A DNA stretch of 44,881 nt. Source: Anaerolineae bacterium. Its GTDB lineage: Bacteria; Chloroflexota; Anaerolineae; J102. Location: contig JALXCB010000136.1 of assembly GCA_026991225.1 (NCBI GenBank), positions 1-44,881 of the forward strand, in the 5' to 3' direction. The notes under the pieces were generated by a model. The model made no database searches and had not been told where the DNA came from. It saw only the letters and a program-made list of their open reading frames with translations. This document shows, piece by piece, positions 1-44,881 of the stretch (the stretch's first letter is position 1; each line of letters opens with the position of its first letter). Position numbers and translations under genes: made by a program.

Positions 1-6
1 CCGTAG

Positions 7-134
7 CCCCATTCATGGGGCGTCGTTTTTAGCCCGCAGGTGAACCTGCGGGCGGCAGCGCGGCCAGAGAATCGCCTTTCATCGATGATCCAATGCAAAC
101 CAAAAGCCTTGGTTTCAATTTGCTTTCAGTTTAA
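7..134. repeat. Terminal inverted copy A (hairpin-containing repeat)
   Basis: This stretch is repeated in inverted orientation at 44155-44284 with only scattered differences. It contains a short hairpin around CCCCATTCATGGGG, then a GC-rich hairpin (CCCGCAGG / CCTGCGGG), then a conserved unique-looking segment with CCAAAAGCCTTGG. Short reading frames in it are similar in both copies only because the DNA is repeated; they are not supported as genes. The two copies bracket almost the whole window. Confidence 0.85.
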
Positions 135-262
135 GTCGCAAAGGGAAAAAGTATACAGGTGGCAGGTAGCAAGTGGCAAGTCAGCTTGTGCGGCCCTACT
201 TGCCACCTGCCGCCTGCGACTTGCAAACTTGTCTTAGCGGTCTTTGCGTCTTTGCGTGAGAT
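135..262. repeat. Nested heptad palindrome (R2 copy 1)
   Basis: About 130 bp of inverted, 7-bp-periodic DNA. The inner arms are built from GTGGCAG, GTAGCAA, GTGGCAA on the left (about 159-181) and the reverse-complement units ACTTGCC, ACCTGCC and so on at 198-231. Outer arms carry CGCAAAG and CTTTGCG units. The same architecture recurs at 40491-40643. No gene is seen in 1-316. The rest, 263-316, holds a small GCGGGC/GCCCGC hairpin at 281-294. Confidence 0.7.
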
Positions 263-316
263 TTTCGTCCGTATCGGCGCGGGCTCGCCCGCCGTCGGAC
301 TCCTTTCAAAATACTC

Positions 317-1900
317 TCAACCCGCCGGGTGAAGCGTGGCCTCGATCTCTTCCAACATGTCTTCCAGGGCCAGGATGCGTTCGTGCAGGGTAAAAATGGC
401 GTTTTTCAGGTCATAGGAGACATACTCGCCCGCATCCTCCAATGCATCCCGCGCCGCCTCCTTCTCGGCCAGACGCGATCGCAAGGCCCCCAGCTCCTGG
501 CAGGCCTCGACCGCGCGCCAGCGCAGCACGTCCGCCATCTCGTCCAATTCCCGTTCCAGCTTGTCGCGATTGCGCTCGTAGCGACGCAGCCGCCACGCGT
601 CCGGGCCCGTAACGTCCACGGCCAGCCCGTCGATCTGGCGGAGAATACGTTGCAAGCGGCCATCCAGCAGGCGATAGCGGTCGATGAGGGTGGCGGCGTC
701 GGCGTTGCGATAGCGGTAGAGGAGGCGCTCGGGCGGTTTGGGGGCGTCGGGGCAGGGGATTGAAACGACGCTGGCTGCGCTGGCGGGCGCGATATCGAAG
801 ATGACGCCATCTTTGGATCGGAGATAGAGGACGGGCGTGGCGAAGCCGCGGTCGTCGGGAAAGGCCAGGAAGCAGGCGTTGCGGGCCAGGGTGACGGCGA
901 AGTCGACATGCCCGGCCCATTGGCCCGTGCACAACCGCCGGTAGAAGGTCTCTGCGAACTGAATGGCCACGTCATCTCGAATGGGATATTGCATGGCCAC
1001 GACCGCGGGAATGCCCGCGCGCAGCAGGGCCGGAGCCACGCCCCAAAAGCCCTCGCCCTCGGGCCGCTGGCTCACTTCGCCCACCTCGCAGCCGTTGAGC
1101 ACCACCAGCTTCAGGCTGCGGTGATTGCCCAGGAGGCTTTGAAGCTCCACTTCGTTGATCCAATCCTCGTCCTCGCCGGGCGGCAGGTCCTCCCCGGCCG
1201 CGTTCAAACGCAACCGTCCGTGCATCACCCCATCTTCATCCTCATCGAACGCGCCATGCCCGATGAAATGCAGGATGGCGTAGGGCTCCTCGGCCAGGGC
1301 GTCGTCGAGGAACTGGCGGGTGACGCGGCCTTTGAGCACGCGATAGGGCATCTGGGCCGCAGCCAGAGCCTGGACGACGACCTGCTCCTCCTTCGCCGTG
1401 TCCAGCCCCCCCACTTGAGGGATCGCGATGAGGGTTTTGGGAAGACCTTGCACTTTCAGGCTTTCGATGCCGCCATAGTTCAGATTGAGCAACTGGCGGG
1501 TGAGCAGGGTGTTGACCTGGGTGGCCAGGAATACGTCCTGATGGTGCATGAATTCCCAAGGCAGGGTTGCCAGGTCCAGGGCGTTGTCGTGCACATTCAG
1601 CCGCAGGCGCAGGCTGGCGTTTTCCTCTCCCTGCACCCGCTGGGAGAACAGGGCGAAGAACAGGTCCTGCACCTGGCCGCGGAAGAGCGCTCGGAAGAGG
1701 AGGTCGCCGATCTCGCGGAAGAGGGCCTGGTCCGTGGTGAAGGGCTCCTCCCGCACCTGGGCGAGCTTCTCCTGAAATTCGGGCGCGGTCAGGGCATCAT
1801 AGTCCAATTTGGCCTCCGCCAGGCCGCTGTCGGGCGCCTGAGCGGTGACGCGGTAGCCGTCGGGCGTTTGGGTGATGCGGATGTCGAGGTCGATGATCAT
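317..1900 (-). CDS. CHAT-domain caspase-like protein with C-terminal coiled coil
   Basis: A 527-residue protein with a CHAT (caspase/separase-clan) peptidase domain. The predicted His-Cys dyad is visible: HFIGHG (His215) and LNGCEVG (Cys271). Residues 1-150 form a beta-rich N-terminal region containing LPWEFM (113-118), which often precedes CHAT domains. Residues about 415-525 are highly charged with heptad spacing and should form one or two long coiled-coil helices. CHAT proteins are effector proteases in several bacterial signalling and defence systems, so a conditional protease role is inferred; the substrate cannot be told. The start is an ATG without a clear Shine-Dalgarno, divergent from the membrane gene at 2018. 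No operon partner lies in the window. Confidence 0.85.
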   Translation of the reverse strand: MIIDLDIRITQTPDGYRVTAQAPDSGLAEAKLDYDALTAPEFQEKLAQVREEPFTTDQALFREIGDLLFRALFRGQVQDLFFALFSQRVQGEENASLRLRLNVHDNALDLATLPWEFMHHQDVFLATQVNTLLTRQLLNLNYGGIESLKVQGLPKTLIAIPQVGGLDTAKEEQVVVQALAAAQMPYRVLKGRVTRQFLDDALAEEPYAILHFIGHGAFDEDEDGVMHGRLRLNAAGEDLPPGEDEDWINEVELQSLLGNHRSLKLVVLNGCEVGEVSQRPEGEGFWGVAPALLRAGIPAVVAMQYPIRDDVAIQFAETFYRRLCTGQWAGHVDFAVTLARNACFLAFPDDRGFATPVLYLRSKDGVIFDIAPASAASVVSIPCPDAPKPPERLLYRYRNADAATLIDRYRLLDGRLQRILRQIDGLAVDVTGPDAWRLRRYERNRDKLERELDEMADVLRWRAVEACQELGALRSRLAEKEAARDALEDAGEYVSYDLKNAIFTLHERILALEDMLEEIEATLHPAG

Positions 1901-1981
1901 GGTGAGATGAATGAGAAGGGCAATGGCTTTGGGGTTTTTGGATGAAATTCATCCTGGCGAACTCGTGCAAATGACGCCAAT

Positions 1982-2010
1982 TTGATTTTCGAAGCGGGTG
2001 GGGCTAGAAT
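1982..2010 (+). promoter_or_regulatory. Leaderless-type sigma70 promoter of the membrane gene
   Basis: TTGATT (1982-1987), a 17-bp spacer and TAGAAT (2005-2010). Transcription would start near 2017, at the A of the ATG at 2018, so the mRNA should have essentially no 5' leader. The upstream ATG at 2009 overlaps the -10 box and would not be in the transcript. Confidence 0.6.
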
Positions 2011-2017
2011 GGCCGGG

Positions 2018-2824
2018 ATGAACGCATATCGCAACCATCTCAGCGTCACGACCTGGATCGTGCTGGCGTCTCTGGCCATGGGCTTGCTGATCAAGTTGCC
2101 GGAACGGGTGTACACCCTGCAGGCGTTTGGCTCGCCCGTCGATCTGCGCGTGTCGGGGGCGTTGCTGGCGGGCCTGACCGCGTTGGCCGCGACCTGGGCG
2201 GGCCTGGAGGCTGTGCTGCGCACGCATCCCCGGAAGGATCTGCTTCGCCACACGTATCGTTTCTGGGGTCTGCCGTCGGCCATCACCCTGGCGGGTGCGG
2301 CTTTGCTGCCGACTATCCACAATCCCAGCGTGTGGGTGCTGACGCTGGCCGCGGTGGGCGCGGGCCTGGCCGCCAGTATGGCGGGCGAATATCACACCAT
2401 CGATAGCGAAGACGCTTCTTACGCCAGGGCGCGATGGCTGCTGAATGTGCTGGCCTATCTCATGGCGGCGCTGGCGTTCATTTTCATCTACCTCTCCCGC
2501 AGCCGGTCGCTGGTCTCGGCCACCCTCATCGCCCTGACCGCGGGCATGTTGGCGGTGGACCTGCTGCGGGGCAACGGGGCTCGCACGGGCGAGGTCTTTC
2601 TCATCAGCGGGCTGATCGCGCTCATCCTGGCGCAGTTCACGGTCATGCTCAACTACTGGCCTTCTCCTTCCATCCGGGTGGCGCTGGCATTGCTGGTGGG
2701 ATTTTATCTGATGGTGGGGCTGGCGCAGGCGCATTTGCGGGGGACGTTGACCCGAAAACGGGCCTTCGAGTATGCGCTGATGTCGGGTGTGGCCGTTCTA
2801 GTCATCTTTCTGTTTCCAAAATGA
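2018..2824 (+). CDS. Polytopic membrane protein of unknown function
   Basis: A 268-residue, very hydrophobic protein with about eight or nine predicted transmembrane segments and short loops. There is no signal peptide beyond the first helix and no recognised catalytic motif. It resembles small membrane proteins of the DUF5656 type common in Chloroflexota, but that is from memory of the family's look. In-frame TTG (1982) and ATG (2009) codons lie upstream. The ATG at 2018 is chosen because a good promoter places the transcript start at that codon. It is divergent from the CHAT gene and is followed by a terminator-ended structured region. No function is assigned. Confidence 0.7.
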   Translation: MNAYRNHLSVTTWIVLASLAMGLLIKLPERVYTLQAFGSPVDLRVSGALLAGLTALAATWAGLEAVLRTHPRKDLLRHTYRFWGLPSAITLAGAALLPTIHNPSVWVLTLAAVGAGLAASMAGEYHTIDSEDASYARARWLLNVLAYLMAALAFIFIYLSRSRSLVSATLIALTAGMLAVDLLRGNGARTGEVFLISGLIALILAQFTVMLNYWPSPSIRVALALLVGFYLMVGLAQAHLRGTLTRKRAFEYALMSGVAVLVIFLFPK

Positions 2825-2930
2825 GATGAAGTTCAGAAAAAATGATGAAATTTCCAAAATTTCCTTATTTTGCCCGTAACCTTTTTGCAACTTCCTCGTC
2901 ATGAGGATGTAGCCAGGATAAGTGAAGGTG

Positions 2931-3107
2931 GAGACAGGAAGGGGGAACCTGTCTCTGCCGGATATTCTGGCCACATGCCGCAAGCATCCCTTGCGGCCGA
3001 CATGAGCACCACATGAGATTTGTCGGGGGACGGATCTCAAGCAATGCGCTTGTGTGCTCAGTCGCTTCTCTCGCAGGGACGCCGATTCGTTGGCGTCCCT
3101 GCTTTTT
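2931..3107 (+). ncRNA. Structured RNA candidate or long structured 3' UTR
   Basis: A run of stems with no open reading frame. Stem 1 is GAGACAGG (2931-2938) with CCTGTCTC (2948-2955). Stem 2 is GCCGCAAG (2977-2984) with CTTGCGGC (2990-2997). Stem 3 is GAGCAC (3004-3009) with GTGCTC (3054-3059), enclosing a GAGAT/ATCTC hairpin (3015-3038). It ends in a perfect intrinsic terminator. The next gene is on the opposite strand, so this is not a riboswitch for it. It could be a free sRNA or the 3' end of the membrane-gene mRNA. It matches no RNA family I recognise (not 6S, tmRNA, SRP or RNase P by their signature motifs). Confidence 0.45.
3073..3107 (+). terminator. Intrinsic terminator
   Basis: A perfect 11-bp stem, GCAGGGACGCC (3073-3083) with GGCGTCCCTGC (3092-3102), with an 8-nt loop and TTTTT directly after, continuing as ATTTT. 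Confidence 0.9.
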
Positions 3108-3125
3108 ATTTTACACGCAACCCGC

Positions 3126-3225
3126 AACCTGACAGGTTCCCGCCCGGACCTGCTGCCAGAAGGGGACCGCCCGCGGTCGAAGCCGCGTTCGACGCCACAA
3201 ACGTTCGCATGGAACCTGTCAGGTT
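3126..3225. repeat. RAYT-associated 100-bp palindromic repeat, copy 1
   Basis: Begins AACCTGACAGGTTCC and ends in its exact reverse complement, GGAACCTGTCAGGTT. The interior carries CCGGACCTGCTGCCAGAAGG. It is in direct orientation with copy 2 at 3838-3936. The last bases overlap the transposase stop codon (TTA at 3224-3226 on the plus strand). Confidence 0.9.
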
Positions 3226-3820
3226 AGGGCTCGAGAGTGTATCTCGCTATCGTAGTGAAGTCAATCGGCGTCACATGCCCGGTAATGAACGAATCGAGAT
3301 CGGAAAACCAGGCCAAGGCGGTTTCCCGTTTGAGACGCGTGGGTTTTTCCGTGAGAAAGAGATGGTAAGAGGTAAAAGGCCATTCACGAAAATCGTCGAC
3401 AAGACCATGATGCTGCGCATTTCGATGGATGTATACCACTAACGTTTTGAAATATCCGATCGAATCGACTTCCTTTCGTCCAAAGGGGCGTTTGAATAAT
3501 GGGCCTAAACGGCGATATTTCAAATTGTAATGTCGTGCGTACGCGTTCAGGAGATTGGAAAAGTGCCTGCTTGGTTGTCGAGGCAGGATGGCGTCCGCAG
3601 GAAGCGCCTGTTCGTGAGGGGCTTTTGTATGAATCAGAAAGTGCCCGTGGTTTGGGAGAAGACAGAAAGCGAACGTATCGGCAATGGGCTCAATATGTTT
3701 GGCATAAAGCCGCAAAAAGTGGTGATAATCACGCTCTTGCCGAAAAAGTGAGAAAGGCTCGATGGCGTGAATGAAAATATGATAGAAGTGGTCGAGTAAA
3801 AGCGCTTTGGGGGAGGACAT
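3224..3820 (-). mobile_element. REP-associated tyrosine transposase (RAYT, Y1/HUH family)
   Basis: A 198-residue IS200-like Y1 transposase. It carries the metal-binding HUH motif in CLLPNHGHFLI (His58, His60). Downstream, NAYARHYN (about 92-99) supplies candidate catalytic tyrosines, and RRLGPLFKRPFGRK (103-116) resembles the family's conserved G-LF-RF block. Length and motif order fit the RAYT subfamily, which acts on REP palindromes as single-strand nicking and joining enzymes. It appears full length and intact. Near-identical 100-bp palindromes with AACCTGACAGGTT ends lie on both sides in direct orientation and are the likely substrate; its own stop codon is formed at the edge of one. The start is the ATG at 3820, shortly inside copy 2. 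Confidence 0.88.
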
Positions 3821-3837
3821 AGGCTACTCCTTCGCTC

Positions 3838-3936
3838 AACCTGACAGGTTCCCACCCGGACCTGCCGCCAGAAGGTGCCGTCCGCAGCCGAAACCGCGTT
3901 CAACGCCACAAACATGCGCGGGGAACCTGTCAGGTT
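3838..3936. repeat. RAYT-associated 99-bp palindromic repeat, copy 2
   Basis: Same ends as copy 1 (AACCTGACAGGTTCC ... GGAACCTGTCAGGTT) and a closely related interior. Its right edge forms the stop codon of the proline dehydrogenase gene (TTA at 3935-3937), exactly as copy 1 does for the transposase. Confidence 0.9.
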
Positions 3937-4864
3937 ACCTCCCCGCGGCCGCCCGCAGGAAGAAGAGGAGATTGGCCGGCCGTTCGGCCAGACGGCGCAT
4001 GAAGTAGGGATACCAGGATTCGCCGTAAGGGACGTACACGCGCATCCTGTGGCCTTCGGCCACCAACCGCCGCAGTTCATCGCGGCGGATGCCATATAGG
4101 AACTGGATCTCCCAACTATCAGGGGCCACGCCCTGATCGGCGGCGTAGGCGATGACCTGATTGTAAACGACATCGTCATGGGAGCCCAACGCCAGCCGCG
4201 CCCCCTTCTCCCGGGCCTCGGGCGTCAGCATCATTTTGGAAAGATCGATGATTTCCTCCTGGATTTTCGCCCGATCCTGCCAGGCAATCTCGGGCGGCTC
4301 ATCATAAGCGCCCTTCACCAGCCGGATATCGGCAATGCCCTCATCGATCAGCGCCTGCAGGTCCCCGCGCGTCCGGTGGAGATAAGCCTGCAAGACCGTG
4401 CCCACGTTGTCGAACTCCTGACGCAATTCCCGATAAATGCGTAAGGTCGTATCCACCAGCGCGGATTCCTCCATATCGATGCGAACAAACCGCTGCTTCT
4501 CGCGGGCGACAGCCACGATCTCCCGGACATTGTCGTAACAGAAGGTTTCATCGATGTGCACGCCCATAGCGGAGAGCTTGAGGGAGACGCCGCTCTTCAG
4601 TCCTCGGGCGCCGATAGTCTCCAGAACAGTTTTGTATTCCTCCACGCTGGCCCGAGCCAATCCCTTATCGGTCACATGCTCCCCAAGATAATCCAACGTC
4701 ACCAAAACCCCGCCGTCATTCATCTTCTGTATCACTTGCAAAGCGTCCTCCCGACTCTCCCCTGCCACAAACCGTCTCGCTACCCGCCGAGCGGGCGGAA
4801 AATCGACGGTCATTCGTTGCATCGTGCCGCTGTGCGAGAGGGCAATCAGAATCTGCCGTAACAT
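3935..4864 (-). CDS. Proline dehydrogenase
   Basis: A 309-residue FAD-dependent proline dehydrogenase that oxidises proline to pyrroline-5-carboxylate, the first step of proline catabolism. The TIM-barrel signatures are present: RLVKGAY in the middle and YGESWYPYFMRRLAERP near the C-terminus. The length suits the stand-alone short (monofunctional) form rather than bifunctional PutA. No pyrroline-5-carboxylate dehydrogenase gene is adjacent. The ATG at 4864 has GGAG about nine bases upstream. The stop codon is contributed by the end of a RAYT-type palindromic repeat, which may also serve as its 3' hairpin. Confidence 0.92.
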   Translation of the reverse strand: MLRQILIALSHSGTMQRMTVDFPPARRVARRFVAGESREDALQVIQKMNDGGVLVTLDYLGEHVTDKGLARASVEEYKTVLETIGARGLKSGVSLKLSAMGVHIDETFCYDNVREIVAVAREKQRFVRIDMEESALVDTTLRIYRELRQEFDNVGTVLQAYLHRTRGDLQALIDEGIADIRLVKGAYDEPPEIAWQDRAKIQEEIIDLSKMMLTPEAREKGARLALGSHDDVVYNQVIAYAADQGVAPDSWEIQFLYGIRRDELRRLVAEGHRMRVYVPYGESWYPYFMRRLAERPANLLFFLRAAAGR

Positions 4865-5200
4865 GATCGCTTCTCCAGTTATGAGTGCAGTGCATGGAAA
4901 GCCAATCCGATCGTGGGAGATCGCACTGGCTCTGAACGCGACGAACGTGAAACGCCCACGATCATGCCGATTCCATTGGCGTCAATGCAGCGTATGACGT
5001 TCGGGATACATCGTCGTATCGCAAAAAGTGGGACAATAACCGCTCAAAACAAGTATATCAAATGGGAAAGGAGAGCGCCAAGGACTCTCTGAGCGAAAGG
5101 ATGAGAACGACGATGGCGGAACCAATCCGGGCGAACCATAAAATTTAATGGCAAATGTCCAATTTCAACGCGGATTCCATGGATTTGGGTAAAAATTCCC
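4865..5200. other. Intergenic region upstream of mraZ, no gene
   Basis: The region is AT-richer than its surroundings. The one clear structure is a 9-bp inverted repeat, GATCGTGGG (4909-4917) with CCCACGATC (4955-4963), around a 37-nt spacer. No coding sequence is supported. Confidence 0.6.
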
Positions 5201-5229
5201 TTGCGCGATCGATTCGGTTGAGCTATAAT
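5201..5229 (+). promoter_or_regulatory. Sigma70 promoter of the dcw cluster
   Basis: TTGCGC (5201-5206), a 17-bp spacer and a perfect TATAAT (5224-5229). The predicted start is near 5236, giving a leader of about 50 nt to mraZ. The MraZ-box-like repeats begin directly after the -10 box. Confidence 0.8.
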
Positions 5230-5254
5230 GTGGGAACAAGTAGCAGAAAGTGGA
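5230..5254 (+). promoter_or_regulatory. MraZ-box-like operator
   Basis: Three 5-bp units at exact 10-bp spacing: GTGGG (5230), GTAGC (5240) and GTGGA (5250). Known MraZ operators are TGGGN-type repeats with 5-bp gaps. A fourth GTGGC at 5271 is one base out of phase. The position over the transcription start fits autorepression by MraZ. The second unit deviates from consensus. Confidence 0.65.
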
Positions 5255-5286
5255 AGTTTTAGATCAATAAGTGGCAGAAATTACCG

Positions 5287-5745
5287 ATGGCATCCCAATC
5301 ATCTCCCGAATCGAGCGCGCCGGTGCGCAGTTTCTTCGGCCAATACCAGCGCGGCCTCGACAAGAAGGGGCGAGTCATTCTCCCCGCTCGATTTCGTGAG
5401 TTGTTGGGCGATGATCGCATTTTCATTACCAAGGGCATTGAGAAGCATTTGTTATTGATGCCGGTCGAGGAATATGAACACCGACGCCGAGAGATGGATC
5501 GATTGAGTGAGACGTCATCCCAGGCCCGACGCTTCAAACGACGCTTCTTCGCCAATACCGAAGAAGTGAGGCCCGATGGGATGGGACGCATCAACATCCC
5601 TGCATTTCTGCGAGAGTATGCCGGACTCAAGAACGACATCGTTTTCGCCGGCGTAGACTCTTACATCGAAATATGGGATGCAGAACGTTGGAAGCAGCAC
5701 GAAGCGGAATTGGATGCGCAGGAAGATTGGGACGAGTTAATGTAG
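5287..5745 (+). CDS. mraZ: Transcriptional regulator MraZ
   Basis: A 152-residue MraZ with two AbrB-like half domains: FFGQYQRGLDKKGRVILPAR near the start and VRPDGMGRINIPAFLREYAG in the second half. MraZ binds repeats in the dcw promoter and represses the cluster; such repeats lie 30-55 bp upstream. The first 12 residues are a serine-rich extension absent from many homologues. No strong Shine-Dalgarno precedes the ATG. It is the first gene of the division and cell-wall cluster. Confidence 0.95.
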   Translation: MASQSSPESSAPVRSFFGQYQRGLDKKGRVILPARFRELLGDDRIFITKGIEKHLLLMPVEEYEHRRREMDRLSETSSQARRFKRRFFANTEEVRPDGMGRINIPAFLREYAGLKNDIVFAGVDSYIEIWDAERWKQHEAELDAQEDWDELM

Positions 5746-5895
5746 GCAGTATGTTGTCCTCATTTTAGCGCGAGGTTTCAAAGAATCTAGCCATCAAGTC
5801 AAATTACAGAAGAAGCTTTGCCAGCGCCCGACCATCGATGATGAAAAAGTCACCCACCCTCCCCCCAGACTTCATCATCGTTCGACCTGAAAGCC

Positions 5896-6822
5896 GTGCC
5901 TCAAACCACCCACCTCCCCGTCCTAATCGATGAAACGCTGGCGATCCTGGAACCCCGATCCGGGGGACGTTACATCGACGCCACCCTGGGCGGCGGCGGG
6001 CACGCCGAGGCTATCCTCGAAGCTTCCAGCCCGGATGGACAATTGCTGGGCCTGGATGCCGATCCTCGGGCCATCGCCCGGGTGAAGCAGCGACTGGCCC
6101 GGTTCGGGCCTCGATCCATCCTCGTCCACGCCAACTTCCGCCATCTGGCAGTGACAGCCCGGGCGCATGGATTCGATGAGGTGGACGGCATCCTCTTCGA
6201 CCTGGGCGTCTCCTCCTACCATTTCGACGAGGCCGACCAGGGCTTCAGCTTCCGCAAAGAAGGCCCGCTGGATATGCGCCTCGACCCCACATCCGGCCCC
6301 AGCGCCGCCGACATCGTCAACACGCTTGACGAGAAAGAACTGGCCGACATGCTCTATCGCTATGGCGAGGAGCGGCGCTCGCGGCGCATCGCCCGGGCCA
6401 TCGTCGCCCACCGCCCCATCATCACCACAACCCAACTGGCGGATATCGTCGTCAGGGCCGTGGGACGCAGGCCGGGCGCACGCATTCATCCTGCCACCCG
6501 TACCTTCCAGGCTCTTCGCATCCACGTCAATGATGAACTCGGCGCATTGGAAGCGGCCCTCCCCCAGGCCGTCTCCCTGCTGAAATCTGGCGGCGTGCTC
6601 ATCATCATCACCTTCCACAGTCTGGAAGACCGCATCGTCAAACATTTTCTGCGCCAGGAAAGCCGCGACTGCATTTGTCCCCCCACCGCCCCCATCTGCA
6701 CCTGCGGCCACAAGGCGCAGCTTGAATTGATCCACCGCAAAGGGATCACCCCGTCCCCCGACGAAATCGCCCGCAACCCTCGCAGCCGAAGCGCCCGACT
6801 GCGAGCCGCGCGGAAACTCTGA
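5896..6822 (+). CDS. rsmH: 16S rRNA (cytosine-N4)-methyltransferase RsmH
   Basis: A 308-residue SAM-dependent methyltransferase (MraW) that methylates C1402 of 16S rRNA. Seen: [13 protein letters not shown] at the N-terminus, the SAM-binding glycine loop [30 protein letters not shown], and the C-terminal [12 protein letters not shown] and [11 protein letters not shown] blocks. All are characteristic and the gene is full length. The start is GTG at 5896. The 150 bp between mraZ and this gene hold no further gene. Confidence 0.96.
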
Positions 6823-6959
6823 CGCAAACGAATCCCTGCCCGAAAGCAGGGCTAGTGTGTTCATGGGGATGGGCCCTAACTCAGGAGATTCACCTGTTGC
6901 GCATGAACTGACCCCAAATTCAAAAACGACACTGGTTTCATATCCAAGAGAGGAGCAAG

Positions 6960-7349
6960 ATGGTCTTTCAGCAAAACGCCATCTCATCAAAGACAACCGC
7001 AGCCGCCGCACCCCAGGCCCGCATCCAATTCCATCGCGCCATCCTGGCCGTTTTGCTGATCGCGGGGATCACGGCGCTATTGAGCCTTTATGTCTATCAG
7101 GCTTCTGTGAATTACACGGTGCGAATGCGCATTGAGGAGAAAAAATTGGAATACGCCCGTGAACAGCGCTTGCTGGCGCCCAAATTGCAATTGCTTGGGG
7201 AATCGCAAAGCATCGCAACCATGGTTGAGCGCGCCCGGGCGGCTGGCTATGGCCCGCCCAAGCCCTCCCAAATCCGCTATGTTCGGGAGGACACAGGCGT
7301 TGTATTGACCCAGACGGACGCGCCTGCCGCCATTGCCGCCAACCGCTAA
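6960..7349 (+). CDS. ftsL: Cell division protein FtsL-like
   Basis: A 129-residue bitopic protein: a short cytoplasmic N-terminus, one transmembrane helix (about residues 25-48, AILAVLLIAGITALLSLYVY), then a periplasmic segment with charged heptads expected to form a coiled coil. Sequence identity in this family is low, so the call rests on topology, size and position between rsmH and ftsI. FtsL joins FtsB and FtsQ to activate the septal synthase FtsWI. The ATG at 6960 has a strong GAGAGGAG upstream. Confidence 0.8.
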   Translation: MVFQQNAISSKTTAAAAPQARIQFHRAILAVLLIAGITALLSLYVYQASVNYTVRMRIEEKKLEYAREQRLLAPKLQLLGESQSIATMVERARAAGYGPPKPSQIRYVREDTGVVLTQTDAPAAIAANR

Positions 7350-7352
7350 CCC

Positions 7353-9152
7353 ATGCCGACCTACCATCACCTCACGCCGGGAAATCCGCTCCCTGGGGAC
7401 GATGGGGGCGATTCCCGCGCGCGAAAGCCTCCTCCCAAAAAACGACGACTCCTGATCCTCTTCGCGGTGATGGTGATCGTCAGCCTGGTCTTGTCCGCGC
7501 AACTCATCCGCCATCAGGCGTTTGGCGTGGCTCCTCCGGTCTCATCCACCGCGCCTCCTGAAAAACTGCGGTTGCGAGGCGCAATCCTGGACGCGGCCGG
7601 TCATCCCCTGGCCATTCAGACCTTCCGCTATGACGTCATCGCCTCGCCCAACGCCATGCCGGAAGAAAATAGGCCCGTCGTTGCCGAGATACTGGCGTCC
7701 TATCTCAACAGATCTCCCGTCGACCTGCAGCGACTGTTCGAAGAAAACAAGCAAAGCGCCTATATCCAGTTGGCCTCCAACGCGCCCGCCGAGGTGGGCG
7801 AGGCCATCATGAACAATACGGACCTGAAACTGAACGGCATCGGCGTGGATATCTATCCCATCCGCTATCATCCTGAAAAAACCCTGGCCGCCCATCTGCT
7901 GGGATTTGTGGACGTCGACAATAAAGGGCATTATGGTCTGGAAGAGTACTTCAATAACTTCCTCCTCGCCCCCACCGATGAGATCGCACCCGGGCCGGAC
8001 CCCCAACTCGAAAAGAGTCTGGGCGCGCCCTCCGCCGACGCCGCACTGCCCGACAGTCTGTTCATTCCCTCCCCCGCCCGCCGCGACCTCATCCTCACCC
8101 TCTCTCGATCTCTGCAATTCGTGGCGGAAACCCGCCTGAGAGAAGCCATCGAGAAATACAAAGCGGAAAGCGGCGTGGTCATCATTCTCGATCCCAAGAC
8201 CAGCGCCATCCTGGCCATGGCGGGCTATCCCTCTTACAATCCCGACCAATATTCCGACTACAAGCCAAAACGCTTCATCAACCCCGCCATCAGCGACATC
8301 TACGAACCGGGATCGGTCTTCAAACTCATCACCTTCGCCGCCGCCCTGGACAAAAAGGCCATCACCCCCGAAACCAAATTCAACGACACGGACAAATTCA
8401 TCTACGGCGAGCAGACCATCCAGAACTGGGATCGCAAAGGCCGGGGCAAGGTCACCGCCCAACAGGCCCTGGCCCAGTCCTTGAATGTGACCACCGCCAA
8501 GATCGCCACTCGCCTTGTGGGCGCCACCGACTTCTACAACACCGTCGCTCGCTTCGGCTTCGGCCAGAACACCGGCGTCGAGCTTGCCTTCGAAGCGCCG
8601 GGCATCGTCAACGGTCCCAATTCCCCCAAATGGGCCCTGGGCAACCTGGCTACCAATTCCTTCGGCCAGGGCATCAGCGTCACGCCATTGCAGATGGCCA
8701 ACGCGGTGGCGGCCATCGCCGCGGGCGGCGTCGTTCATCGCCCCCACATCGTGAACATGTCCATCAATGATGACGTGATCCGGGTCAAGGAGCCGGAGGG
8801 GGTCAGCATCGCCATCGCGCCCGAAGCGGCCCGCACCCTCACCCAAATGATGGTCGCCGCGGCCAATCACACCAAAGCAGCCACCATCCCCGGCTACGCC
8901 ATCGCTGGCAAGACCGGCACCGCCGAGATTCCCACCCTGGGCGGCTACAAAGAAAACCGCACCATCACCACCTTCGTGGGATTTTTCCCCGCAGATGACC
9001 CTCAATTCCTGATTCTGGTAAAATTAGTCAAACCCAGAGAATCCGCCTGGGCGAGCAAGACAGCCGCCCCCACCTTCCGGGCTATCGCCCAAGACATCAT
9101 CCACATCACCAACCTCCCTCCCGACGACATCCGCTTGCAGACCTCCCCATGA
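7353..9152 (+). CDS. ftsI: Septal peptidoglycan transpeptidase FtsI (class B PBP)
   Basis: A 599-residue class B penicillin-binding protein. One transmembrane helix (about residues 32-52), a PBP dimerisation region, then the transpeptidase domain with active-site SVFK (Ser321), SLN (376-378) and KTGT (520-523). It cross-links septal peptidoglycan with FtsW. No C-terminal PASTA repeats are present, unlike many Gram-positive homologues. It starts three bases after ftsL and overlaps murF by 4 bp (ATGA), so translation is probably coupled. murE, normally next, is absent. Confidence 0.95.
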   Translation: MPTYHHLTPGNPLPGDDGGDSRARKPPPKKRRLLILFAVMVIVSLVLSAQLIRHQAFGVAPPVSSTAPPEKLRLRGAILDAAGHPLAIQTFRYDVIASPNAMPEENRPVVAEILASYLNRSPVDLQRLFEENKQSAYIQLASNAPAEVGEAIMNNTDLKLNGIGVDIYPIRYHPEKTLAAHLLGFVDVDNKGHYGLEEYFNNFLLAPTDEIAPGPDPQLEKSLGAPSADAALPDSLFIPSPARRDLILTLSRSLQFVAETRLREAIEKYKAESGVVIILDPKTSAILAMAGYPSYNPDQYSDYKPKRFINPAISDIYEPGSVFKLITFAAALDKKAITPETKFNDTDKFIYGEQTIQNWDRKGRGKVTAQQALAQSLNVTTAKIATRLVGATDFYNTVARFGFGQNTGVELAFEAPGIVNGPNSPKWALGNLATNSFGQGISVTPLQMANAVAAIAAGGVVHRPHIVNMSINDDVIRVKEPEGVSIAIAPEAARTLTQMMVAAANHTKAATIPGYAIAGKTGTAEIPTLGGYKENRTITTFVGFFPADDPQFLILVKLVKPRESAWASKTAAPTFRAIAQDIIHITNLPPDDIRLQTSP

Positions 9153-10594
9153 GCCTGACGCTGACGGACATCTATCTGGGGCTCGGCGGCCGGGACGTTC
9201 ATCCCTCCCTGACCGCTTATCCCGTTTCGGAATTCGTCATCGATTCGCGTCAGGTCGCGCCCGGCGATTGCTTCATCGCCCTGCCCGGCGAACGCACCGA
9301 CGGCCACGACTACATCGCCGACGCCATCGCCCGCGGTGCGATCGCCATCATCGCCCATCGCATCCCCGAAGGCGCGCGGGCGCAGGTCGTTCCCATTCAG
9401 CAACCCGCGCCCGCCCAGATCGCCCCCCCTGTCCTCTTCCTCGTGGAAGATACGCTGGCTGGCCTGCAACGGCTGGCCGCGTACTGGCGGGCCCGCCACA
9501 ATCCCACCGTCGTGGGCATTACCGGCAGTGTGGGCAAGACCAGCACGAAGGAGCTGACCGCAGCCGTCTTGCGCCAGCGCTATCCCACCCTGTGGACGCC
9601 CGGCAACTACAACAACGAGATCGGCCTGCCCCTCTCCCTGCTGCGCCTGACCGATGAGCATCGCTACGTCGTGCTGGAGATGGGCTTCTACACCGAAGGC
9701 GAGATCGCCCAGCTCTGCGACATCGCTCACCCGCACATCGGGGTGATCACCAACATCGGGCCCATCCACCTGGAGCGGGCGGGCAGCATGGAAGCCATCT
9801 TCCGCGGCAAATCGGAACTGATCCGCGCCCTGCCCCCCGACGGCCGCGCCATCCTCAACTGGGATGACGCCTGGGTGCGGAAGATGGCCGAAATCAGCCC
9901 CGCGCCCGTGTTCAAATACGGGTTCACGCCCGAGGCCGACCTCTGGGCCGACGCCATCGAGAGCTACGGCCTGGCGGGCATCCGCTTCCGCTTCCACCAT
10001 CGCCTCGGCGACCACACCGAAACCTACCACGTCCAGCTTCCTCTCCTGGGCCGCCACAGCGTACACACCGCGCTACGCGCGGCCGCGGTCGGCCTCATCG
10101 CCGGTCTGGCCTGGGAGGAGATTATCCGCGGGCTCAAAGACGTCAACGCCAGGTTGCGCATCGACGTCGCGCCCGGCTACAATCGCAGCACCCTCATCGA
10201 CGACACCTACAACGCCAGCCCGCCCTCCACCATCGCCGCCCTGAACCTGCTGGAAGAGATGGAGGGACGGCGCATCGCCATTCTGGGCGATATGCTGGAG
10301 CTGGGCGATGAGGAAGAGAAAGGGCATCGCCTGGTGGGCGCTCGCGCCGCCGAGACCGCGGACATCCTCATCACCGTAGGGCCCCGCGCCCACTGGATCG
10401 CCGAAGAAGCCCGCTTTCAGGGCATGCCCAACGCCGCCGTGCATGAGGCCGAAGACGCAGACGCCGCCATCGCACTGGCCAAAACCCTCATCCAGCCGGG
10501 TGACTTCATCCTGGTCAAAGGCTCCCGGGCCATGCGTATGGACGTCATCGCCGCCGCCCTCTCCGTTAGCCGAAGGCTAAAGACTGAAGACTAA
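9149..10594 (+). CDS. murF: UDP-MurNAc-tripeptide:D-Ala-D-Ala ligase MurF
   Basis: A 481-residue Mur ligase that adds D-Ala-D-Ala to the UDP-MurNAc-tripeptide. The ATP-binding loop is GSVGKTS (126-132), followed by NYNNEIGLPLSLL and, in the C-terminal domain, DDTYNASP and ILGDMLELG, all typical of MurF. The start overlaps ftsI by 4 bp. The last residues (RRLKTED) and the stop codon are encoded by a 7-bp repeat tract that continues into the gap before mraY, so the original C-terminus may have been slightly different. Confidence 0.95.
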   Translation: MSLTLTDIYLGLGGRDVHPSLTAYPVSEFVIDSRQVAPGDCFIALPGERTDGHDYIADAIARGAIAIIAHRIPEGARAQVVPIQQPAPAQIAPPVLFLVEDTLAGLQRLAAYWRARHNPTVVGITGSVGKTSTKELTAAVLRQRYPTLWTPGNYNNEIGLPLSLLRLTDEHRYVVLEMGFYTEGEIAQLCDIAHPHIGVITNIGPIHLERAGSMEAIFRGKSELIRALPPDGRAILNWDDAWVRKMAEISPAPVFKYGFTPEADLWADAIESYGLAGIRFRFHHRLGDHTETYHVQLPLLGRHSVHTALRAAAVGLIAGLAWEEIIRGLKDVNARLRIDVAPGYNRSTLIDDTYNASPPSTIAALNLLEEMEGRRIAILGDMLELGDEEEKGHRLVGARAAETADILITVGPRAHWIAEEARFQGMPNAAVHEAEDADAAIALAKTLIQPGDFILVKGSRAMRMDVIAAALSVSRRLKTED

Positions 10595-10605
10595 AGACTG
10601 AACAC
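10577..10605. repeat. Heptad tract between murF and mraY
   Basis: Units TAAAGAC, TGAAGAC, TAAAGAC, TGAACAC follow one another at exact 7-bp spacing. The tract overlaps the end of murF, supplies its stop codon and stops 10 bp before the mraY ATG. Confidence 0.8.
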
Positions 10606-10615
10606 CCTTCACTCC

Positions 10616-11617
10616 ATGTCCTACCCCCTCACCCTGGCCGCCCTGGCCTTCTTCCTGGCCGTCATCTGGGGAGACCCCCTCATCCGCCTGCTCAAGCGTT
10701 ATCAAATGGGCAAGCGCATCCGCATGGAGGGGCCCCAATCCCATCTCTCCAAGGCGGGAACGCCCACCATGGGCGGCATCCTCTTCATTGCCCCGGTGGT
10801 CCTCATCAACCTGGGCCTGAACTTTGCCAACCTGCTCGGCTTCACCCTCATCGGCGAATCGGTGCTCGTGCCCGTCTTCGCCATGCTCTCCTTCGGCATC
10901 CTCGGTTTCCTGGATGACCTGGCGGGCATCCTGCGCAAACGCGGGGACGCCCAGGGCCTGCTGGCCCGATCCAAATTCCCCATCCAGGTGCTGCTGGCCC
11001 TGATCCTGGCCGGCGTCATGTTCTGGCGGCTGGACATCCACAGCATCGCCATCCCCACCGTGCCCCAACGCATCGATATCGGCCTGTGGTGGCTGCCCAT
11101 CGCCATTTTCATCATCGTGGGAACAGCCAACGCCGTCAACCTCACCGACGGATTGGATGGCCTGGCGGGCTCCCTGGCCGCGGTCAGCTTCGCCTCCTAC
11201 GGGCTCATCGCCTATCTGCAAGGCCAGGTGTGGCTGGCCGCCTTCGCCTTCACCACGGTGGGGGCGCTGTTCGCCTTCCTCTGGTTCAACGTCTTCCCCG
11301 CCGAGCTGTTCATGGGCGACACCGGCTCCCTGGCCCTGGGCGCCACTCTGGGCGTCGTCTCCTTGATGACGGGCCAATGGCTGCTGCTGGCGGTCATCGG
11401 CCTGCCCTTCGTGGCCGAAGCGCTCTCCGTCATCCTGCAGGTGGCCTCGGCCAAGCTCAGCCGCCGTTTTCTGGGACGGGACATCCGCCCCTTCAAAATG
11501 TCCCCCCTGCACCATCACTTCGAACTCAGCGGCTGGGCCGAGAATCACGTCACCCAGCGCTTCTTCATCATCGGCATCATCTCCGGCATGATCGGCATCG
11601 CCCTGGCTTTGGCATGA
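10616..11617 (+). CDS. mraY: Phospho-MurNAc-pentapeptide transferase MraY
   Basis: A 333-residue polytopic membrane enzyme (about ten helices) that transfers phospho-MurNAc-pentapeptide to undecaprenyl phosphate, making lipid I. Family motifs are intact: PTMGGILF, FLDDLAG (catalytic aspartates), NLTDGLDGLAG, FMGDTGSLALG and FKMSPLHHHFE. There is no Shine-Dalgarno; the ATG follows a heptad tract. The 3' end overlaps murD by 4 bp. Confidence 0.96.
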   Translation: MSYPLTLAALAFFLAVIWGDPLIRLLKRYQMGKRIRMEGPQSHLSKAGTPTMGGILFIAPVVLINLGLNFANLLGFTLIGESVLVPVFAMLSFGILGFLDDLAGILRKRGDAQGLLARSKFPIQVLLALILAGVMFWRLDIHSIAIPTVPQRIDIGLWWLPIAIFIIVGTANAVNLTDGLDGLAGSLAAVSFASYGLIAYLQGQVWLAAFAFTTVGALFAFLWFNVFPAELFMGDTGSLALGATLGVVSLMTGQWLLLAVIGLPFVAEALSVILQVASAKLSRRFLGRDIRPFKMSPLHHHFELSGWAENHVTQRFFIIGIISGMIGIALALA

Positions 11618-13212
11618 ATGATTTCTCCTCTCAAACCATCCTCATCGTGGGCCTGGCCCGCGAGGGACGCGTCGCGGCCCGATGGCTGACGGCGCGGGGC
11701 GCGCGCGTCATCGCCAGCGACCTGCGCCCGCCCCAGGAAGCGGTGCGGGAGGAGATGGAGCGTCTGGGCGCGACGCTGATCATCGGCCCGCAGACCGAAG
11801 CCCTGCTGGAGGACGTCACCGCCCTGGTGGTCAGTCCCGGCGTGCCTCAGGATATCCCTCTGCTGCGCGCGGCCCGGGCCCGCGGCCTGCCCCTCACCAC
11901 CGAGCCGCGGCTCTTCGCCCAGGGCTGCCCCGCCCCCATCGTCGGCGTCACCGGCAGCAGCGGCAAAACTACCACCACGACCCTGGTCGCCCGCATGTTG
12001 CAGGCGTCCGGGTTCCGCACGTGGCTGGGAGGCAACATCGGCGATCCTCTGCTTCCCCGCCTGGAGGCCATCGCGCCCGACCATCGGGCCGTGATGGAGC
12101 TCTCCAGCTTTCAACTCCTTTACTGGGCCGAAACCGCGCCCTGGCCCGACGCGCCCCCGCCCTGGAACGACGCCGGGGGCGTCAGTCCGCATGTGGCCGC
12201 CATCCTCAACCTCACCCCCAACCATCTCGACCGCCATCCCTCCATGGCACACTACGCCGCGGCCAAGGCCAACATCCTGGCCTTTCAATCGCCCCACGAT
12301 TGGGCCATCCTCAACCGCGAGGACGCCTGGGTGGGGCCCTGGGCCGAGACGGGCCGGGTGAGCATCCCCGCCGGGGAAGGACAGCCCGCGCGGACCTTCG
12401 ACATCCCCGGCCAGATCGCCACCTTCGGTTTCGAGAAGCCCGACCAGGGCGATGGCTCGTGGCTGGAGGATGGCTGGATTATGCTGCGCTGGCAGGGCAA
12501 GACGTTACGCGTGATGCCGGTGGCATCCATCCGCCTGCGCGGACGGCACAACTTGGCCAACGCGCTGGCGGCCACGGCCATCGCCGCGGCCGCCAGCGCG
12601 ACGCCCGATGGCATGGCCGAGGCCGTGCGCAGCTTCCGGGGCGTGCCCCATCGCCTGGAGGAAGTGGCCCGGCTGGATGGCGCGCTCTGGATCAACGACA
12701 GCATCGCCACCGCGCCGGAGCGGGCTCTGGCCGCGCTGCGCAGCTTCGACGAGCCCATCATCCTGCTGGCGGGCGGCCGCGACAAGCATCTGCCCTGGGA
12801 GGATTGGGCGGAAGAAGTCCACCGCAGGGTGCGGGTGGTCATCGCCTTTGGCGAGGCCCGGCCTATCATCTCAGACGCGCTGGCCCAACGCCCGCCCAAT
12901 TCCAGGCTGCAAGCCCTCATCCCCGTCCCCGACCTCCCGGCCGCGGTGCAGGAGGCCGCCCGCCTCGCTCAACCGGGCGACGTCGTCCTCCTCTCGCCCG
13001 GCGGGACCAGCTTCGACGCCTATCGCGACTTCGCGGCCCGCGGTCAGCACTTCCGCGATCTGGTCGCCAACCTGCGCATTGGCGCTGCTGGAGAAAAGCC
13101 CGTCAGGCCAACGTTGACCGAGGCGGCAACAGACGTAAAACGTGAAACGTCACGATCTCACGCATCACGTTTCACTCGTCACGCTCTGCACCTCCCCCGC
13201 CAGTCTGGCTGA
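11614..13212 (+). CDS. murD: UDP-MurNAc-L-alanine:D-glutamate ligase MurD with repeat-derived tail
   Basis: A 532-residue Mur ligase. Seen: N-terminal Rossmann-like ILIVGLAREG, the ATP loop GVTGSSGKTT (111-120), LNLTPNHLDRH and NDSIATAPE in the catalytic and C-terminal domains, and LLSPGGTSFDAYRDF near the end. The start at 11614 gives an ATGA overlap with mraY; the open frame continues upstream inside mraY but that part is a shadow. The conserved protein ends near residue 487. The last 45 residues are encoded by an R1 repeat copy (13106-13210), a basic tail (KRETSRSHASRFTRHALH) not expected in MurD. Confidence 0.94.
   Translation: MNDFSSQTILIVGLAREGRVAARWLTARGARVIASDLRPPQEAVREEMERLGATLIIGPQTEALLEDVTALVVSPGVPQDIPLLRAARARGLPLTTEPRLFAQGCPAPIVGVTGSSGKTTTTTLVARMLQASGFRTWLGGNIGDPLLPRLEAIAPDHRAVMELSSFQLLYWAETAPWPDAPPPWNDAGGVSPHVAAILNLTPNHLDRHPSMAHYAAAKANILAFQSPHDWAILNREDAWVGPWAETGRVSIPAGEGQPARTFDIPGQIATFGFEKPDQGDGSWLEDGWIMLRWQGKTLRVMPVASIRLRGRHNLANALAATAIAAAASATPDGMAEAVRSFRGVPHRLEEVARLDGALWINDSIATAPERALAALRSFDEPIILLAGGRDKHLPWEDWAEEVHRRVRVVIAFGEARPIISDALAQRPPNSRLQALIPVPDLPAAVQEAARLAQPGDVVLLSPGGTSFDAYRDFAARGQHFRDLVANLRIGAAGEKPVRPTLTEAATDVKRETSRSHASRFTRHALHLPRQSG
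13106..13210 (-). repeat. R1 palindromic repeat, copy inside murD 3' end
   Basis: Left arm CCAACGTTGACCGAGG, a core of 7-bp-type units (GTAAAAC, GTGAAAC and their complements) and a degraded right arm. In the orientation opposite to 16797. It is translated as the tail of MurD. Confidence 0.75.
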
Positions 13213-13257
13213 CAGGCATGTTCATTGATAAAAACACCCCGTCCACTGAATCCCAAC

Positions 13258-14445
13258 ATGGCTTCCCGAGCGAAAACCGCCGTCACATCCCACATCGATT
13301 ATGGCCTGCTGATCTTGATCGCCGCGCTGATCGGATTCGGCATTGTCATGCAATTCAGCGCGTCCTACGCCATCGACCCCCAGTATCCCTACAAGTTCAT
13401 CACAAAACACCTGATGTGGATCGGGTTGGGTCTGGTGAGCATGTATATCATGAGCGCCATCGACTATCGCACCTGGCAGACCCTGGCCATTCCCATCATG
13501 ATCCTTTCCCTGGGCCTGCTAGTGGCGGTGTTGTTCCTGGGCGAGGAGGGCGTGGGCGGGGCCCGGCGTCATCTGTTCGGCGGCTCCATCCAGCCCTCCG
13601 AAGTGGCGAAACTGGCCATCATCATCTATATTGCGGCCTGGCTGGCCTCGAAAGGGAACAAAATCGGCCAGGTAACCATGGGGTTGCTGCCTTTTTCCAT
13701 CATCATGGGCGTGTTTCTGGTCCTCATCCTGAGCCAGCCCGACGTGTCCACCTCCGTGCTCATCGCCATCACGGCCCTGGCCATGCTCATGATCGCTGGC
13801 GCCGACATCCTTCAGATCAGCATCCTGTTTCTGGTCATGAGCGGGGTCTTCGCCTTTGCCATCTCCCAGTTTCCCCATGCCCGAGGTCGCATGGCTGGTT
13901 TTCTTCAGGCCTTCTTCAAGCCCTGGACCAGCCAGCAGTACCAGGTGCGAGCGGGCTACGCGGCCCTGCAATCGGGCGGTCTGTTCGGCAAAGGGCTCAC
14001 CAACAGCGAGTACAAACTGGGGCTGCAACTGCCCCTGGTCCATTCCGACCTGATCTTCGCCATTATCGGCGAGGAGCTGGGGCTGGTGGGCGCGCTGGCG
14101 GTCATCGCCATGTTCCTTTTCCTGGCCTACAAGGGCACGCGCATCGCCCTGGACGCCCAGGATGATTTCGGACGCCTGCTGGCCTTTGGCATCACCACCT
14201 GGATCGTGGTGCAGGCGTTCATCAACATCGCCGTGGTCACAGTCACCATTCCCAACACAGGCATGCCCCTGCCTTTCTTCTCCTACGGAGGCACCAGCAC
14301 CTTGATGATCCTGACGGCGCTGGGCATCCTCCTCAATATCTCGAAAGGCGGCGGAGGACGACTCAAACTCGATGCGAATTCTCTTTTCCGGCGGCGGAAC
14401 CGGCGGTCACGTATATCCCATTCTCACCGTCGCAGCCGCGCTTGA
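13258..14445 (+). CDS. ftsW: Septal glycosyltransferase FtsW
   Basis: A 395-residue SEDS-family membrane protein with about ten transmembrane helices, polymerising lipid II at the septum with FtsI. Typical SEDS features: GGARRHLFGGSIQPSEVAKL, HSDLIFAIIGEELGLVG and the C-terminal GMPLPFFSYGGTS. RodA is possible, but the position in dcw favours FtsW. ATG 13258 is preferred; an in-frame TTG at 13225 would add 11 residues. The arginine-rich C-terminal tail overlaps murG by 74 bp, so this end is constrained by two genes. Confidence 0.92.
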   Translation: MASRAKTAVTSHIDYGLLILIAALIGFGIVMQFSASYAIDPQYPYKFITKHLMWIGLGLVSMYIMSAIDYRTWQTLAIPIMILSLGLLVAVLFLGEEGVGGARRHLFGGSIQPSEVAKLAIIIYIAAWLASKGNKIGQVTMGLLPFSIIMGVFLVLILSQPDVSTSVLIAITALAMLMIAGADILQISILFLVMSGVFAFAISQFPHARGRMAGFLQAFFKPWTSQQYQVRAGYAALQSGGLFGKGLTNSEYKLGLQLPLVHSDLIFAIIGEELGLVGALAVIAMFLFLAYKGTRIALDAQDDFGRLLAFGITTWIVVQAFINIAVVTVTIPNTGMPLPFFSYGGTSTLMILTALGILLNISKGGGGRLKLDANSLFRRRNRRSRISHSHRRSRA

Positions 14446-15511
14446 GGCCCTCTGGCCCGAACGAGCTCCCCAACCCGATGAACCCTTGACGCTGCGCTAC
14501 GCGGGCACGCCCGACGGCGTCGAAGCCCATCTGGCCGCCCGGGCCGGGCTGGATTTCACGCCCATCTCCGCCGGGCAGATCCGCATTCTCAACCCCTTCA
14601 AACTGGCCCGCAACGCCTGGCGCATGGCCCGCGGCAGCCGCCAGGCCGGCGTCATCATGCGGTCGTGGCAGCCCGACGCGATTTTCGTCACGGGCGGCTA
14701 TGTGTGCGGCCCGGTGGTCTGGGCTGCGGCCCGTCATCAGGTCCCCGTACTCATCTACCTTCCCGACGTGACGCCGGGGCTGGGCGTGCAGCGCCTGGCC
14801 CGCCACGCCGCCGCCATCGCCGTCTCCTTCCCCGAAGTGGCGGCGCACTTCCAGGATTACGACGCCCGCGTGCTCGATACGGGCTACCCCGTGCGGCCCG
14901 AGCTGCGGCAGCGCAGCATGACCAAGACACAAGCGCGCCTTGCGTTTCACCTGTCCCCCCACACCCCCACCCTCCTGGTGTTCGGAGGGTCGCGCGGGGC
15001 CAGGGCCATCAACCAGGCTCTGGCCGCCGCGCTCCCCCATCTGCTGGACGCCATGCAGGTGATCCACATCAGCGGCGAACTCGATTTCACTGAGGCGCAA
15101 CGCCGGGCCTCGGGCCTGAGCCCCGCGCAGCAGGAACGCTACCGCCTGTTCGCGTACCTGCACGAGGAGATGATCGCAGCCCTGCACGCCGCGGACCTGG
15201 TCGTCGCCCGAGCGGGAGCCTCCACCCTGGGCGAATTCCCCGCCCTGGGCCTGCCCGCCATCCTCGTCCCCCTGCCCATCTCCGGCGGCCACCAGCGCCA
15301 CAACGCCCGCTACCTGGCCGACCGGGGCGCAGCGGTCATCGTCGAGAACGACGCCATGCCCCACCAGCTCCTGCCCGCCATCCAAAGCCTGATGGATGAT
15401 CCCCAACGCCTGGAAGCGATGAGCCGGGCCAGCGCCGCGTTGGCCCGTCCCCGCGCCGCCGAAGCCATCGCCTCCGCCCTCATCGACCTGGCGGCCCATC
15501 ACATATCCTGA
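14372..15511 (+). CDS. murG: Lipid II synthase MurG (GlcNAc transferase)
   Basis: A 379-residue GT-B glycosyltransferase that adds GlcNAc to lipid I, giving lipid II, at the inner face of the membrane. The N-terminal glycine loop ILFSGGGTGGHVYP, FVTGGYVCGPVVWAA, and the C-terminal VARAGASTLGEFPALGLPAILVPLP block are diagnostic. The start lies inside the 3' end of ftsW (74-bp overlap), which suggests coupled translation. The next gene begins four bases after the stop. Confidence 0.96.
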   Translation: MRILFSGGGTGGHVYPILTVAAALEALWPERAPQPDEPLTLRYAGTPDGVEAHLAARAGLDFTPISAGQIRILNPFKLARNAWRMARGSRQAGVIMRSWQPDAIFVTGGYVCGPVVWAAARHQVPVLIYLPDVTPGLGVQRLARHAAAIAVSFPEVAAHFQDYDARVLDTGYPVRPELRQRSMTKTQARLAFHLSPHTPTLLVFGGSRGARAINQALAAALPHLLDAMQVIHISGELDFTEAQRRASGLSPAQQERYRLFAYLHEEMIAALHAADLVVARAGASTLGEFPALGLPAILVPLPISGGHQRHNARYLADRGAAVIVENDAMPHQLLPAIQSLMDDPQRLEAMSRASAALARPRAAEAIASALIDLAAHHIS

Positions 15512-15515
15512 TCCC

Positions 15516-16235
15516 ATGAACGGCTCCACCCTTGCCGAACTTCAGTCCAACATCCTCTTCTGGATCATCATCGCCCTGTTCGCCTGGCAAGGCTATCAGC
15601 GCGGGTTGATTGCCGAGCTGGTGAAAATGGGCTTCGTGGTGGTGGGCTTCCTCGCGGGCCAGCCCGATATCTTGGGCAAGACCCTGATCCGGGCCATCAA
15701 CGGCTTCTGGTTCGCGTTCCAGTTCCTCATCCACGGCGGCCTCGAAGCCATCGCCACGGGCAACTTCACGCCCGACACCCTGAACCAGATCTTCGAGGAG
15801 ATCAACAAACTCCCGCGCCTCATCCCCAAGGAGCGCGCGGAGATCGCCATGTTCCTGGCGATGATCTTCCTCATCATTCTGGGTTGGGGAGTTTCGAAGC
15901 TGTTCAAGCCCAAATGGCCCGGTCTGGGCCTGGTGGCGGGCGCGGCCAACGGCTTCCTCCTCTCCTACATCTTCCTGCCCCTCCTGCCCGATGAGCTTCC
16001 CTTCAAGTTCGAGGACCTGAGCCCCGCGGGCCTCATCAAGCAGATCCTCGCCTTCATCGGCTATCTCATCGAGCTGATCATCAAAATCATCGGCCAGATT
16101 TTCCAATTCATGGTGGACATCTTCGGTGAATGGACCATTCCCATTCTGCTTCTGGCCGTCGTCATCATCGTGCTCATCAGCCTCTCGCCCGCCAAAAAGA
16201 AGAGCGGCAGCGGCGGGAATGGAGGAGGAAGCTGA
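15516..16235 (+). CDS. Membrane protein of unknown function inside dcw
   Basis: A 239-residue protein with an N-terminal helix (ILFWIIIALFAWQGYQRG), a middle amphipathic stretch, further helices at about 105-125 and 130-155, a strongly hydrophobic region about 170-230 and a Lys/Gly/Ser-rich C-terminus. The opening recalls CvpA-type proteins, but the resemblance is weak and no function is claimed. It lies four bases after murG and two before the next membrane gene, so the pair is probably co-translated with the cluster and may be involved in envelope work. Confidence 0.75.
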   Translation: MNGSTLAELQSNILFWIIIALFAWQGYQRGLIAELVKMGFVVVGFLAGQPDILGKTLIRAINGFWFAFQFLIHGGLEAIATGNFTPDTLNQIFEEINKLPRLIPKERAEIAMFLAMIFLIILGWGVSKLFKPKWPGLGLVAGAANGFLLSYIFLPLLPDELPFKFEDLSPAGLIKQILAFIGYLIELIIKIIGQIFQFMVDIFGEWTIPILLLAVVIIVLISLSPAKKKSGSGGNGGGS

Positions 16236-16237
16236 TC

Positions 16238-16786
16238 ATGGGACCTTTCGAGTATCTCTGGCTCACGGTGTTCGTCATCTTCGTCTTGGTGGCGTTGGTG
16301 CGCAAATATCCCGACGAGTTGGGCACCACCACCATCATCTTCACCATCCTCTTCCTCATCACCTTCTTCCTCATCCCCAAACTGCCCGGCCTGGTGAATG
16401 ACGTTTACCGGCGCATCTTCCACACGACGATGCCCGAGCGGCAGATGCAGCACCTGATGGCGTCCCTCATGTCGCTGATCTTCATCGGCGCCATTTTTGC
16501 CAGCTACGCCGGCCGCACCTTCGCCTTTCCGGGCAAACCCGCGCCCGGCTGGCGGGGAACCTTCTACAGCCTGCTGGTCGGCATGATGAACGGCTATCTC
16601 ATCTCGGGCTCGCTCTGGTATTTTCAGGATTATTACAAATATCCCATCACCGATTTCGGCCTGCTCTACCTGCCCCTGACGCCCCTGGGCGAGAAGATGG
16701 CCGCCTTCCTGCCGCCCTACGTGGTCCCTCCCGTCTTCTGGGCCGTCCTCGTCGCCATCATGCTCCTCTTCCGCGTCCGAAAGTAA
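16238..16786 (+). CDS. Membrane protein of unknown function inside dcw (second of pair)
   Basis: A 182-residue protein with about four or five transmembrane helices, starting MGPFEYLWLTVFVIFVLVAL. No family is recognised. The ATG at 16238 has GGAGGAGG 10-18 bases upstream, which decides the start; the open frame upstream of it is the shadow of the previous gene. It is absent from the standard dcw order and closes the murG-linked block; a 423-bp repeat-filled gap follows before murC. Confidence 0.78.
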   Translation: MGPFEYLWLTVFVIFVLVALVRKYPDELGTTTIIFTILFLITFFLIPKLPGLVNDVYRRIFHTTMPERQMQHLMASLMSLIFIGAIFASYAGRTFAFPGKPAPGWRGTFYSLLVGMMNGYLISGSLWYFQDYYKYPITDFGLLYLPLTPLGEKMAAFLPPYVVPPVFWAVLVAIMLLFRVRK

Positions 16787-16796
16787 ACAGGCAGCC

Positions 16797-16972
16797 CGAG
16801 CAACAGATCGCCGATACCGATGAAAACGCCCCGCGGCCAGGTTGGCGGACCGTGAAACGTGATGCGTGATGCGTAAGATGCTCACGTTTCACGCATCACG
16901 CCCGTTGCAGGCTCGCCCAACCTTGGCTTTGCGAACCTTCCGCAACCAGCGATCATTCTATTTTCATAGCAG
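16797..16972 (+). repeat. R1 palindromic repeat, full copy
   Basis: Full-length unit: GCCGATACCGATGAAAACGC, then CGCGGCCAGGTTGGCGG, then a palindromic core of 7-bp units (GTGAAAC, GTGATGC, GTGATGC, and complements), then CCCGTTGCAGGCTCGCCCAA, ending CTATTTTCATAGC. Tandem with the next copy. Confidence 0.9.
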
Positions 16973-16979
16973 TCAGTCC

Positions 16980-17172
16980 GAGCGGCAGCTCGCCGATACC
17001 GATGAAAACGCCTCGCGGCCAGGGCCGCGCGGGAAGCCGATGTCGTCAAACGTCAAACGTCATGCGTCATGACCTGACGTTTTACGATTGACGTTTGACG
17101 CCCGTTGCAGCCTCGCCCAACGTCGGCTTGGCGATCCTTCCGCAACCGACGATCATCCTATTTTCATAGCAG
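16980..17172 (+). repeat. R1 palindromic repeat, tandem full copy
   Basis: The outer arms match the copy at 16797 closely, while the core is different and built of GTCAAAC and GTCATGC units with its own inverted complement. Arms conserved and core diverged is the hallmark of this family. Together the two copies fill the 423-bp gap between the membrane gene and murC; nothing else is seen there. Confidence 0.9.
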
Positions 17173-17209
17173 GCCGTAGACCAACCGACCGCACGACCGC
17201 ACGACCACC

Positions 17210-18682
17210 ATGCCCTGGCAAGACCTCTTCCAACTTCCCCGCAGCCAACGCCGCCGCCACCGCATTCACCTGGTGGGCGTCGGCGGCACGGGTCTCGCGC
17301 CCATCGCCCGGGTGCTGGCGCAGTTGGGCTTCCGCGTCAGCGGCAGCGACAGGGAGGCCAACGAGCGCACGGAAGCCTTGCAGGCGCTGGGCGTCCGCAC
17401 CTTCGTGGGCCACGCCGCGAACCAGTTGCTGGATGACCAACCACCGCAACGCCCGGACCTCGTACTCATCTCCTCGGCCGTGCCCGACGACAACCCCGAG
17501 GTGCAGCAGGCCCGGGCCTGGGGCGTTCCCGTGGTCAAGCGCAAGGAGATCCTGGGGCCGTTGACCGCGGGCCGGGACGTCATCGCGGTGTCGGGCACCC
17601 ACGGCAAAACCACCACCACCGCGCTCATCGCCCACATCCTCACGCGAGCGGGCCGCAAGCCCGGCTACATCATCGGCAGCGAGATTCCGGAGCTTGGGTT
17701 CAGCGATGCGGGCGAAGAGCCGCTGTTCGTCATCGAAGCCGATGAGTACGACCACATGTTCCTGGGCCTCCAGCCCTGGCGGCTGATCATCACCAACCTG
17801 GACTGGGATCACCCCGACCTCTTCCCCACCCACGCCAGCTATGTGGACGCGTTCGCCCGGCTGCTGGCCCAGGTGCGGCCCGATGGTCGGGTCATCTACT
17901 GTCGGGATGACCGCACCCTGCGCGAGTGGGAGCGGGAAGGACGGCTGGCGGGCGGGATCAGCTACGGCAGCTTCCGCGGTGCGTTCGCCCGGGCCGAGAA
18001 CATCGAGATGCGACCCGAGGGCGCGCGCTATCGCCTGGTCACCCCCACCGACGCCTATCCCGTGCAGCTCGCCATCCAGGGCCTGCACAACGTGCTGAAC
18101 AGCATGGCCGCGCTGCTGGCCGTGACCGAGGCCGGCCTCTCCTTCCGGGAGGCCATCCCCCACCTGGCCAGCTATCGGGGCGCGGCCCGCCGCTTCGAGT
18201 TCAAAGGCGAGGCCGCGGGCGTCATCGTCATCGACGACTACGCCCATCACCCCACCGAAGTGCACAGCACCCTGCAGGCCGCCCGCGCGGCCTATCCCGA
18301 CCGGGCCATCTGGGCCGTCTATCAGCCTCACACCTTCAGCCGCACCCGCACCCTCCTCGACCTGTTCAACGGCGTCTTCGGCCCGGCCGATCACGTCATC
18401 ATCACCGACATCTACGCGGCCCGGGAGCCCATCGACCCGGACATCACGCCCGAGCTGGTGGCCGCGGCCAGCCATCACGACCGGGCCCTGGCCATCCACG
18501 ACCTGGACGACGTCACCGACTATCTGACCCGAAACCTGAAACCCAACAGCCTGGTCATCATCCTCAGCGCGGGCACAGCCACCCGCATCGGCCCCGCCCT
18601 GCTCCAGCGCTTGCAGGAAAAGCCACAAGAAAAAGCTACACAGAGCGCACAGAGAAATTTAACACTGAACACTGATTACTGA
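17210..18682 (+). CDS. murC: UDP-MurNAc:L-alanine ligase MurC
   Basis: A 490-residue Mur ligase adding L-Ala to UDP-MurNAc. The N-terminal GVGGTG (23-28), ATP loop SGTHGKTTTT (128-137), EADEYDHMFL and DDYAHHPTEV with YQPHTFSRT are typical of MurC. There is no Shine-Dalgarno before the ATG. The C-terminal residues (about QRNLTLNTDY) and the TGA come from a heptad tract that starts inside the gene, a repeat-encoded tail as in MurD and MurB. Confidence 0.96.
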   Translation: MPWQDLFQLPRSQRRRHRIHLVGVGGTGLAPIARVLAQLGFRVSGSDREANERTEALQALGVRTFVGHAANQLLDDQPPQRPDLVLISSAVPDDNPEVQQARAWGVPVVKRKEILGPLTAGRDVIAVSGTHGKTTTTALIAHILTRAGRKPGYIIGSEIPELGFSDAGEEPLFVIEADEYDHMFLGLQPWRLIITNLDWDHPDLFPTHASYVDAFARLLAQVRPDGRVIYCRDDRTLREWEREGRLAGGISYGSFRGAFARAENIEMRPEGARYRLVTPTDAYPVQLAIQGLHNVLNSMAALLAVTEAGLSFREAIPHLASYRGAARRFEFKGEAAGVIVIDDYAHHPTEVHSTLQAARAAYPDRAIWAVYQPHTFSRTRTLLDLFNGVFGPADHVIITDIYAAREPIDPDITPELVAAASHHDRALAIHDLDDVTDYLTRNLKPNSLVIILSAGTATRIGPALLQRLQEKPQEKATQSAQRNLTLNTDY

Positions 18683-18709
18683 TCACTGAACACTGATTAC
18701 CGATTACTG
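18660..18709. repeat. Heptad tract between murC and murB
   Basis: Units CTGAACA, CTGATTA, CTGATCA, CTGAACA, CTGATTA, CCGATTA at exact 7-bp spacing. TGA occurs in nearly every unit and, because 7 is not a multiple of 3, appears in all three frames; one of them is the murC stop. It ends 15 bp before murB. Confidence 0.85.
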
Positions 18710-18724
18710 CCCACCGCCTCCCCC

Positions 18725-19768
18725 ATGCCCCTGGCTCCTTCCTCCCTCTCCAGCGAACTCCTGGCCCGCCTCGACGCGCTCAGCCGCGGCGGCCTGCGGC
18801 GGGACGCGCCCCTGGCTCCCTACACCAGCTTCCGCATCGGCGGTCCCGCCGACTATCTGGCCGTCATCCGGCGGCCCGAGGACCTGGCCGCGGCCCTGGA
18901 CGCGCTGTGGCAGGCCCGCGCGCCCTATCTCCTCCTGGGCGGCGGCTCGAACATGCTCGTCAGCGATGCGGGCGTGCGGGGCGTCGTGCTATTGAACCAG
19001 TGCAAGCGCGTCGCCTGGCCCGAGTCCCGCACCAGCGGCCCCGTGGAGGTCACGGTGGAGACGGGCGCGCCCCTGGCGGGCTTCGCTCGGGAAGCCATCC
19101 ACCGGGGGCTGGCGGGCCTGAGCTGGGCCGTGAGCATCCCCGGCACGGTGGGCGGCGCGCTGACGGGCAATGCGGGCGCGCATGGCGGCGACATCGCGGG
19201 CGTCTTCGTCCGCGCCCGAGTGTGGAACCAGGGCCGGATCGAGGTCTGGCGGGCGGAGGAGATGGCTTTCGCCTACCGCCGCAGCCGCCTGAAGGAGCTG
19301 GCCGCCCGCGCCGAGCATCCTCCCGCGGCCCTGGACGTGACCCTGCGGCTGGAGCCGGACGTGGATGGCCGGGCCGCAGCCGACGCAGCCCGCTACATCG
19401 AGCATCGTCGCCGCACCCAGCCCACGGACAAAAGCGCGGGATCCATCTTCAAGAACCCGCCCGGCGACTACGCGGGCAGGCTGATCGAGGCGACCGGACT
19501 GAAAGGCCGCTGCGTGGGCGACGCCTGCATCAGCGAAAAACACGCCAACTTCATCGTCAACCAGGGCCGGGCTACGGCCGCGGACGTGCTGGCGCTGATG
19601 ACTCTGGCCCGGGATGAAGTCCTGCGCCGGTTCGGCGTCCTCCTGGAACCCGAAATCCTCTTCGTCGGCGACTGGTCGGCATCCGAAGCAACGTTGAAAC
19701 CCTTTGCAAAGGACGTCCAGATGCCCACGTTGGGCGAGCCTCCCGCACACGTGAAACGTCAAACGTAA
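18725..19768 (+). CDS. murB: UDP-N-acetylenolpyruvoylglucosamine reductase MurB
   Basis: A 347-residue FAD enzyme that reduces the enolpyruvyl group to form UDP-MurNAc. Seen: [24 protein letters not shown] (FAD pyrophosphate loop), [35 protein letters not shown] (catalytic serine) and EPEILFVG near the end. The last 20 or so residues are repeat-derived: [14 protein letters not shown] is read from an R1 arm and core. There is no Shine-Dalgarno; the ATG follows the heptad tract. Confidence 0.95.
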
Positions 19769-19795
19769 AACGTCAGGCCGTGACGCATGACGCTG
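19723..19795 (-). repeat. R1 repeat, partial copy at murB 3' end
   Basis: The left arm (CCCACGTTGGGCGAGCCT) and core units (GTGAAAC, GTCAAAC, GTAAAAC) are present; the far arm is missing. It encodes the C-terminus of MurB. Confidence 0.75.
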
Positions 19796-19838
19796 GTTGA
19801 CTGACAAATCTTGAGTCTGTCCTTTCCGACCATATTCA

Positions 19839-19967
19839 CCGAGTAAACTCGGACTCTTCAGGCGCTTCGCGCCTGTGGTCGACCTTCGTCGACCTGATTT
19901 CCATCATGAACATGGACGGCGGAGGCCGTCCACTGGCCGCAGGCCTGGAATGGTACGACTTCAGTCG
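19839..19967. repeat. Chain-of-hairpins element, copy 1
   Basis: Six short hairpins in series: CCGAGT/ACTCGG (19839-19852), GGCGC/GCGCC (19861-19873), GGTCGAC/GTCGACC (19877-19894), GGACGGC/GCCGTCC (19914-19931), GGCC/GGCC (19935-19945) and CGACT/AGTCG (19956-19967). The same order recurs at 42681-42808 with paired base changes in the third stem. It fills most of the gap between murB and ddl. Confidence 0.88.
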
Positions 19968-20077
19968 ACAGCATAGGCGACCACAGCAGACCAAAACGCG
20001 TTTTGTCAATCAATCAGCGCACGACGTTTGATGAACAGGCTTTCCGTGCAAACCAGGCAGCCCACGCGATTCACTTA

Positions 20078-20106
20078 CCACTGATTACTGATCACTGATT
20101 ACTGAC
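20078..20106. repeat. Heptad tract before ddl
   Basis: CTGATTA, CTGATCA, CTGATTA, CTGACAA units at 7-bp spacing, ending 10 bp before the ddl ATG. Confidence 0.75.
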
Positions 20107-20115
20107 AACGCCCCC

Positions 20116-21177
20116 ATGACCACACCCAAAACCACCGTCGGCCTCATCTTTGGCGGCCAGTCGGGCGAGCACGACGTGAGCCTGATGAGCGTGCAATCGG
20201 TCATCGCCGCGCTGGACCCCGACCGCTATCGAGCCGCACTCTTCGGCATCGACAAAGCGGGCCGCTGGCTGTTCGACAGCCCCCTGGAGCGGCTGCTGGC
20301 GGGCGAAACCGCGCCGCCCGACGCGCCCCGCTGGCCCGCGCCCGAACATCTCGCGGGCATGGACATCCTCTTCCCCGTGCTGCACGGGCCCAACGGCGAG
20401 GATGGCGTGATCCAGGGCTTCTGCGAGCTGGCCGACATCCCCTACGTGGGCAACGGCGTCCTCGCCTCCGCGGCGGCCATGGACAAAGCCCTGGCCAAAA
20501 AGCTCTTCCAGGCTTACGGCCTGCCCCAAACGCCCTGGCAGACTATCGCCCGCTCGCAACTGGAAGCCGCGCCCGAGTACGTGCTGGCCCGGCTGGAAAG
20601 CGCGCTGGATTATCCCATGTTCACCAAGCCCGCGAACCTGGGCTCCAGCGTGGGCATTAGGAAGGTAGCTCACAGAGAGGAACTGTTGGCTGGTCTGCAG
20701 GAAGCCGCAGCGTATGATAGAATCATTGTTGTGGAACAGGCCGTCCCCCATGCACGGGAGATCGAAGTTTCGGTCTTGGGCAACGAGCATCCCCAGGCGT
20801 CTATACCGGGTGAGATCGTTCCCAGCAACGAATTCTACGATTACGAAGCCAAGTACATCAGCGGCGAAAGTGAGGAGCGTATCCCCGCGCCCATCTCACC
20901 CCAGCTGACAGCCCAGGTGCAGGAGATGGCCGTGACCGCGTTCAAGGCCATCCACGGCAGCGGTCTGGCTCGAGTCGATTTCCTGCTGAACGACGCCACG
21001 GGCGAGCTGTTCCTCAACGAAATCAACACGATGCCCGGCTTTACCCGCATCAGCATGTTCCCCAAACTGTGGGAGGCCAGCGGCATTCCTTACCCCGAAC
21101 TCATCCATCAGCTGATTCAGCTTGGGTTCCAGCGTCATCGTCAGAAACATTCCCTCCGCACCACCTTCTCCCCCTGA
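20116..21177 (+). CDS. ddl: D-alanine--D-alanine ligase
   Basis: A 353-residue ATP-grasp enzyme that makes D-Ala-D-Ala for MurF. Seen: LIFGGQSGEHDVSLMS at the N-terminus, FPVLHGPNGEDGVIQG, FTKPANLGSSVGI (lysine and glycine-rich loop), YDYEAKYISGESE and FLNEINTMPGFT with the metal-binding Glu and Asn. ISMFPKLW closes the active site. Full length. No Shine-Dalgarno; the start follows a heptad tract. ftsQ begins 19 bases after the stop. Confidence 0.95.
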   Translation: MTTPKTTVGLIFGGQSGEHDVSLMSVQSVIAALDPDRYRAALFGIDKAGRWLFDSPLERLLAGETAPPDAPRWPAPEHLAGMDILFPVLHGPNGEDGVIQGFCELADIPYVGNGVLASAAAMDKALAKKLFQAYGLPQTPWQTIARSQLEAAPEYVLARLESALDYPMFTKPANLGSSVGIRKVAHREELLAGLQEAAAYDRIIVVEQAVPHAREIEVSVLGNEHPQASIPGEIVPSNEFYDYEAKYISGESEERIPAPISPQLTAQVQEMAVTAFKAIHGSGLARVDFLLNDATGELFLNEINTMPGFTRISMFPKLWEASGIPYPELIHQLIQLGFQRHRQKHSLRTTFSP

Positions 21178-21196
21178 CGCATCTTTCCCCCACCCC

Positions 21197-22048
21197 ATGA
21201 AGCGACGAACGGCCCGCAATCGCAAGCGCAAACGATTCGAAGCTCCCAGCATCTCCGCCCTGCTGCCCGGCACGCTGCAGAAGGAGAAGGCTGGCCGCCA
21301 GCGGAGACGCCCCGCCTTGCGCAAGCGCAAGAAGCCGGGCGTGTGGGAAAAAGTGACTGCCCGTTGGGGTTTTTCGCACTACGTGGCCGGGCTGCTGGCC
21401 ATCGTGGGACTCATCGGCCTGTTCTTGCTCCTCACCGATCCTCGATTCACCATCGAGACGCCCACGGTCACGGGCAATCAGTATCTCGACGCCGCCGAGA
21501 TCATCCATCGGTCGGAGGTGGACCAGACCAACATCTTCCTGGTCCAGAGCGATGACATCGCCCGCCGCCTGTCGCTGATTCCCCAGGTGAAAGAGACGCA
21601 GGTGCATTTGGGATTGCCCAACCGGGTTGTGATCGCCATCACCGAACGGCAGCCTGTGTTGAACTATGTGCGAAAGGGCGAAACGCTGTGGGTGGATGAC
21701 GAAGGACGCCTTTTCCCCGCCAACGAATTCCGCATAGACTTGCCTGTCCTCCTGGATGACGACGACTTCGCCAGCCCCGACGGCCAACACATGGACTCGG
21801 CCCTGGTCCAGGCCATCCTTTTCCTCCACGCCAGCATGCCCGAGATCACCGAGTTCAATTATCGCAGCGATTATGGGCTTTATTTCAACAGCCCCGAGAA
21901 ATGGCGCGTCTATCTCGGCGACGCCCAGAACATGGAAGCGAAACTGCGCAAATGGCAGCATATCCGTCCGCAACTCCTGCAGGAAGGGCGTCCCGTCAAG
22001 AACGTGGATCTACGATTCGACAATGTTTATGTAACATACGCCAGGTGA
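21197..22048 (+). CDS. ftsQ: Cell division protein FtsQ/DivIB
   Basis: A 283-residue bitopic protein. A very basic cytoplasmic N-terminus (KRRTARNRKRKRF and more, to about 55), one transmembrane helix (about 65-85, VAGLLAIVGLIGLFLLL), a POTRA domain starting FTIETPTVTGNQYL, and an FtsQ/DivIB beta domain. FtsQ joins FtsL and FtsB at the septum. The ATG at 21197 is chosen over an earlier in-frame codon inside ddl because the sequence before it is only the shadow of ddl. A short gap separates it from ftsA. Confidence 0.88.
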   Translation: MKRRTARNRKRKRFEAPSISALLPGTLQKEKAGRQRRRPALRKRKKPGVWEKVTARWGFSHYVAGLLAIVGLIGLFLLLTDPRFTIETPTVTGNQYLDAAEIIHRSEVDQTNIFLVQSDDIARRLSLIPQVKETQVHLGLPNRVVIAITERQPVLNYVRKGETLWVDDEGRLFPANEFRIDLPVLLDDDDFASPDGQHMDSALVQAILFLHASMPEITEFNYRSDYGLYFNSPEKWRVYLGDAQNMEAKLRKWQHIRPQLLQEGRPVKNVDLRFDNVYVTYAR

Positions 22049-22055
22049 CAACACC

Positions 22056-23276
22056 GTGTCCGAAATCATTACCGCCATCGACGTAGGCACCACCAAGATC
22101 TGCACCTTCATCGCAGAGCGCACCCCCGAGAACGCCATCCATCTTCTGGGATCGGGCTGCAAGCGCAGCCGCGGCCTGCGCCGCGGGGTCGTGGTGAACA
22201 TTGCCGCGGCCACCGAAGCCATCGCCGACGCGGTGGAAGCCGCAGAAAAGGAGGCAGGCATCACCATCGAGGAGGCCCACGTGGGCATCGTGGGCGGACA
22301 TATCAGCTTCGAGAGCGGCCGCGCCGCCATCACGATTCCCCGCAACCGCCCCATCGACCTGGCCGCCGTGAATCGCGTGCTGGCCGAATCCCAGGCCATC
22401 CCCATGACCGCGGACCGGGACATCATCCATGTCATCGCCCGCACTTTCACCATCGATGGGCAGGAGGGCGTGCAGGAGCCCATCGGCATGCACGGGCGTC
22501 GTCTGGAAGTCGACGCCTATATCGTCACCGGCGCTCGCGCGGCTATCAACAATCTGAAGAAGTGCGTGGAGAACAACGGCATCGTGGTGAAGAGCCTTGT
22601 GCTGGAGCCGCTGGCCAGCGGCGACGCCGTGCTTTCGGCCGAGGAGAAGGAGGCGGGCGTGGCTGTGGTGGATATCGGGGGCGGCACCACCGACATCGCC
22701 ATCTATCTCAACGGCGCGGTGTGGCACACGACCATCCTCCAGATCGGCGGCAACCATTTCACCAAAGACCTGGCCACCGTGCTGCACACGCCCTATCCCA
22801 TCGCCGAAAAGCTCAAAATCCGATACGGCCACGTCCTGCCCGAATACATTCCCGAAAACGAGACGGTGAACGCGCCTGGCTTCGGCGGCAAACCCAACCA
22901 GATCTACTCCCGCCAGTACATCGCCGAGATCCTCAGCGCCCGGGCCGAGGAGCTGCTGATCTTCATTCAGCGCGAGATCACCCGATCCGGTTACGGCGAC
23001 CTGCTCTCCGCTGGTCTGGTGATCACGGGCGGCGGCGCTCGCCTGCCCGGACTGGAGATCCTGGGCCGGGAACTGCTGGGCGCGCCTGTGCGCATCGGCG
23101 CTCCCGCGCCTCTGGGCGATATCCCCAAGCATCTGCTCACGCCTGAAAACGCCTGCGGCGTGGGCCTGTTGCTTCAAGCCACGCAGGAAAACCTTTATGA
23201 AACTCAACCTGTCTCCTCGGGATCCTCTTTCTCCGCCAAGCTGGCTCAGTGGATGCGGAATCTCCTGCCCGGCTGA
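22056..23276 (+). CDS. ftsA: Cell division protein FtsA
   Basis: A 406-residue actin-fold protein that tethers FtsZ to the membrane. The phosphate 1 motif AIDVGTTKICTFIAE, SHS2-type insertion (about 80-160), VVDIGGGTTDIAIY (phosphate 2) and GLVITGGGARLPGL (adenosine motif) are in order. The C-terminus ends SAKLAQWMRNLLPG, an amphipathic helix fitting the membrane-targeting sequence. The GTG at 22056 has AGGTGA upstream, which decides the start. Confidence 0.95.
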   Translation: MSEIITAIDVGTTKICTFIAERTPENAIHLLGSGCKRSRGLRRGVVVNIAAATEAIADAVEAAEKEAGITIEEAHVGIVGGHISFESGRAAITIPRNRPIDLAAVNRVLAESQAIPMTADRDIIHVIARTFTIDGQEGVQEPIGMHGRRLEVDAYIVTGARAAINNLKKCVENNGIVVKSLVLEPLASGDAVLSAEEKEAGVAVVDIGGGTTDIAIYLNGAVWHTTILQIGGNHFTKDLATVLHTPYPIAEKLKIRYGHVLPEYIPENETVNAPGFGGKPNQIYSRQYIAEILSARAEELLIFIQREITRSGYGDLLSAGLVITGGGARLPGLEILGRELLGAPVRIGAPAPLGDIPKHLLTPENACGVGLLLQATQENLYETQPVSSGSSFSAKLAQWMRNLLPG

Positions 23277-23283
23277 CATCATT

Positions 23284-23312
23284 TTGGATATTCATCCCAT
23301 TTCAGTTATGAT
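23284..23312 (+). promoter_or_regulatory. Promoter of ftsZ
   Basis: TTGGAT (23284-23289), 17-bp spacer, TATGAT (23307-23312). The start would be near 23319, giving a leader of about 40 nt. It allows ftsZ to be expressed apart from the rest of dcw. The stretch is distinctly AT-rich compared with the flanking genes. Confidence 0.6.
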
Positions 23313-23358
23313 TGGTAATCTAGCAAATTGTTTTTGATAAATTTTGGAGGAAGGCTCG

Positions 23359-24453
<1,095 letters not shown>

Positions 24454-24476
24454 CAACCTCCAACCCGTCTTCCCCA

Positions 24477-24510
24477 GGCCCGCCCGGTTTCCCGCCCGGC
24501 GGGCCTTTTT
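24477..24510 (+). terminator. Intrinsic terminator of the dcw cluster
   Basis: GGCCCGCC (24477-24484) pairs with GGCGGGCC (24498-24505), followed by TTTTT. Directly after it (24511-24543) lies a small double palindrome (GACCTTGAAGGTC, then GACCTCCGAGGTC) related to one at 32655-32690. Confidence 0.92.
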
Positions 24511-24546
24511 AGACCTTGAAGGTCTGCCAGACCTCCGAGGTCTCCA

Positions 24547-26037
24547 CTACCCCAACTGCGGCAAAATCGCGCCAAATAGCCCATAAAATGCGATGATGGC
24601 CATCAGCCCCTCTGCGGCCAACCCCCACCAGAACGCATCGATCCGGGCCAGACGCCCCCGCCCGGCCATGACCAGGGCAGCCAGGCCCGTCAGCAGCAGC
24701 CACCACTTGTTCACGTCGTCCGAAGCAAGACCCACTCCCAGCCCCAAAGCCAGCAACGCCAGCGCAACCGCCAGGCCCCAGCGGCTTCCTCGCAACGAGA
24801 AGACGCCCAGCAAGCCCGCGGCCGCCAGCAGGCTGATGGGCAGCAGCGCCGGGAAGAGATAGCGGCCCTGGTGTTGCACGAAGTCGAGATTGTACCAGAG
24901 AAAGGCCGCGGCCACCGCGGCCAGCTGCGCCCCCAGCAGCCACGCACCCCGCTTTTGCGCGGGCGAGAACCGCAGTTCGCCCCGACGCCAGCGCCTGAGC
25001 TGGAAGAGAACGCCCGTCAGGATGAGCGCAGTGAGGATGGTCAGTAGCAAGTAGACGCGGGCGTCCATGAACACGCCCATCCAGCCGAACACGCCCCAGA
25101 AGGAGCGGAAGGTGAAGGTAACGAAGCGGTCGAGAAACGCGCCCCAGCCCTGGGACGCGATCCACTCCGCGGTGCGGGGCTGGCCCACCACCACGGCCGC
25201 ATGCCGGTTCAGGCCCAAAGGATCGGCGAGGCCGTAGAGGCGCATGTTGCGCAGCCACCAGGGCAGGGGCAATAGCAGCATGGGCAGGAACAGCCCCGCG
25301 GCCGTTCGCCAGGCCCGCGCGCCCCGCATTCCCCGCCCCACCTGCCAGCCCCACACGCCCACGGCCAGGGGAACCAGAAAATAGGTCTGGAATTTCGTCA
25401 ACAGCGCCAGCCCCACCAGCACGCCCGTCATCGCCCACGCCCTCCCGCTGCTTTCGGGCTCCGCCACATGCCTCAACAGCCGCAACATGACCGCGGCGAT
25501 GAACAGCTCCGCCAGCGCATCGTTGTTGATGGACGCGTTCATGGCGATGTGCATGGGCAGGAACGCAGCGAAGCCTGCGGTCAGCAGGCCCAGGCGAGGC
25601 CGCGCGGGAAACAGCCATCGGGCGCTGAGCCAGAGGAAAACCAATCCCCCTGCGCCGATGAACACATTGGCAAGTCGCAGCGCCCACACCTGGACGCTCA
25701 CCCCAGCGCCCTGGAGGATCAGCCACAGGGGAGCCATGAGCAGGTAATAGAGGGGCGGTTGATGGTCCTCATAGCGTACGGGCTCGATGGAAAGATCGGG
25801 CGGGAATTGCTCCGCCTTCAGCTTTTCCAGATACGCCTGGTCATAGTCCCCAGGCTGGAGGACGGGGAGATGGCCCGTTTGGGCAATGACCGCGATATTG
25901 TTGAAGTGCGCGGGTTCATCGGGCGCCTGCCAGAGGGGCGTGAACAGGGCGTACAGCGCGCCCAGGACCAGATACGCGGCCAGGATGAGGAGGAAAAGGA
26001 TGCGGTCGGGCGCGGGGGCGTGGGAACGCGGGAACAT
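24547..26037 (-). CDS. Polytopic membrane protein, GT-C glycosyltransferase-like
   Basis: A 496-residue protein with about eleven to twelve transmembrane helices. The first loop carries PLWQAPDEPAHFNN and then YEDHQPPLYYLL, a layout of acidic DE followed by a Q-PPLYY motif that is typical of GT-C enzymes using polyprenyl-linked sugars (DUF2142 or PMT/ArnT-like). The donor and acceptor are unknown. The ATG at 26037 is used; an in-frame TTG at 26061 would add eight residues. It converges on ftsZ, sharing the terminator region. A wall- or lipid-glycan role would fit the neighbourhood but is only inferred. Confidence 0.75.
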   Translation of the reverse strand: MFPRSHAPAPDRILFLLILAAYLVLGALYALFTPLWQAPDEPAHFNNIAVIAQTGHLPVLQPGDYDQAYLEKLKAEQFPPDLSIEPVRYEDHQPPLYYLLMAPLWLILQGAGVSVQVWALRLANVFIGAGGLVFLWLSARWLFPARPRLGLLTAGFAAFLPMHIAMNASINNDALAELFIAAVMLRLLRHVAEPESSGRAWAMTGVLVGLALLTKFQTYFLVPLAVGVWGWQVGRGMRGARAWRTAAGLFLPMLLLPLPWWLRNMRLYGLADPLGLNRHAAVVVGQPRTAEWIASQGWGAFLDRFVTFTFRSFWGVFGWMGVFMDARVYLLLTILTALILTGVLFQLRRWRRGELRFSPAQKRGAWLLGAQLAAVAAAFLWYNLDFVQHQGRYLFPALLPISLLAAAGLLGVFSLRGSRWGLAVALALLALGLGVGLASDDVNKWWLLLTGLAALVMAGRGRLARIDAFWWGLAAEGLMAIIAFYGLFGAILPQLG

Positions 26038-26089
26038 GGCGGGAGAGTGAACAGTGTTCAACGGAAAGTGGAAACCGGTAGCCTTTTTG

Positions 26090-26172
26090 GCTCAACACGG
26101 ATACGAAGAAACACGGATAAAATCCTTTTTGAATGACTTCGTGTCTTCGTTTCCTTCGTCTCTTCGTGACAA
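26090..26172. repeat. Heptad-type inverted repeat region
   Basis: CACGGATACGAAGAAACACGG on one side and repeated CTTCGTG, TCTTCGT, CCTTCGT units on the other. The same CACGAAG/CTTCGTG units form the outer arms of the repeat at 40491-40643. No gene is seen in 26038-26230. Confidence 0.55.
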
Positions 26173-26230
26173 AAGAGGGCTATTGGGGCCAACCACCTTA
26201 GCAGTTACTTTTCAGTCTTCGATCTTTCCA

Positions 26231-27559
26231 TCAGTATATCGATGCCGGGGGCTTGTCCGTGCGGATGATCTCCGCGCCCAGCGCCCGCAGTTTCCCTTCC
26301 AGATTCTCATAGCCCCGGTCGATCTGCATCACATTGGCGATGACGCTGGTCCCCTGCGCGGCCAGCGCGGCGATGACCAGAGCCATGCCCGCGCGAATGT
26401 CGGGGCTGGACATGCTTTGACCGTAAAGGCGGGAGGGCCCCACCACCACGGCCCGGTGCGGGTCGCACAGGATGATGCGGGCGCCCATGTTGATGAGCTT
26501 GTCCACGAAAAAGAGTCTGCTCTCAAACAGCTTCTCATGCACCAACACCGTGCCTTCCGCCTGAGTGGCGACGACCAGGGCAATAGAGAGCAAGTCGGCC
26601 GGGAAATGAGGCCAGGGCCCGTCATCGATCTTGGGCACGGCCCCGCCTACGTCCATCTCCACCTGCAGGCGCTGCTCTGCGCCCACGACGAGATCATGCC
26701 CGGCGTCGGTCTGTTCCAGCCAGCAGTTCACGCCCAGGCGATCGCGGAAAACGTGCAAGACCATGCGCAATTCATCGGGCCGCACATCCTTGATCCGAAT
26801 CTCGCCCGGCGTCACCGCGGCCAGCCCCAGGAAAGACCCCACCTCCAGCAGATCGGGGCCGATCTCGAACTCGCCGCCGTGCAGCCGCTCTTGCCCTATG
26901 ATGCGCAGCGTGTTCGTGCCCACGCCGTCGATCTCTGCGCCCATCCCTGTCAACATGCGACACAGGTTCTGCACATGGGGCTCCGAGGCCGCGTTGCGGA
27001 GGATGGTCTCGCCCGGCGTCAGGGCCGCGGCCATGAGCGCATTTTCCGTGGCCGTGACGCTGGCCTCGTCCAGGAAGATATCGCGAGGATGCAGCCCGTT
27101 GGGAGAGGTGATCTCGATGCGATGCCGGGCCAGGTTCACATCGACCTTCGCGCCCATGGCCTCGAAGGCCAGCAGGTGGGTGTCGATGCGACGGCGGCCG
27201 ATGACATCGCCGCCGGGCGGGGGCAGGCTGACGCGACCCAAACGGGCCAGGAGCGGCCCGGCCAGCAGAATCGAAGCCCGAATCTGGGTGGCCAGCTCCC
27301 TGTCCAGCTCGTGCGTCGCCACATTGCGGGCTTGCAAGGTGAGCGTCGAGTCACCGTTGGCCAGCACCTCCACTCCCAACTGCTGCAACAACCCAAGCAT
27401 CGTGCTCACATCCCCAATGCGGGGCACATTGCGCAGGGTCACCGGCTCCTCGGTCAGGAGAACGGCGGCCAGCATGGGCAGGGCCGCGTTCTTGTTGCCT
27501 GTGACGCGCACGTCGCCTTGCAGCGGGCGCTGCCCCTGGATAACGAAGTATTCGCTCAT
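26231..27559 (-). CDS. murA: UDP-GlcNAc 1-carboxyvinyltransferase MurA, Cys-to-Asp variant
   Basis: A 442-residue enolpyruvyl transferase for the first committed step of peptidoglycan synthesis. Seen: [12 protein letters not shown] with the catalytic Lys23-Asn24, [16 protein letters not shown], and [15 protein letters not shown] near the C-terminus. The loop that normally reads GGCAIGARP is here GGDVIGRRR, so Asp118 replaces the cysteine attacked by fosfomycin (Cys115 in E. coli). Asp at this position is known in other bacteria, for example mycobacteria, and gives an active, fosfomycin-insensitive enzyme. It lies 53 bases after the SAM hydrolase-family gene, probably in one operon. Confidence 0.95.
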
Positions 27560-27576
27560 GATGGATATCCTTTCGG

Positions 27577-27598
27577 CCCAACCTCGACGTTGGGCCAG
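27577..27598. repeat. Hairpin before murA
   Basis: GGCCCAAC pairs with GTTGGGCC around a CTCGAC loop, in the gap between the SAM hydrolase-family gene and murA. The bases match the two ends of R1 joined without a core, so it may be a minimal R1 remnant. Confidence 0.5.
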
Positions 27599-27612
27599 GG
27601 AGATTGGCTGTG

Positions 27613-28434
27613 TCAGGATGCAGGTCGGGCGATGACGGGCGTATCCACCCTCGCGCCCAGCCGATGGGCGGCGTGGCCATTGCGGATGGCGATCTCCACA
27701 TAGCCCATACTGCCGATCAGCGATACGATCTGGCCTTCCTGGGCGTAGCCATAAGCTGGCTGGAAGGTGCTGACCAACAGGCCCGCCACCTCAAAGGTCC
27801 AATTATCAGCCTCGATCAGCATCTCCTCGGTGATATTCGTGATGATATTGCCGAAGGAGTCGATATGGATGACCTGCCCGCGAATGCTGCCGTCCTCCTG
27901 CACCTCGGGCTCGGGAATCTCGAACTGGACGGGGTCGGTGACCGCAGGCCCGATGCTGGGCGCGGGCACGCCCGCGGCGATGTGCGCGGCAAAGGGCGCG
28001 AAGACGTCCCTCCCGTGGAAAGTGGGGCTGACCTGCGCCCGTTTGTAGTATGGATTGGCCAACTCTCGGATCTCCCGCACCTTCTGTGTGCGATAAATCC
28101 AGGAAAACACGCCATTGTCGGGCCCGACGTAGGCGGCGACATCGGTGTAAACCACGATGGGCCGCCGATCTGTGCCCACGCCCGGGTCCACGACGACCAG
28201 ATGGACGGTGCATTCGGGAAAATGCGGGGCCACGGTGTGAAGCACAAACGCGGCCTGGCGAATGTTCTGCGGTTCGATATCATGGGTCACATCCACCACC
28301 TGCACCCAGGGCAGGATATCGAGGATGACCCCTTTCATGGCCCCTACGTAACCGTCGGAGAGTCCGAAATCGGTGATGAGGGTGATGGGAGGCGGATTGT
28401 TGCGAGGGGGATGGAGAATAACCGGTTTCGCCAT
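27613..28434 (-). CDS. S-adenosyl-L-methionine hydrolase family protein (DUF62)
   Basis: A 273-residue member of the DUF62 / SAM hydroxide adenosyltransferase family, which converts SAM and water to adenosine and methionine; related enzymes are the fluorinase and chlorinase. Seen: [55 protein letters not shown] and [12 protein letters not shown]. The physiological role is unclear. The ATG at 28434 is preferred to a GTG at 28464. It shares direction and a short gap with murA, so the two may be co-transcribed. Confidence 0.9.
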
Positions 28435-28488
28435 GGGGAAAATCCTGGTTGGAAATGGCTTCACGTTCGTTTACAAAAGCAACTCGAA

Positions 28489-28599
28489 ACCCACGTTGGG
28501 CGAGGTTACAACCGACGTAATGCGTAATTCGTATTCCGTAAAGTCGTTACGCATCACGTATTACGGATTACGGAGCCGGCTTTCCGCGCCAACCTGGAC
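28489..28599 (-). repeat. R1 palindromic repeat copy
   Basis: Left arm ACCCACGTTGGGCGAGG, core units GTAATGC, GTAATTC, GTATTCC with inverted complements, right arm GCCGGCTTTCCGCGCCAACC. One of two copies in the 528-bp gap before the flavin-reductase-like gene; no other gene is seen there. Confidence 0.85.
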
Positions 28600-28687
28600 G
28601 TGAGTTTTTACAGGGAATTGGCAAGTCATGACTCACCGCGTCTTCATTGTAAAAGGTCGGACGGCTCTTGGCAAACATTGGGAAGAT

Positions 28688-28870
28688 GCTATGAAAATAG
28701 CGCATCGGCGCTGATTGGGACAGGGATCGTCAGGCCCACGTTGGGCGAGTCTGCCACGGACGTGAAACGTGAAACCTCATGCCCTCACGCATCACGTTTC
28801 GCCCGTCACGTCATCGGCTTCCCGCGCCCGCCTGGGGCCGCGAGGCGTTTCCGTCTCTATCGGCGAGCCG
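28688..28870 (-). repeat. R1 palindromic repeat, full-length copy
   Basis: Begins GCTATGAAAATAGC, then CCCACGTTGGGCGAGTCTGC, a GTGAAAC-type core, then CGGCTTCCCGCGCCCGCC, ending GCGAGGCGTTTCCGTCTC. It is the reverse-strand form of the units at 16797 and 16980, including the distal end. Confidence 0.88.
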
Positions 28871-28962
28871 TTGATTGGGCTGACTGGTTGTGCGGCGGCT
28901 TTTGGGGTAAAATACAGCCTCCATGACTCCCACTCCACCCATCCATCCAAGGAGATGCCATC

Positions 28963-29445
28963 ATGAATCTTGAAGCCAAGAAAACCGCTCTGCGTATGCT
29001 GGTGCATGGCATTTACATCGTAGCCGCGGGCCAGGGCGAGGACGCGGTGGCCAATGGCGTTACCTGGCTCACCCAGGCCTCCTTCGATCCTCCGCTGATC
29101 ATGGTCGCCATCCGCGTCGACGGCCGTTTGCACGACGCGGTCCAGCGCACCGGCGCACTGGCGGTCAACATTCTCGCCCGCGACCAGCAGGACATGGCCC
29201 AAACCTTCTTCAAGCCCGCGGAGACCCGCGGCAACGCCATCAACGGCTACGTGTTCGAACCGGGCCCGGTCACCGGCTCTCCCCTGCTGGTGGATACGCC
29301 CGCCTGGTTCGAGGCCGAGGTGCGGCACAGCTTCCACGGCGGGGATCACACCGTGTTCATCGCCGAGGTGGTGGAAGCGGGCGTGCGCGACCCCAACGCC
29401 CAGCCCCTGGCCCTGCATGACACCCCCTGGCAGTATGGGGGGTAG
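28963..29445 (+). CDS. Flavin reductase-like FMN-binding protein
   Basis: A 160-residue protein with the split-barrel fold of the flavin reductase-like domain. ALRMLVHGIYIVAAGQG opens the fold, NGVTWLTQASFDPPLIMVAI contains the flavin-contact region, and ALAVNILARDQQDMAQTFF follows, typical of the family. It probably binds FMN and acts as a reductase or small oxidoreductase; the substrate is unknown. The ATG at 28963 has AAGGAG upstream. A weak promoter (TAAAAT near 28910) may lie in the last bases of the repeat-rich gap. Confidence 0.85.
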   Translation: MNLEAKKTALRMLVHGIYIVAAGQGEDAVANGVTWLTQASFDPPLIMVAIRVDGRLHDAVQRTGALAVNILARDQQDMAQTFFKPAETRGNAINGYVFEPGPVTGSPLLVDTPAWFEAEVRHSFHGGDHTVFIAEVVEAGVRDPNAQPLALHDTPWQYGG

Positions 29446-29448
29446 GGT

Positions 29449-29481
29449 TCAGTAAGCAGTCATCAGTAAGCAGTAATCAGT
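29449..29481. repeat. Heptad tract after the flavin reductase-like gene
   Basis: Units CAGTAAG, CAGTCAT, CAGTAAG, CAGTAAT, CAGTCCC at 7-bp spacing, starting four bases after the stop codon; the reverse-strand form of the CTGATTA type. Confidence 0.7.
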
Positions 29482-29499
29482 CCCACCGCGGCTGAACCC

Positions 29500-29643
29500 G
29501 CGCGGATACCGAAGAAAACGGCTCGCGGCCAGGCGGGCGCGGGAAGCCAGTCACGTAATGCGTAATGCGTGATGCGTAAAATCTCTCACGTTTCACGCAT
29601 CACGCATCACACCCGTTGCAGACTCGGCCAACGCGGGCCTGGC
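29500..29643 (+). repeat. R1 palindromic repeat copy
   Basis: GCGGATACCGAAGAAAACGG, CTCGCGGCCAGG, core GTAATGC, GTAATGC, GTGATGC with inverted complements, then CCCGTTGCAGACTCGGCCAA. Same orientation as 16797. Confidence 0.85.
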
Positions 29644-29719
29644 AACGAACAACGCATAACGAACAACGGACAAGGCTCAGCACAGAGAACGCAGATACCC
29701 GCAGATACTTCGCAGATTC

Positions 29720-29758
29720 CTACTGATTACTGATAACTGATCACTGATCACTAATCAC
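29720..29758. repeat. Heptad tract at the anti-sigma gene 3' end
   Basis: CTGATTA, CTGATAA, CTGATCA, CTGATCA, CTAATCA at 7-bp spacing. On the minus strand it encodes the last residues (VISDQ) and the TGA of the anti-sigma factor. Confidence 0.8.
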
Positions 29759-31693
29759 TCTGACCGGGCATTGCCAGCCGGGCGCCTGGGGGGAAACCTG
29801 GATGGTCAGGATCAGCTCTTGGGGCAGTGAGCCGTCGGCAGGGGGTTGCATCTCGGTGAGCATGGCGAAGCGGCGGTATTCGGGCAGCAGGCTCACGCCC
29901 GTGCGCATGACCGAGGTGCGGAAGGGCGCCAGCACACCCCCGTTGAGCATGGCATCATGGGCGGGATAAAGTCCCAACAAGATCTGAGGCGTGGCGCCGG
30001 ACGCATCGGCAGTCATGGCATACTCCCCTTCCAACACCCATCGCAGCACGCCATCTTCGGCACGGTTCACAGCCAGGCGGGTCAGGTTCAGCTCCAGAGG
30101 GGGTGGGGCGTCGTCATCGGGGTTGAAGCATGCGCCCGGATCAAAGGTGAAGGGGACATCGCGCAGGTCCTCTGTCAGCCAGGGCGGGACCCAGGTCAGG
30201 GAGAAGTCGGTCCAGGACATGACCGCCTGTTGCACGGCCGAGACCCGATCGGGATTTTGGGCGTGGAAGTCTTGCAACAGGGTATCGAGGATAGAGTCAT
30301 CCCGTGCATTGAGGATCATGACGTAGGTGAGATTTGCATCCGCGTCATGCCACAGCAGCCAGTATTCGTCGGGGCGTCCCAGCAGCTTGCGGCGCCAGAG
30401 TTTGCCCGTCCAGCCGTCGATCTCGCGGGTCCCCGACCACACGAACCTCCCCGGCAGATCGCGGCCAGCCTGCATCCGTTCCTGGATGGGCAAGGTGTAA
30501 TCGATGCTGGGGCGCACGAATTTATGAGGGAAGACTGTCGTATCATCCCAGCCTTCTGGCTCGCCCCGCCGCCAGTAGAAGCTCAAGCGTCGTTGGGCAT
30601 AGTCAAAGGGCGTTTTGGGAGCCAGATAGGTGAACTGTACCTGACCCATCTCCATAGAACCGATGGCATTGTTCATGGGCTGATGATAATCCCAGGGGAT
30701 GCTCGCGGGCAGAGTGAACCAGGTGCGCTGGGCGATCCATTCGGCCACCGCGGGCGCGTAGTGTAGAGCTCGTTCTCGCTCCTGCTTCCAATAGTCCCGC
30801 TGCCAGCCTGTGGAGCGAGAGGCAGTGTTCGGATTCAGCGTAGGCGTGGGTGTGGGTGGTTGAGACGAGCCGATCTGGATGGTGCACGAGGCTCCCATAG
30901 ACGAGACCGCACTCGTTTGGTCGAAAATCACCAAATCGAATGAGCGGGGCAAGTCGATGGTCCCCTCGCTCACATGACCTTCCACAACGAAGTTCCCTTC
31001 TCCCTCCCGTAGCACTGAATCACCCTGCGTGGTGTAGGTGAAATAATCTTTGGCCTTGGGAAAAATGGAAAGATAAAAATCCCCCGCGGCGGAGCGATAA
31101 TGCCCTTCGACGCGCCAGCGCTGATGCGCGTCCCAATCCTGTACGGAAAGCAGCACCCGCTCCACCTGAAGCACCACCAGACCATCCTGATTCCATGCAT
31201 TGGGGAAAGAGTGACATTGGGCCATGTTGAAATGGAAGGGGACTTCCTGGAGCCCAGCCTGTTCTGCGGGCGTAGAGGCCCCCATCATGGTCGGCGTGAG
31301 CGGTGAGGTCGAGGGGATGGCCATGTCTGGTTGGGAAAATCCGTTGGAACTCATCCAGTGCATCACACCCCAAAACAAGATTAACGCCACGGCCAGCCCG
31401 GCCAAAGCCAGCCCACGAGCCAGCGTCAGACGGGAAGCAGGAGATGAAGCCGGTTCTATAGCCTCCAGACCGCGCATCCGGCTCAGAAAGCGGGCCCGAA
31501 GTCCTGGCGATGGTGCGGGCATGGGCAGGGCCGCCAGGGCTTCGTCCATGGCCCGATAGGCCCGCAGTCGTTGGGCGCACTCTTGACAACGTTGCACATG
31601 CGCATCCACGGCTGCCCGCTCTTCCGGAGGCAAGTGGTTGTAAAAAGCCAGGGCGCGTCGTATGCGTTCGTGTCGAAACATGTCACACCTCAT
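29741..31693 (-). CDS. Membrane anti-sigma factor with large extracytoplasmic region
   Basis: A 650-residue protein. The N-terminus has an anti-sigma zinc finger with HVQRCQEC (His32, Cys36, Cys39); one transmembrane helix follows at about 92-113; the remaining 530 residues lie outside the membrane and include a Pro/Thr-rich linker ([11 protein letters not shown]) between two regions. It should hold the upstream ECF sigma factor until an envelope signal is sensed. Most such proteins have much smaller outer domains. The start overlaps the sigma gene by 4 bp (ATGA), as expected for a co-translated pair. No sensor family is recognised in the outer region. Confidence 0.8.
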   Translation of the reverse strand: MRCDMFRHERIRRALAFYNHLPPEERAAVDAHVQRCQECAQRLRAYRAMDEALAALPMPAPSPGLRARFLSRMRGLEAIEPASSPASRLTLARGLALAGLAVALILFWGVMHWMSSNGFSQPDMAIPSTSPLTPTMMGASTPAEQAGLQEVPFHFNMAQCHSFPNAWNQDGLVVLQVERVLLSVQDWDAHQRWRVEGHYRSAAGDFYLSIFPKAKDYFTYTTQGDSVLREGEGNFVVEGHVSEGTIDLPRSFDLVIFDQTSAVSSMGASCTIQIGSSQPPTPTPTLNPNTASRSTGWQRDYWKQERERALHYAPAVAEWIAQRTWFTLPASIPWDYHQPMNNAIGSMEMGQVQFTYLAPKTPFDYAQRRLSFYWRRGEPEGWDDTTVFPHKFVRPSIDYTLPIQERMQAGRDLPGRFVWSGTREIDGWTGKLWRRKLLGRPDEYWLLWHDADANLTYVMILNARDDSILDTLLQDFHAQNPDRVSAVQQAVMSWTDFSLTWVPPWLTEDLRDVPFTFDPGACFNPDDDAPPPLELNLTRLAVNRAEDGVLRWVLEGEYAMTADASGATPQILLGLYPAHDAMLNGGVLAPFRTSVMRTGVSLLPEYRRFAMLTEMQPPADGSLPQELILTIQVSPQAPGWQCPVRVISDQ

Positions 31694-32238
31694 CCTTGAA
31701 GGTAGGCGCGGAGTTGCTCTCGGGCCCGATAGAGGCGCGTGCGCACCGCGCCTTCGCTGATGCCCAGGGCCTGGGCGATCTCGCGACCGCTCAATCCCTG
31801 CACCGCGCTGAGCAAAAGGGGCGCTCGTAAGGAGGGAGGCAGCTCCCCCAGGGCCCGTTCCAGGTCCACGCGGGTTTCCGCGGCCTGCAACGCGCCTTGG
31901 GGGCCATGCGTCTCCACCTCTCGCGACCAGGGAAGCCAGCGGAAACGACGCCGCCGTTTGTGCGCGTTGAACGCCAGGTTGGTGGCGATGCGGTAGAGCC
32001 AGGCCCGCGGATTGGCTATCTCGGGCAATTGATGCCGGGCCTCGAAAGCTTTGAGAAACGTCTCTTGCGTCAATTCCTCGGCCAGTTCGCGATCCTCGCC
32101 CACCATCCTGTAGAGGTACCCAAAGATGGCCCGATGGTGGGCGTCGAACAATCGGACGACCTCTTGACTCAAATCCATGGGTGGGGAAGTAACCGCAATG
32201 GAGGCGTTCAACCCCATATCAGTGGGAGATTCAGTCAT
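31690..32238 (-). CDS. ECF-type RNA polymerase sigma factor
   Basis: A 182-residue sigma-70 family ECF factor. Region 2 is visible at about residues 25-90 (FDAHHRAIFGYLYRMVGEDRE, LTQETFLKAF, NPRAWLYRIATNLAFNAHKR), and region 4 near the C-terminus (LPPSLRAPLLLSAVQGLSGR, EIAQALGISEGAVRTRLYRA). It activates an unknown regulon when released by the anti-sigma factor encoded next. The ATG at 32238 has GGAG at proper distance and is preferred to the ATG at 32268. Confidence 0.92.
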   Translation of the reverse strand: MTESPTDMGLNASIAVTSPPMDLSQEVVRLFDAHHRAIFGYLYRMVGEDRELAEELTQETFLKAFEARHQLPEIANPRAWLYRIATNLAFNAHKRRRRFRWLPWSREVETHGPQGALQAAETRVDLERALGELPPSLRAPLLLSAVQGLSGREIAQALGISEGAVRTRLYRAREQLRAYLQG

Positions 32239-32734
32239 AGGGGCTCCGTTCCGCGCTGATTGTTCCATAAATAGGACGCGGACGAACGCGGATGAACGCG
32301 GATAAGTGTTCCGTAAATAGAGTAATCAGTAATCAATGGAAATCTGCGTCGCGTCTGCGAAAATCTGCGTTCTCTTCCTCGGTATCGGCGGCGAGCCGCC
32401 GCTCGGGCTGCTTGCGCTTCTCATAAGGTATGACAAAGGACAAAGAATTTTGTCACATTTTACCATCCGCCCCTTTCCCCCTCGTGCCTCCCCCTTCCCC
32501 TGCACGCGGGGAGCCCCGCTAGGAGCTACGAACGCGAAGCCCTGCGGGCTGGCGACCTGAGCCCCGCAGGCGCGCCGTTTCTAGCCGGGGGCATTATCCC
32601 CCGGTGTTGGCGGCGGGCCCTCGCACCACCACCCGCGGGGCCAACGCCCGCGCCAGACCTTGAAGGGTCTCCCAGACCTTCAAGGTCTTTGACGCCCGCT
32701 GCGGGCTGGCGACCTGAGCCCCGAAGGGGCTTTG
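32239..32734. other. Repeat-rich non-coding region
   Basis: No gene is supported. It holds GAACGCGGAT-type 10-bp repeats at 32271-32305, AATCTGCGT-type repeats at 32338-32375, several small GC hairpins with the word TAGCC, and a pair of palindromes at 32655-32690 (GACCTTGAAGGGTC and GACCTTCAAGGTC) related to 24511-24543. Confidence 0.6.
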
Positions 32735-33003
32735 TACCCGTAGCCCGAGGGTCCAGGATACTGTTGGTTTACTGCGCGAGTACGCCGAATAAATTCAGGT
32801 CTGAGGGCGTTCCGCCGCATGGTGCTCCTTCCCTGCGGTCAGGACAGGCCTTCGGGGACATATTTTCGCCCGGCTGGGCCTGTCTGCGCAGGCAGACAGG
32901 CGGCCAAAGGCCCCCAGCCCCGACTTCGAGTCGGCGGGGCCAAGGCGCACGGCAACCGGCATGAGGTTTGCCAACAGCATCGTTCACCCTCGGGCTTCAG
33001 GTA
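32735..33003. repeat. MITE-like element with 33-bp terminal inverted repeats
   Basis: The left end (32735-32767) and right end (32971-33003) are inverted copies matching at 27 of 33 positions; shared core words are AGCCCGAGGGT and CTGTTGG. The interior is GC-rich with a strong hairpin (CCTGTCTGC / GCAGACAGG). There is no open frame for a transposase and no obvious target duplication. It lies about 120 bp from the DGR template repeat. Confidence 0.7.
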
Positions 33004-33121
33004 GTCTAAAGTCGAGTACGTTAGTCGTGAACCGCCGAGGCTCGATTTGACCAAAGCTACAATTTACGGCAAAGTTTATGGCACTGACCGAACATGCGCT
33101 CGGTCGCAGGGCCGGGGCGTT

Positions 33122-33200
33122 TCGTCCGCCCGCAACAGGAACAACCCGAACAACAGGAACAACAATATCGGGTTTCGTGTGGTGGTCGTCCACAACTCTC
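33122..33200 (+). other. DGR template repeat (TR)
   Basis: Seventy-nine bases that align without gaps to the variable repeat at 34856-34934 (read on the minus strand). Of 22 adenines in the TR, 12 are replaced in the VR; of 57 other bases, none is. Read in the VR frame it gives a run of AAC codons (N R N N P N N R N N N I), which mutate at adenine without creating stop codons. The TR lies on the plus strand, opposite to the RT. Upstream, TTGACC (33047) and TACAAT (33058) are visible but not correctly spaced as one promoter. Confidence 0.96.
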
Positions 33201-33320
33201 CCCGCGTCCCCGCCAGAAATGCATGACGTCCATGCCGTCGTCATGCCGAGGCCCAAACGAGAGATGGCGCGCTCCGGTCCTGGCCGGTAGACGATTCGTT
33301 TACCGAGCAAATACGCATCT
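33201..33320 (+). ncRNA. Possible 3' part of the DGR template RNA
   Basis: The 120 bp after the TR contain no gene. A 7-bp hairpin, CATGACG (33222-33228) with CGTCATG (33239-33245), lies here. In characterised DGRs the sequence next to the TR folds and recruits the RT and Avd, so this segment, up to the hairpin at 33321, is the expected counterpart. This is inference from position and the stem only. Confidence 0.4.
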
Positions 33321-33362
33321 GACCCGCCTCCTGAGGCTGCAATACGTCCCTTGGGGCGGGTC
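33321..33362. terminator. Hairpin between the template RNA and avd
   Basis: GACCCGCC (33321-33328) pairs with GGCGGGTC (33355-33362), with a small CCTC/GAGG hairpin in the loop. AATTTGTT follows on the plus strand. It is placed to end the template RNA on one strand and the RT-avd mRNA on the other, and it overlaps the avd stop codon by two bases. The T-run is imperfect. Confidence 0.5.
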
Positions 33363-33699
33363 AATTTGTTCGGGTGCGTTTCCATCCGCCCAGCAAACGC
33401 CCGATTTCCTTCGTCATTTCGCTGACGTGACGGAACTGTCCCGGAGAAAGCAACGTTAGATCATGAGCCAGCAAGAGCGTTTTCCGCAATCCGGTGAGGG
33501 CAATATCCGCCGTCAGCAAATGATTGCTCGCATGGGCTTTATCCAGGCTGGCGGCGACGAGCGCGTCTTGCAGACGAAATGCCTGATTGTTGATGCGCTG
33601 CGCCAGGGTGAAGCGATATTCGCGAGGGAATTTGCGCGTCGTGCGCAAAAGCCACACAAGCAGGTCGTGGGTGCGGGTGAAGATAGGGGATTCGTTCAT
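33361..33699 (-). CDS. avd: DGR accessory protein Avd (four-helix bundle)
   Basis: A 112-residue, all-helical protein. It matches the Avd-like four-helix (S23-related) proteins commonly encoded beside DGR reverse transcriptases: DLLVWLLRTTRKFPREYRFT near the start, a middle helix with LLTADIALTGLRKTLLLAHD and the C-terminal EIGRLLGGWKR. In known systems Avd is a basic ring-shaped oligomer that binds the RT and the template RNA and is needed for retrohoming. The start overlaps the RT stop by ATGA; longer in-frame starts lie inside the RT gene and are rejected. Confidence 0.9.
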   Translation of the reverse strand: MNESPIFTRTHDLLVWLLRTTRKFPREYRFTLAQRINNQAFRLQDALVAASLDKAHASNHLLTADIALTGLRKTLLLAHDLTLLSPGQFRHVSEMTKEIGRLLGGWKRTRTN

Positions 33700-34769
33700 G
33701 GCTGTGGTGGGATAATAAGGTGAGAGCTGAGAAGTTCGCGGCGCAATCCATAGGTTTGACCGTAACGAACGTGGTTTACCCATCCCTGCACCGACGCTGT
33801 GATCGCATCCAACGGCAGACGACCCGCTTCGTATTCCGCCAGCATGTTTCGGAAACGGCGGCGAAAAGCAAACCCCTTGCGATTTTTCAACCGGCGGTGA
33901 TGGGGAAAGAGGATGAATCCGAGAAAAGGAATGCCCTCTGTGACAGGGCGAGGATGACAGCGATTCTCATGCAAGGTGAGACGCCGGTTGGAGAGGAAAT
34001 CGATGATAGCCTGCCGCCATTGCCAGAGAAGCCGTTTGTCGTCGGCGAAGAGGAGAAAATCATCCACATAGCGCACATAGCCGCGGCATTTTAGCTCCCG
34101 TTTGATGAAATGATCCAGGGGATTGAGGTAGACATTGGCCCAAAACTGGCTGGTGAGATTGCCGATAGGCAGGCCACGCGGGCGGCAGGCTGCGAAGAGA
34201 TCGTCCCCGGGGAAGTAGACCATCTCATATTCCGCGTCCAGGACGCCCTCGCCGCTGTGAAGAATCGTGCGGCAGAGCCAGAGGACATCGGGATCGACGA
34301 TGACTTGCTGGATAGTGTCGAGCAAGATGGCGTGATCAATGGCGGGGAAGAACTGGCGGATATCGCAGGTGAGCACGTAGGCGTGGCCGCGGGCAAAGGA
34401 CTGGGCGCGATCCAGAGCTTTGTGCGTGCCCTTGCCCACCCGATTGGCGTAGCTGTCGTGGATGAATCGGCGTTCGAAGAGGGGCTCGATGACGTTGCAC
34501 AGGGCGTGGTGCACCACCCGATCACGAAAGGGAGCGGCTGAGATCAAGCGCTTCTTGGGTTCGTGGATGGTGAAGTTGACGTAGGGGCCGGGGCGATAGG
34601 TTTTGGAACTCAGTTCCTGTTGCAAGACCAGCAGCCGCTCTCCCACGTTCTGCTCGAAGCGGGCCGCGGGCGGCTGGCCGCGCTTGCCTTTGCGGGCCTT
34701 GCGCCAGGCCAGCAGCAGGTTGTCCCAGGCGGTGACCTGGTGGTAAAGATGGCGGTAGAAACGTCCCAT
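33696..34769 (-). CDS. DGR reverse transcriptase
   Basis: A 357-residue retron/group II-like reverse transcriptase of the DGR type. The catalytic aspartates are Asp136 (in TCDIRQFFPAIDH) and the YVDD box (234-237). GLPIGNLTSQF (199-209) is the motif 4 form characteristic of DGR enzymes. HPRPVTEGIPFLGF and VQGWVNHVRYG follow in the thumb. There is no maturase, endonuclease or extra domain. It copies the template RNA into cDNA with errors at adenines. It lies 69 bp after the target gene and overlaps avd by 4 bp, giving a target-RT-avd order on one strand. Confidence 0.96.
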   Translation of the reverse strand: MGRFYRHLYHQVTAWDNLLLAWRKARKGKRGQPPAARFEQNVGERLLVLQQELSSKTYRPGPYVNFTIHEPKKRLISAAPFRDRVVHHALCNVIEPLFERRFIHDSYANRVGKGTHKALDRAQSFARGHAYVLTCDIRQFFPAIDHAILLDTIQQVIVDPDVLWLCRTILHSGEGVLDAEYEMVYFPGDDLFAACRPRGLPIGNLTSQFWANVYLNPLDHFIKRELKCRGYVRYVDDFLLFADDKRLLWQWRQAIIDFLSNRRLTLHENRCHPRPVTEGIPFLGFILFPHHRRLKNRKGFAFRRRFRNMLAEYEAGRLPLDAITASVQGWVNHVRYGQTYGLRRELLSSHLIIPPQP

Positions 34770-34787
34770 TTTTCAAAAAAATTTTGG

Positions 34788-34804
34788 ATCGCCCTGCGGG
34801 CGAT
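34788..34804. other. Perfect hairpin downstream of the variable repeat
   Basis: ATCGCCC-TGC-GGGCGAT, 7 bp with a 3-nt loop, located between the target stop codon and the RT start and 52 bp beyond the VR. DGR targets often carry a GC-rich hairpin or cruciform just after the VR that helps target recognition; this one is farther away than the best-known examples. On the minus strand it is followed by a T-rich run, so a terminator role is the alternative. Confidence 0.5.
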
Positions 34805-34809
34805 AGGAT

Positions 34810-34851
34810 TCAGAAGATCAGAAACCAGCATTCAGAAATCAGGAACCAGAA
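34810..34851. repeat. Heptad tract at the end of the DGR target gene
   Basis: Plus-strand units AGATCAG, AAACCAG, CATTCAG, AAATCAG, GAACCAG at 7-bp spacing. It begins about five bases from the VR and carries the target's TGA stop codon on the minus strand. Confidence 0.7.
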
Positions 34852-37800
34852 CGACGAGAGATGGGGACGACCACCACACGAAACCCGAGATTGTTGAACC
34901 TGTAGCCCGGGAAGTTCCCGTCGCGGGCGGACGAGGTGACGCCCTTGGCGTTGTTCCACCAGGAGCCGCCGCGAAGGCGACCGGGCGGTTCGAGCACCCA
35001 CTCCCACACGTTACCGTTGAGGTCATGGACGCCCGCGGGCGTGGCCCCGGTGGGATACATGTGCACGGGCGTGGTCTGGCCCAGGCCGCTTTCTTTCGAA
35101 TTGACCTTGGCGGGGTCGAAGTCATCGCCCCAGGCGTAGCGGGCGGGGCCGGCCGCGGCCTCCCATTCCTGCTCCGTGGGCAGCCGCACCTCCTCACCCG
35201 CCCCAATGATCCCCTCCTCCCGCCAGCGTTCGGTCAGCCACTGGCAATAGGCCCGGGCCTCGTACCAGCTCACGCCCACCACAGGCTGCGTCGATTTGTT
35301 GAGACGGGGTTCGTCTTGGTAACGCGGGCCCTGACGCCAATTTCTGTTGAATAGCCAGCTTTCGATATCCTTGACGGCTTCTTCGCTCCACCAAGGCTTG
35401 TCTTCGTCATACCCGCCTGCGTCCATAAAACGCTGATACTGGGCATTGGTCACGAGGTATTTGCCCATGCGGAAGGCGTAGCCCAGGCCCGCCGCGTCGA
35501 TGGGGATGAGCTCGGCCAGGTCTTTAGGCAGCACGCCCAGGTCGGCCAGGATGAGCCCGGCCTCCAGGCGTTGGCGGGCCACCGCCCGCACCCGGTCCTC
35601 CGCCAGGCCCCCGGGCATGGGCAGGTCAGGGTTTTGCATGATGGCGGTGAGCGCAGGAGCCAGATCCTCCAGCAGGTCCTCGGCGTCTTCATCGTCCAGG
35701 CTGCCAACGCCGTATTCCAGCCAGGCCCGGCCCGCCAGCACCGGGGCCTGCCAGCGGCTGGGATCTTTTTTCATGCCCCGGGCCAGTCTCTGGACGATGC
35801 TGAGCCAGTATCCCTCCATCTGTACATCCTTGATGGTGAGATAGCCGCACGCGAGGAGGATGACTTCATGCCAGATATCATTTTCCACCAGGCCCAGGAA
35901 GGTGCGACCGGGATTCTTCAAGGTGAGAAGCCAGCGCGCGGCCAGATATTCCTGAAAACTGCGATGGGGGAAAACAAAGGTGTCATCCTCATCCGGGATG
36001 AGCAAGCCGCTGCGTTCCCGCATCAAAGCAATGACCCGCGCGGCCCACGTTTCCGCTTCGAACCTGCTGCGGCCTTTTTGCCCATACAAATCGATCAGAG
36101 CCTTTTTCAAATCCGAGACGTGGATGGCGGCCGATCGCTCCCGGCCGCTCTTGGCGTGGGCTTCATAGGTCAGCTTCCACAACATTTTCTCGAATTCGGC
36201 CTTATCGATGGGAGGCTCTGCGGCATCGAGCAAGAGCCGTAAGCGGGCGACCTCCCCCTCTTCCGCCTTTTGCTTGTCCCATTCCCACAGCAACTGCTGC
36301 ACCACCTGATGATACAACTCCACCCGTCTTTCCGGGAGGTCGGAATGGGTGTTGACCATGGCCAGCATAGTGAGGAGCAAAGGCGTACCCGCCATCTCTT
36401 GCAACACCTGACGTTCATCGATGGTCTTCAGCAATTTATCCCGCTTTGCCTGCGCCTTCTTTGGCTGCACGATCTCTCCCACCCGCAACATCTCGTCATA
36501 CCATTGCTGGACGAAGCGCCGAATCCGGGGATCATCAAGCGGCGCGAGCGTCGCTTCTGTGAATTCCGTCAGCCGATACCGGGGCGCGTTGTAGGGGCGG
36601 ATGCGGCTGGTGACCAGCACCCGGCATTGGGGATGGGCGATGCGAAATTCCCGAATGCTGTCGATGATGACTTGGCGATGATTGAAGTCGGAGGCCCGTT
36701 CGGGCACGGGCGCTTCATCCAGACCATCGAACATGACCAGGGTCTGAGGATGACTGAGACGCTTGATGAGCTGCTGGCGATCGATGCCGCCCTTGAATTC
36801 CCTTTCGATTGCCCAATACACCAGTTCCACATCGGGTTTGTCCACGCCTTCTCCGGTTTCACGGTTGGGTTGCGAACGAAGCATGCTGCTCCAGCGTCGA
36901 ATGACGACGCGAATGGGGAAAAGGGGCGCTTCGAAGGGGGCACCCAGCATGTCGCGCCATCGGGGCTCTTCCCCCAGATGCGCTCCCGCCAAAATATAGG
37001 CCAGATAATTCACGAAAGTGGATTTGCCCGATCCCGGGTTGCCCAATAGCACCAACTCCGCATGCTTTGCCAACACCTCCACCGCGGTGAGCGGCGCCAA
37101 CGCCCGGGCCAAGGCGTCTCTATCTGCGGCCCAGCGGCTCAAAGGATGGCGCTTCCAATCTTCTTCTTTCTCTTCCGCCAGCCGCATCAAGCTCAAACCA
37201 TACTCTCTGACGGCATCGACGTTCACTTTCCGGACGTCTCCACCGCCCCGCCGCAACAGCCAGGTGTTCATGGCTTCTCGCAAGGTCGGGCGTTGATCCT
37301 GAGGCACCTGCAATCGGTCGAAAACATCATCGAGTGTCGGCAGTGGGCTTTCCACCGCCAGATCCACATACACCCGATGCAATTCCACCCGCTTTTCCTG
37401 CGCTTGCCGATCCTTTTCCGTGCTCAGCGCATCTTCCGCCAACCTGACCCGGTCGGTCTTTTCGCGCAGACGACGCAGGTAGCTTTTCTCCCCTTCTTCC
37501 AGCCGTAATTCCCTCTGACTTTCAATCCACGCCCGCACTTGCGCTTGAAGCTGTGCGATTCGCTCATCAAGTCTGTCCACCTTGCCCTCGGTACGCAACA
37601 CACTGCGCCCGATGACGAGCAGCGCCTGCTCCTCCAGGGGCAGCAAGGCCTGGCGCACACACAGCAGATAGACGCGCACGGCCAGGTCCCGCTGGGCCGG
37701 GTTCAGGCCGGGCCAATCGCGGGCGATGGCCTGACGCAGGGCTGCTTCCAGCGCGTCCTCGTTTGGGCTTTGGGGCAGCGCGTCCAGGGCCTTTTGCAGC

Positions 37801-38066
37801 GCGGGCAGGTCTCGCAGGGGCAGATCATGCATCCACTGCTGCAGGGCGCTGTCCCCCACCTGCTGCATGAAGCAGGCGTCGGCCTGGTTCATGGCTCGGG
37901 ACAGGGCCTTTTGGTTTTCGCCCGCCTTCAGCCATGCATCCAGACGGCTTTCCGCCTCATCCAGACCCACATCAGCGATCACGGACAGGGTCCCATCTCC
38001 CACGGCTTTGCTCACCGTGTGTTTCAACAGGGCTTTGCCCAGGCGCAACGGGAATTTGCCGTTCAT
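34839..38066 (-). CDS. DGR target: NACHT NTPase with C-terminal FGE/C-type-lectin-like variable domain
   Basis: A 1075-residue STAND-class protein. Residues 1-300 are mostly helical with a coiled-coil-like stretch (about 165-230), the likely effector or adaptor part. The NACHT domain has Walker A GNPGSGKST (342-350), Walker B LVMFDGLDE (443-451), GTPLLLTML (560-568) and FPHRSFQEYLAA (699-710). About 720-860 is helical. From about 867 a formylglycine-generating-enzyme-like domain follows (MGKYLVTNAQYQRFM, VGVSWYEARAYCQWL, LNGNVWEWV, RGGSWW, LGFRVVVV). Its last part, residues 1046-1070, is encoded by the VR; D1049, G1050, F1052, G1054, Y1055, F1057, L1060, P1068 and I1069 differ from the template. 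It lacks sign of secretion. ATG 38066 has GGAG eight bases upstream. Confidence 0.93.
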   Translation of the reverse strand: MNGKFPLRLGKALLKHTVSKAVGDGTLSVIADVGLDEAESRLDAWLKAGENQKALSRAMNQADACFMQQVGDSALQQWMHDLPLRDLPALQKALDALPQSPNEDALEAALRQAIARDWPGLNPAQRDLAVRVYLLCVRQALLPLEEQALLVIGRSVLRTEGKVDRLDERIAQLQAQVRAWIESQRELRLEEGEKSYLRRLREKTDRVRLAEDALSTEKDRQAQEKRVELHRVYVDLAVESPLPTLDDVFDRLQVPQDQRPTLREAMNTWLLRRGGGDVRKVNVDAVREYGLSLMRLAEEKEEDWKRHPLSRWAADRDALARALAPLTAVEVLAKHAELVLLGNPGSGKSTFVNYLAYILAGAHLGEEPRWRDMLGAPFEAPLFPIRVVIRRWSSMLRSQPNRETGEGVDKPDVELVYWAIEREFKGGIDRQQLIKRLSHPQTLVMFDGLDEAPVPERASDFNHRQVIIDSIREFRIAHPQCRVLVTSRIRPYNAPRYRLTEFTEATLAPLDDPRIRRFVQQWYDEMLRVGEIVQPKKAQAKRDKLLKTIDERQVLQEMAGTPLLLTMLAMVNTHSDLPERRVELYHQVVQQLLWEWDKQKAEEGEVARLRLLLDAAEPPIDKAEFEKMLWKLTYEAHAKSGRERSAAIHVSDLKKALIDLYGQKGRSRFEAETWAARVIALMRERSGLLIPDEDDTFVFPHRSFQEYLAARWLLTLKNPGRTFLGLVENDIWHEVILLACGYLTIKDVQMEGYWLSIVQRLARGMKKDPSRWQAPVLAGRAWLEYGVGSLDDEDAEDLLEDLAPALTAIMQNPDLPMPGGLAEDRVRAVARQRLEAGLILADLGVLPKDLAELIPIDAAGLGYAFRMGKYLVTNAQYQRFMDAGGYDEDKPWWSEEAVKDIESWLFNRNWRQGPRYQDEPRLNKSTQPVVGVSWYEARAYCQWLTERWREEGIIGAGEEVRLPTEQEWEAAAGPARYAWGDDFDPAKVNSKESGLGQTTPVHMYPTGATPAGVHDLNGNVWEWVLEPPGRLRGGSWWNNAKGVTSSARDGNFPGYRFNNLGFRVVVVPISRRSGS
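34856..34934 (-). other. DGR variable repeat (VR)
   Basis: Last 79 bp of the variable domain, matching the template at 33122-33200. All 12 differences correspond to template adenines: A to G at four, A to T at six and A to C at two. The unmutated, nearly adenine-free stretch CGGGTTTCGTGTGGTGGTCG near its 3' end is suited to be the initiation-of-homology region. VR ends 15 bp before the stop codon. Confidence 0.96.
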
Positions 38067-38112
38067 CAGTTTGCTCCAACCGGAAAGAGTGAAAAGGGTG
38101 ACGTCTCATGTT

Positions 38113-38140
38113 ATTGTAACCTGAACTCGATGCTTTCCAA
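38113..38140 (-). promoter_or_regulatory. Promoter of the DGR target operon
   Basis: On the minus strand, TTGGAA (plus 38135-38140), a 16-bp spacer and TACAAT (plus 38113-38118). The leader to the ATG at 38066 would be about 40 nt and includes the Shine-Dalgarno. Confidence 0.6.
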
Positions 38141-38199
38141 AGCGCAGCGGGCGGTTGGGATGCATCCAAGATCATTGACGCGTTACGCCAGGCACCCCG

Positions 38200-38320
38200 G
38201 AGGTGAACCTCCGGGCTAGAAACGACGCCCCTGAGGGCTTTTGGCGTGAGCGCGTGTCAGGAGCCGGGTTCACCCGGCGTCGTTTTGTAGCCCGGCGCTT
38301 CAGCGCCGAGTATGAGACCA
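38200..38320. repeat. Hairpin-rich repeat related to the window ends
   Basis: GGAGGTGAACCTCC hairpin followed by GGGCTAGAAACGACGCCCC, then GCCGGGTTCACCCGGC and GTAGCCCGGCGCTTCAGCGC. The same series of words occurs at 44240-44360 and in part at 1-60. Confidence 0.75.
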
Positions 38321-38496
38321 ATGCCCGCACGACCACCTTCGTGCCGACAGCGCAAATTTAGGACGCCCCCGGCGGCTGAAGGCGGTTTCCGTTGGAACGG
38401 CCTGTAAAAAGCCATGCAAGGACCCTGAAACCAAACTTGCATCGTTTGACGAACGACGCAGGAAGTCATATACTTAAGCTAACGCATTGCGTCACA

Positions 38497-38634
38497 GCTA
38501 TGCCGTAATAGCGCGTTGGCGCTACCTTCAAAAGGTTGACAAGCCAACGATGAGCGAGTCTACCACGACGTGAAACGTGAGATCATTACGCATTACGCAT
38601 CACGTTTCACGCCTGGCTTCCTCGCCAATCCAAT
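38497..38634 (-). repeat. R1 palindromic repeat copy
   Basis: GCTATGCCGTAATAGC-like end, degraded left arm GCCAACGATGAGCGAGTCT, core GTGAAAC, GTGAGAT with complements ATTACGC, ATTACGC, ATCACGT, right arm GGCTTCCTCGCCAATCC. With the promoter and the hairpin repeat it fills the 614-bp gap; no gene is seen. Confidence 0.8.
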
Positions 38635-38680
38635 CACCCGAATGCTCCATCAACCAACACGTACTCCCGGAGGTGTGATC

Positions 38681-39094
38681 ATGGCCTATCTCTTCCCATC
38701 TGCAGAATGGGTCGCCGCGTTCAAAGAAGCCATCAACAACAATGAAGCGTATCGTAAATCAGCCGCCAAATGGGAAGGCGATTTCTACTTCATCGTCAAG
38801 GGCAAGGGCCTGGAAAAACCCTTCGTCATGTATCTGGACCTGTGGCACGGGGAATGCCGGGAAGCGCATGTGGTCGAGGATATGAACGAAAAGACGCCCG
38901 AATTCATCATCGAGGGCGACATCGAGGTCTACAAGCAGATCTTCGACAAAAAACTCGACCCCATCCGCGCCCTGGTCAGCCGTAAACTCAAGCTCAAGGG
39001 CAACCTGGGCAAAATCATGCGCTCGGTCAAGGCCACCCTGGACCTGGTCAACTCCGCCGCGTCCGTGCCCACGGAATATCCCGAGGGCGCTTGA
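38681..39094 (+). CDS. SCP2 sterol-binding-like protein
   Basis: A 137-residue protein resembling the SCP2/sterol carrier fold, a small hydrophobic-pocket domain that binds lipids or acyl chains. Seen: FPSAEWVAAFKEAINNNEAY at the start, ANW-like amphipathic strands with FYFIVKG and VMYLDLWHGE, and a C-terminal helix with KLKLKGNLGKIMR. That last KGN-G-KLM region is typical. The ATG at 38681 has CGGAGGTG seven bases upstream, which decides the start over a longer open frame. Ligand unknown. Followed by alcohol dehydrogenase and aldehyde oxidoreductase genes, so a link to fatty-chain alcohols or aldehydes is possible. Confidence 0.8.
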   Translation: MAYLFPSAEWVAAFKEAINNNEAYRKSAAKWEGDFYFIVKGKGLEKPFVMYLDLWHGECREAHVVEDMNEKTPEFIIEGDIEVYKQIFDKKLDPIRALVSRKLKLKGNLGKIMRSVKATLDLVNSAASVPTEYPEGA

Positions 39095-39121
39095 AAATCG
39101 ACGTTGCTTGCAACGAATCGC

Positions 39122-39233
39122 CAGGCCAACATTGGGCGAGCCTGCAACCGGCGTGACACGTGATGCGTGAAACGTGAGGTCATTACGCATCACGCATCAC
39201 GTATCATTCCCCGGCTTCCCACGCCAACCTGGC
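39122..39233 (-). repeat. R1 palindromic repeat copy
   Basis: Left arm GGCCAACATTGGGCGAGCC, TGCAACCGGCGTG, core GTGATGC, GTGAAAC and complements ATTACGC, ATCACGC, ATCACGT, right arm CCGGCTTCCCACGCCAACC. A CTGATTA, CTGATAA, CTGGACC heptad tract (39240-39260) follows and stops just before the alcohol dehydrogenase start. Confidence 0.88.
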
Positions 39234-39267
39234 CCCCAAGACTGATTACTGATAACTGGACCCGATC

Positions 39268-40440
39268 ATGTGGTACTTCGACGCCCCTGAAATCATCTAC
39301 GGCGAGGGCGCGCTGAGCGAACTGGAACAGATCAAAGGCTCACGCGCGTTCATCGTCACCGACCCGGTGCTGCACAAGCTGGGTTTCACAGAAAAAGTCG
39401 CGGAGCACCTGCGCAACGCGGGGATGGAAGTGGCCTCCTTCACCGAAGTCGAGCCCGAACCCTCCCTCCAGACCGTGCAGAAGGGCGCGGAGCAGATGCG
39501 CGGGTTCCAGCCCGACGTCATCGTGGGCCTGGGCGGCGGCTCCAGCATCGACGCGGCCAAGGCCATGTGGGTGCTCTACGAACGGCCCGACCTCCAGCCC
39601 GACGAGATCAGCCCCATGATCGAGCTGAACATCGGGCAAAAGGCCAAACTCATCGCCATCCCCACCACCGCGGGCACCGGCTCCGAGGCCACCTGGGCCA
39701 CCGTGCTCACCGACAAGACCGACGGCCGCAAGCTGGCCCTGGGCTCCCGCGAGACCATGCCCACCACGGCCATCGTCGATCCTGAGATGAGCAAAGACAT
39801 GCCCCCGCGGCTCACCGCGGACACGGGCCTGGACGCGCTCACCCACGCGGTGGAGGGCTACCTCTCCAGCTTCCACAACGACTTCACCGACGGCATCTGC
39901 CTCAAAGCTATCCAGCTCGTCTTCGAATACCTGCCCCGAGCCTACGCCGAACCCCACGACATGGAGGCCCGGGAGCACATGGCCAACGCCGCCACCCTGG
40001 GCGGCCTGGGCTTCATCAACTCGTGGGCGTCCCTGGCCCACGCTATGGGCCACGCCTTCGGCGGACAGTTCCACATCCCCCACGGGCGATGCGTCAGTCT
40101 CTTCCTGCCCTACACCCTGGAATACATCGCCAAAGAACCGGAACTCACCCGCTTCCGCGACATCGCCCACGCGCTGCGCTTGCCCGAAGGGAACGCGGAC
40201 GAGCCTGCCGCGGCCAAAGCGGTTATCGCGGCCATCCGGGACCTGCACCGGCGGTTGGGCCAGCCCCTGACCGTGGCCGAGCTGGGCCTCTCCCGCGAGG
40301 AATACGAGGCCAAACTGGACGATCTGGTGGAGTTCGCGGAAGGCGACGGCACCTTCATCAGCGCGGTGCGCATCCCCGAGCGAGAGGACATCGAGAAACT
40401 CTTCCTCTACGCCTATGACGGCCGCGAGATCGACTTCTGA
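39268..40440 (+). CDS. Iron-containing alcohol dehydrogenase
   Basis: A 390-residue group III (Fe-dependent) alcohol dehydrogenase interconverting alcohols and aldehydes with NAD(P)H. The nucleotide loop GLGGGSSIDAAKAM is at about residues 88-101, and TAGTGSEATWATVLT follows. The metal ligands by alignment to the family are Asp189, His193, His258 and His272 (in LDALTHAVEGY and HAMGHAFGGQFHIPHG). Full length. No Shine-Dalgarno. Downstream is the aldehyde oxidoreductase, suggesting paired aldehyde metabolism. Substrate not determined. Confidence 0.93.
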   Translation: MWYFDAPEIIYGEGALSELEQIKGSRAFIVTDPVLHKLGFTEKVAEHLRNAGMEVASFTEVEPEPSLQTVQKGAEQMRGFQPDVIVGLGGGSSIDAAKAMWVLYERPDLQPDEISPMIELNIGQKAKLIAIPTTAGTGSEATWATVLTDKTDGRKLALGSRETMPTTAIVDPEMSKDMPPRLTADTGLDALTHAVEGYLSSFHNDFTDGICLKAIQLVFEYLPRAYAEPHDMEAREHMANAATLGGLGFINSWASLAHAMGHAFGGQFHIPHGRCVSLFLPYTLEYIAKEPELTRFRDIAHALRLPEGNADEPAAAKAVIAAIRDLHRRLGQPLTVAELGLSREEYEAKLDDLVEFAEGDGTFISAVRIPEREDIEKLFLYAYDGREIDF

Positions 40441-40490
40441 AATAAAGATCAAAGACTGATGATAACTGCTTACGTAGCAAGTTCAAAAAC

Positions 40491-40643
40491 CACGAAGACA
40501 CAACGACACGAAGGCACGAAGGGTAAAAGTGGCAGGTGGCAAGTAGCAAGTCGCAGGTGAAAATTCGCTGCCAGAAGGACTTGCCACTTGCGACTTGCAA
40601 ACCTGCAAACCTTCGTGTCTTCGTTCCTTCGAGCCTTCGTGAC
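40491..40643. repeat. Nested heptad palindrome (R2 copy 2)
   Basis: Outer arms of CACGAAG-type units (40491-40522 and 40610-40643), inner arms of GTGGCAG, GTGGCAA, GTAGCAA, GTCGCAG (40529-40559) and the complements ACTTGCC, ACTTGCG, ACTTGCA (40579-40606). Same plan as 135-262. No gene is seen in 40441-40761. Confidence 0.8.
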
Positions 40644-40717
40644 AAGGCATTTTCGAGGCCGAATCAGGCTAGCTTAGCAGTTACGACTGATGACTAAAGA
40701 AGGTTTGCCCGAAGCGC

Positions 40718-40756
40718 CTTAATCTTTAATCTTCAATCTTTCGTCTTCAAACCTCA
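40718..40756. repeat. Heptad tract before the aldehyde oxidoreductase
   Basis: AATCTTT, AATCTTC, AATCTTT, CGTCTTC, AAACCTC at exact 7-bp spacing, ending a few bases before the ATG at 40762. It is the complement of the TAAAGAC/TGAAGAC type seen before mraY. Confidence 0.8.
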
Positions 40757-40761
40757 ATCCC

Positions 40762-42639
40762 ATGCCCGACATCCCCCAATCCTACACTCCCGCTCCCCCG
40801 CGTCCTCTGCCCGGCTACATGGGCAAAACCCTTTATGTCGACCTGGCCACGGGCCGCATGTGGGATGAGCCCATCCGCGAGGATTACGCCATGCAATTCG
40901 TGGGCGGCAGCGGCCTGGCCGCCCGCTATCTGTGGGACCTGCTCACGCCCAAGACCGACCCCCTGGGCCCGGACAATCCCCTCATCTTCATGACCGGGCC
41001 TCTGGTGGGCACGGCCACCCCCGCGGCCGGGCGCTTTTCCGTGGCCGCGCGCTCTCCTGCCACCGGCCTGCTGGGCGAAGCCAACTCGGGCGGCTACTGG
41101 GGGCCCGAACTGCGCCGCACGGGCTACGACGGCGTCATCATCCTGGGCCGAGCGGCCCGCCCGGTGTGGCTGGAGCTGCGGGAAGACGCCGCGCCCCGGC
41201 TGCATCCCGCCGACGACCTCTGGGGCCTGGATATGTATGAGACGCAGGACGCCATCCGGGAGCAGATGGGCGACAAGCGGGTGCGGGTGGCGTGCATCGG
41301 GCCCGCGGGCGAGCATCTCGTTCTCTTCGCCGGGGTGATGAACGACCACGGTCGGGCGGCCGCGCGCACGGGCCTGGGCGCGGTCATGGGAAGCAAACGC
41401 CTGAAAGCCATCGCGGTGCGGGGCAAGGCTAAAGTCCCCGTTTTCCATCCCGACGAGAGCAAGCAGGCAGTGCGGGAACTCACCAATCATGTGGTGGAGG
41501 ACCTGACCGCGCAGATGATGCGCCTGGGCGGCACCATGCTCAACATGGACCTGGGCCCGGCCTTGGGCGACGTCCCCGCCTTCTACTACACCACCAACGT
41601 CCTCGACGGCATCGAAGACAAGGTCAATGCGGGCGAGCTCAGCGACCACTACCTCAAACGCCATGTGCCCTGCTTCCGCTGCCCCATCGCCTGCGGCCGC
41701 GAGATCCGCCTGCCCCTCACCGGGGATGAGGTGGTGGACGGGCCCGAATACGAGACCTCCGTCTCCTTCGGCCCCCTCATCGGCTCGGACGACCTGGAAG
41801 CCGCGGCCTACGCCGGGCATCTGTGCAACAAATATGGCCTGGACACCATCTCGACAGGCTCCACCATCGCTTTGGCCTACGACCTGTTCAACGCCGGCAT
41901 CATCGACGAAAGCGTCACCGGCGGCCTGCCCCTGGCCTGGGGCGACCCCCAGCCCGCGATCCAGCTCATCGAGCAGATCGCGCACCGCCGCGGCTTTGGC
42001 GACTTGCTGGCCCAGGGCGCGGCCCGGGTCGCGGCCCACTTCGGCGTCCCCGAGCGGGCCGTCCACGCCAAAAAGCTGGAACTGCCCTACCACGACATTC
42101 ACGCCTACTCAGGCCAGGGCGTGGTCTACGCCACCTCCCCCCGCGGCGCGGATCACATGGCCGGGGACGTGTACCACTGGGAGATGGGCAACGAATCGCC
42201 CGAACTGGAGATCGCGTACGGCGATCCCCATGACGAGTCCTTCGAGAAGATGGCGATGGTGGCCCGCATCATGGACTTTCGGGCCATGACCAACAGCCTC
42301 ATCCTCTGCCACTTCGAGGACGCGCCCATCCCCAATCTGCTGGAACTCATCCACACGGTCACCGGCTGGGATTGGTCGGTGGAGGACTTCCGCACGACCG
42401 CGGCCCGCATCTTCGAGCTCAAGCGCCTGCTCAACGCCCGTCTGGGCATGACCCCGGCCGACGACGCCTTGCCCGAGCGGGTGCTGAAAGCCTACGACGA
42501 GGGCCCCACCGCGGGCTACGCCCCCGATCTGGTGACCATGCTCAAACATTACTACGCGGCCCGGCAATGGGATCCGGCCACGGGCGTGGCGACAACAGAG
42601 CGACTGGCGGAGCTGGGGTTGGCGGGGCTTGTTTCCTGA
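40762..42639 (+). CDS. Tungsten-dependent aldehyde ferredoxin oxidoreductase
   Basis: A 625-residue AOR-family enzyme with a bis-pterin tungsten centre and one [4Fe-4S] cluster, oxidising aldehydes to acids with ferredoxin (or running in reverse). GKTLYVDLATGRMWDEPI and FVGGSGLAARYLWDLL open the family's N-terminal domain; PLIFMTGPLVGTATPAAGRF follows. The cluster cysteines are Cys304, Cys307, Cys311 (CFRCPIACGR) and Cys516 (SLILCHFE). Full length. No Shine-Dalgarno; the ATG sits just after a heptad tract. Together with the Fe-alcohol dehydrogenase it could convert acids, aldehydes and alcohols. Confidence 0.93.
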   Translation: MPDIPQSYTPAPPRPLPGYMGKTLYVDLATGRMWDEPIREDYAMQFVGGSGLAARYLWDLLTPKTDPLGPDNPLIFMTGPLVGTATPAAGRFSVAARSPATGLLGEANSGGYWGPELRRTGYDGVIILGRAARPVWLELREDAAPRLHPADDLWGLDMYETQDAIREQMGDKRVRVACIGPAGEHLVLFAGVMNDHGRAAARTGLGAVMGSKRLKAIAVRGKAKVPVFHPDESKQAVRELTNHVVEDLTAQMMRLGGTMLNMDLGPALGDVPAFYYTTNVLDGIEDKVNAGELSDHYLKRHVPCFRCPIACGREIRLPLTGDEVVDGPEYETSVSFGPLIGSDDLEAAAYAGHLCNKYGLDTISTGSTIALAYDLFNAGIIDESVTGGLPLAWGDPQPAIQLIEQIAHRRGFGDLLAQGAARVAAHFGVPERAVHAKKLELPYHDIHAYSGQGVVYATSPRGADHMAGDVYHWEMGNESPELEIAYGDPHDESFEKMAMVARIMDFRAMTNSLILCHFEDAPIPNLLELIHTVTGWDWSVEDFRTTAARIFELKRLLNARLGMTPADDALPERVLKAYDEGPTAGYAPDLVTMLKHYYAARQWDPATGVATTERLAELGLAGLVS

Positions 42640-42650
42640 TCTACTGCCAG

Positions 42651-42839
42651 GGTGTGTCCCAATTTTTTGGCAAGCACTCGCCGAGTAAACTCGGGCTCTC
42701 TAGGCGCTTCGCGCCATGGGTCGCCCTCCGGCGACCCTTTTCTTGTCGCCGTTTTGGACGGCGGAGGCCGTCCACTGGCCGCAGGCCTAAAGAGTTCGAC
42801 TTCAGTCGGCTGGATGACGCCAAATTTCTGGGACGCACC
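42651..42839. repeat. Chain-of-hairpins element, copy 2, with inverted ends
   Basis: Imperfect 21-bp terminal inverted repeats (42651-42671 and 42819-42839; 16 of 21 positions agree, shared GTCCCA and TTTGGC). Inside are the same six hairpins as at 19839-19967: 42681-42694, 42703-42715, 42718-42737, 42756-42773, 42777-42787 and 42797-42808. Stem 3 is GGGTCGCC/GGCGACCC here but GGTCGAC/GTCGACC in copy 1, with pairing kept. Confidence 0.88.
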
Positions 42840-42855
42840 CCACATCGGCAACGGA

Positions 42856-42884
42856 TTGCACGCCCTCGAGCCACGCGATATAAT
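42856..42884 (+). promoter_or_regulatory. Leaderless-type promoter of the antitoxin-like gene
   Basis: TTGCAC (42856-42861), 17-bp spacer, perfect TATAAT (42879-42884). The transcript should start at 42891-42892, at the ATG of the gene at 42892. Confidence 0.72.
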
Positions 42885-42891
42885 GTTCCCG

Positions 42892-43137
42892 ATGAACGCC
42901 ATGATTACGGAATACCACACCATCTTATCACGAGTGCGACGCTGGCCCGTAGAAAAACGGATCGCATCGCTGGAGGACGTGCTGCGCACCCTCGTTCCAG
43001 GTGAAGGCCCGGCATCAATTCGGCCCAAGGACACCTTTTCGAAAGCGCTAGGCCTGCTTCGTACGGAAAAACCATCGCCCACGGATGAAGAAGTCGATGC
43101 CATGCTCACCGAACATCGGCTGGAAAAGTACGGATGA
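42892..43137 (+). CDS. Antitoxin-like small protein (VapB position)
   Basis: An 81-residue protein starting MNAMITEYHTILSRV. The middle (WPVEKRIASLEDVLRTL) and the acidic C-terminus (SPTDEEVDAMLTEHRLEKYG) resemble small antitoxin-like proteins that precede PIN-domain toxins in Chloroflexota and cyanobacteria; the family name is not certain. It is directly followed, with a stop/start overlap, by the first part of a PIN toxin. ATG 42892 is chosen because the promoter starts transcription there; ATG 42883 lies in the -10 box. Possible job: binding the now truncated toxin and autoregulation. Confidence 0.6.
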   Translation: MNAMITEYHTILSRVRRWPVEKRIASLEDVLRTLVPGEGPASIRPKDTFSKALGLLRTEKPSPTDEEVDAMLTEHRLEKYG

Positions 43138-43271
43138 TGCGCGTCCTGTTTGACACCAACGTTATTCTGGACGTTTTACTCGACCGAAGACCGTGGGTGC
43201 AGGAGTCAGGAATGCTGTGGCGCGCAAACGATGAGGGGGCAACTCCTTCCGAATTGCTGGCTCAATTATGA
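43134..43271 (+). pseudogene. Truncated PIN-domain toxin (VapC-like) fragment
   Basis: A 45-codon open frame, too short for a full toxin of about 130 residues. It opens MMRVLFDTNVILDVLLDRRP, the first PIN motif with its catalytic Asp (DTN), continues through LWRANDEG and then turns into unrelated sequence ending LLAQL. The remaining PIN aspartates are missing, so it should be inactive. The start overlaps the antitoxin-like gene; the stop overlaps the patatin gene start by ATGA. A deletion or rearrangement has joined vapC to the patatin gene. Confidence 0.8.
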
Positions 43272-44065
43272 CATCCCAACTGACTTCGACCCAAAGGCCT
43301 TCTGCCCCTCAAACCAAACGTCTGGGCCTTGTCCTCAGCGGGGGAGCCGCGTTTGGGCTGGCCCACATCGGCGTATTGCAGGTGCTGGAGGAGGCGGGCG
43401 TGCGCGTCGACGCGGTGGGAGGGACCAGCGTGGGCGCGCTCATCGGCGCCGCGGTGGCCGCGGGCAAGTCGGTGCGGGAGATCACGCAGGTGGCCTATCG
43501 CATCAACTGGCTGCACCTGGCCCGGCCCCGCCCCCACCGCTACGGCTTCATCTCCTTCCGCAAACTGGAATGGCTGCTGAAGACCTGGCTGGGCGATCCC
43601 GATTTCGAAGACCTGAAACTGCCCTTCATCTGCGTGGGCACGGACGTGCTCACGGGCGAGGCCCGGGTGTTTCGCCAGGGCAAGGTGGCTCATGCGGTGC
43701 GCATCAGCGCCAGCGTGCCTCCCATCGTCATTCCGGCGGAGAAGGATGGCCGGTATTATGTCGATGGCGGGTTCTCCAACAACCTGCCCATCGGCCCGGT
43801 GGAGGCCATGGGCGTGGACGTCACCCTGGCCGTCAACCTCTTCGGCGAAGCCTCGCGCATGCCCCCCAACTATTTCGCCTACGCCCAACTCATCCTGGGG
43901 CACATGCTCACCCGCACCGCGGGCGATCCCAACCGGGCCACGGTGCTGGTCACGCCTAACCTGGCCGAAAACCTGGCCGCCCAATTCCATCGCACCTACA
44001 TTCAGATGGGTCGGGATGCCATGAAGGAAAAACTGCCCGACCTGTTGCGGGCGCTGGAAGTATGA
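43268..44065 (+). CDS. Patatin-like phospholipase
   Basis: A 265-residue patatin-family serine lipase or phospholipase. LVLSGGAAFGLAHIGVLQVL gives the oxyanion loop, GGTSVGA holds the nucleophile Ser54, and YYVDGGFSNN carries the catalytic Asp166 of the Ser-Asp dyad. Close to bacterial RssA/NTE-like proteins. It has no visible promoter of its own; translation appears coupled to the PIN fragment by an ATGA overlap, and the promoter at 42856 is the nearest. The N-terminal 17 residues (TSQLTSTQRPSAPQTKR) are poorly conserved-looking and the real start could be slightly downstream. Confidence 0.9.
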   Translation: MTSQLTSTQRPSAPQTKRLGLVLSGGAAFGLAHIGVLQVLEEAGVRVDAVGGTSVGALIGAAVAAGKSVREITQVAYRINWLHLARPRPHRYGFISFRKLEWLLKTWLGDPDFEDLKLPFICVGTDVLTGEARVFRQGKVAHAVRISASVPPIVIPAEKDGRYYVDGGFSNNLPIGPVEAMGVDVTLAVNLFGEASRMPPNYFAYAQLILGHMLTRTAGDPNRATVLVTPNLAENLAAQFHRTYIQMGRDAMKEKLPDLLRALEV

Positions 44066-44154
44066 GCACGCTCTTGAGCACAGGGGGGCACAGCGCGTTG
44101 GGGCGAGGCGTGGCCCGCCAGGGTGCCGCTGTGCATTGGCCCCGGTCAACCTAA

Positions 44155-44284
44155 TTAAACCGAAAGCAAATTGAAACCAAGGCTTTTGGTTCGCATTGGA
44201 TCATCAATGAATGGCGATTCTCTGGCCGCGCCGCCGCCCGCAGGTGAACCTGCGGGCTAAAAACGACGCCCCATAAATGGGGCC
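44155..44284. repeat. Terminal inverted copy B
   Basis: Reverse-complement counterpart of 7-134, including CCAAGGCTTTTGG, the CCCGCAGG/CCTGCGGG hairpin and CCCCATAAATGGGG. It is followed to about 44360 by further hairpins shared with 38200-38320. Open frames reading through it are repeat-derived. Confidence 0.85.
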
Positions 44285-44360
44285 ACGGCGCATGTCGCGC
44301 GCCGCAGGAAGCCGGGTTCACCCGGCGTCGTTTCGTAGCCCGGTGCTTCAGCTCCGGGTG

Positions 44361-44822
44361 GCCGAGGCCGAAAACACCTGATTTCAAAATGCGTTTAGTT
44401 TAGCGCTGAAATCTTAGATCAGGAATTTATCGAGAGGTAGTCTCCCTGCAGGGCATTGGTAAATTATTCATCTTGCTGAAATGGCATATTCCGAAATTCC
44501 ATCCGAGCACCGAATGATATTGACAACACACTCAAAAGGGAGACTATCCTCTTGTAGATCGATCTCAGGGAGCAACTAGTGAGCAATGGCAGGGCAGATT
44601 GGCAAGGCGTCAGGCATCTTACCCCAAAATTCTGTTACGACAGTATCGCCGGAATATCTGCCTACCAAACCCAATACTGGCCGTGAATTTTATGATTTTC
44701 AGCAGGTGCGTCATATCCAAGACACACATTTGTCTCTGGCACAAGCATAAAGTAGTTCGCTCATATTGGAATAGCAGACATGTTTTTTCGTCGAGTGAAC
44801 AAGGCAAGCAAAGATTGAAGAT
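44361..44822. other. AT-rich region with no supported gene
   Basis: Base composition drops clearly compared with the rest of the window. Overlapping open frames of about 75 codons exist on both strands (44599-44826 plus, 44619-44846 minus) but neither has a recognisable protein, a Shine-Dalgarno or a promoter. It may be foreign or the flank of a mobile element that continues outside. Confidence 0.4.
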
Positions 44823-44881
44823 ATGAGCAAAGCAACGAAAAAACATCAGAAACCATGTGATGGAGGATCATTTCCATACGG
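44823..44881 (+). CDS. Possible start of a gene running off the window
   Basis: An ATG at 44823 opens a frame without stop to the window end, reading MSKATKKHQKPCDGGSFPY. A weak GAAGA precedes it. With only 19 codons no family can be told; it may be nothing. Confidence 0.25.
   Translation, partial: MSKATKKHQKPCDGGSFPY

Follow-up and report, generated by a model that had tools for sequence, protein, structure and literature searches.

A diversity-generating retroelement of an Anaerolineae bacterium with an apparently reversed template-RNA unit

The window, which is the whole stretch of 44,881 nucleotides from an Anaerolineae bacterium analysed here, carries on its minus strand intact reading frames for a target protein, a reverse transcriptase (RT) and an accessory variability determinant (avd). 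The target gene (34839-38066) encodes a 1075-aa protein in which Pfam recognized a NACHT NTPase domain (E 1.2e-7) and a C-terminal FGE-sulfatase domain (C-type lectin fold, E 5.1e-35) containing the variable repeat (VR). RT (33696-34769) matched Pfam RVT_1 (E 2.6e-20), and its translation contains YVDD and LPIGNLTSQ, which fit the motifs YxDD and (I/V/L)GxxxSQ of the clade of diversity-generating retroelements (DGRs). It shares 35% identity with Brt of the Bordetella phage BPP-1 and 52-68% with DGR relatives. The avd frame spans 33361-33783, with a likely ATG start at 33699 (hence 33361-33699) that overlaps the RT stop codon in a stop-start overlap. Its product matched Pfam bAvd (PF22296, E 1.3e-17) above the gathering score and NCBIfam DivGenRetAVD (E 5e-22) slightly below the cut-off. 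Judged from its sequence, the locus is an Anaerolineae-type DGR, as indicated by the RT motifs, Avd, and the repeat adenines and spacer RNA described below.

Between VR and RT, a 7-bp hairpin on the minus strand (34788-34804, -10.5 kcal/mol) is a possible equivalent of the target-side hairpin that BPP-1 needs. It lies farther from VR than does the hairpin of BPP-1. We take the NACHT/FGE-sulfatase target to resemble the DGR-diversified NTPase conflict sensors. One report describes such sensors in multicellular bacteria, including filamentous Chloroflexi, as putative antigen-sensor targets of DGRs (PMC10907252).

The template repeat (TR) is located at 33122-33200 on the plus strand, and VR at 34856-34934 on the minus strand, at the 3' end of the target gene and ending near its stop codon. 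The two repeats align without gaps over 79 bp with 12 differences, all of which (12/12) fall at TR adenines. Given 22 A among the 79 positions, the probability of adenine-only mismatches arising by chance is P = 1.3e-8. VR carries T (6), G (4) or C (2) in place of these adenines, and in the target frame the differences affect first or second codon positions only, never the third. The longest exact run shared by TR and VR is 24 bp and constitutes the 3' end of the pair, the part compared with an IMH. At 79 bp the match is short, though matches of 66-86 bp are also seen in other relatives. The alignment and the strands of the genes bear out an earlier reading made from the sequence alone (the sequence-only reading), which had placed the TR sense on the plus strand and target, RT and avd on the minus strand.

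TR is followed on the plus strand by a structured spacer RNA (Sp, 33188-33305). In relatives, a fold recurs behind TR that consists of an outer stem, the order GCC-GGAAAT-inner stem-CGA-GGC, and then GGCG...CCTGGCCG. We built a covariance model (R1) of this spacer from 17 relatives, leaving the window out. In the alignment, 95.8% of the cells are paired, both partners vary in 14 of the 16 pairs, and covariation scores 0.598, compared to 0.260 in shuffled alignments and at most 0.154 when partners were slid. These counts are biased in favour of the structure, since it was drawn by hand on the same alignment, for which the variable loops of several rows had been trimmed beforehand. R1 matched the window, which served as the independent test, at 33188-33288 on the plus strand with 63.8 bits (E 3.6e-14, E-values being rough) and all 16 pairs canonical, while the second-best match within the window reached 18 bits. 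This was also the sole match over the whole genome; an Rfam search of 32600-35100 gave no match. A small hairpin (33285-33304, -8.2 kcal/mol) follows the model match. Directly before TR on the plus strand lies a 5' hairpin, TGACCGA/TCGGTCG, followed by CAGGGCC (33085-33106). A hairpin with GGG 8-24 nt ahead of TR was found at 19 of 92 loci, the window included, compared to 2.35 +/- 1.4 after shuffling.

Since TR is immediately followed by the Sp fold on the plus strand, the functional template RNA would be a plus-strand RNA. The whole template-RNA unit, composed of the 5' hairpin, TR and Sp (~33085-33305), is thus encoded on the plus strand, flipped in place and apparently complete. What is new here is a spacer-RNA model with covarying pairs for DGRs of this lineage and the placement of the spacer right behind TR on the plus strand. 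Furthermore, the model gives the strand of the template RNA even at loci where no VR was found.

The sequence-only reading had considered that a TR in the standard orientation elsewhere in the genome might fit VR better. No such TR was found. The sole other TR belongs to a second, degraded DGR (L010, contig C167, 10012-11239), whose VR and TR are arranged in the standard orientation. Its TR was rejected as the true template of the window VR because it fits badly, with 36 mismatches of which 15 fall at A. By contrast, 25 of the 26 differences between the L010 TR and its own VR are at adenines. L010 contains an IS200-like transposase reading frame, recognized by eye, and its RT is reduced to the C-terminal end. 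R1 detected no second Sp element in the genome, including near L010.

To establish how TR is oriented in related DGRs, as the sequence-only reading had proposed, RT homologues were gathered from genome contigs (34 loci) and from members of the class, and TR/VR pairs were sought blind to strand. TR is on the RT strand in 89 of 94 non-redundant loci with a TR/VR pair, in a sample weighted towards relatives of the window RT. TR and VR are jointly opposite RT in three of the 94 (L097, L181 and L114, which resemble the group 4 DGRs discussed below), and TR is opposite both RT and VR in only two: the window (VR>RT>avd>TR<) and L042 (VR>TR<avd>RT>). Using the Sp element, which also covers loci where no VR was found, the template was opposite RT and avd in 1 of 58 loci, namely the window. 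TR opposite both RT and VR was absent from 96 further DGRs, mostly from phage contigs and other Chloroflexota. Identity to the nearest RT does not exceed 68%, and none of the nearest relatives has the flipped unit; no closer relative with such a unit was present among the 20 genomes of the family or order. A search of viral contigs started from the window RT returned no RT relative.

L042, from the Acidobacteria MAG F1-80-MAGs082, has TR opposite VR, avd and RT as in the window, and 14 of its 15 TR/VR differences are at TR adenines. However, TR of L042 is placed between VR and avd and points at the target gene, whereas the window TR lies behind avd, and the L042 spacer has no R1 match above chance (8.8 bits). 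In the RT tree, the window forms a lone branch within a clade of mixed layouts, and L042 is distant. Because the two RTs lie so far apart, the flips of the window and L042 look independent.

Other departures from the common layout were also seen. In L107, L127, L139 and L151, which belong to one RT subclade, TR and RT share a strand opposite that of avd and the VR found; VRs of L139 occur on either strand. At L081, L082, L088, L105, L126, L137 and L182, avd is opposite RT, TR and VR (VR>TR>avd<RT>). Nearly all loci with avd turned relative to RT fall in one RT subclade, where this is a clade trait.

Like the window, the prototype BPP-1 has a DGR-type RT, Avd, an adenine-specific TR/VR pair and a structured spacer 3' of TR, but its mtd-VR, avd, TR and brt are all on one strand, whereas in the window TR and spacer lie behind avd and opposite everything else. 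The "inverted" group 4 DGRs of Shewanella, Vibrio and Photobacterium (Schillinger et al. 2012, PMC3521204) have TR and RT on different strands, as in the window, so that in neither case can the mRNA of RT double as template RNA. However, group 4 keeps TR, VR and target together and turns RT alone, while the window keeps RT, avd, VR and target together and turns TR alone. With VR and target on the RT strand, the window falls outside group 4. The same study allowed in theory for a TR and VR that occupy opposite strands, exemplified by extra VRs at a distance in Pseudogulbenkiania (PMC3521204). A 2019 survey groups 948 DGRs into 122 patterns of order and orientation (Yan 2019, PMC6642488); some of these patterns may include the layout of the window, and earlier reports of inverted TRs are possible. 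RT opposite TR and VR, as well as orientation-independent homing, are already published, and the window is a rare further layout. Its primary TR/VR pair is an actual case of the opposite-strand arrangement that Schillinger et al. deemed possible in theory.

How the template would be transcribed was addressed from the gene layout. To the left of TR, an ECF sigma-factor gene (31690-32268) and its neighbour are read the other way. Since no recognised plus-strand gene adjoins TR on this side, the template RNA most likely needs its own plus-strand promoter between 32268 and ~33085. A scan for the sigma-70 consensus left of 33122 returned no site at the scan threshold. A PWM scan gave two weak plus-strand candidates: TTGACC-17-CAAAGT (33047-33075), which the consensus scan had missed and whose predicted RNA start falls just ahead of the 5' hairpin, and TTCACC-18-TAAAGT (32983-33012, p 0.03 against shuffled sequences), located in repeat sequence. 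Thus, of the earlier claim of a separate promoter left of 33122, the need for it is upheld by the gene layout, while the site itself is represented by these weak candidates only.

The sequence-only reading had also proposed a hairpin that could end both transcripts. A stable hairpin does lie between Sp and the avd stop codon, which it overlaps (33319-33364, -25.6 and -25.5 kcal/mol on the two strands), and it is a possible bidirectional transcription end. Its action as such was not corroborated, as there is no T-run or U-tract on either side and it was absent from the results of the terminator scan. Furthermore, the suggestion that separate transcription is special to the inverted layout is less well supported. 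In Nostoc, very high expression is reported for TR-RNA and low expression for RT and Avd (PMC12691664), which by analogy suggests that separate expression of the template probably extends beyond inverted cassettes.

Taken together, we consider it quite probable that the locus is an Anaerolineae-type DGR whose template-RNA unit sits in the usual place behind avd but is reversed, separately transcribed and homing to VR. Transcription of the template RNA would start at a separate promoter on the plus strand (between 32268 and ~33085), and once folded the RNA would recruit the RT and Avd encoded on the opposite strand. By analogy with BPP-1, cDNA synthesis would be primed at the spacer, and the adenine-mutagenised cDNA would then replace VR through homology, the genomic orientation of TR being irrelevant. 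In BPP-1, avd, TR and brt function in trans and an inverted target homed like the wild type (PMC3240598), and the spacer recruits bRT-Avd and primes the cDNA (PMC12875486). As the known mechanism needs no co-orientation, the inverted TR of the window should be functional if transcribed. Against the reversed unit count the layout being found in one MAG, the lack of a convincing promoter and the short TR match.

The flip could have disabled the cassette, if a recent repeat-driven rearrangement severed the transcription of TR and the VR differences stem from earlier activity in the standard orientation. Dispersed repeats do adjoin the unit, no clear promoter was found and the other DGR of the genome is already degraded; however, TR, Sp (16 of 16 pairs canonical), RT, avd and the 5' hairpin have remained intact and the TR-VR differences are restricted to adenines, which rules out an old decay, though not a very recent flip. 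We consider this explanation unlikely. It seems extremely improbable that the TR unit was merely given the wrong orientation during assembly. The contig does belong to a MAG of 201 contigs, with repeats immediately left of the unit, but from 33027 through avd and RT no flanking inverted repeats able to flip the unit were found, the longest exact TR/VR run of 24 bp is short for a mis-join, and L042, from a separate assembly, displays the same kind of inversion.

Another explanation ascribes a regulatory role to the convergent transcription itself, in which read-through from avd would be antisense to the template and curb mutagenesis. The end of avd lies ~60 bp from Sp, the two units face each other across a hairpin devoid of a U-tract, and a second inverted TR is known in L042. 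Yet the L042 template RNA points to the target gene instead of avd, and conservation of the layout was not seen across the RT tree, and we regard this explanation as very unlikely. It is nevertheless compatible with the best explanation, a reversed and separately transcribed unit. A broader proposal, which we hold to be decidedly doubtful, is that the template RNA forms a transcription unit of its own, convergent with target-RT-avd and regulated in its level separately from it, possibly with an antisense brake from avd, so that mutagenesis would be governed by template supply. If true, inverted templates would be a regulatory arrangement that recurs among DGRs, to which L042 gives a hint.

For the template RNA of most DGRs, an origin as by-product of the avd or RT transcript is conceivable, which makes a promoter of its own hard to prove. 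The layout of the window excludes such an origin, and separate transcription of the template is therefore directly testable at this locus, a natural case of necessarily separate template and enzyme transcripts.

The flip probably arose by a rearrangement near the repeats on the left of the unit, as judged from the neighbouring sequence. The left border is formed by a MITE-like dispersed palindromic repeat (32738-33003) with 48 matches in the genome and the ends AGGATACTGTTGG and CCAACAGCATCGTT. It is followed on the plus strand by an end fragment of a second dispersed family (33007-33024), the 18-mer TAAAGTCNAGTACGTTAG, which has 152 copies in the genome and 0 in the control. This 18-mer was considered as a promoter or regulon site and rejected because 13 sampled copies have common flanks on both sides, indicating a longer dispersed repeat. 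These flanks are TTCGTGTCTTCGAAAAACTTCGAGCCTTCGTGGC ... CAGTTAC, and the family has ~150 copies in the 3.9-Mb genome. The intergenic regions at 28481-29760, 32321-32375 and 38567-39214 are also rich in degenerate repeats, of the types ACGTAATGCGTAATGCGTGATGCG and CAGTAATCAGTAATC.

Follow-up and report, generated by a model that had tools for sequence, protein, structure and literature searches.

Orphan antitoxins and degraded toxin-antitoxin loci are described as numerous in Klebsiella (PMC7354431). Besides the VapBC-like family considered below, other antitoxin families have been named for PIN toxins in Chloroflexi and cyanobacteria, for example COG2442 in PMC2701414. Judged by title, none of the papers found dealt with an operon of vapC with a patatin gene, a pairing of aldehyde ferredoxin oxidoreductase (AFOR) with patatin, or exaptation of an antitoxin promoter by a downstream gene. 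We have analyzed a locus of an Anaerolineae lineage where a VapBC-like module appears to have lodged between AFOR and patatin genes, and to be decaying there.

The window analyzed is one whole contig (C136) of 44,881 nucleotides, belonging to a genome (G000) of 3.87 Mb in 201 contigs that is 97% complete. The features of the locus are as follows.

40762..42639, plus strand: AFOR, the old neighbor of the patatin gene (Pfam AFOR_C 8.5e-110, AFOR_N 4.8e-77)
42650..42840, no strand: MITE-like repeat with inverted ends (GGGTGTGTCCCA.../...TGGGACGCACCC) and a strong fold (from genome copies and fold z-score)
42718..42737, plus strand: terminator-like hairpin within the MITE-like repeat (terminator scan)
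42856..42884, plus strand: putative promoter TTGCAC-17-TATAAT (sequence, and pattern search across genomes)
42892..43137, plus strand: antitoxin-like gene lacking a Shine-Dalgarno sequence and carrying L26S (ORF, relatives, Shine-Dalgarno energies)
43134..43271, plus strand: remnant of a PIN_3 (VapC-like) toxin (Pfam, and comparison with the sister genome G005)
43268..44065, plus strand: patatin-like phospholipase, intact, nearest to RssA (Pfam, NCBIfam, dN/dS)
43268..43288, plus strand: first seven patatin codons (21 nt), identical to the toxin end and 3' flank of G005 (alignment)
44062..44154, plus strand: truncated start of an NAD-dependent epimerase, with 24 codons of similarity (similarity; ATGA overlap with the patatin stop)

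The initial annotation had placed a broken VapBC pair directly ahead of the patatin gene, with the stop of the toxin overlapping the patatin ATG, and in both respects it was correct. Successive frames share 4 nt each, the antitoxin and toxin remnant at 43134-43137, and the toxin remnant and patatin at 43268-43271. The lipase had also been called fused in translation to the pair; the frames overlap only, and there is no protein fusion.

Judged by its relatives, the pair is an ordinary VapBC-like family. The initial annotation had proposed looking for a full-length vapC in a sister strain, and one exists in G005, a genome of the same genus. Its toxin is intact, with 136 residues (P0002) and a PIN_3 score of 74.3 bits against a cut-off of 27, and in the PDB it matches a single entry at E<=0.01, the VapC 7by2 (E=3.9e-4). 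At E<=1e-15 relatives of this toxin are found in 52 of the 396 genomes of the class, its own included. Among named genomes they occupy 47 loci (by record title, 40 cyanobacterial, six Chloroflexota and one Acidobacteria), and the nearest relatives outside the genus are ~60% identical. An antitoxin-like ORF overlaps the toxin start at 42 of these 47 loci (counted by eye), ending 4 nt past that start, or 7 nt where the start was extrapolated. No such ORF was found at the remaining five (L111, L137-L140), in four of which the match begins inside the toxin. The family antitoxins end mostly in EKYG or EKYL. In Pfam and NCBIfam the G005 antitoxin matched no model at its cut-off, and two of the three antitoxin relatives scanned in Pfam matched Unstab_antitox under the cut-off (20.3 and 12.7 bits versus 23.3). 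Family identity with the COG2442-type antitoxins was compared through Pfam and NCBIfam.

The 45-residue ORF of the window matches PIN_3 with E=3.1e-4 and 22 bits, under the Pfam cut-off of 27, and covers profile positions 1-31 of 115. Aligned with the G005 toxin it comprises residues 1-35 (43134-43238), then the last 10 positions (43239-43268) and the native stop. A complete PIN domain is therefore absent; codons 36-126 of the G005 toxin are missing, exactly 91 codons and in frame, and the gene measures 138 nt against 411 nt in G005. Residues 2-10 of the last 10 positions align to the G005 toxin, while the first differs. The final nine toxin codons, the stop and 17 nt of 3' flank make up a 47-nt block that is identical to G005 at 46 positions, with an alignment score of 89 compared to a maximum of 26 in 2000 shuffles. 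The remnant had been described as the first 45 codons of a toxin. It is instead the first 35 plus the last 10 codons of a G005-type toxin, and a plain C-terminal truncation was rejected because the toxin C-terminus and native stop are still there. The comparison with G005 shows that an in-frame deletion of 91 codons took most of the PIN domain, so that no working toxin should be possible. Of the acidic positions that we take to be characteristic of PIN domains only the first, D7, remains in the window; D48, D96 and D118 of G005 lie in the lost part. No intact close toxin was found elsewhere in G000, where the best other toxin relative is 33% identical, and a genome-wide search for the PIN_3 family gave seven matches that did not include the remnant.

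It might be asked if the cell carries a complete toxin gene, of which 273 nt were lost in assembly. The genome is fragmented and the locus is seen on a single contig. The record of G005 is titled as a MAG, and in fragmented genomes such as these a deletion or frameshift in a single contig may be an assembly fault. Yet inspection by eye revealed no apparent repeat or microhomology at the deletion junction that might explain a collapse, and, as two sister genomes have lost the toxin at this same place, a genuine loss would be no surprise. We regard an artefact as extremely unlikely.

Six sister genomes of the genus (G001-G006) have close patatin orthologs, and the region ahead of the gene differs between them. 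In G005 the antitoxin is 83% identical to that of the window and is followed by the intact toxin. AFOR precedes this pair, separated from it by a repeat end and a 118-residue ORF; no patatin gene comes next, and the patatin is found on another contig. By eye, the same G005 contig (C104, locus L040; reverse complement, ~2362-2440) has behind the intact pair another, truncated start of the same antitoxin together with its upstream region, an arrangement that resembles the outcome of a tandem duplication. In G001 the order is AFOR, antitoxin (62% identical and ending two codons early), first toxin codons, patatin. G006 shares the toxin deletion of G001, and its antitoxin has lost 4 nt around codon 9 and is frameshifted again close to its end. 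In G002 and G003 patatin follows AFOR and the toxin-antitoxin pair is absent. Conservation of the junction, a check proposed in the initial annotation, was thus not observed. The overlap of toxin and patatin is seen in G000 only: it is missing from G001 and G006, where the toxin deletion is a different one, the pair is absent from G002 and G003, and in G005 the pair stands apart from patatin.

We compared 30 patatin loci (L009-L038), one per genome, of which 17 are of the same family and 13 of other families. A same-strand AFOR gene lies no more than ~1.5 kb upstream of patatin at 13 of the 17 loci of the family, counting the window, and at two of the 13 others. The four loci of the family without it are those of G004, G005 (697 bases of contig upstream), G006 (~1.75 kb) and G012, where the best patatin reaches only 38% identity. 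AFOR and patatin overlap or are within 50 nt of each other at many loci, with 28 nt between them in G003. Much of the family retains AFOR beside patatin, which makes the toxin-antitoxin pair the newcomer. Within the window, 38570-44065 holds a row of SCP2-like, iron alcohol dehydrogenase, AFOR and patatin genes, for which a route from fatty acid to aldehyde to alcohol is conceivable.

The module seems to have a history of its own. Between G000 and G005 dS is 0.186 for the antitoxin, 0.374 for AFOR and 0.873 for patatin, and, with the lowest value in the antitoxin, the module seems to move or recombine independently of the genes beside it. While the G000-G005 values suggest exchange, antitoxin dS stands at 1.29 between G000 and G001, so that there may have been one ancestral insertion or several. 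G001 and G006 are 94.8% identical over promoter and antitoxin and 82.0% over patatin. In 100-nt windows their identity is 94-98% in promoter and antitoxin and 87-94% from the junction into the start of patatin, falls to 72-86% along the remaining patatin and recovers to 83-95% in the epimerase. The high identity of the promoter-antitoxin segment may reflect its exchange, although the recovery in the epimerase shows patatin to be simply the most variable part. The patatin tree is poorly supported inside the genus, except for G001 with G006 (93), and in an AFOR tree, built on G000, G001, G002, G005 and part of G003, supports lie at 27-82.

The region downstream is also disturbed. The epimerase that follows patatin in G002 is cut to ~24 codons in the window. 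On contig C83 of G000 (L147) there is an intact epimerase, 72% identical to that of G002, near the last 23 codons of a second patatin, together with, by eye, the beginning of the gene found ahead of the pair in G005. The patatin-epimerase locus of G000 is rearranged.

The putative promoter ends 7 nt before the ATG of the 81-residue antitoxin frame, and the message would therefore be nearly leaderless. We searched ten genomes with the pattern TTGNNNN{10,16}GCGATATAATG. It matched once each in G000, G001 and G006, every time at the patatin locus; G004 and G021 each have one match elsewhere, the other five genomes have none, and a reversed-pattern control gave zero matches in all ten. The pattern is therefore present at the locus in three of the seven genus genomes (G000-G006), in one of which, G006, the antitoxin is decayed. 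A consensus scan of 42500-43400 listed no promoter; it would have missed this one because the -35 matches at only three of six positions. The assignment as a putative promoter is based on the TATAAT, the 17-nt spacing and the conservation.

Between AFOR and this promoter lies the MITE-like repeat, with a fold z-score of -7.9. At least 40 other places in the genome match it at 125 bits or more (40 of 214 candidates scored), and another copy is present within the window at 19836-19967 (78%). Flanking duplications of 8-9 bp were seen by eye in five of six other copies inspected (L003-L006 and L008; one mismatch), and the sixth, L002, matches only part of the repeat. The copy at 42650-42840 has no flanking duplication by eye, a hint of recombination there. 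The terminator scan of 42500-43400 gave two sites, one per strand, where 1.0 was expected from shuffles, and Rfam found nothing at gathering scores in 42500-44881. A second interspersed repeat was also noticed. Positions 44155-44288 match the first 134 bases of the contig (1-134) inverted at 93%, so that the contig begins inside a repeat, and 44237-44359 match 38196-38311 at 80%.

The initial annotation held that the lipase now seems to depend on the promoter and translation of the toxin-antitoxin pair. Given that the promoter pattern occurs once in each of the three genomes and always at this locus, the lipase may use it, and expression from the old antitoxin promoter is plausible from the sequence. 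As the repeat with its terminator-like hairpin separates patatin from AFOR, patatin is probably transcribed from there, and its translation probably depends in part on re-initiation at the ATGA overlap. The lack of a Shine-Dalgarno sequence ahead of patatin was considered as proof of coupling and rejected. The Shine-Dalgarno energies of five sister patatins that have no overlap (G001-G005: 1.5, -1.5, 0.4, -1.7 and -4.4 kcal/mol) span values similar to that of the window (-1.5 kcal/mol; AFOR 0.7 kcal/mol). Weak Shine-Dalgarno sequences were common among the starts examined, and the junction of patatin and epimerase is likewise ATGA in the window and in G002; both speak against attaching special weight to the toxin-patatin overlap.

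The antitoxin had been taken as intact. Its reading frame is open, but its Shine-Dalgarno sequence is gone (+0.3 kcal/mol, compared with -5.8 kcal/mol in both G001 and G005) and a near-invariant leucine has been replaced. Position 26 is Ser in the window and Leu in 47 of 49 family members (a filtered set that includes a few duplicates), as well as in G001, G005 and G006. Full antitoxin function had been assumed from the open frame, and these two changes speak against it. Antitoxin dN/dS between the window and G005 is 0.44 and not 1 (24 differences), which speaks to some extent against decay but cannot decide between decay and capture, and the G005 branch may still be constrained. No family of Pfam or NCBIfam, the DNA-binding families included, reached its cut-off with the window antitoxin, and no second copy was found in G000 at E<=0.001. 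As a side observation, residues 51-80 weakly match the end of the PADLOC model HEC-01B (23.5 bits), perhaps due to an antitoxin-like tail of that model.

One explanation of the locus develops that of the initial annotation, a captured regulatory module: promoter and orphan antitoxin would have been retained after loss of the toxin since the antitoxin binds its own promoter and in this way controls patatin. The arrangement in G000, G001 and G006, with promoter and antitoxin ahead of patatin and the toxin lost by two different deletions, is in keeping with this, as is the single occurrence of the promoter pattern in each. The 4.8-kb contig of G006 gave no AFOR but still has promoter, antitoxin remnant and patatin grouped. 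However, the G006 antitoxin has two frameshifts, the window antitoxin has lost its Shine-Dalgarno sequence and Leu26, and no DNA-binding family is recognized in it at cut-off. G002 and G003 do without promoter and antitoxin altogether, and the high identity of the G001-G006 block could be recent exchange, even though identity recovers in the epimerase. We consider capture doubtful. Repeated domestication, where promoter and antitoxin were kept, the toxin was deleted twice by different events and the lipase came under antitoxin autoregulation, is unlikely. What speaks for the earlier claim is a promoter pattern at the locus in three genomes; conserved regulatory capture does not follow from it, given a junction that differs among sisters and an antitoxin that is decaying in both G000 and G006.

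The orphan antitoxin might otherwise be kept as an anti-addiction factor that neutralizes related PIN toxins arriving on mobile DNA, with patatin a mere neighbor. Anti-addiction is a recognized proposal for orphan antitoxins (PMC7354431), the frame is open without a toxin in both G000 and G001, and an intact close toxin exists within the genus in G005. Against this are the degenerative changes in the window antitoxin and the frameshifts of G006, and we judge it very improbable.

The patatin gene itself is in good order. The protein has 265 residues and matches Pfam Patatin with E=1.6e-32 and 113.7 bits (cut-off 27.7), and its translation contains GTSVG (Ser) and DGG (Asp), which we take to be the catalytic dyad. 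Orthologs in G001-G006 are 79-90% identical, and dN/dS against these six genes is 0.07-0.19. The gene is under purifying selection. The six sister proteins have 256-257 residues, 8-9 fewer than the window protein. Over its first 21 nt the window gene shows no difference from the toxin end and 3' flank of G005, and no patatin lies behind the toxin there; these 21 nt may come from the 3' flank of the toxin, or be a patatin scrap kept at the G005 locus.

Patatin as a defense effector newly tied to a toxin, an idea raised in the initial annotation, was rejected. Matches to three PADLOC models of phospholipase effectors score 28.6-32.6 bits; CBASS_lipase gives 32.6 bits with a cut-off of 200 and DS2_1_antiphage 29.1 bits with a cut-off of 400, and AFOR is the usual partner in the family. 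Elsewhere in the window, the minus strand at 34839-38066 encodes a 1075-residue protein that, as read from its translation, resembles a NACHT-type NTPase with a formylglycine-enzyme-like C-terminus; it had no PADLOC match at E<=0.001.

Taking the evidence together, it is probable that a toxin-antitoxin module is decaying beside the lipase, with incidental expression of patatin, and that this is not a new regulatory device. An in-frame deletion has taken most of the PIN domain, and the antitoxin frame has stayed open while losing its ribosome-binding site and a core leucine. Any link in expression would then be a by-product of decay and not a maintained device. Decay of the antitoxin in G000 and G006 appears to argue against a maintained module, and the truncated epimerase just downstream also favors decay. 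On the other side, antitoxin frame and promoter persist in G000 and G001 after loss of the toxin, which could mean selection. The locus offers a clean case of the death of a toxin-antitoxin module at the level of sequence, with an intact state (G005), in-frame loss of the toxin (the window), another loss (G001 and G006) and loci free of the module (G002, G003), all centered on a single conserved gene pair. Should patatin really use the promoter, the locus would also illustrate, on a small scale, how a selfish module can leave its promoter behind. Existing knowledge of toxin-antitoxin systems and of patatins is not changed.

How does the locus compare with known systems? The best NCBIfam match of the patatin is RssA (PRK10279) at 106.1 bits, although it scores below the model cut-off of 272 and adjoins AFOR. 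With the VapBC systems of Chloroflexota and cyanobacteria that have a PIN_3 (PF13470) toxin, the pair shares its gene order, the overlap of stop and start, the PIN_3 start of the toxin and the C-terminus of the antitoxin. It differs in that the middle 91 codons of the toxin are gone, the antitoxin has no Shine-Dalgarno sequence and carries L26S, and a patatin gene is next. Like the orphan antitoxins of Klebsiella, as described in PMC7354431, it has an open antitoxin frame, no working toxin and a recognizable toxin remnant. Compared with that description, the toxin of the window has been lost in frame, and the ORF that is left overlaps the gene of an unrelated conserved enzyme.
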